This document shows positions 1 to 48,107 of a DNA stretch of 48,107 nucleotides, in pieces. The notes under the pieces were generated by a model that was not told the origin of the DNA, did no database searches, and saw only the letters and a program-made list of their open reading frames with translations. Both the position numbers and the translations under genes were made by a program. The stretch covers positions 1-48,107 of the forward strand of contig JAEEHB010000006.1 in NCBI GenBank assembly GCA_016280595.1, given 5' to 3'. The first letter of the stretch is position 1. The number at the start of each line of letters is the position of its first letter. The DNA is from Clostridiaceae bacterium. Lineage in GTDB: Bacteria > Bacillota > Clostridia > Oscillospirales > Acutalibacteraceae.

Positions 1-579
1 TGTGAATATGAAAGCATTGAAAAACTCATCATATTTACAAAATATGAGTATGACAGCCCTGAAAAAGCAGTGAAGTATTATATTGACGCGAAGACGGGTG
101 AATTTACAGATGTGCCGGAACCTGCCTCACAGGCGCAGACAACGAAGCCCGAAACCGTGACCGCCGCAAAACCGCAGCCCGATATTGATGATAAATGGGG
201 CGTTGCTCTGACCTTTGACTGTAATGACGGAAAAGGCGGCAGGCTCACCTTTACCCAGTCAACCGAAGCGGGCAGGCCGGACGGCGAACTGATAACCGGC
301 GCTATGTATAAAGTTGAGGCGAAGGATGACGGCTACTGGACTTCTTATGAAAACTATGTCCGCACGCATTACGATAAAAACTACAAAGACCCGGATCTGA
401 TATTCACCATGATTGCGTATTCGATTCCGCTCGACGGCGAATATTCCGAAGATATAGACTTCACAAATACTTACGGTGAACTGAAACCGGGTACTTACCG
501 CATTGTAAAAACCGTAACCTGCGGCACAGGCCCTCAGAGAGAAGAAAGAACATATTACGCCGGGTTTACGGTAGAATAA
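1..579 (+). CDS. C-terminal part of a protein with a bacterial Ig-like domain (5' end outside window)
   Basis: The frame is open from base 1, so the gene starts upstream of the window; the internal GTG at 70 has no convincing ribosome site and is not taken as the start. The visible 192 residues begin with a short charged segment and a Pro/Thr/Gln-rich linker (about residues 40-60). They continue into a roughly 125-residue beta-rich domain ending in ELKPGTYRIVKTV and YYAGFTVE. That ending resembles the Ig-like domains attached to Clostridia lipoproteins and anti-sigma-like proteins (Big_14 type), which is recognition from memory. The linker plus Ig-like module suggests an extracytoplasmic, possibly membrane-anchored protein. 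The function is unknown. The gene ends just before a bidirectional terminator shared with the convergent peptidase. Confidence 0.75.
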   Translation, partial: CEYESIEKLIIFTKYEYDSPEKAVKYYIDAKTGEFTDVPEPASQAQTTKPETVTAAKPQPDIDDKWGVALTFDCNDGKGGRLTFTQSTEAGRPDGELITGAMYKVEAKDDGYWTSYENYVRTHYDKNYKDPDLIFTMIAYSIPLDGEYSEDIDFTNTYGELKPGTYRIVKTVTCGTGPQREERTYYAGFTVE

Positions 580-582
580 AAA

Positions 583-608
583 ATTCCGCCCCGAAAACGG
601 GGCGGAAT
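583..608. terminator. Bidirectional intrinsic terminator
   Basis: A perfect 11-bp GC-rich stem (583-593 with 598-608) with an AAAA loop is flanked by A-rich sequence on the left and a T run on the right. It serves both convergent genes. Confidence 0.85.
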
Positions 609-620
609 AATTTTTGCTTT

Positions 621-1865
621 TTACTGTTTTGCGCCTTCGTCAAACTTTTCAAGCACTTTCACGCTTACTGCGAAGCAGTCTGCAAGACCGCCTGCGTTCA
701 TATTGGTGTAAGTATCTTTTCTGGTGTGATAGTAACTCTCAAGCTTGTGGTTGAGGCCGGTGATACCTGTTGCCCTGAGGCCTGCCTGAGCAAATGCCGC
801 CGAGTCGGTAGCGCCGCCGAGAGGAGGAACCATACCCTTGCTGCACTTGATGCCGAGTTCCTGAGCGCACTCCATAAAGAGGTCGGAAACATCCTTGTCA
901 ACCTTAACCGTGCCGTTGAGGTCGCGGTAGTTGGTCATAAGGTATTTGGGATCATAAATCGTATCATAGGAATAGATGAAGGTGGGCACATCGTCAAATT
1001 CGCCTTTGTGCGCCTCGCACCAGGCTTTGGAGCCTCTGAGACCTGCTTCTTCCGAGCCGGTGAGCACTACGCCGATTTCGGTGTTTTCAAGCTGAATGTC
1101 CTCGTCTGCGAGAGCCTTGAGGATTGCGATACCCATGTAGCAGCCGGAGAGGTTGTCATTTGCGCCGTCAACTATTCTCTTGTAGTTAACCATGAAGTAA
1201 AGGCCTGCAAGGAAGGGGACAAAGATGAGACCCCAGAGTCCGCACTTAAGCAGCACGCCTTCAAAGCCGCCCTTGAAGATTGAAATGATTGCAAGCACAA
1301 GGAAGTAGAGAGCGCCTACGGCCGAGATGATTGCGTGGCCTTCAAAGCCAACGCCGCCGAGCGCATAGTTTACGGGCCATTCCCACGCAGCGTCGGGGTG
1401 ACCGTTGAAGATGATTCTTCTCTTAACTTCGCCTGTGGGCTTTTTGTAAGCGGTAACGTTGTGACCGGTCTTCTCTTTGAAAAGGAAGTCAATCGCTTTG
1501 ATGTAGAGGCCGAACTGAAGGAACACAACTACCAGACCGAAAACGATGAGAACTACAGAGATAATGGGCAGGATAATTCCGCCGACTTTACTGCCGACAA
1601 ACAGCAGGATAATCGCGAGCAGAACGCAGGTGATGGTGATGAAAATCCAGCCGAAGAATGAGCGGGGATTCTCTTTGAAGGATTCAACTTCCGCTTCGCA
1701 CCCGAGTTTCTTGAGCACATCGGCCATGTAATTACAGGCCTGTTCTTCACCCTTTGAGCCGGGCTCTCTCTTTTCAAAGTGACGGCAAATATATGAAATT
1801 TCCTTTATCATATAATTTGCGTAACCGGATTTCTTTTCAATAATTTTGGAAAGATCCATTTTCAT
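621..1865 (-). CDS. Membrane-embedded M28-family zinc aminopeptidase
   Basis: 414 residues. The two-zinc M28 ligand set is visible: H156-x-D158 (NGHPDA), D237 (GANDNLSG), E272-E273 (GSEEAG), D301 and H380 (YYHT). M28 enzymes release N-terminal amino acids or process peptides. Unusually, hydrophobic segments interrupt the peptidase fold. Two lie at about 71-93 and 97-120, before the HxD motif, and two at about 178-199 and 207-226, between HxD and the second ligand. This predicts an integral membrane peptidase rather than a secreted one. The start is either 1865 or Met3 at 1859; the AGGAG spacing favours 1859. A promoter lies immediately upstream. It is transcribed alone, convergent with the preceding gene. 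The substrate is unknown. Confidence 0.85.
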   Translation of the reverse strand: MKMDLSKIIEKKSGYANYMIKEISYICRHFEKREPGSKGEEQACNYMADVLKKLGCEAEVESFKENPRSFFGWIFITITCVLLAIILLFVGSKVGGIILPIISVVLIVFGLVVVFLQFGLYIKAIDFLFKEKTGHNVTAYKKPTGEVKRRIIFNGHPDAAWEWPVNYALGGVGFEGHAIISAVGALYFLVLAIISIFKGGFEGVLLKCGLWGLIFVPFLAGLYFMVNYKRIVDGANDNLSGCYMGIAILKALADEDIQLENTEIGVVLTGSEEAGLRGSKAWCEAHKGEFDDVPTFIYSYDTIYDPKYLMTNYRDLNGTVKVDKDVSDLFMECAQELGIKCSKGMVPPLGGATDSAAFAQAGLRATGITGLNHKLESYYHTRKDTYTNMNAGGLADCFAVSVKVLEKFDEGAKQ

Positions 1866-1893
1866 TCTCCTCTCAGCAAAAAAATTATAATTT

Positions 1894-1922
1894 ATTATCT
1901 AATAAAATGAAGTTCAAGTCAA
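1894..1922 (-). promoter_or_regulatory. Sigma-A-type promoter of the M28 peptidase
   Basis: On the minus strand, TTGACT (1917-1922) and GATAAT (1894-1899) are 17 bp apart, about 30 bp upstream of the start codon. Confidence 0.6.
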
Positions 1923-1976
1923 GATTTTTTTGACACTTTGCACGAAAAACATTATGCAGCGCATATCTTTTTTGAC

Positions 1977-1996
1977 GGCAAGGATGTATCCTTGCC
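1977..1996. repeat. Short palindrome in intergenic region
   Basis: GGCAAGGAT and its exact complement ATCCTTGCC are separated by 2 nt. It lies in the 695-base gene-free stretch 1866-2560 and looks like a decayed repetitive extragenic palindrome. Confidence 0.45.
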
Positions 1997-2023
1997 CTGC
2001 AGTTCCTTACGGTTTAATGAACA

Positions 2024-2158
2024 ATTAATAATTGATAATTGAAAATTGACAATTGCGGGGAGCAATGCTCCGATTATATTATGCTCCGCATATCCTGTGT
2101 TGCGGGCGGATGATATCCGCCCCTACGGGGTGCGCATTTGTAAAAAGCAATTATTAAT
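2024..2158. repeat. MITE-like element with 11-bp terminal inverted repeats
   Basis: ATTAATAATTG at 2024-2034 is exactly complementary to 2148-2158. The 135-bp interior carries a run of AATTG-type repeats (2024-2054) and a GGGCGGAT/ATCCGCCC hairpin (2104-2122). There is no transposase and no clear target duplication. Similar AATTG-rich, GGGCGGAT-containing intergenic repeats are familiar from gut Clostridia, but this is recollection, not a search. Confidence 0.5.
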
Positions 2159-2482
2159 CTTGCTACCTGAGCGGCACTTAGGGAGGACGCAAGAAGTGTT
2201 GAACCGCCGATGCGCCGCCTGTGGCGGATAAAGCGAGGCGGTGAAAGGAAGAAACAAGGAGTATCACGAAGCGAAAAAGCGAGTGAGACGACTGTGTTTC
2301 TGACGGTCTTAGTTTTCATTTATGAGCGAAGACAGCATCGAGCAATTGAGGGAGCAGAAAAGGATGAAAACGGCGATTATTTCGGCCGACGACAGTATCA
2401 GGATACGGCAAGGCCGAAAGAACGCCGAGAAAAGACAATAAAAAACTCTTCCTTAAAACGAAACAGAACAAATAATAATCAG
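2159..2482. other. Gene-free stretch with no assignable feature
   Basis: About 320 bases between the MITE-like element and the terminator of the prepilin peptidase. Open frames exist on both strands (for example 2210-2515 plus and 2074-2319 minus), but they lack ribosome sites, are Arg/Ser-rich and overlap repeat sequence, so they are not called genes. Local GC-rich self-complementary pieces occur around 2202-2245. It may be decayed repeat sequence. Confidence 0.4.
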
Positions 2483-2511
2483 GGACTGCAAGTTATAAAC
2501 TCGCAGTCCTT
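2483..2511 (-). terminator. Probable terminator of the prepilin peptidase transcript
   Basis: Stem GGACTGC/GCAGTCC continues inward through AAGTT/AACT with one mismatch. The arm sequence is nearly the same as in the terminator at 27352-27389. The T run on the minus strand is weak. Confidence 0.5.
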
Positions 2512-2560
2512 ATAAACTTCTATTGTCTTTTCGCTTTTCGCCTTTTATGCCCCGAAAAGT

Positions 2561-3349
2561 TCAGAAGGAGAAGAATTTGGAGATATACCAACCCCAGATA
2601 TCCGCTCCCCACAGCGCGCTTATCGCAAATCCCGCCGCCAGATACGGCCCGAACGCGAGTTCGCGCCCGACGTGCTTGATAATCATCCTCGCCACGTGGA
2701 TAATCGAGCCGAGAATGCAGCCGATTACAAGCCCGAGGAAGCAGAGTTTAAGTCCGAGGAAAAGGCCCATCGCCGTGCAGAGTTTGTAGTCTCCGCCGCC
2801 CATCGCTCTGCCGTTTGAGAAAAAGATGAGCGCGAGGAAAAGCACCGCCATAACCACAGGCCCGAGTATCACATCAAGCCAGGATTCGTGGTGAAAGATT
2901 ACTCTTATGCCGCCGAGCACCGCTATGAAGATAACGATGGGGAAGGGGATTTCCTTTGTCCTTGCGTCTATTACGGCTATCACGAGCAGAGCCGAAATGA
3001 GAAGCTGGATAAGGATGGTGTCAACCTGAAGTCCTTTTACAAAGAAAACGAGAGCCCAAAGAAGGCCGTTTGCGAGTTCCACTATGCAATACTGCGGTGA
3101 AATCTTCGCCTTGCAGCCCGAGCATTTGCCTCTGAGGAAAAGATAACTGAAAACGGGTATCAGTTCATACCAGTGCAGTTTTTTGCCGCAGGACATACAG
3201 TGCGAGGGCACGGTGACTATGCTCTCTTTTTTCGGAATTCTGTAAATGCATACATTGAGAAAACTGCCCACTGCTATGCCGAAAAGCAGAGCCATAATAT
3301 AGAATACGGCGGGGCTGCTTTCATTTATCAGATTAAGTGCCTCTTTCAT
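2561..3349 (-). CDS. Prepilin peptidase (A24A family)
   Basis: 262 residues, a polytopic membrane aspartic peptidase that cleaves and usually N-methylates type IV prepilins at the cytoplasmic face. The N-terminal methylase-like domain has GSFLNVCIYRIP (29-39) and the zinc motif C51-x2-C54 ... C76-x2-C79. The two catalytic aspartates are D128 (IDARTKEIP) and D187 (GGGDYK). Length and motif order match full-length PilD/ComC enzymes. AGGAG lies 8 nt before the ATG. It starts 11 bp after the metallophosphoesterase stop in a minus-strand run. No pilin, secretion ATPase or platform protein is in the window, so the substrate is encoded elsewhere. Confidence 0.92.
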   Translation of the reverse strand: MKEALNLINESSPAVFYIMALLFGIAVGSFLNVCIYRIPKKESIVTVPSHCMSCGKKLHWYELIPVFSYLFLRGKCSGCKAKISPQYCIVELANGLLWALVFFVKGLQVDTILIQLLISALLVIAVIDARTKEIPFPIVIFIAVLGGIRVIFHHESWLDVILGPVVMAVLFLALIFFSNGRAMGGGDYKLCTAMGLFLGLKLCFLGLVIGCILGSIIHVARMIIKHVGRELAFGPYLAAGFAISALWGADIWGWYISKFFSF

Positions 3350-3360
3350 TTTATCAACTC

Positions 3361-4452
3361 CTATGCAAGTTCGGCGTTTCTGTGATGCACGGCCTCATAA
3401 TTGCCCTTTGCATCCATTTCGATTACCATCCAGCCCTGAAGCCAGTCTTTTTCATCGTAGCCGAGTTTAGCCGCGCCGTATGAACTGTAGCCGGAGGCTT
3501 CCATGTAGCCGAGAATTATGCCGTCGCAAGTGAGCGTGAAGTTGTTGAGATGGTCGTGGCCGAAGAATACTCTCTTTGTGGAGCCGCATTCTTTGATTGC
3601 GTCAAACAGGCCCGCGTCAAAGCCGGAGGCGCATACACCCTCGAGTTTTACGCCGTCAAGGAATTCGCCCTTTTCGGCTTCTGCTTCCATCTGAGGCAGG
3701 GGAATGTGCATAACGACGGTTGAAATGTATTCGCCGTATTTCTCTTTTCCCCTTGCCACAATGTCTTTATACCACTCAACCTGTGAGTCTTTCACGCCGT
3801 CATCCGGGTTTTCGTCGGCGGATATGCCGTACTGCGCTTTGAGTTCTTCGCTCATTTCGTTGCCGGTATCAAGCATGATAAAGGCGTGGCAGAATGAATC
3901 GTCCGCGTTGAGAATGTTGATGCAGTAGTTGCCGTCGCCCCAGACATCCTCTTTGCCGTCAAGCATAAGGCAGTGCTCATAGGAGGAGAAAATGTCTGTC
4001 ATTTCTTTTCTTGTGATTGAATAGGGATTGTCGCCCTCGTGGTTGCCCAGCACAGCCGCCCAGTAAACGCCGAGGTTTTCAAATATCTGCGCAAGCTGAT
4101 TTGCTCTCTTTTTGTTGAAAGCGCTCGTGACATTGTCGCCGCCGAGTATTACGAGGTCGGGCTTTTCTCTCTTGATGTTTTCCACCATATTTGTGACGGT
4201 GCGAAGTGAGGTCTTGTTTTTGCCGTCAAGGTGCATATCGGTGAAGGTCACAATTTTGAAATCGCGGTTTTCGGTGTTTTTGATTGTTACGCTGTCATCC
4301 GTCTTTTCAAGCACTTCAACGGTGCTGCCGATGTTCTCAACAGATTTGATGTCGTAGTTGAGCGGATGGGGGAGCAAAGCGTAAGCGACCGCTCCGCCCG
4401 CAATCAGTATAACGAGCAGCACGCAAAGGATAATTTTGATTGCCTTTTTCAT
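3361..4452 (-). CDS. Membrane-anchored calcineurin-like metallophosphoesterase
   Basis: 363 residues. One N-terminal transmembrane anchor or uncleaved signal (5-26) is followed by an extracytoplasmic phosphoesterase domain. The dimetal motifs are in order: D72-x-H74 (FTDMHLDGK), GGDN with D106, GNHE (137-139), a histidine in VVMHIPLP (about 249) and GHDH (about 299-302). The family hydrolyses phosphomonoesters or diesters; the substrate is not evident. AAGGA sits well placed before the ATG. The gene is 18 bp downstream of the GH31 stop, so it is probably co-transcribed with the sugar genes, though a role in sugar metabolism is not shown. Confidence 0.88.
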   Translation of the reverse strand: MKKAIKIILCVLLVILIAGGAVAYALLPHPLNYDIKSVENIGSTVEVLEKTDDSVTIKNTENRDFKIVTFTDMHLDGKNKTSLRTVTNMVENIKREKPDLVILGGDNVTSAFNKKRANQLAQIFENLGVYWAAVLGNHEGDNPYSITRKEMTDIFSSYEHCLMLDGKEDVWGDGNYCINILNADDSFCHAFIMLDTGNEMSEELKAQYGISADENPDDGVKDSQVEWYKDIVARGKEKYGEYISTVVMHIPLPQMEAEAEKGEFLDGVKLEGVCASGFDAGLFDAIKECGSTKRVFFGHDHLNNFTLTCDGIILGYMEASGYSSYGAAKLGYDEKDWLQGWMVIEMDAKGNYEAVHHRNAELA

Positions 4453-4470
4453 TTCGGATATCCTTCTTTC

Positions 4471-6456
4471 TTATTTTGAGGAAAGTTTATTTATTTCTTC
4501 AATCAGGGGTTTTGCGTTTTCAAGCACTTCGTCAAGCGCAGCGGACTGAGCGCCCTTGAGCCTGAATACGGGCACGGACTCAAGCGGCACTTTCACCTTT
4601 ATCTTTCTGCCGCCTTCGTATTCACTGCCGTCAAATATGTTTATCCACTTGCCTTTCGGCAGGTAAATGTTTCTCTTTTTCCATCTGCTGAGCACGGGGG
4701 CAACAAGCAGCGCGCCGCCGAGCATATATTCGTCCTCAACATCAAAGCATTTCTCATCTTCGCTGTCATACAGGAAAAGGTGACGCAGAAGCGGAAGCCC
4801 CGTTTCGCAGGAAATCTGAGCCTGCTCTTTTATGTAGGGCTTAAGGCACTCGTGCAGGCACGAATACGCTCTGTAAACGGCTTTGGTATGATCATCAAAA
4901 TCGTAAGGCCTTTTGATTTTGCCGTGAGTCTGTATGTTTGCGGAAAACGCCGTAAACTCAAGACCTCTTATGAATACTCTGTTTTCCTGCTTTTTGTCAA
5001 TCGGGTTGAACGAGGGCTGATAGCCCGCCATATCCCAGCTGACAAACGGCACGCCCGAAAGCCCGAGCGAAAGAGCCGCTCTTACAACGGGCTTCAGGAA
5101 ATAGAATTCTCTTCTCTGGTCGCCCGCCCAGACGAAGGGGTAGCGCTGTGCGCCGATACCGCCGCCTCGAGAGAAGTTTACGCCGCCGTCGGGCCTTGTG
5201 TTGAAATGCTTATATCTGAGCACATTGTAAAGCGTCGGATACCAGTGGTGCGCCGGGAAAGGACTGCGCCCGTCCGCGAATTTTATATCGGGCCTGTCGG
5301 GGAACTGCTCACAGAAGTCGATTTTTGCGCCTTCAACTCCGATGTCGTTCACATAGCCGTTCCAGAATTCTTCCCACTTGTCACGGCATCTCTGTGAAGT
5401 GAGATCTATGCAGCGCATCTTTTTCTTGTTGAAGTTATCAAGCTTGTTGTATGAACTTGTTTCGTCAAGTTCCACGCCGCTGTCGGATGAAACGGCATAG
5501 GAATCGTCAAGCCCGAAAAGTTTGTCCGCGTCTCTCGGAAATCTGCCGCACTGCTCATAGAGCATCACCTTTTTGCCCGCGGCGTGAACTCTGTCGCTTA
5601 TCACTCTCAGTTCGGGCAGGTTTTCGGTCTGATACGGTCTGAAGCCCTCAAGGATGACAGCATCCCAGGGAAAACCGTTTTCTTCCATTGCGTCCATCAT
5701 CGCGAAGACGCCCTCTTTGGTCTGAAACTCGGGATGATAGCGGCACACGAGCGTGCCGAATGACCATTCGGGCGGCATGGGAGCAAAGCCCGTAAGGCGG
5801 CAGTAGGCGGATATGTTTTCTCCGGCGGATTCATTTACGAAGAAGTATAAATCAATCGGAGCATATTTCTGCTCGATTTTTATCAGGTTTTTATCCGATG
5901 AGCAGATATCGAAAACGGAGTATTCATATCTGTTCATCAGCAGTATATCGGAGCGGGATGAAAACAGCACGGGAATGGGAATGTAACTGTTTCCTTTAGT
6001 CCGGCACCAGCGGTCAACCGCGTAAAGATTCAGTTTCTTGCCTCTCTGGTTTACTCTGTCAAATCTTTCGCCTGTGCCGTAAAATCTCTCGTCTCTGAAA
6101 GCCGTGATTGAAACGAAAGAAGACTGCCCCTCTTTGCCTATGCGGGTTACCGATTTAACGGGCTTTCCGTTACAGCCGAATACGGTGATGCTGTCTTTGC
6201 TCACGCAGACGTAAGAGCCGTCGTCCGCCGTGATTTTCAGTTCTTTTTCCGTCTCTTCGGTTTTCACGGGCAGGGGAGCGCTTTCATAGTTTTCGCCGAG
6301 GTCGCGGGCAAGAGTCTGGGCGGCGCCCATATCGTCATAGCCCGTGCCGGTCTTGCTTCTCAGGCGCCATACGCCTTTGTCCTCATTTGTGAGAAGGAGG
6401 CTCGCGCCTCTGAATTCAATTTCGGTTCTGAAACCGTCAGACTGTAGAATCTTCAC
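4471..6456 (-). CDS. Glycoside hydrolase family 31 (alpha-glucosidase/alpha-xylosidase type)
   Basis: 661 residues, with no signal peptide, so probably cytoplasmic. An N-terminal beta-sandwich carries FYGTGERFDRVNQRG (about 125-139), a typical GH31 substrate loop. It is followed by a TIM barrel with catalytic nucleophile D380 (GAKIDFCE) and general acid D446 (VWAGDQ), then C-terminal beta-domains. GH31 retaining enzymes act on alpha-glucosides, alpha-xylosides or sulfoquinovosides, and the sequence alone does not decide which. The GTG start has GGAGG upstream and lies inside the end of the transporter gene (20-bp overlap), implying translational coupling. It probably cleaves the imported oligosaccharide together with the GH36 enzyme. 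Confidence 0.9.
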   Translation of the reverse strand: MKILQSDGFRTEIEFRGASLLLTNEDKGVWRLRSKTGTGYDDMGAAQTLARDLGENYESAPLPVKTEETEKELKITADDGSYVCVSKDSITVFGCNGKPVKSVTRIGKEGQSSFVSITAFRDERFYGTGERFDRVNQRGKKLNLYAVDRWCRTKGNSYIPIPVLFSSRSDILLMNRYEYSVFDICSSDKNLIKIEQKYAPIDLYFFVNESAGENISAYCRLTGFAPMPPEWSFGTLVCRYHPEFQTKEGVFAMMDAMEENGFPWDAVILEGFRPYQTENLPELRVISDRVHAAGKKVMLYEQCGRFPRDADKLFGLDDSYAVSSDSGVELDETSSYNKLDNFNKKKMRCIDLTSQRCRDKWEEFWNGYVNDIGVEGAKIDFCEQFPDRPDIKFADGRSPFPAHHWYPTLYNVLRYKHFNTRPDGGVNFSRGGGIGAQRYPFVWAGDQRREFYFLKPVVRAALSLGLSGVPFVSWDMAGYQPSFNPIDKKQENRVFIRGLEFTAFSANIQTHGKIKRPYDFDDHTKAVYRAYSCLHECLKPYIKEQAQISCETGLPLLRHLFLYDSEDEKCFDVEDEYMLGGALLVAPVLSRWKKRNIYLPKGKWINIFDGSEYEGGRKIKVKVPLESVPVFRLKGAQSAALDEVLENAKPLIEEINKLSSK

Positions 6457-7957
6457 TTATCAGTTCCTCCGCTTTCTCTTCTCTGAGTTTTCTCATTTCG
6501 ATGAGTTCTGAGTAGATTGCCTCTTTCCTCTTGCCGCTGTAGTTATCAAACAGGAAGCAGAGGGCGGGCAGCAGGTTTCCTATAAGTCCGCAAAGTGAAA
6601 TCATTGCATATATGCCTCTGAGAGTCTGCGGCGTCTGTACAGCCGCCTCTCCGGTTTTGAGGTCTTTTGATTTGTAGCCTATTACGGCGAGCAGGCCGTT
6701 TGTAAGGTTGACCTTGATAAGGGATGTGACTTTAGCCACTATATTCTGCGCGGCGCACAGAAGGCCGTCACTCCTGATGGGCACGCCGTATTTCTTTTCG
6801 GAGTACCACTCCATATAGTCCGTCGAGTCGCCGACTATTATTCTGCGGGCGGCGCCCTGAGCGGCATTGGGCATACCGGCAAAGGCTATGCACATGCCGG
6901 GAATGTATCTGAGTTTTCTGACTCTTTCGAGGTTGAAGTTGATGTTGAACGAGGAGATAATCGTATAGAAGAACGCGGTGTAGTAGTATCCGCCGGCGAG
7001 CATCGCTTTCGCTGAAACTTTCTTACCCACAAAGGGAACTGCCATAAGGCCAACATAGGAGAGAGCAGCGCTGATGCTTTCAACGATTGTCTTCATAGGC
7101 AGGTCGTCAAATGTGTTTTTGTAGAGGTAAATGAGAGTATCGTAAGTTACCTTCCTTATGGTTTCGAATATGCTTGAAACCATAAGTACCATAAACGGTC
7201 TGTTATGAAGAAGGGCTCCGACGGTGTCTCTGTTCCAGTTGATTTTTTCTTCGTTTTTATCTTCGGAGGGCGTAAAGAAACTCACTCTTTCTTCGATTGT
7301 CATATACGGGGCATACATCGCGGCAACGCCGATAATGCAGAAGCCAAGCGCCACGAAGAAATAACTCCACTGCTCTCTCGCGGGAGTTTTTGCCATACCG
7401 ACAACAATCGGTATGATTCCGCCGGGCAGAAGCGAGCCGAGTGTGGCGGCTATCGATTCAAAGGTGAAAAACTTTTTGCGGTCCGCAGGGTCCGAAACCA
7501 TTTTAAGGCCGAGTGAAGCAAGCGCTATGTCATAGAAGGTGTCTGCGATTGAGAAAAAGATGCTGAGAAACAGTGTCCATATAAAGTTGTAAACCGCGCT
7601 GGTAGTGGGCACTATGAAAAGGAGCATGGAGGTTACGGCAAAGGGGACGGGTGCCACGAGCAGAGCCGTGCGCAGGTGGCTTCTCTTTCCCTTTTTGATG
7701 GGCATATCGTAGAGAGCGCCCGCAACGGGAGGAATAACGAAACTGAGGATTGTGCTGATGTTATCCTTCACGGCGGACATGCCGTTTGTCAGGCCTGCGT
7801 AGTCACGCCCGAAATTACCGGCGAATGTGCCGATACTGTCCTGACCCATCGCGTTGCCGAAAATACCGCCCGCGTAGCCGAGCTGTTCTTTGTTGGAAAC
7901 GGATTCGTTGTCAAGATATGTGCTTTTAAGACCGAGTAGTAACGATTTTACAGACAT
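6437..7957 (-). CDS. Glycoside/cation symporter (MFS, GPH-like)
   Basis: 506 residues with about 12 hydrophobic segments and a large charged cytoplasmic loop near 240-260. The sequence resembles the glycoside-pentoside-hexuronide branch of the major facilitator superfamily found beside glycosidases in Clostridia, for example AGLTNGMSAVKDN near the N-terminus and AVAGALYD-like motifs. It probably imports an alpha-linked di- or oligosaccharide with a cation. AGGAGG precedes the ATG. It sits between GH36 (34-bp gap) and GH31 (overlap), which is the best evidence for its role. The exact substrate is unknown. Confidence 0.8.
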   Translation of the reverse strand: MSVKSLLLGLKSTYLDNESVSNKEQLGYAGGIFGNAMGQDSIGTFAGNFGRDYAGLTNGMSAVKDNISTILSFVIPPVAGALYDMPIKKGKRSHLRTALLVAPVPFAVTSMLLFIVPTTSAVYNFIWTLFLSIFFSIADTFYDIALASLGLKMVSDPADRKKFFTFESIAATLGSLLPGGIIPIVVGMAKTPAREQWSYFFVALGFCIIGVAAMYAPYMTIEERVSFFTPSEDKNEEKINWNRDTVGALLHNRPFMVLMVSSIFETIRKVTYDTLIYLYKNTFDDLPMKTIVESISAALSYVGLMAVPFVGKKVSAKAMLAGGYYYTAFFYTIISSFNINFNLERVRKLRYIPGMCIAFAGMPNAAQGAARRIIVGDSTDYMEWYSEKKYGVPIRSDGLLCAAQNIVAKVTSLIKVNLTNGLLAVIGYKSKDLKTGEAAVQTPQTLRGIYAMISLCGLIGNLLPALCFLFDNYSGKRKEAIYSELIEMRKLREEKAEELISEDSTV

Positions 7958-7991
7958 TGGGTATCCTCCTTTTTTCGGTTTTTGCGCGGGG

Positions 7992-10085
7992 TTAAAGAGC
8001 GCTGTATCTGATTACAGCCGCTTTGGGTGTATCACTTATCGTGAGTTCAATGCCCTGTGTCATAAGTTCTTCGCCGCTCTTCTCACAGGCGAAATCCGGG
8101 TTATCGATATCCGTGAGAGAGTATATCTTGTCGGGGCTCAGCCCGTTAAGAACAAGTTGATATGTGCTTTGACTTACTTTTTCGCGCTTGTAAATGAGCG
8201 CCGCGCCTTCGTCTTCGGAGCCGAACTGCATCGCAAGAATGCTTGCCGGGCCTGTGCCGCCGTAAGTCAGCGGAAAATAGTTTTCTGTCATATACTCGCT
8301 TATATCGCCGTATCTGCAATATTCCTGCGGCGAGGGCTGATAAACCGACTGCGCCGTGAGAATTGCGCTTCGCGAGGCGTATTCCGAGTGGAAGTATCTG
8401 TTTGTGCCGCTGTAAACCAGCCAGCAGGAGAGGCCGTATGTCATTGACTGCGTCGCTTCGAGCACATCTTCTTTCACGGTGCCGTCCGCGTTGCCGCAGT
8501 TGTAGTCACTCCTCCACAGAGGCAGGCTTCTGCGCGTCATTTCAATGTCAAGGCGTTTGCCGCCGCTCGCGCAGTTGTCTATCACAAGCGAGTCAATGCT
8601 CTCGCAAAGATAGTCGAGATATTTATACAGGTTGGTTACATAGCGGTTTTCGGTGATTCCCGTCCTGCCGGAGCAGAAATCTTTATCCGCTTTTCTCCAG
8701 TATTCGAGCGGGCAGAAGTTGAAATCCTGGCGGTACATTGACACGCCGTTTTCTTTGATCGATGCCGCGATGTATTCCGAGAGGAAGCGGCAGGCGTCGT
8801 CGTTGCCGAGATTCCACAGAAGGTTATCGTCAATCTGTACTATCCAGCCCTCGTGCTTTATGCCTTCGTTATAGAGCACGGTGTTTTCGCGCACTCTTTC
8901 GGGCTCATACCAGAGCAGGAATTTCTTGCCCCTTGCCGCCATCGCGTCCGAGAGAGGTTTGAGACCCTCGGGAAATCTGCTTTTGTCGGGAGTCCAGTTT
9001 CCTACTCCGTCATACCAGCCTTCGTTGTATTCATACCAGCCGGCATCCATCCAGAAATAATCGGTGCCGTCTATGATTTCTTCATCTATCGAGTTTACTT
9101 CTTCAATCAGTTCATCGCAGGTCTTTCGTGAAAACTCGTTTGCAATCACATAGCCGTTCATAACGCCTATGCTCTCGGGGTAAACGCAGTCCTTTTCAAA
9201 TTTTCTGAACTGATTGAAACCGGCGAGAGGATTGTTTCCTTCGTAGAAGCAGAGGGTTACAAGCGGCGAGCGTATTTCTTCGCCGGGGAGCAGGGGAGCC
9301 TTAAAAAACTCCTGCTTAGCCGTAAAGCGCACACCGTTGCCCGCGCTTTTGAGAGAGGAGTACCACTGCCCCGTCCAGCCTACAGCCGCTGCTGCGGAAA
9401 AGTTGCTGCCGTGTATGTTGAAATAGGGCAGGAAGGATTCGCTTCTGCCGCCGTTTGCGTTGAATACCAGTTTGTTAAACGAAATATCCGAGCGCATCAG
9501 TTCAAAATCATCGGCGGCGGGCTCACTGCCCTTGCTGAAATAGACTTCGCTTTTCCCCGTGTCAAGCGTGCAGTCCGCGCCGCAGAAATTCTTTATAACC
9601 GGAGACTTTTCTTCGCCGCTGTTTGCAATGTATACTGTCCACTCGCAGGCGGCGTAGTCCTCGTAAATCGTTGCCTCCACCCTTGCGGTGAGCGGGCTTT
9701 CTTTGTGACGCAGGTTAATCACCGATGTTTTTCCGTGAGGCCTTGCGCCTGCCGCGCCGTTTTCATCCGCAGGGGAAATCTCCCACTCGTCAATGTGAGT
9801 GCGGAAGTCTTTTCCGCCGACGGTAAAGTTATAAGCGGGGGAAGAAGAGGAGAGTATGTTTTCCTCATACCACCTGCGGCAGATTTCTTTTTCGCTTTCG
9901 CTTACATTAAGAGCGTCGGAAGTAATCGCGCCAAAGCCGAAGCCGGTTTCTGAGGTCAAGGCCGCAGCCCTCCTGTCAACAGCAAATTTGAAGTTTGAAT
10001 CGTAAACCGAAAAAGACGATACAATAAACAGAATCGCCTGTATAATGCACAGAATGAATTTCAGTGTAATCACCCCTAGGGGCAC
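7992..10085 (-). CDS. Alpha-galactosidase, glycoside hydrolase family 36
   Basis: 697 residues in the longest frame. The N-terminal beta-supersandwich is followed by a barrel with WMDAGWYEYNEGW (about 345-357), LLWYEPERV (about 390-398), nucleophile D454 in YRQDFNF, the substrate loop DNCASGGKR (503-511) and acid/base D527 in WRSDYN. These are diagnostic of GH36 enzymes that remove terminal alpha-galactose from melibiose or raffinose-type sugars. The start is uncertain: the first codon is GTG and another GTG follows at 10073, but no ATG is near. The first 25 residues are oddly hydrophobic for a cytoplasmic GH36 enzyme, so the true start may lie further in. It is first in the sugar operon. Confidence 0.88.
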   Translation of the reverse strand: MPLGVITLKFILCIIQAILFIVSSFSVYDSNFKFAVDRRAAALTSETGFGFGAITSDALNVSESEKEICRRWYEENILSSSSPAYNFTVGGKDFRTHIDEWEISPADENGAAGARPHGKTSVINLRHKESPLTARVEATIYEDYAACEWTVYIANSGEEKSPVIKNFCGADCTLDTGKSEVYFSKGSEPAADDFELMRSDISFNKLVFNANGGRSESFLPYFNIHGSNFSAAAAVGWTGQWYSSLKSAGNGVRFTAKQEFFKAPLLPGEEIRSPLVTLCFYEGNNPLAGFNQFRKFEKDCVYPESIGVMNGYVIANEFSRKTCDELIEEVNSIDEEIIDGTDYFWMDAGWYEYNEGWYDGVGNWTPDKSRFPEGLKPLSDAMAARGKKFLLWYEPERVRENTVLYNEGIKHEGWIVQIDDNLLWNLGNDDACRFLSEYIAASIKENGVSMYRQDFNFCPLEYWRKADKDFCSGRTGITENRYVTNLYKYLDYLCESIDSLVIDNCASGGKRLDIEMTRRSLPLWRSDYNCGNADGTVKEDVLEATQSMTYGLSCWLVYSGTNRYFHSEYASRSAILTAQSVYQPSPQEYCRYGDISEYMTENYFPLTYGGTGPASILAMQFGSEDEGAALIYKREKVSQSTYQLVLNGLSPDKIYSLTDIDNPDFACEKSGEELMTQGIELTISDTPKAAVIRYSAL

Positions 10086-10105
10086 ACTGCCCCACTATTA
10101 TGAAT

Positions 10106-10134
10106 ACTATATCATTTTTTACCGCGAATATAAA
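10106..10134 (-). promoter_or_regulatory. Likely promoter of the GH36 sugar operon
   Basis: Minus-strand TTTATA (10129-10134) and TATAGT (10106-10111) are 17 bp apart and about 20 bp upstream of the first possible start codon. No sugar-regulator gene lies nearby. Confidence 0.4.
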
Positions 10135-10223
10135 CAAAAAATTCATAAAAATTCAATTTTCTTGCAATTTCGCCAAATCGATTGAAAAGCATTATATAAT
10201 CTTACAAAAAATCATTTTCGGTG

Positions 10224-10252
10224 TTGCATTATCTTTGTTTTTAATATATACT
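10224..10252 (+). promoter_or_regulatory. Likely promoter of the hydrogenase operon
   Basis: TTGCAT (10224-10229) and TATACT (10247-10252) are separated by 17 bp. The predicted transcription start is near 10259, only a few bases before the hairpin at 10263. Confidence 0.5.
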
Positions 10253-10262
10253 TCTATGGTAA

Positions 10263-10299
10263 GGGACTGTCTGCCGGTCTGTAGAAGTCCCGCTTTTTT
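10263..10299 (+). terminator. Promoter-proximal terminator-like hairpin (possible attenuator)
   Basis: GGGACT (10263-10268) pairs with AGTCCC (10286-10291) across a 17-nt loop and is followed by GC and six T. No plus-strand gene lies upstream, so the hairpin is in the 5' leader of the hydrogenase operon. Confidence 0.55.
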
Positions 10300-10329
10300 A
10301 CCGATACCAAAACAGAAAGGAAGTCACAA

Positions 10330-12168
10330 GTGAGCAAACTTAATCTGATCTCCAAAGGCAGAGATCAGCGCGCCCTTGAAGTAATCCGCAGTGACATTGT
10401 CCGCCGTCTGCCCGCAAGCCAGCAGGGAATCTGCCCTGTAGATATGGCGGCGTCATTTGCAAATGTATGCGCCGCGCAGAGCTGCGGCAAATGCGTACCC
10501 TGCAGAATCGGTCTTGCCAAGATAGGCGCGCTTATCGATAAAATCCTCGACGGCAAAGGAAGCCTGCAGGATATAGACCTGATTGAAAAAACCGCGCTGG
10601 CGGCTATTGATTCCGCCGACTGCGCCATAGGATATGATGCAGGCAGAATAGTATATGAGTGCGTGAAGGCATTCCGCGACGACTTTGAAAGCCATATAAA
10701 CAGCGGCTGGTGCTCGGCACGCGCAGAGCATCCCGTGCCCTGCTCATCGCTCTGCCCCGCTCAGGTGGATATTCCCGGCTATATCGCACTTGTAAACGCA
10801 GGCAGATATGCGGATGCCGTGCGTATTATCCGCAAAGACAATCCCTTCCCCTCGGTATGCGGTCTTATTTGCGAGCATCCCTGTGAAGAGGGCTGCCGCA
10901 GAAATATGATTGACGACGCAATCAATATACGCGGCCTCAAGCGCTATGCGGTTGAAAAAGCGGGCTATGTCCCCGCCGAAAAGGTTACCGAAGCGCCCAC
11001 GGGCAAACGAGTTGCCGTTATAGGCGGCGGCCCGAGCGGACTTTCAGCCGCCTACTTCCTCGCCCTTATGGGTCACGAGGTTGAAGTGTTTGAAAAGCGC
11101 AAGTATGCCGGCGGTATGCTCCGCTACGGCATTCCCAGTTACCGCCTTCCCAGAGAGATTTTACAGCAGGATATCGATGTAATTCTCGAAACAGGCGTTA
11201 AACTTCACCTTGAGAGCGATATAGGCACGGTTGAGGATATCCGCAAACTCACGGATTCTTTTGACGCAACATTTATTTCAATCGGCGCTCATACCGACAA
11301 TAAACTCCGCATACCCGGCGCTGACCTCGGCGGAGTTGTGTCCGCAGTCAAACTTCTGCGCGGCATAGGTGACGGCGAGCATCCCGATTTCACGGGCAAA
11401 AAAGTCGCGATTATCGGCGGAGGCAACGTGGCAATGGATGCCGCAAGGTCAAGCATCCGTCTCGGCGCTGAAAAGGTGAGCATAGTTTACCGCCGCCGCC
11501 GTGAAGATATGACCGCCCTTTCCGAAGAAATTGACGGCGCTGTTGCAGAGGGCTGCGAACTGCTCACAATGATGGCTCCCGCCCGTATAGAAGGCAACTC
11601 GGAAGACGAGGCAGTTGCCCTGTGGATGAAGCCTCAGCTCATTGGCGTTATCGGCAAAGACGGCAGACCTTCAATCTCCGGCGCGGACGCACCCGAAGAG
11701 AAACTTGATGTTGACATCGTAATTGTCGCAATCGGTCAGGCTGTTGAGTCAGCCGCATTCGGCGAATTCGGCCTTCCTCTCAAGTGGGATACCCTCGCCG
11801 CCGACAGTGCCTGTGAATTTGACGGCATTGAAGGCGTGTTTGCGGGCGGTGACTGCGCAACAGGCCCCGCTACCGTTATCAAGGCAATCGCCGCGGCTAA
11901 AGTTGCCGCTCACAATATAGACCGGTATCTCGGTTTCAATCACGAAATCGGAGTAGATATTGAAATACCCGCTCCTTCGCTCTTTGACAGACCTGCCTGC
12001 GGCAGAGTTATACCCAAAGAACGCGAAGCGGCACAGCGTAAAAATGATTTCAGCCTGATGGAATTCTGCATGAGCGAGCAGGAGGCCTGTCAGGAGTCAG
12101 CCCGTTGCCTGAGGTGTGATCACTTCGGCTACGGCAAATTCAGGGGAGGCAGGTGCGAAAAATGGTAA
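10330..12168 (+). CDS. NuoF-cluster/GltD-like flavoprotein, electron-transfer partner of the hydrogenase
   Basis: 612 residues. The N-terminal part (about 35-125) resembles the 4Fe-4S domain at the end of NuoF/HydB (C52-x2-C55-x2-C58 and C98), but without the preceding FMN/NADH-binding domain. Next comes a GltD-type double-cluster domain (cysteines C138, C142, C177, C181, C185, C189). FAD-binding GGGPSG (232-237) and a second Rossmann motif GGGNVAMDAA with an RRR specificity patch follow. The C-terminus holds another Cys group. GltD-like proteins oxidise or reduce NAD(P)H through FAD. The GTG start is preceded by AAAGGAAG. It overlaps the hydrogenase gene by 7 bp, so the pair probably forms one NAD(P)-linked H2-producing or H2-consuming complex. 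The direction is not shown. Confidence 0.85.
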   Translation: MSKLNLISKGRDQRALEVIRSDIVRRLPASQQGICPVDMAASFANVCAAQSCGKCVPCRIGLAKIGALIDKILDGKGSLQDIDLIEKTALAAIDSADCAIGYDAGRIVYECVKAFRDDFESHINSGWCSARAEHPVPCSSLCPAQVDIPGYIALVNAGRYADAVRIIRKDNPFPSVCGLICEHPCEEGCRRNMIDDAINIRGLKRYAVEKAGYVPAEKVTEAPTGKRVAVIGGGPSGLSAAYFLALMGHEVEVFEKRKYAGGMLRYGIPSYRLPREILQQDIDVILETGVKLHLESDIGTVEDIRKLTDSFDATFISIGAHTDNKLRIPGADLGGVVSAVKLLRGIGDGEHPDFTGKKVAIIGGGNVAMDAARSSIRLGAEKVSIVYRRRREDMTALSEEIDGAVAEGCELLTMMAPARIEGNSEDEAVALWMKPQLIGVIGKDGRPSISGADAPEEKLDVDIVIVAIGQAVESAAFGEFGLPLKWDTLAADSACEFDGIEGVFAGGDCATGPATVIKAIAAAKVAAHNIDRYLGFNHEIGVDIEIPAPSLFDRPACGRVIPKEREAAQRKNDFSLMEFCMSEQEACQESARCLRCDHFGYGKFRGGRCEKW

Positions 12169-13898
12169 ACCTCAAGATAGACAATATTTCCGTAACCGTT
12201 CCCGAAGGCACAACCATCCTCGATGCCGCCCGTCAGGCAGGCATCAATATCCCCACGCTTTGCTATTTCAAAGGCCTCAATGAGATAGGTGCCTGCCGCG
12301 TGTGCGTGGTTGAAATAAAGGGCGAAAGCAGACTTGCAGCCGCCTGTGACAATGTTGTTTCGGAAGGGCTCGAAATCTTTACAAACAGCCCCAAAGTCCG
12401 TCAGGCGCGCCGCACCAATGTTGAACTCATTCTTTCACAGCACAGCAGCCGCTGTCCTTCCTGCGTAAGAAGCGGCAACTGCTCACTTCAGCAGGTTGCA
12501 AACGACCTCGGCATCACCTCGGAGCCTTACGAAGTTAACGCCTCCGATAAATGCTGGAATGATGATTTTCCCCTTATCCGCGACGCTTCCAAGTGCATCC
12601 GCTGTATGAGATGTATTCAGGTGTGCGAAAAGATTCAGGGGCTCGGTATATGGGATCTTAACGGCACCGGCTCACGCACGGATGTCGGAGTAGCCGGCGG
12701 GAAGAAGATTGAAAATACCGCCTGCGTTCTCTGCGGCCAGTGCATCACTCACTGCCCGGTCGGCGCTCTTCACGAGAGAGACGACACACAGAAGGCTTTT
12801 GCCGCCCTTGCGGACCCTGAAATCACCACCGTTATCCAGATTGCTCCCGCCGTTCGCGCTGCCTGGGGCGAAGGTCTCGGCCTTGACCGTGACGCCGCCA
12901 CCGTAAAGCGCCTTGTTGCAGGCCTTCGCAAAGTAGGCTTCGATTATATCTTCGATACCGATTTTTCGGCTGACCTCACCATTATGGAGGAGGGCTCCGA
13001 ATTCCTCGAAAGACTCAAAGCGGGCGATATCGCGAAGTATCCGATGTTCACTTCCTGCTGCCCCGGCTGGGTGCGCTTTATGAAGTCACAGTATCCCGAT
13101 ATGGTTGACCGCCTGAGTTCTGCTAAGTCACCGCAGGCTATGTTCGGCGCAGTGACCAAGACCTACTTTGCCGAGAAAATCGGCGTTGCACCCGAAAAGG
13201 TATTCTGCATTTCGATTATGCCCTGCGTTTCCAAGAAGCAGGAGATTGAAATTCCCAACATAAACGATTCCGGCACAAAGGATGTTGACCTTGTGCTCAC
13301 AACCCGTGAGGTTGACCGCATTTTCCGCGCGGAGCACATAGATGTTGCCGCCCTTGAGGAAGAAGAGTTTGATTCTCCTCTCGGTGACGGCACGGGCGCC
13401 GCAGTTATCTTCGGCACCACCGGCGGCGTTATGGAGGCGGCACTGCGCTCGGCATACTTCCTTGTAACCGGCTCAAACCCCGACCCCGACCATTTCAAGG
13501 CCGTAAGAGGCTTTGACGGTCCGTGGCGCGAGGCAGAGTTTGAACTCGCGGGCTCAACCCTTCGCGTTGCAATCGCCAGCGGACTTGCCAACACCCGCAA
13601 ACTCATCGAGGCAATCCGCGCGGGCAAAGTGCACTATGATTTTGTTGAAATCATGGCTTGCCCCGGCGGCTGCGGAGGCGGCGGAGGTCAGCCTATCTGT
13701 GACGGCTTTGAACTTGCTCAGGTGCGCGACGAAAAACTCTACGCCCTCGACCGTGAGAGCAAACTGCGTTTCTCACACGAGAATCCTTCCGTACAGGCTC
13801 TCTACTCCGAGTATCTCGGTCAGCCTCTTTCGGAAAAAGCGCATCACCTGCTTCACACAGACCATCACGGCTGGAAAATGCCCTGCGAAGAGCAGTAA
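12162..13898 (+). CDS. hydA: [FeFe]-hydrogenase catalytic subunit (HydA type, multi-cluster)
   Basis: 578 residues. Domains in order are: a 2Fe-2S plant-type ferredoxin domain (C-x10-C-x2-C region, about 30-75), a His-Cys cluster region (HSSRCPSC...NC, about 100-112), two 4Fe-4S clusters (CIRCMRCIQVC and CVLCGQCITHC), and the H-cluster domain. All three H-cluster signatures are intact: TSCCPGW, MPCVSKKQE and MACPGGCGGGGG. This is the M3-type layout of clostridial cytoplasmic hydrogenases. ATG 12162 is preferred to the in-frame GTG 12153 because AGGGGAGG (12142-12149) is spaced for it. The maturases HydE/F/G are not in the window. The gene is translationally coupled to the flavoprotein. Pairing with a GltD-like subunit resembles the poorly understood hydrogenase groups that HydDB links to glutamate-synthase-like partners. 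Confidence 0.95.
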   Translation: MVNLKIDNISVTVPEGTTILDAARQAGINIPTLCYFKGLNEIGACRVCVVEIKGESRLAAACDNVVSEGLEIFTNSPKVRQARRTNVELILSQHSSRCPSCVRSGNCSLQQVANDLGITSEPYEVNASDKCWNDDFPLIRDASKCIRCMRCIQVCEKIQGLGIWDLNGTGSRTDVGVAGGKKIENTACVLCGQCITHCPVGALHERDDTQKAFAALADPEITTVIQIAPAVRAAWGEGLGLDRDAATVKRLVAGLRKVGFDYIFDTDFSADLTIMEEGSEFLERLKAGDIAKYPMFTSCCPGWVRFMKSQYPDMVDRLSSAKSPQAMFGAVTKTYFAEKIGVAPEKVFCISIMPCVSKKQEIEIPNINDSGTKDVDLVLTTREVDRIFRAEHIDVAALEEEEFDSPLGDGTGAAVIFGTTGGVMEAALRSAYFLVTGSNPDPDHFKAVRGFDGPWREAEFELAGSTLRVAIASGLANTRKLIEAIRAGKVHYDFVEIMACPGGCGGGGGQPICDGFELAQVRDEKLYALDRESKLRFSHENPSVQALYSEYLGQPLSEKAHHLLHTDHHGWKMPCEEQ

Positions 13899-13906
13899 TA
13901 TGAAAC

Positions 13907-13933
13907 ACGCCGCCTGCCGTAAACAGGCGGCGT
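13907..13933 (+). other. Intergenic hairpin after the hydrogenase gene
   Basis: A perfect 10-bp stem ACGCCGCCTG/CAGGCGGCGT has a 7-nt loop and no T run. It is more likely an mRNA-stabilising or processing hairpin, or a leaky terminator, than a full stop. Confidence 0.55.
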
Positions 13934-13971
13934 AATCAATATGATTTGCAAAATGAAAAAGGAGATTTAGT

Positions 13972-14310
13972 ATGAAAGTAACACAGGAACTTATTGCGAA
14001 AATCAACGATATGCTCACCGTTTATGTCTGCGCCGAACTCAAAGACGCGGCTGAAAAGTTTCTTGCCGATGCTTCGGCAAACGGCGAAGCGGACCCTGCC
14101 GCTCTTATAGCCGAACTCAAAGACGATATCTGCTCAATCGATGATTTTCTCGGCTTCGCGCAGAGTGATTTCTGTAAGAATATGAAGGGCGAAGAAGAGT
14201 CACGCCTTATGTATGAAGCGGGCGTCAAAGCCAAGGCTGACGGCGCGAAGACCTGCCTGTGCCCCGGCTGCACCAAAGCAAACGAAGTGCTTGATATGCT
14301 TATCGGCTGA
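13972..14310 (+). CDS. Small Cys-containing protein of unknown function, hydrogenase-linked
   Basis: 112 residues, predicted helical and acidic, with no transmembrane segment. A conserved-looking C-terminal C95-x-C97-x2-C100 (TCLCPGC) could bind a metal or cluster. Similar small Clostridia proteins ending in a CDCPAC-like motif are, as I remember, often mislabelled as Hsp90 chaperones; the sequence has no resemblance to real Hsp90. AAGGAG stands before the ATG. It lies 73 bp after the hydrogenase gene and 8 bp before the next gene, so it is probably in the same operon. A role in hydrogenase assembly or electron transfer is only a guess. Confidence 0.75.
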   Translation: MKVTQELIAKINDMLTVYVCAELKDAAEKFLADASANGEADPAALIAELKDDICSIDDFLGFAQSDFCKNMKGEEESRLMYEAGVKAKADGAKTCLCPGCTKANEVLDMLIG

Positions 14311-14318
14311 AGATTTAT

Positions 14319-15599
14319 ATGAAGAAGAAGAGAATCAACTACACAGTTTTATCCGTTATTCTGCTCATTGCCGTTGTCCTCATAGACCTGTTTGCCACGG
14401 GCTTTGTCAGGGGGAGTGTCGGCGATGTGCTTGTTGTGCTGCTGATTTTCTCTCTTCTCAGAATTCCGTTTACCAATAAGCCGCGCTTTCTCGCGCTTTA
14501 TGTTTTCCTGTTTGCCGTCGTGGTTGAAATATCGCAGTATTTCGATTTCGTGTCGCTTATCGGTATGAGCGGCAGCAGGCTTGTGTCAACCGCTCTCGGA
14601 GGCACCTTCTCCATAGGCGATATTGCCTGCTACGGCGCGGGCGCGATTCTTTCCGCCTTGACGCAGAAAGAAATCAACAGCGAAAAAAATGACGGCTCAT
14701 TAAAACGGCTCGGCACAAATATTTCTCTCAAGGCGAAAGGCGTTGAATGCACTTACGGCAAAAATGCCGTGCATATGCTCAAATCCGTTATCAACACCAT
14801 CTGCGACAGTTTCATTATCACCACCGCCGATGGCAAGCTGATAGTGATAGACGGCGGCTACTCCGCCGAAACGGGCTATTTCATAGAGTATCTGCGCGCC
14901 GCGACAGGAAGCCGCAGGCCGCATATTGACGCCTGGTTTATTACCCACGCGCACGATGACCACGCCGAAGTATTTCTCAATGTGATTGAAAAGCACAGAA
15001 GAATTATCGACATTGAAAAAGTGTATGTGAATCTGCCGCCCGTTGATTTTTACCGCGAGACGGATTCCTTCGCCAACAACATCCTTCACAGATACGAAAA
15101 CCTTAAGCCTCTTTTTGAGGATAAAGAGGTTATCCTGCACGAAGGCGATATTTTAAGTATCGGCGAAGCGAAGATAACAGTGCTTTACACATTCGACCCG
15201 TCGTTTGTAAACTGCAACGAATCCTCGCTCGTTTTCCGTATGGACCTCGCAGGGAAGAGCATTATGTTTACCGGCGACTGCGAGCCGGGAGCGTGCGCGA
15301 AAATCCTTAAAAAATACGCGGAGAGCGGAATACTGAAATGCGATATCTGCAAGATGTCGCATCACGGTCAAAACGGCTGTGAAAAAGAGTTTTACGAGGC
15401 TGTCAGCCCCGAAATCTGCCTGTGGCCCACACCCTCGTGGCTGTGGACTAATCTCGGCGGCAAAGGGCCTTACAACACGCTTAAAACCCGTGAATGGATA
15501 AAGGAAATCGGGGTAAAGAAAAACTATGTTTCCTGCAAGGGAACGAAGGTGATTATGCTCGGCGAGCAGAACGCAGAGCAAAACAATAAGGGGAAATAA
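14319..15599 (+). CDS. Fusion of a DUF2809-like membrane domain with a metallo-beta-lactamase-fold hydrolase
   Basis: 426 residues. Residues 1-115 form about four transmembrane segments, with GDVLVVLLIFSLLRI and a second GD(I) motif reminiscent of DUF2809. After a linker, residues 145-415 form a metallo-beta-lactamase fold: DGG (178-180), the zinc motif H210-x-H212-x-D214-H215 (THAHDDH), FTGDCE (the bridging Asp) and KMSHHGQNG (late His). The catalytic part resembles the ComEC/Rec2 C-terminal hydrolase, a soluble nuclease-like group. The membrane part is not ComEC-like, so this is not a competence channel. It would place a hydrolase at the membrane. The gene is in the hydrogenase operon, but a functional link is not evident. 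Confidence 0.8.
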   Translation: MKKKRINYTVLSVILLIAVVLIDLFATGFVRGSVGDVLVVLLIFSLLRIPFTNKPRFLALYVFLFAVVVEISQYFDFVSLIGMSGSRLVSTALGGTFSIGDIACYGAGAILSALTQKEINSEKNDGSLKRLGTNISLKAKGVECTYGKNAVHMLKSVINTICDSFIITTADGKLIVIDGGYSAETGYFIEYLRAATGSRRPHIDAWFITHAHDDHAEVFLNVIEKHRRIIDIEKVYVNLPPVDFYRETDSFANNILHRYENLKPLFEDKEVILHEGDILSIGEAKITVLYTFDPSFVNCNESSLVFRMDLAGKSIMFTGDCEPGACAKILKKYAESGILKCDICKMSHHGQNGCEKEFYEAVSPEICLWPTPSWLWTNLGGKGPYNTLKTREWIKEIGVKKNYVSCKGTKVIMLGEQNAEQNNKGK

Positions 15600-15600
15600 A

Positions 15601-16266
15601 ATGAATGTTTCGGAAGCAATCGCCGCCAGACATTCCGTGCGGCAGTATCAGGCGAGGCCGATAGAAGAAGAAATTGTCTCGCGCCTCAAGGACTATATCT
15701 CGCAAATCAACGCCGAAAGCGGGCTGAATATCCAGCTTGTGATAAATGAGCCCAAAGCCTTTGACTCCGCCCGCGCTCATTACGGCAAACTCACGGGCAT
15801 TTCAAACTATATAGCGCTCATCGGTAAAAAGGGCGCGGACCTCAATGAGAAGTGCGGCTACTGCGGGCAGAAGATAGTGCTTGAAGCGCAGATGCTCGGG
15901 CTCAATACCTGCTGGGTAGGCATAATGTTCAAAAAGATTCCCGATGCGTTCACGGTAAACAAAGGCGAAAAACTCGCGCTCGTGATTGCAATCGGTTACG
16001 GCGCAACTCAGGGGCACGAGCGAAGCACCAAAACTCCCGAACAGGTATCCAATGTTTCGCCCTCGTCACCCGAATGGTTCAGAAACGGTGTTGAATGCGC
16101 TCTGCTCGCACCTACGGCTATGAATCAGCAGAAATTTATGCTGACGCTCGACGGCGAAAAGGTGAAGGCCAAAGCGCTCACAGGCCCTTTCAGCAAGGTT
16201 GACCTCGGCATCGTGAAATGCCATTTTGAAATCGGCTCGGGCAAGGACAGCAGCGTCTGGGCGTAA
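15601..16266 (+). CDS. Nitroreductase-family protein (TM1586-like)
   Basis: 221 residues. The N-terminal AIAARHSVRQYQARPI is the classic FMN-phosphate-binding start of the nitroreductase fold, with a second copy-like segment near 150-170 (SPEWFRNGVECALLAPTAMN). Such internally duplicated single-chain forms resemble the TM1586 group. A Cys pair (CGYCGQ, about 80-85) stands out. Family members are FMN flavoproteins that reduce nitro compounds, quinones or unknown substrates with NAD(P)H. It follows the previous gene by 1 bp, making it the last gene of the hydrogenase operon, before a strong terminator. Confidence 0.85.
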   Translation: MNVSEAIAARHSVRQYQARPIEEEIVSRLKDYISQINAESGLNIQLVINEPKAFDSARAHYGKLTGISNYIALIGKKGADLNEKCGYCGQKIVLEAQMLGLNTCWVGIMFKKIPDAFTVNKGEKLALVIAIGYGATQGHERSTKTPEQVSNVSPSSPEWFRNGVECALLAPTAMNQQKFMLTLDGEKVKAKALTGPFSKVDLGIVKCHFEIGSGKDSSVWA

Positions 16267-16279
16267 ATGAATAAAAAAG

Positions 16280-16306
16280 AAAGGCATCCGTCCGGCGGAT
16301 GCCTTT
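16280..16306. terminator. Bidirectional terminator between convergent operons
   Basis: AAAGGCATCCG (16280-16290) pairs perfectly with 16296-16306, with A-rich sequence before and T-rich sequence after. Confidence 0.85.
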
Positions 16307-16318
16307 AATATTTCTCGC

Positions 16319-16723
16319 TTATTTTTTCTTGATGAGGTCGCTGAGTTTTTTGCCGTAGAAAAAGTCGTGCACCATTTTGTCATATTCCTCCCACATCGGC
16401 AGGGTGCGGCAGGAGCCCTTTCTCGGGCAGTCGTTTTCTTCACCGGCAAGGCAGGCGACCGAGCAGAGCGGACCCTCCATTAGTTCAATCACTTCGCCTA
16501 TGATATAATCCTTCGGCTTGCGGCAGAGTTTGTAACCTCCGCCCTTGCCGCTCGCGCCCACAATAAAGCCGGCCTCGACCAGGTCTTTTACAATTATCTC
16601 AAGATATTTTTTTGATATTTCCTGCCTCGCGGCAATATCTTTGAGAGGAATGTATCCGCCGTTGTCGTTTTCTGCAAGGTCTATAAGCACGCGGATTGCG
16701 TAACGGCCTTTTGTTGAAATCAT
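16319..16723 (-). CDS. Rrf2-family transcription regulator (IscR/CymR-like)
   Basis: 134 residues. An N-terminal winged helix begins MISTKGRYAIRVLIDLAEN, includes the DNA-recognition helix (ISKKYLEIIVKDL, 36-48) and the wing GASGKGGGYKL. Cysteines C87, C91, C99 and C105 lie where IscR binds its 2Fe-2S cluster (C-x5-C-x5-C in E. coli, here C91-x7-C99-x5-C105), so it probably senses Fe-S or cysteine status. A strong candidate target set lies 2 kb downstream: nifS-nifU and metY-cysK, both behind an ACCTA-N9-TAGGT palindrome. It follows the small acidic-protein gene by 18 bp, so the two are probably co-transcribed. No copy of that palindrome is visible in its own promoter. Confidence 0.9.
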   Translation of the reverse strand: MISTKGRYAIRVLIDLAENDNGGYIPLKDIAARQEISKKYLEIIVKDLVEAGFIVGASGKGGGYKLCRKPKDYIIGEVIELMEGPLCSVACLAGEENDCPRKGSCRTLPMWEEYDKMVHDFFYGKKLSDLIKKK

Positions 16724-16741
16724 ATTCTTTACGCCTCCGTC

Positions 16742-16993
16742 TCAGAATCCGCCGAAAATATCATCGTCGAGCGGATCTTTGAATAAATCGTCGTCGAACG
16801 GATCTTTGAATAAATCGTCGTCATCATCGTAATCGTCATCGCCGGAGTCTTTGTCGCCCCAGAAGACTTTTTCGGAGTCAACGCCGAATAATTCGTCATA
16901 CATATAGGATTTTTCAAACACGCCGAGTTTGCCGTCGCCGTCAAGGTCAAACAAATGGCCGAACATTTCTTCGAATATGTCCATTTCGTTCAC
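16742..16993 (-). CDS. Small acidic EF-hand-like protein
   Basis: 83 residues, very rich in Asp. DLDGDGKLGVFE (16-27) matches the D-x-D-x-D-G EF-hand calcium loop. The C-terminal half is Asp-rich and contains the near-identical repeats LFKDPFDDD and LFKDPLDDD, produced by a 24-bp tandem duplication (about 16777-16824). There is no signal peptide or membrane segment. The family and function are unknown; calcium binding is inferred from one motif. AGGAG stands at good distance before the ATG. The gene lies upstream of the Rrf2 regulator in a likely two-gene operon. Confidence 0.75.
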   Translation of the reverse strand: MNEMDIFEEMFGHLFDLDGDGKLGVFEKSYMYDELFGVDSEKVFWGDKDSGDDDYDDDDDLFKDPFDDDLFKDPLDDDIFGGF

Positions 16994-17004
16994 TCCTTTT
17001 GCCT

Positions 17005-17034
17005 ATTATACCGCAAGGTGAATGGGTAAATCAA
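17005..17034 (-). promoter_or_regulatory. Promoter of the EF-hand-like/Rrf2 pair
   Basis: Minus-strand TTGATT (17029-17034) and TATAAT (17005-17010) are 18 bp apart. The -35 box overlaps the stop codon of the MFS gene. Confidence 0.6.
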
Positions 17035-18476
17035 GTGTTTGTTTCTTCGATTTCGGGGGCAGGATCGTCAGCGCCTATCGTATCAAGGTTTGCGCCCTTA
17101 GTTTCGCTTACGTTTATCTTCACCAGGAAGGCCGCGGCGGCGATGAAGGGGATGGCAACTATCAGGCAGGTGAGCCACACGGGGATTACGAGCATACCGA
17201 CTATCACGAGCAGATAGCCTACCACGAGGCCGATTATCGTCAGCATACCGGCGGCGCCCACAACGGATGCTCTTATATCCGTAGGCACTTTTTCGGTCAT
17301 CATAATGTTCATATAGTCTCTGCCTATCCAGTAGCAGCCCTGATAAAGCCCGCAGAAGCCGCCTATGAGATAAGGATTCCACAGTTTGTTAATGCCTATC
17401 GCAAACAGGATAAAGCCTATTATGCTCAGCACGCTCGCCGAAAGCACCGTCCTCTTTCTGCCGAGCGTGTCAGCCACAAAGCCCGAAAAGAAGGTGAGCG
17501 AGGCGTAGACGATAGGAAGCACGAAAAGAGATTTGGTTATATCATCCGTGCTCATGCCCGCGATATGCATTGAGGATTCAAAGTAAAGCGCGATTGCGGG
17601 CATACCCGCGTCAAACACGATGTTTGATATCATCAGGTATTTTGTGTCTTTGGATGAGAAAATATATTTTGCCGCGTTGAATACGCCGGACTGATTTCTC
17701 TGCGCCTTTTTCTCCTGCCTGTCGCGCTCTTTCTGAGCGAGCCGCTCATCATAGGGGATAGAGAGATAGGCGGTTCTTTCTTTTATGAAAACTTTTGTGT
17801 CTTTTACAAGCAGCAGCACAACCAGCGCGGCGATAAAGCCGATGATTGACGGGAAGAGGAATATCCTTCTCCACAGAGTCGGGTCGTTGCCCATGAGCAG
17901 TTTGCGCAGAACGGGTATCATCACCACGCCGAATATACCGAGGCTCTTGAGTACGCTGTAAATCGAGCCCCTGTTTTTATCGGGCGCTTCTTCGAGAATG
18001 TAGATAATCTGCATATCGTGGCCGATGAAGAAACTGATTACCGCAAAGCCGAGAAGGAAAACAATGTAGTTGGGTGAAAAGAAGATAATCAGCAGACCTA
18101 CCGCCATTCCGCAGGTTGAAATCACAAACAGCGGCTTTCTGCCCCATTTATCCGCGAGCGCTTTGTAGAAGGGGGTTATCGCGCCGAAGGCGTAGCCGAG
18201 CACGCTGACCGTTGTGTGAAGTGAGAGCCCCTGCTCAAAGGTGTAGGTCTTGCCGAGAAACGGCCTGTTTACAAAAAACTCCGTGACAAATGACGACTGC
18301 ACCGAAACAGAAAGATTGCTCGTTACCTCGTCAAGTATGTTGACAACCGCAATCATCACAAGAAGCATAATGAAATAGAAAGACCAGTTCCTGCTGCCGC
18401 TCATCTTTTGCAGGCGCGTCAGCTGCCGCTCTTCAAACCTGATTGTCTTTTCTCTTTTCTTATCCGCGTTTTTCAT
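17031..18476 (-). CDS. MFS transporter of unknown substrate
   Basis: About 481 residues with some 12 transmembrane segments. The loop-2 signature ADKWGRKP and the equivalent loop-8 ADTLGRKR are clear major facilitator superfamily marks, with a long charged central loop (about 225-265). The charged cytoplasmic N-terminus is about 35 residues long. The start chosen is Met7 of the longest frame (18476) because GGAGG lies just upstream of it and inside the longer version. It resembles sugar or organic-cation MFS members of Clostridia, but no neighbouring enzyme points to a substrate. Confidence 0.8.
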   Translation of the reverse strand: MKNADKKREKTIRFEERQLTRLQKMSGSRNWSFYFIMLLVMIAVVNILDEVTSNLSVSVQSSFVTEFFVNRPFLGKTYTFEQGLSLHTTVSVLGYAFGAITPFYKALADKWGRKPLFVISTCGMAVGLLIIFFSPNYIVFLLGFAVISFFIGHDMQIIYILEEAPDKNRGSIYSVLKSLGIFGVVMIPVLRKLLMGNDPTLWRRIFLFPSIIGFIAALVVLLLVKDTKVFIKERTAYLSIPYDERLAQKERDRQEKKAQRNQSGVFNAAKYIFSSKDTKYLMISNIVFDAGMPAIALYFESSMHIAGMSTDDITKSLFVLPIVYASLTFFSGFVADTLGRKRTVLSASVLSIIGFILFAIGINKLWNPYLIGGFCGLYQGCYWIGRDYMNIMMTEKVPTDIRASVVGAAGMLTIIGLVVGYLLVIVGMLVIPVWLTCLIVAIPFIAAAAFLVKINVSETKGANLDTIGADDPAPEIEETNT

Positions 18477-18595
18477 ATTTACCTCCGTATTCACCCGGAC
18501 TATTCTTCGCCGCCGATACTTTTCTTTAATATATCACAATAAACAATGACGTGCAATATCGGATTATGAACACGAAATCAAAAAGTCGCCCTTAA

Positions 18596-18618
18596 TTACC
18601 TATTGACATAGTAGGTAA
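18596..18618. promoter_or_regulatory. Palindromic operator overlapping the nifS promoter (Rrf2-type candidate)
   Basis: TTACCTA (18596-18602) and TAGGTAA (18612-18618) are perfectly complementary around a 9-bp centre that contains the -35 box. The same palindrome precedes metY (20618-20638). Confidence 0.75.
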
Positions 18619-18631
18619 AAGGTGTTATAAT
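18603..18631 (+). promoter_or_regulatory. nifS-nifU promoter
   Basis: TTGACA (18603-18608) and TATAAT (18626-18631) have 17-bp spacing, a full consensus. Transcription would start near 18638, giving a leader of about 360 nt. Confidence 0.85.
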
Positions 18632-18653
18632 CCGCTTTGAAATACGAAAGGGG

Positions 18654-18890
18654 ACCGCCGCGCGAACAGCCGGCACGTCCACCCACCTACAAAATGGCAG
18701 GTATCCACATACACTTGTACCACTAACCTACTGGGTTAGTGCAAAGTAGGCTTAACGTGAGCCTTCAGGTAAAATCAACCGGGCACAATCAGGCGGGCAT
18801 ATATCCACCACTCCACCTCAAAATGGTCGATACCCCTATACGCATATACCACCAACCTGCTAGGTAAGTGCAAATAGTACTGTAAAAATA
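18654..18890 (+). ncRNA. Tandem structured leader module upstream of nifS (candidate cis-regulatory RNA)
   Basis: Two related modules lie 130 nt apart. Module A has CCACCTACAAAATGG (18683-18697), a CACTAACC/GGTTAGTG hairpin (18721-18741) and then GTGCAAAGTAG. Module B has CCACCTCAAAATGG (18813-18826), the equivalent hairpin with two mismatches (18850-18870) and then GTGCAAATAG. An AGGCT/AGCCT hairpin (18748-18764) joins them. The arrangement recalls tandem riboswitches, but I do not recognise the class; no T-box, SAM, TPP or glycine signature is present. The rest of the 18477-18999 gap is T-rich and ends in an AATTG/CAATT hairpin before the AGGAGA ribosome site. Confidence 0.55.
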
Positions 18891-18999
18891 TCCCCGTTAT
18901 TGTATTCTCGTAAATGATTTGTATTTCCGTTAATTTTTCCCTGTAATTGTTTTTTCACAATTATAATCAACTTTATTATTCAGATACAGGAGAATCCTT

Positions 19000-20184
19000 A
19001 TGATTTATGCAGACAATGCCGCGACCACAAAAATGAGCGATGCCGCCGCCGAAACTATGGCGGCGCTTATCAGAGACTGCTGGGGCAATCCGTCCAGCCT
19101 CTATTTGCACGGGCAGAAGGCGAAGGAAGCGCTCGAAAAAGCGCGCGAGGATGTTGCCGCCGTTATCGGCGCGTCGCCGCGTGAAATCTATTTCACTTCC
19201 GGCGGCAGTGAGAGTGACAACCAGGCGATTGTTTCCGCCGCGCGGCTCGGAAAAGAGAAAGGCAAAACGCACATCATATCCACCGCCTTTGAGCATCATG
19301 CCGTTTTACATACGCTTGAAAAGCTGAAAGACGAAGGCTTTGACATAACTCTGCTTCCCGTTCACGAAAACGGAATTGTCCGGCCTGACGAAGTAGAGGC
19401 CGCAATCACCGATAGCACCTGCCTCGTTACCGTGATGTTCGCCAATAACGAAATCGGTACCGTTCAGCCCATACGCGAAATCGGCGCGGTCTGCAGAAAG
19501 CACGGCGTGCTCTTTCACACGGATGCCGTTCAGGCAATCGCACATATTCCCGTGAATGTAGCAGACGACAATATCGATATGCTCTCCGCTTCGGCGCATA
19601 AATTTCACGGTCCTAAAGGCTCTGGCTTCCTATATGTGAAAAAAGGCATAAGGCTCACAAATCTTATTGAAGGCGGCGCGCAGGAGAGAGGAAAGCGCGC
19701 GGGCACCGAAAACGTGCCGGGCATCGCCGCTATGGCGAGGGCGCTTAAAGACGAGAGTGCAAAAATCGATGAAAACACCGCCCGGCTTGTTACACTTCGC
19801 AATAAACTCATTGACGGGCTTTCGCAGATTGAACATTCCGCCCTCAACGGCGACCCCGAGCATAGGCTTCCCGGCAATGTGAACTTCTGCTTCGAGGGGA
19901 TTGAAGGCGAGGCGCTTCTTCTCTTGCTTGACAGCAAGGGAATAGCGGCATCATCCGGCAGTGCCTGCACTTCCGGCTCGCTTGACCCGAGCCACGTGCT
20001 GCTCGCAATCGGCAGACCGCACGATGTGGCGCACGGCTCTCTGCGTCTGAGCATAGGCCCCGACCTCACGGACGACGAGGCAGATTACATTATAAAGTCC
20101 GTTTCGGAAGTTGTTGATTATCTGAGAAGTTTTTCTCCCGTGTGGAGAGATTTACAGTCCGGCAAACTGAGTCATTTACTTTAA
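19000..20184 (+). CDS. nifS: Cysteine desulfurase (NifS/IscS type)
   Basis: 394 residues, a class V PLP enzyme that removes sulfur from cysteine as a persulfide for Fe-S cluster assembly. The PLP lysine is K201 (SAHKFHGPKGSG), the ring-stacking histidine H100 (FEHHAV), and the catalytic cysteine C323 in the flexible loop SSGSACTSGSLDPSHVL. Loop length and SACTSG put it in the group I, NifS/IscS-like class. AGGAGA precedes the ATG. It is followed 12 bp later by a NifU/IscU scaffold. Expression is probably controlled by the palindromic operator and the long leader. Confidence 0.95.
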   Translation: MIYADNAATTKMSDAAAETMAALIRDCWGNPSSLYLHGQKAKEALEKAREDVAAVIGASPREIYFTSGGSESDNQAIVSAARLGKEKGKTHIISTAFEHHAVLHTLEKLKDEGFDITLLPVHENGIVRPDEVEAAITDSTCLVTVMFANNEIGTVQPIREIGAVCRKHGVLFHTDAVQAIAHIPVNVADDNIDMLSASAHKFHGPKGSGFLYVKKGIRLTNLIEGGAQERGKRAGTENVPGIAAMARALKDESAKIDENTARLVTLRNKLIDGLSQIEHSALNGDPEHRLPGNVNFCFEGIEGEALLLLLDSKGIAASSGSACTSGSLDPSHVLLAIGRPHDVAHGSLRLSIGPDLTDDEADYIIKSVSEVVDYLRSFSPVWRDLQSGKLSHLL

Positions 20185-20196
20185 GGAGGAACAGAG

Positions 20197-20577
20197 ATGG
20201 CACTTTACAGCGAAAAAGTTATGGATCATTTTCTTCATCCGCGCAACGTGGGTATCATCGAGGATGCCGACGCGGTAGGCGAGGTAGGCAACGCGAAATG
20301 CGGAGATATAATGAAAATGTATCTTAAAATAGAAAATGATATTATAACTGATGTGAAATTTGAAACCTTCGGCTGCGGCAGCGCGATTGCGTCAAGTTCA
20401 ATGGCAACCGAACTGATTAAAGGGAAACCCGTTTCCGAAGCGCTGGAACTTACAAACAAGGCGGTCGCCGAGGCGCTTGACGGCCTGCCCGATTATAAAA
20501 TGCACTGCTCGGTGCTTGCCGAGGAGGCAATAAAATCAGCGCTCGAAAACTACAACAAGGGCAAGGAAGAAGCCTGA
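20197..20577 (+). CDS. nifU: Fe-S cluster scaffold protein (IscU/NifU N-domain)
   Basis: 126 residues. The three scaffold cysteines are present: C35 (GNAKCGD, with D37), C60 (FGCGSAIASSS) and C104 (MHCSVLAEEAI). The protein receives sulfur from the desulfurase and assembles 2Fe-2S/4Fe-4S clusters. The length fits a stand-alone U-type scaffold without the NifU ferredoxin and C-terminal domains. AAGGAGG lies before the ATG, 12 bp after nifS. The protein is cytoplasmic. The hydrogenase and the many cluster enzymes in the window are plausible clients. Confidence 0.95.
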   Translation: MALYSEKVMDHFLHPRNVGIIEDADAVGEVGNAKCGDIMKMYLKIENDIITDVKFETFGCGSAIASSSMATELIKGKPVSEALELTNKAVAEALDGLPDYKMHCSVLAEEAIKSALENYNKGKEEA

Positions 20578-20617
20578 CAGCGGCACCCCGCGAAAAAAAC
20601 ACGAAAAAAATTCTTAA

Positions 20618-20638
20618 AACCTATTGACATAGTAGGTT
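20618..20638. promoter_or_regulatory. Palindromic operator overlapping the metY-cysK promoter
   Basis: AACCTA (20618-20623) and TAGGTT (20633-20638) surround the identical 9-bp centre TTGACATAG seen before nifS. The shared 19-bp core implies one regulator for both operons. Confidence 0.75.
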
Positions 20639-20652
20639 AATAGTGATATAAT
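20624..20652 (+). promoter_or_regulatory. metY-cysK promoter
   Basis: TTGACA (20624-20629) and TATAAT (20647-20652) have 17-bp spacing, with the same architecture as the nifS promoter. Confidence 0.85.
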
Positions 20653-20682
20653 CACGGCAACTTAAGTAAAGGAGGCGCAACC

Positions 20683-20808
20683 ATGTATAACAGCATCACC
20701 GTAAAAACGAATACCTGTATGTGGTGTCGAATGCTGAACTCCCGGGCAAGTAATACGGCCGGGGCGTACGGCGATATTTCGCTGCGCCTCAATACAGAAC
20801 GATGTTGA
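20683..20808 (+). CDS. 41-residue cysteine-containing leader peptide
   Basis: This ORF begins 7-8 nt after AAAGGAGG, the best ribosome site in the region, and lies directly downstream of the metY promoter. The peptide starts MYNSITV, has CMWC at residues 12-15 (TGT codons at 20716 and 20725) and ends TERC with a Cys codon immediately before TGA. It has no transmembrane or domain features. Codons 19-23 overlap the left arm of an 11-bp stem (20739-20749), so ribosome position can change the RNA fold. This is the design of an amino-acid attenuator leader, here tuned to cysteine. That role is inferred from sequence layout; I know of no verified family match. Confidence 0.7.
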   Translation: MYNSITVKTNTCMWCRMLNSRASNTAGAYGDISLRLNTERC

Positions 20809-20866
20809 ATCTGTAATAAGTTTATGCCGTTTGCCCGGGAGCCGAATAAGCCCCCGGTTATTTTTT
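20739..20866 (+). promoter_or_regulatory. Putative cysteine-responsive transcription attenuator upstream of metY
   Basis: A long-range 11-bp perfect stem pairs 20739-20749 with 20831-20841. Its right arm also contains CCGGG (20835-20839), which can instead pair with CCCGG (20853-20857) just before a T-rich tract (20858-20866). An overlapping AATAA-CC/GG-TTATT hairpin (20845-20862) is also possible. The first stem would act as antiterminator when ribosomes stall at the upstream Cys codons. The second forms when they proceed. The energetics are not computed. Confidence 0.55.
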
Positions 20867-20919
20867 GCATAAAACTCATCTCACAAAAACAAAAATCTTA
20901 AATTAAAGGAGAAACAATC

Positions 20920-22203
20920 ATGAGTAATTATAAATTTGAAACCCTTCAGTTACACGTAGGCCAGGAGCAGGCGGACCCCGCAACCGATTCCAGAGCCGTT
21001 CCCATTTATCAGACCACTTCTTACGTTTTCCATAACAGTCAGCATGCGGCGGACCGTTTCGGCCTCGCAGACCCCGGCAACATCTACGGCAGACTTACCA
21101 ACAGCACTCAGGATGTGCTTGAAAAGAGACTTGCGGCCCTTGAAGGCGGCAGCGCGGCTCTCGCCCTTGCATCCGGTGCGGCGGCAATCACTTACACAAT
21201 CGAAGCCCTTGCGGCAAACGGCGGTCACATTGTGGCGCAGAAGACAATCTACGGCGGCAGTTACAACCTGCTTTCACACACTCTGCCGCAGTACGGTATC
21301 GAAACAACTTTTGTTGACGCTCATAATCTCGCGGAGGTTGAGGGCGCAATCAAAGAAAACACGAGAGCCATTTATCTTGAAACTCTCGGCAACCCCAACA
21401 GCGATATTCCCGATATCGACGCCATAGCCGAAATCGCTCACAGATACGGCCTGCCCGTTGTGGTGGATAACACCTTCGGCACACCTTATCTTATCAGACC
21501 CATTGAGCACGGTGCGGATATAGTCGTTCACTCCGCCACCAAATTCATCGGCGGCCACGGCACAACTCTCGGCGGTATTATAATCGAGTCCGGCAAATTC
21601 AACTGGAAGCAGAGCGGCAAATACCCCAACATCGCCGAAGCAAATCCGAGTTATCACGGCGTTTCATTCTATGATGTTGTAGGCCCGGCGGCATTTGTCA
21701 CCTATATCAGAGCGGTGCTTCTTCGTGACACCGGCGCGGCGATTTCCCCCTTCAACGCATTCCTTCTTCTGCAGGGCGTGGAAACCCTTTCATTAAGGCT
21801 TGAAAGACACGCCGAAAACACCAAGAAGGTTGTTGAGTATCTTGCTTCGCATCCGCTTGTTGAAAAGGTAAATCACCCCTCACTGCCCGGCCATCCCGAC
21901 CACGCTCTTTATGAAAAATACTTCCCCGACGGCGGCGCGTCAATCTTTACATTTGATATCAAAGGCGGCAGAGAGGAAGCCTGGAAATTCATAGATAACC
22001 TCACCATTTTCTCACTGCTCGCAAATGTGGCGGACGTCAAGAGCCTTGTGATTCACCCCGCATCAACCACTCACTCACAGCTTTCCGACGAAGAACTGCT
22101 CGATCAGGGCATCGGTCAGAATACAATCCGCCTTTCAATCGGCACGGAACACATTGACGATATAATCGCAGACCTTGAAAACGGCTTTGCCGCAATTAAA
22201 TAA
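20920..22203 (+). CDS. metY: O-acetylhomoserine aminocarboxypropyltransferase / O-acetylhomoserine sulfhydrylase
   Basis: 427 residues, Cys/Met-metabolism PLP enzyme family. PLP lysine K208 is in [12 protein letters not shown]; the Y-x-R substrate motif is seen as IYGRLTNST. The roughly 430-residue length with extended C-terminal half and the [11 protein letters not shown] insertion fit the MetY group rather than MetB/MetC. It makes homocysteine (or methionine) from O-acetylhomoserine and sulfide, and some members also use O-acetylserine. AAAGGAG is placed before the ATG. It is first in an operon with cysK and is controlled by the palindromic operator and probable attenuator. Confidence 0.92.
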
Positions 22204-22217
22204 CGGAGGAAAAGAAA

Positions 22218-23150
22218 ATGTCAAATATATATAAAGGAACACTCGGCCTTGTAGGCAACACACCTCTTGTGGAGGTTGAAAACATAGAAAAAGAACTCGG
22301 CCTTGAAGCGACTGTGCTTGTGAAACTTGAATATTTTAACCCTGCAGGCAGCGTGAAAGACCGCATAGCAAAGGCGATGATAGAGGACGCCGAGGCAAAG
22401 GGCCAGCTCAAAGAAGGCTCGGTTATCATTGAGCCGACCAGCGGAAATACAGGCATAGGCCTCGCTTCAATCGCCGCCGCAAAGGGCTACCGTATTATCC
22501 TCACGATGCCCGAAACGATGAGCGTTGAGAGAAGAAACATCCTCAAAGCCTACGGCGCGGAACTTGTGCTCACAGAGGGCGCGAAGGGTATGAAGGGTGC
22601 GATAGCCAAGGCGGAAGAACTTGCCGCCGAAATACCCGGCTCGTTCATTCCCGGGCAGTTTGTAAACCCCGCAAACCCCGCAATCCATAAGGCGACAACG
22701 GGTCCCGAAATCTGGAACGACACCGACGGAAAAGTTGATATCTTCATCGCAGGCGTGGGCACAGGCGGCACGGTTACGGGAACGGGCGAATACCTCAAAG
22801 AGCAGAATCCCGCGGTAAAGGTAGTTGCCCTTGAGCCGGAAGATTCACCCGTACTTTCCGAAGGCAGACCGGGCAGCCATAAGATTCAGGGCATAGGCGC
22901 GGGCTTTGTGCCGGATGTGCTCAACACGGGCGTATATGACGAGATTTTCAAAGCGTCAAATCAGGATGCTTTTGATACCGCAAAACTCCTCGCAAAGAAA
23001 GAGGGCATCTCGGTAGGCATTTCATCGGGCGCTGCTCTCTACGGCGCAATTCAGCTTGCGAAACGCCCTGAAAACAAGGGCAAGGTGATAGTAGCCCTCC
23101 TGCCAGACAGCGGCGACAGATATTATTCCACCGCCCTTTTCACAGAATAA
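22218..23150 (+). CDS. cysK: Cysteine synthase A (O-acetylserine sulfhydrylase)
   Basis: 310 residues, fold type II PLP enzyme joining sulfide and O-acetylserine to give cysteine. PLP lysine K47 lies in NPAGSVKDR, the substrate loop is [10 protein letters not shown] (about 75-84), the phosphate-binding loop is [10 protein letters not shown] and the active-site serine motif is GISSGAA. Length and motifs match CysK rather than cystathionine beta-synthase forms. GGAGGA precedes the ATG, 14 bp after metY. It closes the sulfur operon, with a strong terminator 6 bp downstream. Confidence 0.95.
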
Positions 23151-23156
23151 AGTTAA

Positions 23157-23187
23157 TGCTCCACTCAATTGAGTGGAGCACTTTTTT
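23157..23187 (+). terminator. Terminator of the metY-cysK operon
   Basis: TGCTCCACTC and GAGTGGAGCA (23157-23180) pair perfectly around AATT, followed by C and six T. Confidence 0.9.
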
Positions 23188-23188
23188 C

Positions 23189-23217
23189 TTGATAAACATC
23201 GGTCTCTTTGGTATAAT
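23189..23217 (+). promoter_or_regulatory. Promoter of the VanX-like dipeptidase gene
   Basis: TTGATA (23189-23194) and TATAAT (23212-23217) have 17-bp spacing, 36 bp before the start codon. Confidence 0.75.
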
Positions 23218-23252
23218 AAGCAGGCAAATAAACTTGGTAAGGACAAAATGTT

Positions 23253-23909
23253 ATGACCGATTTTGAAAAGAGAGCAGTTACGGACCCTTCCGGTTTCGTT
23301 GTGCTGTCGGATTTTGTGCCGTCAATCGTGCAGGAAATCCGCTATCACTCAACATATAATTTCATAGGTGACCGCATTGACGGCTACGAGGAGCCGGTTG
23401 CCCTGCTCACAATAGAGGCGGCGAGGGCTCTCAAAAACGCGGCAAGCGAACTGATGGTAAAAGGCTTCCGCATAAAGGTGTTTGACGCCTACCGCCCCGC
23501 AACCGCCGTAAGGCATTTCATACTTTGGGGGATAGAGGATACCGACATACGTATGAAGCCGTATTTTTACCCAGACCTCGCAAAGCAGGAAATCTTTGCA
23601 AGGGGATATATCGCAAAGCAGTCCAGCCACAGCAGAGGAAGCGCGCTCGACCTTACGCTCATTGATATGGCGAGCGGCAAAGAACTTGATATGGGCAGCC
23701 CGTTTGACTTTTTCGGCGAGATTTCTCACCCCGATTACAAGGGCATAACAGGGGAGCAGTACGAAAACAGAATGCTGCTGAGAAACTGTATGCTGAGAAA
23801 CGGCTTCGCTCCGCTTGACTGTGAGTGGTGGCACTTTATGCTCGCCGACGAGCCCTACCCCGACACTTATTTTGATTTCCCCGTATCGTCTTCTTATCTC
23901 AGAAAATAA
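23253..23909 (+). CDS. D-alanyl-D-alanine dipeptidase (VanX/DdpX type, M15D)
   Basis: 218 residues. The zinc ligands are H126 and D133 in SSHSRGSALD and H194 in EWWHF, with catalytic base E191 and the conserved arginine in AYRP (R81). Family members cleave the D-Ala-D-Ala dipeptide in the cytoplasm, either for peptidoglycan D-Ala recycling or as part of vancomycin resistance. No vanH, vanA, vanR or vanS gene is nearby and it has its own promoter, so a recycling role is more likely here. No signal peptide is visible. It is monocistronic and ends at a bidirectional terminator. Confidence 0.9.
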   Translation: MTDFEKRAVTDPSGFVVLSDFVPSIVQEIRYHSTYNFIGDRIDGYEEPVALLTIEAARALKNAASELMVKGFRIKVFDAYRPATAVRHFILWGIEDTDIRMKPYFYPDLAKQEIFARGYIAKQSSHSRGSALDLTLIDMASGKELDMGSPFDFFGEISHPDYKGITGEQYENRMLLRNCMLRNGFAPLDCEWWHFMLADEPYPDTYFDFPVSSSYLRK

Positions 23910-23916
23910 CAAAAGT

Positions 23917-23953
23917 AAAAGCACCTGCTTACTCAAAGGCAGGTGCTTCTTTT
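23917..23953. terminator. Bidirectional terminator between convergent genes
   Basis: AAGCACCTGC (23919-23928) pairs perfectly with GCAGGTGCTT (23939-23948), with A-rich and T-rich sequence on either side. Confidence 0.85.
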
Positions 23954-23955
23954 AT

Positions 23956-25029
23956 TCATACATCTATATCTTCAAACTGAATTACTTCGTTCTTTTTGCC
24001 GGATTCAAAGATGGCCTCAACAAGTTTCATAAGCCTTCTCTGCTGGTTGTGAGTGACGATTATATCCGCCTCGCCCCTGATTACGGCAAACACGTTTTTG
24101 TAGAATTCGCCCCAGTCCGCTTTCTGCACGGGCAGGGGATATTTTTTGATTGTGTCGTCGGTGCGCGGAGCCATAGTCTTAGTGATGCCCGCGCCTGCGA
24201 CTATCGGCACTGCCTCTCTGTTTTCCCAGTCGGAAACCATTACGATTTCGCCGCTGCAATCCCAGTTGTTTATTACAGCCGAGCCGTTTTCACCGAGCAT
24301 ATACCACAGGGGCAGTTCGATGAAATTACTTGTGGTGACCTCAACATAAAATGAAAGCCCGTCGTCAAATATAAGAGTAGTCCTGAATCCGTCGTCGCAG
24401 TTTTCATTTGTGACGTTTGTAAGTTCGGCGTAAACGGTTTTAAGTTTGCGCGGCAGAGTCATCATAAGAGTCTGGTCAAGCAGGTGAATGCCCCAATCGA
24501 GCACCATACCGCCGCCGTGCTCGGGCTGATTGCGCCAGTCGCCCGGCACTCCTCTTGAGCCCTGAACTCTTGATTCTATGCGGAACACTTTGCCGAGCGT
24601 GCCGTCATCGAAAATCTTTTTCATTGTGAGGTAGTCTTCGTCCCAGCGCCTGTTCTGATGCACGGTGAAGAGCTTGCCGCATCTGTTTGCCGCGGCAATC
24701 ATTTCTTCAAGTTCGCCGCTGTTCATCGCAACCGGCTTTTCGCTGATTGCGTTTTTGCCCGCCTTAAGCGCGGCAATCACAATCTCTTTGTGCACATCGT
24801 TCGGCGTTGCCACCGTCACGAGGTCTATCCTGCTGTCCGCAAGCAGTTCTTCGCGGCTTGAAAAAGCGTGAATGCCGTTTTCTTCCGCTTTGGCGCATTT
24901 TTCGGGATCAATATCGTATATGCCTATAAGTTCGGCGTATTCGCCCATCTCGTTTTTTATTTTTCTCGTGTGCCAGGAGCCCATACCGCCGTAGCCTATC
25001 ACGGCGCAGCCGATTTTTCCGTTTATCAT
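23956..25029 (-). CDS. Gfo/Idh/MocA-family NAD(P)-dependent oxidoreductase
   Basis: 357 residues. An N-terminal Rossmann domain has GYGGMGSWH (13-21) and an acidic residue at the end of the second strand (IYDIDPEKC). SEKPVAMN (about 95-102) holds the catalytic lysine, and WGIHLLDQTL (about 179-188) carries the active-site DxGxHxxD-like pattern. The C-terminal half is the usual open beta-sheet domain. Members oxidise or reduce the hydroxyls of sugars, inositols or related polyols; the substrate here is unknown. GGTG lies ahead of the ATG. It stands alone, divergent from the flavoprotein gene. Confidence 0.88.
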   Translation of the reverse strand: MINGKIGCAVIGYGGMGSWHTRKIKNEMGEYAELIGIYDIDPEKCAKAEENGIHAFSSREELLADSRIDLVTVATPNDVHKEIVIAALKAGKNAISEKPVAMNSGELEEMIAAANRCGKLFTVHQNRRWDEDYLTMKKIFDDGTLGKVFRIESRVQGSRGVPGDWRNQPEHGGGMVLDWGIHLLDQTLMMTLPRKLKTVYAELTNVTNENCDDGFRTTLIFDDGLSFYVEVTTSNFIELPLWYMLGENGSAVINNWDCSGEIVMVSDWENREAVPIVAGAGITKTMAPRTDDTIKKYPLPVQKADWGEFYKNVFAVIRGEADIIVTHNQQRRLMKLVEAIFESGKKNEVIQFEDIDV

Positions 25030-25182
25030 TAAAGCACCTTCTTTCGTAATTCTTTCTGTATTCTATCACAACAATTTGATAAAAACAACACACTGATTAA
25101 CTTTCTTTCAAAAAATAAAAAATATCTTTTTATTTATGATTTCGTGTGCTATAATAATAAAAAATTGCGGGGAGGAAACACT

Positions 25183-27240
25183 ATGGATAAGAAACTTGAG
25201 CCTCTGTTTACACCTTGGAAAATAGGAAACTGCGAAATCAAAAACCGTATTGTTCTCACAAGTATGGGCGGCACCGACCTTTTCGGCTGGATGGAGAAAA
25301 ACCATTTTGACAAAGTCGGCGCGCAGTTCATTATGAATGTGGCAAAGAACAATGTCGGTCTCATCCTGCCGGGCTGTCAGCCAGTCTATAACCCGATGCT
25401 CGGCCAGTGGCTCCACAAAAACAAAAAGATGTACAGAGACCTTGCGAAGTGGATGCCCGAATTCCACAAGACCGGCGCCAAACTCTTTGTGCAGCTTACC
25501 GCAGGTTTCGGCAGGTCTTTCACCGTTTCCGAAATGATGGAAAAACTTTACAACACTCCCGTTGTAAATGTGCTCAGCAAGCCCATTATGAATCTTGACA
25601 GAATCACCGCAGGCGCCTCACCCGCGCCCAACCGCTGGAGCGACAGACTTCCGTCAAGAGAGATTACAAAAGCCGAAATCAAAGAGATAGTTGACTCTTT
25701 CGCAAAGAGTTCAAAGATGCTCAAGGATGCCGGAGTTGACGGCGTTGAAGTACACGCCGTTCACGAGGGCTATCTGCTTGACCAGTTTGCTCTCAAATAT
25801 ACCAACCAAAGAACAGACGAATACGGCGGCTCGTTTGAAAACAGATACCGCTTTGCCGCCGAAGTGGTGCAGGCAATCAAGAAGGAATGCGGCGACGATT
25901 TCCCCGTTTCCCTTCGCTACAGCGTCATTTCCAAAACAAAGGGTATGCGTCAGGGCGCTCTGCCGGGCGAAGACTATGTTGAAGTGGGCAGAGATATGGC
26001 GGAGAGCGAACTTGCCGCGAAATTCCTGCAGGATGCGGGCTATGACTGCCTCAACTGCGACAACGGCACTTATGACAGCTGGTACTGGGCTCATCCTCCC
26101 ATCTATATGCCCGAAAATCTCAACCTTGAAGATGTTGAGCACATAAAGAAATTTGTCGATATCCCCGTTATCTGCGCGGGCAGAATGGACCCGAGAGTCG
26201 CCGCCGATTCAATCGCGGCAGGCAGAATAGACGGCGCGGGCTTTGCGCGTCAGTTCCTTGCCGACCAGGAATGGATTACCAAACTGATGGAAGACAAGGA
26301 AGAAGATATAAGGCCCTGCATTCTCTGCCACAACGGCTGTTTCAATATGTGCCATTACAAGGGCGTGCCCAATGATCAGGATCTTATGGATTCACTGCAT
26401 ATGGCAAGGTGCGCAATCAACGCCGAAACAATGCAGTGGAGCAAGCATAAAATCATAAAGACCGCGAAACCCAAAACCGTTCACATCGTCGGCGGCGGCA
26501 TAGGCGGTATGGAAGCGGCGAGAGTGCTTAAACTCAGAGGTCACAATCCCGTGATTCACGAAAAATCGGATGTGCTCGGCGGCACATTTATTCCCGCGAG
26601 CGCAGAGTCCTACAAAGGTAAACTCCGCGACCTGCTCGAGTGGTACCGCCTGCAGATGAAGAAACTCGATATCACCGTAAACCTCAATGACGAGGTGAAG
26701 GATATATCCGCTTTCGGCTCCGCTCCCGTGATAATCGCAACCGGCTCCGTGCCGAGACTTCTCAAAAAAGTGCCCGGCTACGAAAAGATGATTGAAGCCT
26801 GCGATTTCCTTAACGGAAAAGAAGTCGGCGAAAAAGTTGCCGTTATCGGCGGCGGACTTACCGGCAGTGAGATTGCCTATGAACTTGCTCTTATGGGCAA
26901 AAAGCCCTTGATAGTTGAGATGAAGGACGACCTCATTTCCCAGAAGGGCGTCTGCCTTGCAAACTCCTCCTACCTCAGGGAGTGGTTTGCGCTCAACGAA
27001 GTGCCCGTCTATCTTGAAACCCTGCTTAAAGAGGTGAAAGACGGCTCAATCATCTGCACCGGCAAAGACGGAAAAGACATTGAAATAGAATGCGATTCCG
27101 TTATCAGCTGCGCGGGCTACATTCCCGCTCCTCTTGCCGAAAAGAGCAAAAACGTACTTCTTGTAGGCGACTGCCTCGCAATCGGCAACCTGCGCTCGGT
27201 TGTATGGCGCGCTTACGAAGCGGCAATGTCAATCAAATAA
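25183..27240 (+). CDS. Old-yellow-enzyme-like NADH:flavin oxidoreductase with Fe-S and FAD domains (enoate/dienoyl-CoA reductase type)
   Basis: 685 residues. An N-terminal FMN-binding TIM barrel (1-370) includes GVEVHAVHEGYLLDQF and TDEYGGSFENRYRF. A 4Fe-4S motif follows at C379-x2-C382-x3-C386-x3-C390. The FAD/NAD(P) half contains VGGGIGGMEAARVL and VIGGGLTGSEIAYEL. This architecture matches clostridial 2-enoate reductase, 2,4-dienoyl-CoA reductase and the BaiCD/BaiH bile-acid enzymes, which reduce C=C bonds with NADH; the substrate cannot be read from sequence. ATG 25183, preceded by GGGGAGG, is chosen over an upstream in-frame GTG at 25144. A TATAAT box lies at 25150. It is monocistronic. 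Confidence 0.9.
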   Translation: MDKKLEPLFTPWKIGNCEIKNRIVLTSMGGTDLFGWMEKNHFDKVGAQFIMNVAKNNVGLILPGCQPVYNPMLGQWLHKNKKMYRDLAKWMPEFHKTGAKLFVQLTAGFGRSFTVSEMMEKLYNTPVVNVLSKPIMNLDRITAGASPAPNRWSDRLPSREITKAEIKEIVDSFAKSSKMLKDAGVDGVEVHAVHEGYLLDQFALKYTNQRTDEYGGSFENRYRFAAEVVQAIKKECGDDFPVSLRYSVISKTKGMRQGALPGEDYVEVGRDMAESELAAKFLQDAGYDCLNCDNGTYDSWYWAHPPIYMPENLNLEDVEHIKKFVDIPVICAGRMDPRVAADSIAAGRIDGAGFARQFLADQEWITKLMEDKEEDIRPCILCHNGCFNMCHYKGVPNDQDLMDSLHMARCAINAETMQWSKHKIIKTAKPKTVHIVGGGIGGMEAARVLKLRGHNPVIHEKSDVLGGTFIPASAESYKGKLRDLLEWYRLQMKKLDITVNLNDEVKDISAFGSAPVIIATGSVPRLLKKVPGYEKMIEACDFLNGKEVGEKVAVIGGGLTGSEIAYELALMGKKPLIVEMKDDLISQKGVCLANSSYLREWFALNEVPVYLETLLKEVKDGSIICTGKDGKDIEIECDSVISCAGYIPAPLAEKSKNVLLVGDCLAIGNLRSVVWRAYEAAMSIK

Positions 27241-27351
27241 TCAAAACATAAATTCCAATCAACACACGGCGAAGGCTCCGGCTGTTTACTGCCTCGAAGC
27301 CGATGAATATTTCAACGGCTGACTTACCTCATAACGGATATCCTCGCTAAA

Positions 27352-27395
27352 GCAGGACTGCAAGTTGTTTTACCAACTTGCAGTCCTGCATTTTA
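27352..27395. terminator. Strong terminator between convergent genes
   Basis: A 16-bp perfect stem (27352-27367 with 27374-27389) with a 6-nt loop and an ATTTTAT tail. The stem sequence resembles that at 2483. Confidence 0.9.
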
Positions 27396-27408
27396 TATTG
27401 AATTTTAA

Positions 27409-28815
27409 TTATTCTTCTTCGTTTCTTACTATGTTTTGCATCCACACGCCTTTTTTCACAAGGATAACTCCTATGGTGCATTTTATCCATTCCGCCATCT
27501 GAAGAAAGACGAAAATCCACACCACATAGAGCCCCGTGTAACGGCTGAGTATAAACGCGAGCGGCACGCTGACAGCCCACATATACACGCTGTCAAAAAG
27601 AAATGTGACAAGCGTTTTGCCGCCTGAGCGTATCGTGAAATACGAGGCGTGCAGAAGCGCGGCCTGCGGGGTGAATACCGCCTGCGCTATCAGAAAATGC
27701 GCCGCTATGCGCCTTGCCTCGGGAGTTGTGTTGTAAATCATCGGGAAGAGGGAGGAGGTGGCAAGAATCAGCGCGCCCACACAGGCCGCCGTAAACACGG
27801 CAAAAGCGATAATCTTATACGCCTCGTCCTTCGCTTTCTTAAGAAGCCCCGCGCCGAGCGAGTGGCCGCAGATAATCGCGATTGATTCGCCGAGCGCGAA
27901 AAACGCCACATTGAATACATTGCTCACCGTTGCCGAGATATTCTGCCCCGCCACCGCGTTAAGCCCTCTCACCGAGTAGCACTGCGCGAGCATCGCCATG
28001 CCGGCTGACCAGAGCGCTTCGTTGACAAGCAGGGGAGAGCCCGTGATAAAATACTTTTTCACAAGGCCAAGCGGTACTTTTACCGTGCTGTAAACGCCTT
28101 TGAGGTAATCGCACTTCTCCTTGTGCGTGTGCGCCCATATTACCACTATGCCCATTTCGCAGAATCTTGAAATCACGGTAGCCGCCGCCGCGCCTTTTAC
28201 GCCCAGAGCGGGCAGACCGAGGTGGCCGTAAATGAGCAGATAATTGAATACCAGGTTTACAGTGACTGCGGCAATTCCAGCCCTCATTGGCACAACCGTT
28301 TCCCCGCACTCGCGCAGGGTGTTTGAATAAATCTGCACCGCCGTAAACGCCGGAAGCCCGAGCAGCATTATCTCCAGATAATCGAGGGCGTAGTTAAGGG
28401 TTGCCTGCAAATCACCGCCGTCGTTGTTTCCTTTGAGATAATATCCCGTCAGCTTTTCGCCGAAACAGGAAAAGATTACAAGAGCGGCGCACAGCAGAGT
28501 GCCGCCGAGCCACAGTTTATAGCGGAAGGAATTTCTGAGGCCTTCGTAATCTTTCGCGCCGTAATACTGCGCCGTGAAGATGCCCGTGCCGGCAAGTCCG
28601 CCGAAAATACACAGGCTGAATACAAAGAGCAGCTGATTGACTATCGCCACTCCGCTCATCTGCTCCGTGCCCAAACGCCCGACCATAATGTTATCCAGCA
28701 GGTTCACGAAATTCGTTATGCCGGACTGTATCATTATCGGCACCGCGATTTTAAGAATCCGCCTGTAAAACTGCCTGTCGCCTATGAACTTTTTCACAAG
28801 AACGCTTTCACTCAT
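27409..28815 (-). CDS. MATE-family efflux transporter
   Basis: 468 residues with about 12 transmembrane segments in two similar halves. The start of the first helix has KIAVPIMIQSGITNFVNLLDNIMVG with the typical P-x-x-x-Q and D-x-x-x-V-G pattern. The internal repeat near 240-270 is SPLLVNEALWSAGMAMLAQ. MATE proteins export cationic drugs or metabolites using Na+ or H+ gradients. The start codon follows the Imm32-like gene by 3 bp, so the two are translated from one message. The substrate is unknown. Confidence 0.9.
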   Translation of the reverse strand: MSESVLVKKFIGDRQFYRRILKIAVPIMIQSGITNFVNLLDNIMVGRLGTEQMSGVAIVNQLLFVFSLCIFGGLAGTGIFTAQYYGAKDYEGLRNSFRYKLWLGGTLLCAALVIFSCFGEKLTGYYLKGNNDGGDLQATLNYALDYLEIMLLGLPAFTAVQIYSNTLRECGETVVPMRAGIAAVTVNLVFNYLLIYGHLGLPALGVKGAAAATVISRFCEMGIVVIWAHTHKEKCDYLKGVYSTVKVPLGLVKKYFITGSPLLVNEALWSAGMAMLAQCYSVRGLNAVAGQNISATVSNVFNVAFFALGESIAIICGHSLGAGLLKKAKDEAYKIIAFAVFTAACVGALILATSSLFPMIYNTTPEARRIAAHFLIAQAVFTPQAALLHASYFTIRSGGKTLVTFLFDSVYMWAVSVPLAFILSRYTGLYVVWIFVFLQMAEWIKCTIGVILVKKGVWMQNIVRNEEE

Positions 28816-28818
28816 AGT

Positions 28819-29028
28819 TTACTCACATTTCTCTGCGATAAGTTCAGCCGAGCCGCTTTCAAGCGAATTGTATCCGTCCAGATGAAAGTGGCTCCCTGCA
28901 GGCTCTGCGGCAAGGGCGGTAAGATGATTTGCAAGGGAGATAAGACCTTCCCTGTTTGCCCTTATCACCGCCGCGCCGTCTGTTATGTCAACGCTTATTT
29001 CAAAGCCGTTTTCCCAGTTCATTTCCAA
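28819..29028 (-). CDS. Imm32-like small protein
   Basis: 69 residues. The core REGLISLANHLTAL ... GSHFHLDGYNSLESGSAELI closely fits the Imm32 family as I remember it (a short beta-alpha domain with an HxD motif and a GSxELI end). Imm32 proteins are predicted immunity proteins of polymorphic toxin systems, but no toxin gene is visible beside this one, so it may be an orphan or serve another purpose. The start is TTG 29028 (AGGTGA 7 nt upstream) or ATG 29022. It lies directly upstream of the MATE gene. It has no signal peptide. Confidence 0.7.
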   Translation of the reverse strand: MEMNWENGFEISVDITDGAAVIRANREGLISLANHLTALAAEPAGSHFHLDGYNSLESGSAELIAEKCE

Positions 29029-29089
29029 TTCGTTTCACCTCTGTGCTGTATTCTAACACACAGGCGATTGAAAATCAATCCGGAAACAG

Positions 29090-30043
29090 TCAGGGCGTAT
29101 ATGTCGCCCCCTCGGCGTAAAAGTATTCATACGGGTTATCAACGCCCCGCATATACTCTGAAACATCCGAGCCCTGCGGATTAAAGCATTTGTTATCAGG
29201 AGTGATTATAATCTCCATAAAGCCCGCATACACATAAAGCAGTTTTTCGCTTTTGTGATTTTTGAGAAACGCGGCATAATCATTAAACCACGCACCGCCG
29301 AAAGCGGGGGAGGAAGAGAGCCTGCCGTTTTCTTTTGTGACGGTGATTATCGCAACAAGGTCATCGCCGTTATACACAAGGTAATCCCTGAAATCCTGCC
29401 TGAGTTCAAGTTGTTTGCCTTCGGTGCCGTCATAACTTACGTGTGAATAACCTTTATCGCTGATTTTTATATTATCCGCCGGCACGCCGCTTGCGGAGAG
29501 TGACGAAACGATTGAGGTCTTGTTTTCTTCAAAGTATGCCTTTGCCTCTTCGTCCGTGATTTTTTCACCTGTTGCTTTAACGCCGGGTTTTGCTCCCGCT
29601 ATGTCGGGCGTTGCGGGTATATTCACTCCTCCGTAGGTTCCGCCCGAGCCTTCGCTTTTATCGGGCTTTGTTTCGCCGTTATCGTTGTAATCATCCGGAA
29701 TATCCGCTCCGCCGTAAATCTTCTGTGTAGTCTGCATTTCTTTGCCGGTGTATTCCGGCACTGTTTCTGTTTGGCTGTTGCCTTCGTCATTTGCGTAGGA
29801 AACTGCGGTCTGCTCCTCGTAAGAAGAAAGTTCCGAATATGTTGTATCCGAATCCGGACCGCCTTCCGTTTTTCTTGATGAAAGCGCGCCTCTATGTGCC
29901 GCAACACCTGCGGTTATGCATACGGCAAGCGCAACAGCGGCGGCGCCTGTTGAGATAAGATATTTATTTCTTCTGCTTTTGTTTTTTTCGTATTTGTTTT
30001 TTCTTTCAATTACGGTTTCATATATTTCATCATTTGTCTTCAT
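29090..30043 (-). CDS. Single-pass membrane protein, putative anti-sigma factor
   Basis: 317 residues from the preferred ATG 30043, which overlaps the sigma-factor stop by 14 bp; the longer start at 30055 has its ribosome site too close. The layout is a charged cytoplasmic N-terminus of about 25 residues and one transmembrane helix (about 27-47). A long Ser/Thr/Glu/Pro-rich extracytoplasmic linker contains the near-repeat YGGADIP and YGGVNIP (about 115-145). A C-terminal globular domain without recognised family runs from about 160 to 317. The position and topology are those of ECF anti-sigma factors, but the N-terminal part is too short for a ZAS domain, so the call rests on context. Confidence 0.65.
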   Translation of the reverse strand: MKTNDEIYETVIERKNKYEKNKSRRNKYLISTGAAAVALAVCITAGVAAHRGALSSRKTEGGPDSDTTYSELSSYEEQTAVSYANDEGNSQTETVPEYTGKEMQTTQKIYGGADIPDDYNDNGETKPDKSEGSGGTYGGVNIPATPDIAGAKPGVKATGEKITDEEAKAYFEENKTSIVSSLSASGVPADNIKISDKGYSHVSYDGTEGKQLELRQDFRDYLVYNGDDLVAIITVTKENGRLSSSPAFGGAWFNDYAAFLKNHKSEKLLYVYAGFMEIIITPDNKCFNPQGSDVSEYMRGVDNPYEYFYAEGATYTP

Positions 30044-30587
30044 AATCAAAACCATCCTTTCCGAGTTGATTCTTCAGCGCCTCGCGCGCCCTGCTCAGAA
30101 GAACTTTTGTGTTGCCCTCGCTCTTTTTGATTACCGAAGCGATTTCTTTAACCTGCATATCTTCAAAATATCTGAGCCACAGCATGGTATAATACTCGCT
30201 TTTCAGTTTTTTCATTGATGACACGAGCAGTCTGTTTCTCTCTTCCTTAATATACATATCTTCGGGAGAGGGCTGTGACGGCACCGCGCCGTTCATTTCT
30301 TCTATGCTAACTGTGTTTGTTTTTCTCTCTTTTCTCAGCATATCAACGGCGGTATTTCTGCCGATTCTGAAAAGCCAGGTCTTGAAAGATGCTTTGCCTG
30401 TGTATCTCGGTTTTTTCGAGGCAAGTTTAACAAAAGTTTCTATTGCCGCATCTTCTGCCGTTTCGTTGCTTTTTACAATTGAGAGAATAAACATCTGCAG
30501 GGGCAGGCGGTATTCTTCTATCAGGTCACGCAGACCGGAATTGTCACCATCCAGAAAACGGCGGTAGCTACTTGCACCGTTATCCAT
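30030..30587 (-). CDS. ECF-type RNA polymerase sigma factor
   Basis: 185 residues with sigma-2 region ETAEDAAIETFVKLASK and FKTWLFRIGRNTAVDMLRKE (about 40-85), and sigma-4 region YYTMLWLRYFEDMQVKEIASVIKKSEGNTKVLLSRAREAL (about 130-170), with no regions 1 or 3. It directs transcription in response to a signal usually relayed by a membrane anti-sigma factor, here probably the overlapping downstream gene. AAAGGAG precedes the ATG. A promoter resembling ECF consensus lies just upstream, suggesting self-activation. Confidence 0.92.
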   Translation of the reverse strand: MDNGASSYRRFLDGDNSGLRDLIEEYRLPLQMFILSIVKSNETAEDAAIETFVKLASKKPRYTGKASFKTWLFRIGRNTAVDMLRKERKTNTVSIEEMNGAVPSQPSPEDMYIKEERNRLLVSSMKKLKSEYYTMLWLRYFEDMQVKEIASVIKKSEGNTKVLLSRAREALKNQLGKDGFDYEDK

Positions 30588-30639
30588 AGGCTTCTCCTTT
30601 CCGAAAGAGCGAGTCTTTCATTTGCTCTTTCACCTATTA

Positions 30640-30666
30640 TACGCTGATTTTATGAAAAAGGTTACA
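30640..30666 (-). promoter_or_regulatory. Candidate autoregulatory ECF promoter
   Basis: Minus-strand TGTAAC (30661-30666), 17-bp spacer, CGTA (30640-30643), similar to the Gram-positive ECF consensus (TGAAAC, 16-17, CGTA). A TATAAT (30636-30641) overlaps the -10 part. Confidence 0.5.
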
Positions 30667-30700
30667 CTTTCACCCCGAAAATCTTCAATGTAAAAGAATT

Positions 30701-30729
30701 TTGACAAGAAAAGAATACTGATGTAAAAT
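30701..30729 (+). promoter_or_regulatory. Promoter of the XRE regulator gene
   Basis: TTGACA (30701-30706) and TAAAAT (30724-30729) have 17-bp spacing. It is divergent from the sigma-factor promoter. Confidence 0.7.
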
Positions 30730-30798
30730 ACATTTGATTGACCGGACGCAGAAAATCCTTCATCATAAAGTCAGCCGAAAGGCAAAGGAGGTCAGAAT

Positions 30799-31482
30799 AT
30801 GAATATCGGTTCCAGAATCAAAGCGGCAAGGGGCGAGGCGGGCCTGACCCAGGAGCAGGCGGCGGAACTTCTCGGCGTGAGCAGGCAGACCGTATCCAAC
30901 TGGGAAAATGAAAAATCCTATCCGGATATCGTCAGCGTTATCAGAATGAGCGATATATATTCTGTCAGCCTCGACAGACTTCTGAAGGAGGACAGTAATA
31001 TGAAAAACGAAAACAGTTATATCGATTATCTCGAAGAAAGCACAAACACGGTAAAGAGCAAAACCAAACTTTCAAAGATTATTCTCCTGGGTGTTTATCT
31101 TCTCATATGGGCGATTTCCGAAATAGTTTTCTGGCTCGTTATGGAGCCGTCGGACTCTATGGGCTACGCCATAATGTTTGTCTGGATTCTTATGCCGGTC
31201 ACAACCTTCGCCGTGTCGGCGGTCATAGGCAAAAACGGTTATTTCGGCAGGCTTAAATGGCTTGTGCCGGTTGTAATGGGCATTATGTATATGCTCGTGC
31301 CTTATTCCACTTTCAGCGCGTCGAATATGGCGGCGTTTCATGTGTTCAGGTGGCCCGATTTTCCGATGCTCCCGATAGGCGCGGCTATCTCGCTCGCGGG
31401 CATCCTGCTCGGTCTTCTTATAAGCAGAAAACAGGCGAAAAAGAAAGCGGAAAACAAACCGGAAACAGAAGAAGAACAGTAA
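30799..31482 (+). CDS. Membrane-anchored XRE-family transcription regulator
   Basis: 227 residues. The N-terminal helix-turn-helix (1-60: GLTQEQAAELLGVSRQTVSNWE ... YPDIVSVIRMSDIYSVSLDRLL) is typical of the XRE/Cro group that precedes membrane domains in Firmicutes. Residues 90-215 contain about four hydrophobic segments, followed by a basic/acidic tail. Such proteins are membrane-tethered DNA-binding regulators, often for neighbouring membrane functions. AAAGGAGG precedes the ATG. No divergent target other than the ECF sigma gene is nearby, so the target is not clear. Confidence 0.88.
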   Translation: MNIGSRIKAARGEAGLTQEQAAELLGVSRQTVSNWENEKSYPDIVSVIRMSDIYSVSLDRLLKEDSNMKNENSYIDYLEESTNTVKSKTKLSKIILLGVYLLIWAISEIVFWLVMEPSDSMGYAIMFVWILMPVTTFAVSAVIGKNGYFGRLKWLVPVVMGIMYMLVPYSTFSASNMAAFHVFRWPDFPMLPIGAAISLAGILLGLLISRKQAKKKAENKPETEEEQ

Positions 31483-31488
31483 CAAAAA

Positions 31489-31793
31489 AGCAGCCTGCGA
31501 AAGGGCGGGTACTCATAAATCAGTAATGCCTCAAAGAGCAATCTTTGCGCATCTTATGCAGGCTTTCCTCCTCGGAATACAGCCAAGTATTCCTCGTCGT
31601 CAAAACCCGCAAATATGCACAAATCTCTTCTCTTTGAGGTGCGAAGCAGTTTTCCCGAGAAAAAAAGCCGCAGAGCAAGGAAGATTTGCGAAAGCATACT
31701 TTGTGTATGGTAAGCAAATCTGACAAAGCTCTGCGGTTTCAGTTTTCCGCGAAAACCAATACTGATTTATGAGTACCCGCCCAACAGGCTGCT
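31489..31793 (-). terminator. Split terminator stem of the AGCS transcript, holding repeat copy 1 in its loop
   Basis: AGCAGCCTG (31489-31497) and CAGGCTGCT (31785-31793) are complementary. On the minus strand the second arm is followed by six T (31484-31489 region). The whole 280-bp repeat lies between the two arms. Confidence 0.6.
31503..31782. repeat. Structured interspersed repeat, copy 1 (280 bp, 23-bp terminal inverted repeats)
   Basis: Perfect terminal inverted repeats 31503-31525/31760-31782. Interior stems include CCTCAAAGAG/CTCTTTGAGG, CCGCAGAGC/GCTCTGCGG (nested), GATTTGC/GCAAATC and two TTTTC/GAAAA hairpins. A 59-bp segment (31561-31619) absent from copy 2 is bounded by ATGCA and carries its own GGAATAC/GTATTCC hairpin. 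It encodes no protein. Confidence 0.85.
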
Positions 31794-31808
31794 TAATCTT
31801 TTATCTCA

Positions 31809-33329
31809 TTATTTCATTTCGGGGTCTTCAGTGAGTATGTCTTCCGCAAACTCCGCGTTCATTTCAGGGTAGGCGGAGAGCATCGGCTCAATATCCGCGC
31901 CCTTCTTTCTGTCAAAGTAGTTGCGTGTAATCTTCACCACGAGGCCGCTTAGCGCGATAACGCAGATTAAGTTGGGAAGAGCCATAAGACCGTTGAAGGT
32001 GTCGTCAATCGCCCAGATGAGGTCGCTCTTGATGAGTGATGAAACAGCGATGAGTACCACATAGATTACCTTGAAAGCGGTGATTATATATCTGCGCTTT
32101 TCTTCCTTCACCTTGCCGAATACGAATTCAACCGCCTTCTCGCCGTAGTAGGACCAGGCGATAACCGTAGTGAAAGCAAACAGGGGCAGGATGATTGAGA
32201 ATACCGCCGTGCCGAATCCGCTGAATGTGTTTGAAAACATATTCATTGACATAATGCTGTCTTCAAGGTCGGATGAAAGATTATTAAGATCAAAACTTGT
32301 GAGGAACATGAGAGCGGTAAGTGTGCAGATGATGAAGGTGTCAAAGAAAACTTCAAACACGCCCCAGAGACCCTGCTTAACGGGCTCTCTTGTTTCGGAT
32401 GCCGAGTGGGCGATAACGGATGAGCCGAGACCCGCCTCGTTTGAGAAAACGCCTCTCGCCATACCTTTTCTTATAACCTGCGCAAAGCCGTAGCCGAGTA
32501 TACCGCCGCCTGCCGCTTTGAAGTTAAAAGCCTTTGAGAAGATGAGGCCGAGCGAGGAGGGGATGTTTCTGAAATGAATCACAATAGCGATAATTGACAT
32601 CACGATGAAGAGGAGCGACATAAACGGCACAAGCATTGAGGCAACCTTGCCTATGCGCTTGATACCTCCGATTATAACTATCGCGGTCATAATTGCGACT
32701 ATGATGCCGACTATAAGTTTGATTGTGCCGGTATTCTGCGCTGAAGTTGCTCTTGAAAACGCCTCTGAGAGAGTGCCGGAGATTTTGTTGGTCTGCACGC
32801 CGCTCATACCGATAGCCGCGAGCATACAGAATACGGCGGCAAGGTAGCCGAGCCATTTCCATTTAAGACCGTATGCGATATAGTAAAACGCGCCGCCCGA
32901 GAGGTTGCCGTTTTTATCTTTCTTTCTGAAATAGAGGCCGAGCACGTTTTCCGCGTAGTTTGTAACCATACCGAAGAAAGCGGAAACCCACATCCAGAAA
33001 ACTGCGCCGGGGCCGCCTGTGAGTATGGCGGAAACAACGCCTACTATGTTTCCGGTGCCGACGGTGCCGGAGATGGCGGTTGAGAAGGCCTCAAACTGAG
33101 AAACGGAGTTTACTCTGCTGTCCTTCGCCTTCTTTTTGCCAAGGCTTTTGAGGGTGGGGATGATGGTTGTGTTGAGGGATTCGCCGAAATGGGTAACCTG
33201 CAAAACCCTTGTTCTTACGGTGAGGATGAGACCTGTGCCGAGAATCAGGATGATAACGGGCCAGCCCCATACGATACCGTTGACCACATTGTTTACATTT
33301 TCAATTACGGTCAGTACTTTTTCAAGCAT
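31809..33329 (-). CDS. Sodium:alanine/glycine symporter (AGCS family)
   Basis: 506 residues with about 11 transmembrane segments. Family marks include VWGWPVIILILGTGLILTVRT near the N-terminus, FEAFSTAISGTVGTGNIVGV (about 79-98), GPGAVFWMW and ARGVFSNEAGLGSSVIAHS (about 290-310). It takes up alanine or glycine with Na+. AAGGAG precedes the ATG. A glycine riboswitch and intrinsic terminator in its leader show that glycine controls the gene. It is monocistronic, with its terminator split by a repeat element. Confidence 0.95.
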   Translation of the reverse strand: MLEKVLTVIENVNNVVNGIVWGWPVIILILGTGLILTVRTRVLQVTHFGESLNTTIIPTLKSLGKKKAKDSRVNSVSQFEAFSTAISGTVGTGNIVGVVSAILTGGPGAVFWMWVSAFFGMVTNYAENVLGLYFRKKDKNGNLSGGAFYYIAYGLKWKWLGYLAAVFCMLAAIGMSGVQTNKISGTLSEAFSRATSAQNTGTIKLIVGIIVAIMTAIVIIGGIKRIGKVASMLVPFMSLLFIVMSIIAIVIHFRNIPSSLGLIFSKAFNFKAAGGGILGYGFAQVIRKGMARGVFSNEAGLGSSVIAHSASETREPVKQGLWGVFEVFFDTFIICTLTALMFLTSFDLNNLSSDLEDSIMSMNMFSNTFSGFGTAVFSIILPLFAFTTVIAWSYYGEKAVEFVFGKVKEEKRRYIITAFKVIYVVLIAVSSLIKSDLIWAIDDTFNGLMALPNLICVIALSGLVVKITRNYFDRKKGADIEPMLSAYPEMNAEFAEDILTEDPEMK

Positions 33330-33364
33330 ATATAACTCCTTCCGTCCGCTTCGGCAAACAAAAA

Positions 33365-33388
33365 AGCCAGCAATCGCTTGCTGACTTC
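33365..33388 (-). terminator. Riboswitch-linked terminator before the AGCS gene
   Basis: AGCCAGCAA (33365-33373) pairs with TTGCTGACT (33378-33386), with one G-U in the minus-strand RNA, followed on that strand by six T. It is the likely expression platform of the glycine riboswitch. Confidence 0.75.
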
Positions 33389-33407
33389 AAAAATACAAAA
33401 CGCATCT

Positions 33408-33548
33408 TATTACCTCCGTCCTTTTGCCTGAGAGATTAGAGAGCGGCGCTCCTTTGCCCCTTCGGCATCCAATCTTGTTGGAATTCTCCGGAGTTCGTCA
33501 GCAAACAGTCAAGAGACTCTTCTGCATGCTTCATACGAACCTGTTCAT
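33408..33548 (-). ncRNA. Glycine riboswitch (single complete aptamer)
   Basis: On the minus strand the conserved core reads GGAGA ... GCCGAAGGGGCAAAGGAG ... AATCTCTCAGGCAAAAGGAC-GGAGG (33410-33495), diagnostic of glycine aptamers. Only one full aptamer is visible. The 5' segment forms a GTTCGT/ACGAAC-closed stem (about 33495-33543), as in singlet riboswitches with an upstream ghost aptamer. In the known class, such singlets often control transporters. The exact fold was not computed. Confidence 0.9.
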
Positions 33549-33559
33549 TTTTCGTGCCG

Positions 33560-33588
33560 ATTATACCATACGGCCGCCTGATAATCAA
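33560..33588 (-). promoter_or_regulatory. Promoter of the riboswitch-AGCS transcript
   Basis: Minus-strand TTGATT (33583-33588) and TATAAT (33560-33565) have 17-bp spacing, a few bases upstream of the riboswitch. Confidence 0.8.
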
Positions 33589-33602
33589 TTTGTAAAATAA
33601 AC

Positions 33603-33630
33603 AAAAAAGCCGTGAACACACGGCTTTTTT
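33603..33630. terminator. Terminator after the gtrA-like gene
   Basis: AAAAAAGCCGTG and CACGGCTTTTTT form a perfect 12-bp stem with an AACA loop. It functions on either strand. Confidence 0.9.
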
Positions 33631-33641
33631 CTGTAAACTTA

Positions 33642-34154
33642 TTATTCCGCTTCGCCTGTTTCTTCTTCAGGCTGAACAGCGGTGTTTTCGCTGCCCCTGA
33701 ACACAACAAACTTGTCAAACAGAAACTCCGTTATCATATTTGTGACCATTGTTATGCTCAGCACAATGTATTCAATCCCCGCCGTGCCGGCGTATTTCGC
33801 GGTGAAATAATTGCCGAGCATTGTGGAAACGGGGGTGAATACGGCGTAGTAGCCCAGCACCTTGAGCATCGCAACGGGAATGTTATTGGCCGATTTGAAT
33901 GTGAACTTGCGGTTAAAGGTGAAATTCCATATAACCGAAAGTATCAGCGCTATAAGGTAAATGGGGCCGTATTCATTGTGCATCACGGCGGCAAAGGTCT
34001 GATTTGACTGCATCAGATTCTGTATGAACGCGGTTTTCACAACCACTTCGTTGAGCAGAGTAAAAGATGTAATCTGAATAAGACCCGCCGAAGCCGAGAA
34101 GAGAGCGAATTTAATAAACTGAATTATGTTTTTCTTTTTGCTGTTTTCTTCCAT
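33642..34154 (-). CDS. GtrA-family membrane protein
   Basis: 170 residues with four transmembrane segments (about 11-31, 50-80, 88-108, 118-140) and the GtrA-typical FKSANN...FNRKFTFKS motif between helices 2 and 3. It has an acidic C-terminal tail. GtrA-like proteins are thought to move polyprenyl-phosphate-linked sugars across the membrane for cell-wall or polysaccharide glycosylation. No glycosyltransferase is adjacent, so the partner is unknown. AAAGGA precedes the ATG. It follows the small lipoprotein gene by 27 bp on the same strand. Confidence 0.85.
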   Translation of the reverse strand: MEENSKKKNIIQFIKFALFSASAGLIQITSFTLLNEVVVKTAFIQNLMQSNQTFAAVMHNEYGPIYLIALILSVIWNFTFNRKFTFKSANNIPVAMLKVLGYYAVFTPVSTMLGNYFTAKYAGTAGIEYIVLSITMVTNMITEFLFDKFVVFRGSENTAVQPEEETGEAE

Positions 34155-34181
34155 TAAAAATCCTTTGATAATGAAGGAACG

Positions 34182-34496
34182 TTACTGCTTTACAAATTCC
34201 TTGCCGTCAATAAAGATTGATTTGCCTTCTTTTGAGAAGGAGAAGGTCTTTGTTGCGCCTATGCCGAGCAGACCTTCGGTTTCAAACTTGATTTCGTCTT
34301 TTTCGATTGAATATGTGCCGCTCAGGGTGAGGCCGAAGATTTCGCCTTTTACTTTGTTATCTTTTTCAAATGTGATTGTGCCGCTGCCTTCTGCTGGGGC
34401 GTACGTGCCTTTGAGAGTGGAGCCGCAGGCGGTGAATAAAGTGAGCACACAGGCAGCTATCATAACAAGCGCGATAACTCTGATTGCTGTTTTCAT
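34182..34496 (-). CDS. Small predicted lipoprotein
   Basis: 104 residues with a clear lipoprotein signal: basic start, hydrophobic core and lipobox LFTAC (C24). The mature part (about 80 residues) alternates short polar and hydrophobic strands (GTYAPAEGSGTITFEKDN, SGTYSIEKDEIKFE), suggesting a small beta-barrel or sandwich similar to other Clostridia GTY/GTW-repeat lipoproteins. The function is unknown. GGAGGAG lies before the ATG. It is probably co-transcribed with the GtrA-like gene. Confidence 0.75.
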   Translation of the reverse strand: MKTAIRVIALVMIAACVLTLFTACGSTLKGTYAPAEGSGTITFEKDNKVKGEIFGLTLSGTYSIEKDEIKFETEGLLGIGATKTFSFSKEGKSIFIDGKEFVKQ

Positions 34497-34606
34497 AAAT
34501 ATCTCCTCCGTATTTTTATTGTAATTAAATCATATCATTATTTTCCGCTTTTATCAAGTGATTGCAAAAATCTTTTGCCCGTGAACGATTTGCGGCAAAA
34601 ACTGTT

Positions 34607-34635
34607 TTGCATTTAACTCGCGAGCGTGATAAAAT
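34607..34635 (+). promoter_or_regulatory. Promoter of the GH3 gene
   Basis: TTGCAT (34607-34612) and TAAAAT (34630-34635) have 17-bp spacing, 33 bp before the start codon. Confidence 0.55.
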
Positions 34636-34668
34636 AAATGTATAATTAACGGATTGTGAGGGAAAAGT

Positions 34669-36843
34669 ATGCTTGATTCTCCCGAAAAACGCGCTGAGCG
34701 CCTGCTCGCCGAAATGTCGCTTGACGAAAAGATTTATCAGGTGACGGGCGAAATGCTGTTTGATACAGAAAATGACCGGCGCGATCCGCTCTGCGGCAGT
34801 TACCGCAACCCCGGTCACTTTATGCATTATAAAAGAGAAAAGCCCGCTTCTCCGCGCGAGGTGGCGGAAAAGATAAACGCCGATGTAAAGGAAAGCATCG
34901 ACGCCCAGCCTCATCATATACCGCCGCTTGAAAACGGAGAGGCGCTTCACGGCGCGCAGTGGGGGATGTGCACAAACTTCCCTCAGCCGATAAATCTCGC
35001 CTCCTCCTTTGACCCCGAAATGGTTGAAAAAGTGGCGGATGCAATCGGCAGAGAGTGCAACTGCGTGGGCGTAAGGCAGGTCTTTTCGCCCGTTGTGAAT
35101 ATCGCGAGAGACTGCCGCTGGGGCAGGACTGTAGAAACCTACGGCGAGGACGCAAAACTCTCAGGCGATATGGGCGCGGCTATGTGCCGCGGACTTCAGA
35201 GAAACGGCGTTATTGCGACTCCCAAGCATTTTGCCGATAATTACGCTGCGGGCGGCAGGGATTCAAATTACTCCGAAACGAGCGAGCGCACAATGCGTGA
35301 AACAATTCTTCCTCCCTTCAAAGCCTGCTTTGACGCCGGGGCAAAATCCGTGATGGCGGCATACAACGGCTGGGAGGGTATTCCCTGCAGCGCGAATAAA
35401 CGCCTGCTCACCGGTATTCTGCGTGAAGAATGGGGCTTTGACGGCTTCGTCGTTTCCGATTACGGCGGAGTTGAGGGCGTGCATTCCGCTCACCGCCTTG
35501 CATCGTCGAATGCCCGCGCCGCTGCCGACTGCCTCAAAGCGGGGCTCGATGTTATTCTTCCGTTCAGGTGGTTTGACGAAGTGAAGGAAGCGGTTGAAAA
35601 AGGATATATCACCGAAAAAGAACTTGACAAAAACGTGCTTCGCATACTCACGGCGAAATTCCGGCTCGGCCTCTTTGACAATCCTTACAGAGACCCGGAG
35701 GAAGCGGAAAAAAACGTGCGCTGCCCCGGGCACAGGCGGCTCGCCCTTGAATCCGCGCGTGAGTGTATAATCCTGCTCAAAAACGATAATATACTGCCTC
35801 TCGATAAAAATTCCGTAAAGCGAATCGGCGTTTTCGGACAGAGCGCGGACCTTATTCCGATAGGCTCCAATTACTCGGGCCCTTACGGCACACCCTGGCA
35901 GGGCGAAGACGCGCCCACGCCTCTTGAAGCGCTCCGGGAATATCTCGGCGAAGAAACGGAAGTTATTTACGCCGGGAGCGACGAGATTGAAACAATCGCT
36001 CCGCAGTGCGATGTTGTATTTTATTTCACTTCAATTATGGAGGGCGAAGGCAGTGACAGAAGCGACCTTAAACTGCCCTGCGTCTCCGTTCACAGCAACC
36101 GTGAAGAAGACGGCGGCATAATAGTCGATATGGCGCGGCAGGTGATTACCGACAATCAGGAGGAATCAATCCTCCGACTGTGCAAAGCAAACAGCAACAC
36201 GGTCGTGATTCTGCAAAACGGTGCCCCGATTGATATGAGCGCGTGGATTGACAGTGTGAAGGCGGCTGTTGAGTCCTGGTATCCGGGCGAGCAGGGGGCG
36301 AGAGCACTCACTGAAATCCTTTTCGGCATTACAAATCCCGGTGCGAAACTCCCGATTACGATTCCAGGGTGCGCGGGTCAGCTTCCGCTCGGCTATTCAT
36401 ACAAGCCATCCGGCAGAGGCTACGCCTACTGCGACAATGACGGAAAGCCGCTTTACCCCTTCGGTTACGGCCTGAGTTACACCTCGTTTGAAATAAAAGA
36501 CGCATCCGCCCGAGTAACCGGCGGCGCCGAAGTTTCCTTTACTATTACAAACACCGGCAAAGCGGAAGGAGCAGAGGTTGTGCAGGTATATATAGGCTCA
36601 TATGAATGCTCCGTAGTACGCCCGCTCAAACTGCTTGCGGGATACAAGCGCATTAACCTCGAGGTAGGTGAGAGCAAAGACGCCGTTATACATATTGACA
36701 GCGATGCTTTTCGCTATTACGACGCGGATATGAAATACGGTCTTCACGACGGCAGGCATACCCTGATGCTCGGTACTTCGAGCGACGATATAATTGCACA
36801 ATTTGAACTCAAAGCCGAAAACGGCAAACTGATAAAAGAATAA
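34669..36843 (+). CDS. Glycoside hydrolase family 3 (beta-glucosidase/beta-xylosidase type)
   Basis: 724 residues and no signal peptide, so probably cytoplasmic. The N-terminal barrel includes NGEALHGAQWGMCTNFPQPI (about 89-108), ETYGED (156-161), KHFADNYAAGGRDSNYSE (186-203) and nucleophile D264 in FVVSDYGG. The second domain is alpha/beta, and a C-terminal fibronectin-III-like domain begins near 610 (GYGLSYTSFE). The motif context resembles GH3 beta-xylosidases/beta-glucosidases. It has its own promoter and stands alone, so the natural substrate is not indicated. Its transcript ends at a terminator whose loop holds repeat copy 2. Confidence 0.92.
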   Translation: MLDSPEKRAERLLAEMSLDEKIYQVTGEMLFDTENDRRDPLCGSYRNPGHFMHYKREKPASPREVAEKINADVKESIDAQPHHIPPLENGEALHGAQWGMCTNFPQPINLASSFDPEMVEKVADAIGRECNCVGVRQVFSPVVNIARDCRWGRTVETYGEDAKLSGDMGAAMCRGLQRNGVIATPKHFADNYAAGGRDSNYSETSERTMRETILPPFKACFDAGAKSVMAAYNGWEGIPCSANKRLLTGILREEWGFDGFVVSDYGGVEGVHSAHRLASSNARAAADCLKAGLDVILPFRWFDEVKEAVEKGYITEKELDKNVLRILTAKFRLGLFDNPYRDPEEAEKNVRCPGHRRLALESARECIILLKNDNILPLDKNSVKRIGVFGQSADLIPIGSNYSGPYGTPWQGEDAPTPLEALREYLGEETEVIYAGSDEIETIAPQCDVVFYFTSIMEGEGSDRSDLKLPCVSVHSNREEDGGIIVDMARQVITDNQEESILRLCKANSNTVVILQNGAPIDMSAWIDSVKAAVESWYPGEQGARALTEILFGITNPGAKLPITIPGCAGQLPLGYSYKPSGRGYAYCDNDGKPLYPFGYGLSYTSFEIKDASARVTGGAEVSFTITNTGKAEGAEVVQVYIGSYECSVVRPLKLLAGYKRINLEVGESKDAVIHIDSDAFRYYDADMKYGLHDGRHTLMLGTSSDDIIAQFELKAENGKLIKE

Positions 36844-36850
36844 AATGAAA

Positions 36851-37102
36851 ATGCTCGCCAAAGGGCGGAGAGTCATAAAACAGTAATGCCTCAAAGAGTG
36901 ACCTTTGCACATCTTATGCACAGATTTTATCTCTTTGAGGTGCGAAGCAGTTTTCCCGAGAAAAATAAGCCGCAGAACAAGGAAGATTTGCGAGAGCATA
37001 CTGAGTATGTATGGTAAGCAAATCTGACGACGTGCTGCGGTTTTAGTTTTCCGTGAAAACCAATACCGGATTACGACTCTCCGCCCAAACGATGGGCATT
37101 TT
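36851..37102 (+). terminator. Split terminator stem of the GH3 transcript, holding repeat copy 2 in its loop
   Basis: AATGCTC (about 36850-36856) and GGGCATT (about 37093-37099) pair with one G-U and are followed by TTT. The 224-bp repeat lies between the arms. Confidence 0.55.
36863..37086. repeat. Structured interspersed repeat, copy 2 (224 bp)
   Basis: It shares order and most interior sequence with 31503-31782. The terminal stem is GGGCGGAGAGTC/GACTCTCCGCCC, differing from copy 1 at three positions on each arm yet fully complementary. The inner stems CCTCAAAGAG/CTCTTTGAGG, GATTTGC/GCAAATC and GTTTTC/GAAAAC are retained. The 59-bp insert of copy 1 is absent. Confidence 0.85.
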
Positions 37103-37138
37103 TGCCACATATGGCATTTTCTGTCCCGTACGCGATAA

Positions 37139-37168
37139 TTGACAAAAACAGTCCCGAAAAGATATAAT
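37139..37168 (+). promoter_or_regulatory. Promoter of the MoxR-DUF58-transglutaminase operon
   Basis: TTGACA (37139-37144) and TATAAT (37163-37168) have 18-bp spacing, 45 bp before the start codon. Confidence 0.75.
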
Positions 37169-37212
37169 AAAATAAAAAGGTAAACATAATTATATAATCA
37201 ACGGAGAATAAA

Positions 37213-38145
37213 ATGGACAGTATATTTGAAAAAATCACAGGGGAAATAAAAAAGGTCATAATCGGCAAAGACGATGTGATAAGCACCGTGCTTATGACCG
37301 TGATATCGGGCGGGCATATTCTGCTTGAGGATATACCGGGCGTCGGCAAAACAACGCTCGCTCTCGCTTTTTCAAAGGCGCTCTCGCTCGAATACAGGCG
37401 TATGCAGTTTACGCCCGATACGCTTCCTTCCGATGTGACGGGCTTTTCAATGTATAACAAGAATACGGGCGCGTTTGAATACAGAGAAGGAGCGGTTATG
37501 AGCAACCTCTTTCTCGCCGACGAAATCAACCGTACCTCGCCCAAAACACAGTCCGCCCTGCTCGAGGTTATGGAGGAGGGGAAGGTAACCGTTGACGGCA
37601 TCACTCACAGCCTGCCCGAGCCGTTTTTCGTGATTGCCACTCAGAATCCGCTCGGCTCAGCCGGCACACAGAAACTGCCCGAGTCTCAGCTTGACAGATT
37701 CACCGTGCGCCTGACTATGGGCTATCCGGACCCCGCGAGCGAAGCGGTTATGCTCAAAAACGACAAGGCAAATCTGCTTGAGGATGTGTGCCCGGTGGTT
37801 GACGCCGCGGCTATTATCGAAATGCAGAAGTCGGCTGAAAAGATATTTGTTGACGACAGCCTTTATGATTACATCGCCGCAATCACCCTTAAATCAAGGC
37901 AGAGCGATATGCTCGCGAGCGGCATAAGCCCGAGAGGCGCAAAGGCCATACTCAAAACGGGCCGTGCCCGCGCCTTTATGGAGGGCAGGGATTACCTCAT
38001 ACCCGAGGATGTCATTGAGGTTATACCCGCAACCTGCTGTCACAGGGTCAACCTGAGCGTCAAGGCAAAGTCACAGGGCGAAAACGCGGGAAATATCCTC
38101 GCCGCGATTGTGCGTGAGGTTGCAATGCCCGGCGGCGCAAAATAA
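37213..38145 (+). CDS. MoxR-family AAA+ ATPase
   Basis: 310 residues. Walker A is GVGKT (43-47), Walker B is LADEINR (about 100-106), sensor 1 is ATQNP (about 142-146) and the lid region ends near ARAFMEGRDY. MoxR ATPases act as chaperone-like partners of DUF58/von Willebrand-type proteins. GGAG lies before the ATG. It is first in an operon with a DUF58 protein and a membrane transglutaminase, a conserved trio in many bacteria whose exact job is unclear but is often linked to cell envelope or protein processing. Confidence 0.93.
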   Translation: MDSIFEKITGEIKKVIIGKDDVISTVLMTVISGGHILLEDIPGVGKTTLALAFSKALSLEYRRMQFTPDTLPSDVTGFSMYNKNTGAFEYREGAVMSNLFLADEINRTSPKTQSALLEVMEEGKVTVDGITHSLPEPFFVIATQNPLGSAGTQKLPESQLDRFTVRLTMGYPDPASEAVMLKNDKANLLEDVCPVVDAAAIIEMQKSAEKIFVDDSLYDYIAAITLKSRQSDMLASGISPRGAKAILKTGRARAFMEGRDYLIPEDVIEVIPATCCHRVNLSVKAKSQGENAGNILAAIVREVAMPGGAK

Positions 38146-38179
38146 AACAAATAACATAATAATGAAAGGAGGAGAGGGC

Positions 38180-39247
38180 GTGACAAGAAACAGACTGGAA
38201 TACGGCTATGTTGTCATCGTGGCGCTGGCTCTCTTCCTTTTTTACCGCAATTTCTTTTTCTTCTATCTGCTCGCTCTCATTTTCCTGCTGCCCGTAATCA
38301 GCCGTATTATCACAAAGCAGGCGCTTTCGAAACTTAACTTCCGCGTAAATTTCCCCGCGCAGAGCATAACTCAGGGCAATGTTGTGACTGCAGTGTTTGA
38401 GATTGAAAACAAATCCTTCTTCCCTCTGCCCGGCGCGGTGCTCGAATTCAAAGCGGAAAACGGTTTTTACCCGAATGAGGAGATACAGCAGATTGAGTTT
38501 CCGTTAAGGCGCGGCAAAAGGACTTACGAGTGGCACATTGAGCCGAAGTATGCCGGTATGATTGCGATAACAGGCAGTAAGATTACCGTGAGGGATTACC
38601 TCGGCGTCTTCCTCTTTTACCCGGAGTGTCCGTTTGAGGCAAGCGTCTGCATACTCCCTAAGAGAAACGAGATTGCCGCCGACACGGTCGAAAAACTCTT
38701 TGCCGACGGCGAGGAAAACGAATCCGACACTCTCGATTACACGGAGGATGTCACGCAGGTTAAAGATTTCAGGCAGTATATTCCGGGTGACAGAATGCAG
38801 AAAGTCAACTGGAAAATAAGTGCGAAGCGCGACGAACTGTATGTAAGGGAATATGAACTCGAAAACACCCGCAGCGTTAATCTCGTGACGGAACTCAGGA
38901 AAGACAGCGAAAAGCCCGGTTTCCTTGACGAAATAGTTTCCGCCTTCTATTCCTCCGCGGTAAGGCTGATTGAACTCGAAATCCCGTTTTACGCGGTCTG
39001 GTATGACAGCCTCTCGGATAAACTCGTGCGTGAGTATATTGAAGATTCGGAGGGGCTCGAAAACGCCGCCGTGCATATGTTTATGACACCGAGTTACCCG
39101 GATTACTCCGCCTATGAAAAATATATGCAGGCGGAAAGCGGCTCCGGCAACACCGCGCTTTATTTCACCTCGCCCTCGTTTGAACGAACGGCGGAGCATA
39201 AGATAATCGGAATGTACAATGAAAGTGTGGCAATAATATGCCTTTAA
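38180..39247 (+). CDS. DUF58-domain membrane protein
   Basis: 355 residues from GTG 38180, which has AAAGGAGG just upstream; the longer frame from 38108 would overlap moxR without a ribosome site. Two N-terminal transmembrane segments (about 8-50) are followed by a beta-rich region. The DUF58 signature DFRQYIPGDRMQKVNWKISA (about 193-212) comes next, then a vWA-like C-terminal region. It is the usual partner of MoxR ATPases. It overlaps the transglutaminase gene by 10 bp, indicating coupled translation. Confidence 0.88.
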   Translation: MTRNRLEYGYVVIVALALFLFYRNFFFFYLLALIFLLPVISRIITKQALSKLNFRVNFPAQSITQGNVVTAVFEIENKSFFPLPGAVLEFKAENGFYPNEEIQQIEFPLRRGKRTYEWHIEPKYAGMIAITGSKITVRDYLGVFLFYPECPFEASVCILPKRNEIAADTVEKLFADGEENESDTLDYTEDVTQVKDFRQYIPGDRMQKVNWKISAKRDELYVREYELENTRSVNLVTELRKDSEKPGFLDEIVSAFYSSAVRLIELEIPFYAVWYDSLSDKLVREYIEDSEGLENAAVHMFMTPSYPDYSAYEKYMQAESGSGNTALYFTSPSFERTAEHKIIGMYNESVAIICL

Positions 39248-41739
39248 GCATTTCGGAAAGAATAAAACTTCACAGAAAACGCAAACTCAGGGAGAGCAGG
39301 GAACTGCTTGCCGAAAAAACGGGAATAGTCTTTTCAGAAGAACTGACGGCGGAAAAAGACGGCTTCCCGGTGCTGAAGTATCTGATAAACGCGCTTATCC
39401 TTTTCTGCGCGGACTTCGGCTCGCTTTACTGCGTGATTTCGGCTTTCAAAATCAATCTCTCCCCGGGTCCGCTTCTTGTGACCTGCATTGTGTTTTCGCT
39501 TATTCTTTCCTTTATGTATGTAAGGCAGAGGCTTAAGATAATCGTCTATCTTTCAATCCTCGCGGGCTTTCTGACCGTGATATTCAGATACTATGTGCTC
39601 GTAAACAGCGGCGTCAACGCCCTGTGGAACAGCATAATCAAATACACCGACGGTATGATGAGGCTGCCTTATCTGCGCGAATTCACGGTGCGCTACTCCG
39701 ATGAATACACGGCAATGTCCGTGGCGGTCTGCGTTATCGCCGTGGGGCTTATGATACTTCAGAATATAATGGTGAGCGAAAAAATGAGCCTGCGCGGTCT
39801 GTTTTTCTTCACCTTCCCGATTGCGCAGCTCGGTATGTATTTCAATTTTTCAAGCGCAAAAACGGGCATGTTTCTCGTGGCTGTTTCGTGGGTGCTGACA
39901 GAGGGTATTTATCTCTCCGGCGGCTACTACGGGCTCACGGATAAATTCGTTGTTTCATCTTCCGTAAAGAAACACAGGCACTCTTACGCCTTTATGACCG
40001 ACGCCGTGAATACTTCGGCGATTGCGGCCGTGTGGCTCGCTTTCCTTATTGCCGTCACCGCCCTCGTTTTCAGCGTGGTGCCGGACGAAAACTTTTCCTT
40101 TAAACTTCCGCTCAGGGATGTAAAAACCGAGAGCCACCGCATAGCCAAAAACTTTATGTCTTACGGCGTGAGCGCCTTCTTTTCCGAAGACAGGCAGGCG
40201 AATGCGCCGGGAAAACTCTCCAATACAAGCTCCGTTTCCTATGACGGACTCACCGACCTCGAGGTTGACCTTGTCAACTACAGGGTTGACCGTATGTATC
40301 TGCGCAGTTTTTCGGGCTATTACTACGATTCAAAACAAATGCGCTGGGTTAATCCGCCCGAAAGCATTGATTATTCGGCGCAGTCCGATATCACATACCG
40401 CCTGCTTGAAAATGACTATGCCTCATCGCAGGAAGTGACAAAAAGCCGCCACAGAATAGCCGTGAAGGCGGTTGACCCCAAAGTCGCGCTCGGCGGGCTC
40501 AACGTGCCTTACTATACCACACTTGCAGATATGCCTTCCGTCAAATACACGGGCCCGGGCAGCGCGGAGTCGCAGGCGGGCAGAGCGGGGGAGACGGTTT
40601 ACTACGATGTCTTTACAACCGATACGGGAGTGATAAAGGATATCCTGCCCGAAACCGACCCCGAGGGCAAAGAGGGTTTCGCTCATGAAAGCCGCGCCCT
40701 GCTTTCGGAAATGAAAGCACAGGCAGAAAAATATGCCCTGCTTGTGCCCGGGAGAAACATACCCGCGATAGAGGAATTCTGCAAGGAATACTCCATAAAG
40801 CAGACTGACAGCGACACGCTCAAAATCAGCAAGGTGCTGAGCGCTTTCAGAAACGATTTTGAATATTCTCTGCGCCCCGGCAAAGTGCCGCAGGGCGAGG
40901 ATTATGTTAACTATTTCCTCACCGCCAACAGAAAGGGCTACTGCCAGCATTTCGCTACCGCCGCCGCGCTCATTTTCAGATATCTCGGCATCCCCGCGCG
41001 CTATGCGGAGGGCTACGCTATAGACAGAGAGGATTTTTATACTTCCGATATTCTCTATGACGAAGACACGGCCGAATGGATTACCTCGCCTTACAGAGTT
41101 GACAGCACCGTTAACCGTATCTATGTGCCCGATTCAAACGGGCACGCCTGGGTTGAGATTTTTGTTGACGGCTTCGGCTGGGATGTGGCGGAGGTTACCG
41201 CCGCCGTTTCGCGTGAAGAAAACAGAGGCTTTTTCTCGGGACTTCTCGGCATAGGTCAGACGGGCGAAAATACAGGCGCCGCCGATATTATAAACCGTAT
41301 GGAAATGAGCAGCACGGGCAAAAGACTTGCCCTGCTCGGCGTGATAATTCTGCTTTTGTTCTTTATCTATTATCTTGTGAAAATGGGCGTAAAGGTCGTG
41401 CCCAGGCACCTTTCCTATGCGCACGGCGGCACAAAGAAATCGCTCTATCACAGGTATCTGCACCTTAACGAAACCTGTATTTACGCCTCGGGCAAAAGCG
41501 AAAATCTCTCATACAGCGAACTCGTTTCCTCATATGCGGCGGATGATACCGCTTTCGGCAATTATGAGCCGGGTGAATTTGCCGCTCTGCTCGAAGAGGC
41601 GCTCTTTGCTCCGGGCAGTAAAAGCGAAGAGGAAATCCGCGCGCTCGAAAAAGTGATTGCCTCAATGAAGCGCGAAAAAGTGAAATCGCTTCCGTTTATA
41701 AAGAAAACAAGATACTACTTCGTTGATTATATGTGGTAA
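39238..41739 (+). CDS. Membrane protein with transglutaminase-like cysteine-protease domain (TgpA-like)
   Basis: 833 residues. About six transmembrane segments lie within 40-290, then a large extracytoplasmic region, a transglutaminase-like domain, one more transmembrane helix (about 683-703) and a C-terminal cytoplasmic part (DUF4129-like position). The catalytic triad is visible: C569 in GYCQHFATA, H636 in GHAWVEIF and D649 in GWDV. Such proteins complete MoxR-DUF58-TgpA trios; the family may cross-link or cleave envelope proteins, but its substrate is not established. It is the last gene of the operon, with a terminator 8 bp later. Confidence 0.9.
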   Translation: MPLSISERIKLHRKRKLRESRELLAEKTGIVFSEELTAEKDGFPVLKYLINALILFCADFGSLYCVISAFKINLSPGPLLVTCIVFSLILSFMYVRQRLKIIVYLSILAGFLTVIFRYYVLVNSGVNALWNSIIKYTDGMMRLPYLREFTVRYSDEYTAMSVAVCVIAVGLMILQNIMVSEKMSLRGLFFFTFPIAQLGMYFNFSSAKTGMFLVAVSWVLTEGIYLSGGYYGLTDKFVVSSSVKKHRHSYAFMTDAVNTSAIAAVWLAFLIAVTALVFSVVPDENFSFKLPLRDVKTESHRIAKNFMSYGVSAFFSEDRQANAPGKLSNTSSVSYDGLTDLEVDLVNYRVDRMYLRSFSGYYYDSKQMRWVNPPESIDYSAQSDITYRLLENDYASSQEVTKSRHRIAVKAVDPKVALGGLNVPYYTTLADMPSVKYTGPGSAESQAGRAGETVYYDVFTTDTGVIKDILPETDPEGKEGFAHESRALLSEMKAQAEKYALLVPGRNIPAIEEFCKEYSIKQTDSDTLKISKVLSAFRNDFEYSLRPGKVPQGEDYVNYFLTANRKGYCQHFATAAALIFRYLGIPARYAEGYAIDREDFYTSDILYDEDTAEWITSPYRVDSTVNRIYVPDSNGHAWVEIFVDGFGWDVAEVTAAVSREENRGFFSGLLGIGQTGENTGAADIINRMEMSSTGKRLALLGVIILLLFFIYYLVKMGVKVVPRHLSYAHGGTKKSLYHRYLHLNETCIYASGKSENLSYSELVSSYAADDTAFGNYEPGEFAALLEEALFAPGSKSEEEIRALEKVIASMKREKVKSLPFIKKTRYYFVDYMW

Positions 41740-41746
41740 AAAAAGC

Positions 41747-41780
41747 GGGCTGTAAGTTCAATACTTACAGCCCTTTATTT
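41747..41780. terminator. Bidirectional terminator
   Basis: GGGCTGTAAGT (41747-41757) pairs perfectly with 41763-41773 and is followed by TTTATTT, with an A run on the other side. Confidence 0.88.
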
Positions 41781-41792
41781 GGCTTTATGTGA

Positions 41793-43442
41793 TTATTTCT
41801 TTGTGCCGAAAAGTCCGCGTATAATGGAGGTCGTGCCGCTTCTCATAACGGATGAAAGCGCGTTTGTTGCCGCTCTCTTGCCTATCTGCGAAGCGGAAGA
41901 AGTCTTGCCGCCGAGCACGGAGTTAACCATATTGGTGCTAACCGACCTCGCAACGGATGACGCGGCGCTCGTTGCCGCCTTCTGCGCGGCTTTTGAAAGG
42001 GCGGAATTGCCTGAAGATGAACCGCCTTTTCTGTAGTTTGTAAGGCGTTTCTTTTCTTTCTCTTCCTTCTCTGCCTGCTTTGCGGCTTCCTTCTCCGCCT
42101 TCTCTCTTTCCTTCTCTTCCGCGGCTGCCTGCGCTTCGGCTTCTCTCTGCTCCTGAAGCACCTGCTCCGCCTTGCAGATTATTTCGTATGCGGATTCGGC
42201 ATCTACCGTATCTCTGTATTTGAGTTCGAATTCATCGGCAAGGATAATCGCGTTTATTGATTCCTCGTCGGCGTTGCCCATAAGGCTCTGCGGGGGCAGG
42301 ATTCTCGCCTTTTCGACTATTGAGGGTATGCCCTTTTCATCAAGGAAACTCACAAGCGCTTCGCCTGTGCCGAGCGCCATAAGTTCTTTCTCTGTGTTGA
42401 AAGCGGGATTCTCGCGGAATGCGCTTGCCGCCGCGCGCACCGCCTTCTGCTCGGCGGGTGTGTAGGCTCTCAGACCGTGCTGAACTCTGTTTGACAGCTG
42501 CGCGAGCACTTCATCGGGAATGTCGGAGGGGGACTGGCTGATGAAGAATACGCCCACGCCTTTTGAACGGATAAGTTTAACAACCTGGATAATCTTTGAA
42601 ATGAGAGTTTTGGAAGCGTCCGAGAAGAGCATATGCGCTTCGTCAAAGAAGAAGACGAATCTCGGCTTTTCAAGGTCGCCTACTTCGGGCAGTTTCTCAA
42701 ACAGTTCATTGAGCATCCAGAGCAGGAAGGTCGCATAGACTGTGGGGCTCTTTACAAGCCTTTCGCTCGAAAGGATGTTGATATATCCTCTGCCGGAGGC
42801 GTCCGTGCGCATCCAGTCTCTTATGTCAAGCATCGGCTCGCCGAATACTCCCTCGCCGCCTTCCTCTTCGAAGGCAAGCAGGGCGCGCTGAATTGCGCCT
42901 ATGCTGGCGGTGGAAACGTTGCCGTAGAGGGTGGTGAATTCCGCTCTGTTGTCGCCCACATACTGGAGCATCTTTCTCAGGTCTTTGAGGTCGAGAATCG
43001 GCAGGTCGTGTTCATCCGCTACCTTGAACACCACGTTGAGTACGCCCGCCTGCACATCGGAAAGCCCGAGCAGACGCGCGAGCAGGGTGGGACCCATATC
43101 GGAAATGGTCACTCTTACGGGATGACCTTTTTCGCCGAATATATCCCAGAATCTGGTAGGGTATGATTTGTATTCAAAGTTTTCAATGCCGAAGCGGGCA
43201 ATCCTGTTTTGCATATCCTCGGTGTCTTTACCGGGCTTGCACATACCGGAAAGGTCGCCCTTCACATCGCTGAAAAATACGGGCACGCCCATATCGGAGA
43301 AGGACTCCGCGATTACTTTAAGGGTGATGGTTTTGCCGGTGCCCGTCGCGCCCGCGATAAGGCCGTGGCGGTTTGCCATTTTGGGAAGAATGTAGCAGTT
43401 TTTATCGGACTGCGCTATCCATACTTTCTGATCCGAATACAT
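41793..43442 (-). CDS. HerA-like ATPase, DUF853 family
   Basis: 549 residues. The N-terminal HerA/FtsK-like ATPase has Walker A GATGTGKT (31-38) followed by FFSDVKGDLSGM, and Walker B FVFFFDEAHMLFSD (about 257-270). VGVFFISQSPSDIP (about 295-308) is a sensor region. After residue 430 a charged coiled coil (EKEREKAEKEAAKQ and similar) and an Ala/Ser-rich tail follow. DUF853 proteins resemble DNA-pumping HerA helicases, but their cellular role is poorly defined. No NurA nuclease gene is adjacent. AGGAGGG precedes the ATG. It is monocistronic. Confidence 0.9.
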   Translation of the reverse strand: MYSDQKVWIAQSDKNCYILPKMANRHGLIAGATGTGKTITLKVIAESFSDMGVPVFFSDVKGDLSGMCKPGKDTEDMQNRIARFGIENFEYKSYPTRFWDIFGEKGHPVRVTISDMGPTLLARLLGLSDVQAGVLNVVFKVADEHDLPILDLKDLRKMLQYVGDNRAEFTTLYGNVSTASIGAIQRALLAFEEEGGEGVFGEPMLDIRDWMRTDASGRGYINILSSERLVKSPTVYATFLLWMLNELFEKLPEVGDLEKPRFVFFFDEAHMLFSDASKTLISKIIQVVKLIRSKGVGVFFISQSPSDIPDEVLAQLSNRVQHGLRAYTPAEQKAVRAAASAFRENPAFNTEKELMALGTGEALVSFLDEKGIPSIVEKARILPPQSLMGNADEESINAIILADEFELKYRDTVDAESAYEIICKAEQVLQEQREAEAQAAAEEKEREKAEKEAAKQAEKEEKEKKRLTNYRKGGSSSGNSALSKAAQKAATSAASSVARSVSTNMVNSVLGGKTSSASQIGKRAATNALSSVMRSGTTSIIRGLFGTKK

Positions 43443-43517
43443 AAAATGCCCTCCTGTAACTTAATAAAAATATTTTATCATACCTCAAATTAAAAGTAAA
43501 GACATTACAGAATTAAA

Positions 43518-43545
43518 AAACAGGGCTGTGTGAACAACCCTGTTT
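43518..43545 (-). terminator. Terminator of the pyrophosphatase gene
   Basis: AAACAGGG/CCCTGTTT with inner TGT/ACA pairing. On the minus strand it is followed by a T run. Confidence 0.85.
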
Positions 43546-43552
43546 AATGCTG

Positions 43553-45640
43553 TTAAAGAAGTGAGAAACTCACGACTACCGCCGCGAATACGATTGATAC
43601 CATTGAAAGAATCTTGATAAGAATGTTGATTGAGGGGCCGGAAGTATCTTTGAAGGGATCGCCTACGGTGTCGCCCACAACTGCGGCTTTATGGTTTTCG
43701 GAGCCTTTGCCGCCGAACTGACCGCTTTCAATGTATTTCTTCGCGTTATCCCACGCGCCGCCGGAGTTTGACATAAACACAGCCATCAGGAAGCCGGAGG
43801 CGGTTGCGCCCGCGAGCATACCCACAACGCCTGTCGGACCGAGCACTATGCCCACGATAACGGGCACGATAACGGCGACGATTGTCGGCAGTATCATTTC
43901 GTGCAGGCTCGATTTGGTGCAAAGGTCAACGCACTTCGCATAGTCCGCGTCGGCGTTGCCTTCCATAAGGCCCGCGATTTCCTTGAACTGACGGCGTACT
44001 TCCTTAACAACGCTCTGCGCTGCTCTGCCTACCGAATTCATAGTGAGAGCGGCAAAAACGAAGGGGAGGCACGCGCCTATAAACAGACCGATAAGCACGG
44101 TCGGATTGTTGATTGCGAGATTCTTGATTTTCTCCGCGCCGCCGTCGATGCTCTGAATCTTGTTGATGTAAGAAGCCATAAGAGCGAGTGCGGTGAGAGC
44201 CGCAGAGCCGATTGCAAAGCCTTTGCCGGTAGCGGCGGTGGTGTTGCCGAGTGAGTCGAGAGCGTCCGTTCTTTCTCTTACGGATTTGTCAAGGCCCGCC
44301 ATTTCGGCTATGCCGCCCGCGTTATCCGCAACGGGGCCGTAAGCGTCGGTTGCAAGGGTGATGCCGAGAGTGGAGAGCATACCGACAGCCGCGAGAGCGA
44401 TGCCGTAAAGGCCCATTGAAGCGCTGCCCGCTCCGCCGGAAACGAAGTAAGCGACAAGCACGCAGACGGAAACGATGATAATCGGGATAAGTGTTGAGAG
44501 CATACCTACCGAAAGGCCGCCTATGATGATTGTGGCGGTGCCCGTTTCACTTGTCTTCGCGAGATTCTGCGTGGGCTTGTAACTGTCGGAAGTGTAGTAC
44601 TCGGTGGATCTGCCTATAAGCACGCCGGAGATAAGACCGGCAAGAATTGCGAAGTAAATGGTCCAGTTGTCTTTAAGGAAATACCATACGAGAGGCAGTG
44701 AAACAATCGCTATGAGAATTGCCGAGAAGTTGGTGCCTCTTGAAAGTGCGCTGAGCAGCTGCTTCTGTGACGCGCCCTCTTTTGTCTTTACAAGGAATGT
44801 GCCGAGCACGGAGCAGAGCACGCCGATTGCCGCTATGCAAAGGGGCAGTGCCATGGCGTTGAATGACTTGAATGCCGCTATGCCCAGGGCACAGGATGAA
44901 ATGATTGAGCCTACATAGGATTCATAGAGGTCCGCGCCCATACCTGCAACGTCGCCTACATTGTCGCCCACGTTATCCGCGATAACGGCGGGGTTTCTCG
45001 GGTCGTCTTCGGGGATGCCCGCTTCAACTTTACCCACAAGGTCGGCGCCCACATCGGCAGCCTTTGTGAAGATGCCGCCGCCCACACGGGCAAACAGCGC
45101 CATTGAGGAAGCGCCCATACCGAAGGTGAGCATTGCGTCTGTAACTGCCTCATCGGGAAGTTTCACGATGAATTTGAGGATGAGGAGCCAGATTGTGAGG
45201 TCGAGAAGGCCGAGACCTACAACGGTAAAGCCCATAACGGAGCCGGCTGAAAACGCAACACGAAGACCCTTGTTAAGCCCTTCCATGCAGGCGTTAGCAG
45301 TTCTTGCGTTGGAGGCAGTCGCGATTTTCATCCCTATGAAGCCGGAGAAACCGGAGAAGAATCCGCCGGTAAGAAATGCAAACGGCACAAAGGGAGTGAG
45401 GAAACCGAATATTGCCATCGCGCCAAGGATAACAAACATAACCGCGAAGAAGATGATAACAATCTTATACTGGCGGCTTAAATATGCGTTTGCGCCCTTT
45501 CTGACCGATCGTGATATTTTCTGCATAAGTTCGCTGCCTTCGGAATAGCCGAGCACCTTCTTTGCCGTGAGGGCGGCAAAAAGAATCGCGAGCAGCGAAG
45601 CGAGCGCAGTGGCGATAACAATTATTATATCTTTATTCAT
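43553..45640 (-). CDS. hppA: Membrane-bound ion-pumping pyrophosphatase
   Basis: 695 residues with about 16 transmembrane segments. It hydrolyses cytoplasmic pyrophosphate and pumps H+ and/or Na+ outward. The catalytic motif DVGADLVGKVEAGIPEDDPR and the DNVGDNVGD repeat (about 197-232) are intact, with a second acidic loop NAGGIAEMAG and DNAKKYIESG near the end. GNTTAATGKGFAIG has Ala and Gly at the sites where K+-independent enzymes carry Lys and Thr, so a K+-dependent type is expected. Sequence here does not settle Na+ versus H+. GGAGG precedes the ATG. It is monocistronic. Confidence 0.95.
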   Translation of the reverse strand: MNKDIIIVIATALASLLAILFAALTAKKVLGYSEGSELMQKISRSVRKGANAYLSRQYKIVIIFFAVMFVILGAMAIFGFLTPFVPFAFLTGGFFSGFSGFIGMKIATASNARTANACMEGLNKGLRVAFSAGSVMGFTVVGLGLLDLTIWLLILKFIVKLPDEAVTDAMLTFGMGASSMALFARVGGGIFTKAADVGADLVGKVEAGIPEDDPRNPAVIADNVGDNVGDVAGMGADLYESYVGSIISSCALGIAAFKSFNAMALPLCIAAIGVLCSVLGTFLVKTKEGASQKQLLSALSRGTNFSAILIAIVSLPLVWYFLKDNWTIYFAILAGLISGVLIGRSTEYYTSDSYKPTQNLAKTSETGTATIIIGGLSVGMLSTLIPIIIVSVCVLVAYFVSGGAGSASMGLYGIALAAVGMLSTLGITLATDAYGPVADNAGGIAEMAGLDKSVRERTDALDSLGNTTAATGKGFAIGSAALTALALMASYINKIQSIDGGAEKIKNLAINNPTVLIGLFIGACLPFVFAALTMNSVGRAAQSVVKEVRRQFKEIAGLMEGNADADYAKCVDLCTKSSLHEMILPTIVAVIVPVIVGIVLGPTGVVGMLAGATASGFLMAVFMSNSGGAWDNAKKYIESGQFGGKGSENHKAAVVGDTVGDPFKDTSGPSINILIKILSMVSIVFAAVVVSFSLL

Positions 45641-45682
45641 AAACCAACCTCCGTAGGGTTAAAGAGAGTTACAAAAAGTAAA

Positions 45683-45713
45683 AAATAAGCCATCATTTTT
45701 CAGATGGCTTATC
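45683..45713 (-). terminator. Terminator of the tRNA-Arg gene
   Basis: ATAAGCCATC/GATGGCTTAT stem, followed on the minus strand by a run of six T. Confidence 0.85.
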
Positions 45714-45790
45714 TGGCGCGCTGCAAGGGACTCGAACCCCTGACCTTTTGGTTCGTAGCCAAACACTCTATCCAGCTGAGCTAGCAGCGC
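45714..45790 (-). tRNA. tRNA-Arg (anticodon ACG)
   Basis: Cloverleaf on the minus strand: acceptor GCGCTGC/GCAGCGC, anticodon loop CTACGAA between TTTGG and CCAAA, T-loop GTTCGAGTC and encoded CCA (45714-45716). ACG reads CGN codons after A-to-I editing. Confidence 0.97.
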
Positions 45791-45874
45791 ATATACGGCT
45801 GTGCCGCTTGATTATATTATCACCTGTAAAAGACATTGTCAATATTTTTTTTATTTTTCTTTAATTATACAGTA

Positions 45875-45903
45875 TTTACATTTTCGTCTTAATGTAGTAA
45901 AAT
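45875..45903 (+). promoter_or_regulatory. Promoter of the methyltransferase-Hsp33 operon
   Basis: TTTACA (45875-45880) and TAAAAT (45898-45903) have 17-bp spacing, 29 bp before the chosen GTG start. Confidence 0.65.
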
Positions 45904-45932
45904 GCCGTTATCAATCGGAAAGGGGCGGTGCT

Positions 45933-46670
45933 GTGGCTTACGGAAAATTTGCCGGCTTTTATGATGAACTGACGCTTAACGCCGGCTATGATGAACGCGC
46001 CGGATATTATGCTTCAATCCTTGCCTCGTGCGGGATTGACGGCGGCATATTGCTTGACCTGGGCTGTGGCACGGGCTCAATGAGCGTGCGCATGGCAAAA
46101 AAAGGCTACTCCGTGATTGGCGCTGATATAAGCCCCGATATGCTTATGCTCGCGCGTGAAAAGGCTTATGAAGATGGCGCAGATATTCTCTTTCTCAATC
46201 AGGATATGACAGAGCTCGACCTCTACGGCACAATCAACGCCTGCATCAGCGTGCTGGACTGCATTAACCACCTCGACTCACCCGAACAGGTGAAAAAAGC
46301 GTTTGAGCGCGTGTCCCTTTTCACCGAGCCGGGCGGAGTGTTTGTGTTTGACGTTAACACCGTGTATAAGCACAGAAACGTACTCGCCGACAATACTTTT
46401 GTATATGAAACGGACGATGTTTACTGCGTGTGGCAAAACAGCCTTATGCCGGAAGACACCGTAGAAATCTCGCTCGATTTCTTTGAAAAGCACGGTGATT
46501 CCTATATGAGGGAGAGCGAAACATTCACCGAGCGCGCCTATCCGCTTGAAGATATCCGCGCACTGCTTGAAAGCAGCGGCTTCGAAGTGCTTTCGGTATA
46601 TGAAGATATGAAGTTTACTCCCGTTAAAGAGGACAGCGAAAAAGCCGTCTTCGTGGCGAGAAAGAGGTAA
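45933..46670 (+). CDS. Class I SAM-dependent methyltransferase
   Basis: 245 residues from GTG 45933 (GGGGCGG upstream and a promoter placed 30 bp before). The longer frame from 45801 would run through the promoter and has no ribosome site. Motif I LLDLGCGTGSMS (about 38-49) binds S-adenosylmethionine. ADISPDML (about 59-66) is the acidic loop, and the SVLDCINHL and GGVFVFDVNT strands fit the Methyltransf_25/11 group. The methyl acceptor is unknown. It is translated 2 bp ahead of hslO, so both are in one operon. Confidence 0.9.
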   Translation: MAYGKFAGFYDELTLNAGYDERAGYYASILASCGIDGGILLDLGCGTGSMSVRMAKKGYSVIGADISPDMLMLAREKAYEDGADILFLNQDMTELDLYGTINACISVLDCINHLDSPEQVKKAFERVSLFTEPGGVFVFDVNTVYKHRNVLADNTFVYETDDVYCVWQNSLMPEDTVEISLDFFEKHGDSYMRESETFTERAYPLEDIRALLESSGFEVLSVYEDMKFTPVKEDSEKAVFVARKR

Positions 46671-46672
46671 TT

Positions 46673-47548
46673 ATGGGCAAAACGGTAAGGATGATTTCAT
46701 CCGACGGCACTCTCACCGCAATGGCGATTGACTCTGCCGATATAGTTGAAACAGCAAAAGATATTCACTCCACAAGCGCGGTTGTCACCGCCGCTCTGGG
46801 CAGGCTTCTCACGGGCGCGTCAATGATGGGCTCGGTGCTCAAGCACGAGGATGATACCGTCACCCTGCGCATAAACGGGGGAGGGCCTGCGGGCTCGGTT
46901 ATCGCCGTGTCGGACAGTCTCGGCAATGTGAAGGGCTATGTTGAATGCCCGGATGTGCAGCTTCCGCTCAACAATAAGGGCAAACTCGATGTCGGCGGAG
47001 CGGTCGGCAAAGACGGCACCCTCACCGTGATGAAAGACCTCGGCCTGAAAGAGCCGTATGTCGGTCAGATTCCGATAGTCAGCGGCGAAATCGCCGAGGA
47101 TATCACCTCATATTACGCCATGAGCGAGCAGACGCCCACCGTGTGCGCTCTGGGCGTGCTTGTGGATAAAAGAAACGGAAATGTGATTACCGCAGGCGGC
47201 TTTATTATACAGCTGCTGCCCACCGCGCTTGATGACACCATAGATAAAGTGGAGCAGGGGCTTGAAGGTATTCCTCCCGTTACCACCATGCTCGGCGAAG
47301 GGCTCACCCCCGAGCAGATATGCCGCAAGGTGCTGCCCGGTTTCGAACTTGAACTGCTTGATGAATACAGCCCCGCCTACCGCTGTGATTGCAGCAAAGA
47401 GAGGGTGTCAAAGGCACTCATCACTCTCGGAAAAGAAGAACTTCTCGAAATTGCGCAGGACGAAAAAACCGAGATTTCCTGCCACTTCTGCAACAGAAAA
47501 TACTATTTTTCAAGGGAAGAAATTACGGCTCTCGCGCAGGGCAAATAA
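46673..47548 (+). CDS. hslO: Redox-regulated chaperone Hsp33
   Basis: 291 residues. The N-terminal chaperone domain (GGGPAGSVIAVSDS; GYVECPDVQLPLNNKGKLDVGGAVG is split across about 64-100) is followed by the C-terminal zinc switch with C-D-C (RCDCSKERV, about 237-245) and C-H-F-C (about 270-273). Oxidation of the four Cys releases zinc and activates holdase activity. The length is usual for the family. It is the second gene of an operon with the methyltransferase. The ribosome site AGAGG lies at the end of that gene. Confidence 0.95.
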   Translation: MGKTVRMISSDGTLTAMAIDSADIVETAKDIHSTSAVVTAALGRLLTGASMMGSVLKHEDDTVTLRINGGGPAGSVIAVSDSLGNVKGYVECPDVQLPLNNKGKLDVGGAVGKDGTLTVMKDLGLKEPYVGQIPIVSGEIAEDITSYYAMSEQTPTVCALGVLVDKRNGNVITAGGFIIQLLPTALDDTIDKVEQGLEGIPPVTTMLGEGLTPEQICRKVLPGFELELLDEYSPAYRCDCSKERVSKALITLGKEELLEIAQDEKTEISCHFCNRKYYFSREEITALAQGK

Positions 47549-47572
47549 AATGCGGATTTTTCAAAAAAAGTC

Positions 47573-47601
47573 TTGACAATCGAAATAATCTATTGTATTA
47601 T
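47573..47601 (+). promoter_or_regulatory. Promoter of the five-gene tRNA cluster
   Basis: TTGACA (47573-47578) and TATTAT (47596-47601) have 17-bp spacing, 32 bp before the first tRNA. Confidence 0.8.
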
Positions 47602-47632
47602 AGGTTTCGCCGCTTAAAGCGAGCGGCGGTAT

Positions 47633-47708
47633 GGGAGCATAGCTCAGCTGGGAGAGCACCTGCCTTACAAGCAGGGGGTCACAGGTTCGAGCCCTGTTGT
47701 TCCCACCA
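47633..47708 (+). tRNA. tRNA-Val (anticodon TAC)
   Basis: Acceptor GGGAGCA/TGTTCCC with one G-U pair, anticodon loop CTTACAA in a CCTGC/GCAGG stem, T-loop GTTCGAGCC and encoded CCA. Confidence 0.98.
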
Positions 47709-47712
47709 ATAT

Positions 47713-47789
47713 GGCCCGGTAGCTCAGTTGGTTAGAGCACCAGCCTGTCACGCTGGGGGTCGACGGTTCGAGCCCGTTCCGGGTCGCCA
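47713..47789 (+). tRNA. tRNA-Asp (anticodon GTC)
   Basis: Acceptor GGCCCGG/CCGGGTC, anticodon stem CCAGC/GCTGG around CTGTCAC, discriminator G and encoded CCA, as in bacterial tRNA-Asp. Confidence 0.98.
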
Positions 47790-47828
47790 TTGGCCTGTGT
47801 AATGCAAGTTATGCAGGCCTCTTTTTAT

Positions 47829-47904
<76 letters not shown>

Positions 47905-47909
47905 TGTTT

Positions 47910-47985
47910 GCGGATGTAGCTCATCTGGTAGAGCGCCACCTTGCCAAGGTGGAGGTAGCGAGTTCGAGCCTCGTCATCCGCTCCA
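47910..47985 (+). tRNA. tRNA-Gly (anticodon GCC)
   Basis: Acceptor GCGGATG/CATCCGC, anticodon stem CCACC/GGTGG around TTGCCAA, discriminator T and encoded CCA. Confidence 0.98.
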
Positions 47986-47994
47986 TTTTTTTAT

Positions 47995-48069
47995 TGTACC
48001 ATAGCCAAGTGGTAAGGCAGCGGTCTGCAAAACCGCGATTCCCCAGTTCAAATCTGGGTGGTACCTCCA
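47995..48069 (+). tRNA. tRNA-Cys (anticodon GCA) with unusual first base
   Basis: Anticodon loop CTGCAAA between GCGGT and ACCGC, D-arm AGCCAAGTGGTAAGGC, discriminator T and encoded CCA, all typical of tRNA-Cys. The acceptor reads TGTACCA against TGGTACC, so pairs 2-71 to 7-66 form, but base 1 is T opposite C72 instead of the usual G-C. Confidence 0.93.
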
Positions 48070-48070
48070 G

Positions 48071-48100
48071 AAAAAACCGTTCCTTCCGGAACGGTTTTTT
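48071..48100 (+). terminator. Terminator of the tRNA cluster
   Basis: AAAAAACCGTTCC/GGAACGGTTTTTT perfect 13-bp stem with a TTCC loop, directly after the last tRNA. Confidence 0.95.
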
Positions 48101-48107
48101 CAGTTAA

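Follow-up and report, generated by a model that had tools for sequence, protein, structure and literature searches.

A likely cysteine-codon transcription attenuator ahead of metY and transporter genes in Clostridia

Here we describe a leader, found ahead of sulfur amino-acid genes in Clostridia, that is likely to be a transcription attenuator reading the supply of charged Cys-tRNA. What the computation shows is a conserved leader ORF, its Cys codons, covarying stems, the gene context and an operator motif; ribosome stalling, termination, the response to cysteine and the binding of a repressor are all inferred, and there are no expression or in vivo data. The analysis concerned a leader in a stretch of 48,107 nucleotides of DNA from a Clostridiaceae bacterium (hereafter, the window), in which genes for an Rrf2 regulator and an MFS transporter, nifS-type and nifU-type genes, metY and cysK are neighbors (Table 1).

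A preliminary description, made from the sequence alone, had listed a promoter, a Shine-Dalgarno sequence, a 41-codon ORF with Cys codons at positions 12, 15 and 41, an 11-bp long-range stem, and a CCCGG ahead of a T-rich tract. All of these held, and every coordinate was correct. The Cys codons start at 20716, 20725 and 20803, the last being immediately 5' of the TGA; CTCCCGGGCAA at 20739-20749 is the exact reverse complement of TTGCCCGGGAG at 20831-20841; and the CCCGG lies at 20853-20857, followed by the T-rich tract. The terminator stem of the window, CCGGGAGC (20835-20842) with GCCCCCGG (20850-20857), has an A-C mismatch, and its hairpin was computed at -11.4 kcal/mol. Folding of the RNA from 20750 onward, i.e. 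without arm A, gives the terminator hairpin; a simple terminator scan found no site at the window leader. By chance alone, the promoter scan would report 0.9 promoter-like sites in a stretch of this kind, an inverted repeat of at least 11 bp with a loop of at least 20 occurred in 3 of 2000 mononucleotide shuffles of the leader stretch, and the RNA of 20660-20875 is more stable than its shuffles (z -3.0, 1/200). The decisive support for the element is its conservation in other genomes.

Table 1. Coordinates of the features at the window locus and the basis on which each was assigned.
Feature	Position	Strand	Basis or remark
Rrf2-family regulator, candidate operator binder	16319..16723	-	Pfam Rrf2 3.6e-32; link to operator inferred
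Operator motif CCTATTGACATAGTAGG, palindromic, overlapping the -35 box	20620..20636	+	probable Rrf2-type site; binding by Rrf2 protein inferred
Promoter, sigma-70 type, TTGACA-17-TATAAT	20624..20652	+	consensus match 12/12, 17-bp spacer
Shine-Dalgarno AAAGGAGG of the leader ORF	20668..20675	+	sequence
Leader ORF, 41 codons, MYNSITVKTNTCMWCRMLNSRASNTAGAYGDISLRLNTERC	20683..20808	+	sequence; frame kept in relatives
Cys-Met-Trp-Cys codons (TGT at 20716 and 20725), proposed stall site	20716..20727	+	Cys at -1/-2 of CGA in relatives
CGA-ATG (Arg-Met) codon pair, nearly invariant	20728..20733	+	comparison of leaders
Antiterminator arm A, CTCCCGGGC	20739..20747	+	covariation; pairing in the window extends to 20749
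Helix A2, 5' arm ACGGC, partner 20826-20830	20755..20759	+	covariation; partner-swap control
Helix P2, 5' arm GGGGCG, partner 20785-20790 (CGCCTC)	20761..20766	+	covariation
Helix P2, 3' arm (CGCCTC)	20785..20790	+	covariation
Arg-Cys-stop (CGA TGT TGA), ORF end	20800..20808	+	in-frame CGATGT in relatives
Helix A2, 3' arm GCCGT	20826..20830	+	covariation
Arm B, GCCCGGGAG; pairs with A, or with C (in part, as 5' half of terminator)	20833..20841	+	covariation; A-pairing in the window begins at 20831
Arm C GCCCCCGG (20850-20857) and T-rich tract; intrinsic terminator with 20835-20842	20850..20866	+	pairing in relatives
metY, O-acetylhomoserine/O-acetylserine sulfhydrylase type	20920..22203	+	Pfam Cys_Met_Meta_PP 3.7e-134
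cysK-type PLP enzyme	22218..23150	+	Pfam PALP 8.5e-78

Relatives were collected in several ways. A DNA search of 200 genomes of the same family gave nine matches, the window itself included, and six more leaders were usable. A pattern scan of named genomes (CGAATGCKNNNCTCCCGGGC) returned at least 119 stretches, with titles examined for 80, and amounts to a sample. Six loci without a leader ORF were excluded as chance matches (L047, L048, L060, L101, L121 and L123); the five of them that were checked had no arm B, and four carried titles from other phyla. The duplicate sites L131 and L145 were also left out. From 121 starting sites (113 from the scan with the window, and 8 others), seven were dropped (two for N, four cut by the end of the DNA and one duplicate), leaving 114 leaders, 106 found by the pattern and 8 not. 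Two covariance models were built, R1 from seven leaders and R2 from 48, and 60 leaders found by model were aligned (A7). This alignment replaced an earlier one (A4), which had taken in 16 weak matches on the reverse strand of the palindromic stem; L030, a near-duplicate of L022, is left out of A7 as well.

Comparison of these leaders shows that the leader ORF is real and that cysteine is its theme, although its translation remains an inference. A Cys codon lies one or two codons 5' of CGA-AUG in 104 of the 106 pattern-found leaders, the collecting pattern being blind to the codons upstream of CGA, and likewise in all eight leaders not found by the pattern. At positions -10 to -5 only 27 of 636 codons are Cys. 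Among 107 leaders, 96 have in the Cys frame an ORF that follows a Shine-Dalgarno sequence and stays open through arm A; the other two frames have one in 5 and 10. The second Cys codon, in a CGA-UGU near the end of the ORF, is in frame in 38/38 occurrences in the same 107 leaders, and 29 of the ORFs having at least 18 codons from CGA onward terminate in Arg-Cys. UGU and UGC are used 156 and 19 times at -2/-1 of the leaders, and 9 and 43 times in the genes behind them. The stop codon precedes arm B in 114/114 leaders, at a median of 28 nt. An automatic count found the Cys codons in 55 of the 60 model-found leaders; it should be noted that this count is not blind to Cys, as Cys codons were present in the sequences used to build R1 and R2. 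The preliminary description had suggested checking whether related regions keep the ORF and its Cys codons, and these counts answer that they do.

The exceptions are few and of different kinds. In the model-found set, one attenuator, L176/L257, keeps arm A and the terminator but its ORF is free of Cys codons; L175 and L029 have arm A and no Cys 5' of CGA, with Cys further along the ORF; L186 has arm A and Cys at -3 instead of -1/-2; and, in the pattern-found set, L094 and L134 have arm A without the usual Cys codon. The fifth miss of the automatic count, L190, is a frame misassignment, the DNA reading TGTTGTCGAATG. Separately, the Arg-Cys-stop of the window and its relatives is a conserved ORF end to which no role has been assigned.

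One alternative is that the region is an ordinary 5' leader carrying a terminator-like hairpin and the gene of a small CxxC protein. The CxxC motif in the genome of the window speaks for it. Against it, the peptide is variable among leaders outside the Cys codons and the part constrained by the RNA; its length varies, the stop lying 21 to 105 nt downstream of CGA; the window peptide has no Pfam or NCBIfam match; and arms A and B covary. We consider this explanation very improbable.

The second line of evidence for the attenuator is the RNA structure. In the antiterminator, arm A pairs with arm B (9 pairs) and is continued by A2 (5 pairs), together enclosing P2 (6 pairs). Across the 60 model-found leaders, 90.1% of cells are paired, 13 of the 20 pairs show two-sided changes, and 66 cells are changed on both sides, compared with 20.5 in shuffles. 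The covariation is 0.217 against 0.138 in shuffles (0/500), and versions slid along the alignment give 0.041-0.067. By helix, A:B is paired in 97.9% of cells with 3/9 pairs changed on both sides, and such changes occur in 5/5 pairs of A2 and in 5/6 of P2. Variants of the A/B arms include CTCCCGGAC/GTCCGGGAG, CTTCCAGGC/GCCTGGAAG and CTCCCAGGC/GCCTGGGAG. A partner-swap test also supports A2 (mean helix 5.72 vs 5.26, sd 0.11). A caveat is that A7 was fitted to the structure of the model, the very structure under test. In the 48-leader set, 89.7% of cells are paired and covariation is 0.157 against 0.119 shuffled (0/500); in this set arm A is fixed by the search pattern for most members. The preliminary description, which had proposed a covariance-model check, had equated the antiterminator with the 11-bp stem. 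The antiterminator helices do covary, and the equation held in part: A, A2 and P2 all take part.

The claim that arm B can instead pair with the CCCGG before the T-rich tract also held, with B:C paired in 79.5% of cells and 4/8 of its pairs changed on both sides in the 60 model-found leaders. The structure made of the terminator and a 1:2 stem gives a covariation of 0.129 against 0.111 shuffled (0/500) in these leaders, and of 0.119 against 0.114 (30/500), barely above shuffles, in the 48-leader set. Thus, the computation shows an antiterminator and an intrinsic terminator that exclude each other and have arm B in common, the terminator side being weak on the 48-leader set.

Two further structures were considered and not retained. 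The 1:2 anti-antiterminator stem would join CGAAUGC (20728-20734) to GCGUACG (20764-20770), together with CCCGG:CCGGG, and about 80% of its cells pair; its 5' side is nearly fixed, it uses bases in common with P2, and the energy control described below is negative, leaving it a mere possibility. A third hairpin, P3, suspected by eye around the stop codon, is unsupported (mean z -0.37, 89 leaders). Among the leaders themselves, L190-L193 of genus g333 are diverged, with up to three per genome, and their different arms can still pair at least partly.

A metabolite-binding riboswitch that overlaps an ORF by chance would also have a long-range stem, a multi-helix fold and nearly invariant nucleotides. 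Against it, the ORF frame and the in-frame Cys codons are conserved, and the stretch separating the arms varies, being far shorter in L020, L024, L026 and L190. Moreover, Rfam gave nothing credible at the window leader at curated thresholds, and only three weak matches, far under the thresholds, with permissive filters (20560-20960, up to E 10). No covariance match to the T-box (RF00230) was found in the window, and none up to E 10 at 20560-20960; SAM riboswitches likewise had no Rfam match in the window or at 20560-20960. A riboswitch is therefore a very remote alternative.

Returning to the attenuator, its proposed operation is as follows. The leader ORF would be translated by a ribosome trailing the RNA polymerase. 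When charged Cys-tRNA is scarce, the ribosome would stall at the UGU codons immediately 5' of CGA-AUG. Ribosome footprints extend about 12 nt beyond the start of the A-site codon, and arm A begins 14 nt past the first base of the Cys codon at -1; the front edge of the stalled ribosome would thus lie approximately at the start of arm A, leaving A free. Free A, with helices A2 and P2, would allow A:B pairing, so that B could not form the terminator and metY-cysK would be transcribed. When charged Cys-tRNA is plentiful, the ribosome would cover A, reach the stop codon about 20-40 nt 5' of B and disturb A2/P2. With A covered and A2/P2 disturbed, B would pair with C and transcription would stop. 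An Rrf2-type repressor acting on the promoter would probably constitute a second layer.

Folding energies computed for different ribosome positions are in line with this scheme. The median energy of the antiterminator minus that of the terminator is +0.4 kcal/mol without a ribosome, -3.3 with a ribosome on the Cys codons, +3.3 with one at the stop codon and +14.3 with one over A. The antiterminator is accordingly favored in 47/114 leaders without a ribosome, where the two states are near equal, in 81/105 with a ribosome at the Cys codons, in 31/105 with one at the stop and in 0/114 with one over A. The window values are approximately -5.1 (no ribosome), -10.5 (Cys codons) and +11.4 kcal/mol (over A). 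The antiterminator of the window is thus favored by about 5 kcal/mol without a ribosome, and default termination would therefore have to be kinetic or dependent on translation. The shift on stalling is not specific: shuffling the 23 nt under the ribosome gives the same shift, the native sequence being stronger in 53/114 (p 0.08). Since the effect does not depend on these particular 23 nt, the additional 1:2 stem is unsupported, and a simpler account is that a moving ribosome covers A and a stalled one leaves it free. Taken over all leaders, moving the ribosome changes the RNA state in the direction expected of a Cys attenuator, with the reservation that these are energies only and that the stall effect is not sequence-specific. 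The preliminary reading as a cysteine attenuator is supported by the comparison of leaders, its response to cysteine being inferred.

The genes behind the leaders fit this role, the preliminary expectation of metY/cysK-type genes having held: sulfur amino-acid genes lie downstream. The downstream proteins of the named loci were scanned over at most their first 250 residues. Of the 101 proteins, 62 matched Pfam Cys_Met_Meta_PP, 14 the NlpA lipoprotein family, 10 SBP_bac_3 (family-3 solute-binding), 6 BPD_transp_1 (ABC permeases) and 2 ABC_tran (ABC ATPases), with one match each to HTS (homoserine O-succinyltransferase), PALP, iron alcohol dehydrogenase and M20 peptidase; NCBIfam TIGR01326 (O-acetylhomoserine sulfhydrylase) matched 62 of the 101. 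At ten other named loci, the DNA in view contained no ORF behind the leader. For 60 model-found loci, the matches were Cys_Met_Meta_PP (33), BPD_transp_1 (8), NlpA (6), ABC_tran (4), SBP_bac_3 (1), PALP (1) and an SDF symporter (1); one further model-found locus, L159, had no downstream ORF. No tRNA synthetase family occurs among the Pfam families of the 161 downstream proteins scanned. The leaders thus mainly precede metY and genes of methionine/cystine-type ABC transporters, transport of cystine or methionine being an inference.

The preliminary description had also placed attenuation on top of an Rrf2-type operator. The motif held: it occurs upstream of 88 of 112 leaders, as the exact 17-mer in 49 of the 112, compared with a mean of 1.3 and at most 5 in shuffled upstream stretches, and the window has two exact copies against 0.06 matches expected. 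An Rrf2/CymR-type operator motif is hence conserved at the leader promoters, and its binding by an Rrf2 protein is inferred. The second exact operator-promoter in the window lies at 18599-18615, ahead of the nifS-type gene at 19000. Between them are two 67-nt direct repeats (18679-18745 and 18808-18874, 73% identical), without a credible Rfam match up to E 10, which could conceivably be a tandem RNA element.

In the genomes sampled, the leader is patchy and mostly confined to the class of the window. Model matches at E 0.001 or better occurred in 18/398 genomes of the window's family (with R1), 26/394 of the order, 13/391 of the class and 2/299 of the phylum, the window's genome being counted. 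In family f52, picked for an earlier match, 23/200 genomes matched at the same threshold. These genome samples overlap, and strict filters were applied. Titles in the pattern scan include Lachnospiraceae, Saccharofermentans, Ruminococcaceae, Oscillospiraceae, Ruminococcus, Blautia, Gemmiger and Christensenella records. A single Atopobacter record and two MAG contigs of Coriobacteria type also occur, and these contigs may be misbinned. Phage-borne copies were considered and rejected: five matches on viral contigs had neither leader nor arm B and were put down to chance on inspection by eye. Among the 17 metY copies viewed in related genomes, counting the window, the leader is present at 8 and absent from 9. 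The leader therefore turns over quickly, which weakens the attenuator reading without refuting it.

The strongest rival concerns the CGA-AUG pair. In this explanation, the nascent chain at Arg-Met would stall in response to a sulfur metabolite, and the Cys codons would only modulate the arrest. The near invariance of the pair supports it (CGA in 52 and ATG in 53 of the 60 model-found leaders), as do the attenuator L176/L257, already mentioned for its lack of a Cys codon, and a second class of uORF. Seven of the nine leaderless metY copies have, by eye, a short uORF containing Arg-Met. When 69 genomes were searched for NFR(C/F)GR-Met without regard to the Arg codon used, nine sites emerged (reversed control, 0), eight ahead of metY and one ahead of a lipoprotein-like gene; eight of the nine had no attenuator arm in a simple test and no R2 match. 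NFRFGRM uORFs ahead of metY had no R2 match at 10 of 11 loci tested. The second Arg is CGA in 25/25 NFR(C/F)GRM uORFs, including 11/11 that were not selected for CGA, with the other codons varying synonymously, and of the 718 Arg codons in genes downstream of the attenuators only 18 are CGA. Of the 10 NFRFGRM uORFs that have no arm A, 5 carry a Cys codon directly after Met and the other 5 a stop. Against the arrest peptide, the main MCC-R-M class has no peptide conservation upstream of the Cys codons, and nearly all of its leaders have these codons. Moreover, L166, L169 and L171 lack CGA-ATG and L192 keeps the ATG alone, all four retaining Cys runs, and one codon of the pair is changed in L021, L162, L164 and L173. 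We therefore regard an arrest peptide as unlikely and retain the Cys-codon attenuator.

The invariant CGA in the uORFs of attenuator-less relatives remains unexplained, and for this reason a bolder reading may be entertained, in which CGA-AUG Arg-Met would be a stalling module in its own right, common to two metY-controlling leader classes of Clostridia: the Cys-codon attenuator, and the NFRFGRM class, mostly without attenuator structure and often without Cys. If true, NFRFGRM would be a new arrest peptide that responds to a sulfur compound, and the attenuator would combine codon sensing with arrest. In any case, the near invariance of CGA-AUG and the NFRFGRM uORFs pose the question of codon- or peptide-dependent stalling. 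These uORFs were seen at L236, L237, L244 and L256-L264, with codons synonymous save for the invariant CGA. Beyond the preliminary description, the analysis adds helices A2 and P2, Arg-Cys close to the end of the ORF, the CGA-AUG pair and this second, attenuator-less class of leader peptide.

Ribosome-mediated attenuation by Cys codons has been proposed before, and no description of a clostridial Cys attenuator was recognized in the open-access literature searched (preprints excluded), in agreement with the preliminary statement that no such system was known in Clostridia; we therefore see the leader as a new family of a known kind of attenuation. One close proposal is uORFC-8-2, ahead of cysS in Rhodobacterales, for which ribosome-mediated attenuation by Cys-tRNA was put forward (PMC8632094). 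In both, tandem Cys codons lie in a uORF, and stems and an intrinsic terminator are present. However, uORFC-8-2 belongs to Alphaproteobacteria, occurs only ahead of cysS, is dominated by UGC instead of UGU and has its Cys codons within the first stem, whereas the clostridial leaders are not ahead of cysS, as the absence of synthetase families above indicates; neither CGA-AUG nor the Arg-Cys end is mentioned for it in the sections bearing on the motif. The Cys leader peptides of Mycobacterium, P. acnes and B. longum (PMC1262725), all Actinobacteria, are likewise encoded by short ORFs that contain Cys-codon runs and precede cys or cbs genes, but no conserved terminator hairpin is reported for them and the Cys run is near the stop. 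The His leader peptide of hisS/hisZ in bacilli (PMC2965389) is also an amino-acid leader-peptide attenuator of Firmicutes, for a different amino acid and different genes. The trp and his attenuators of enterobacteria combine a leader peptide, stall codons and alternative terminator and antiterminator structures. In these, a separate region 2 forms the antiterminator, while the 5' arm of the clostridial one lies within the ORF, just after the stall codons, where an unstalled ribosome would cover it.

In Clostridium, a Cys-specific T-box senses the charging of Cys-tRNA and controls cysK and transporters by premature termination (PMC2940859); unlike the present leader, it reads the tRNA directly, has no ORF and carries the T-box motif; Rfam finds no T-box at the window locus. 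Cysteine control in C. perfringens has been attributed to T-boxes, some clostridia have none, and other controls may exist (PMC2940859). The leader family would be one such control without a T-box, stacked on an Rrf2-type operator motif. Its carriers are records of Lachnospiraceae, Ruminococcaceae and Saccharofermentans type, many of them of gut or rumen origin; two, Lachnospiraceae AB2028 (L081) and Ruminococcaceae KHP2 (L105), are apparently cultured. The leader would mark genes for the uptake and synthesis of cysteine and methionine in unannotated genomes.

Two other elements were seen in the window. A glycine riboswitch aptamer lies at 33406-33501 on the minus strand, ahead of an ORF (31809-33329, minus strand) that by eye resembles a sodium/amino-acid symporter, and five tRNA genes are clustered on the plus strand at 47633-48066.
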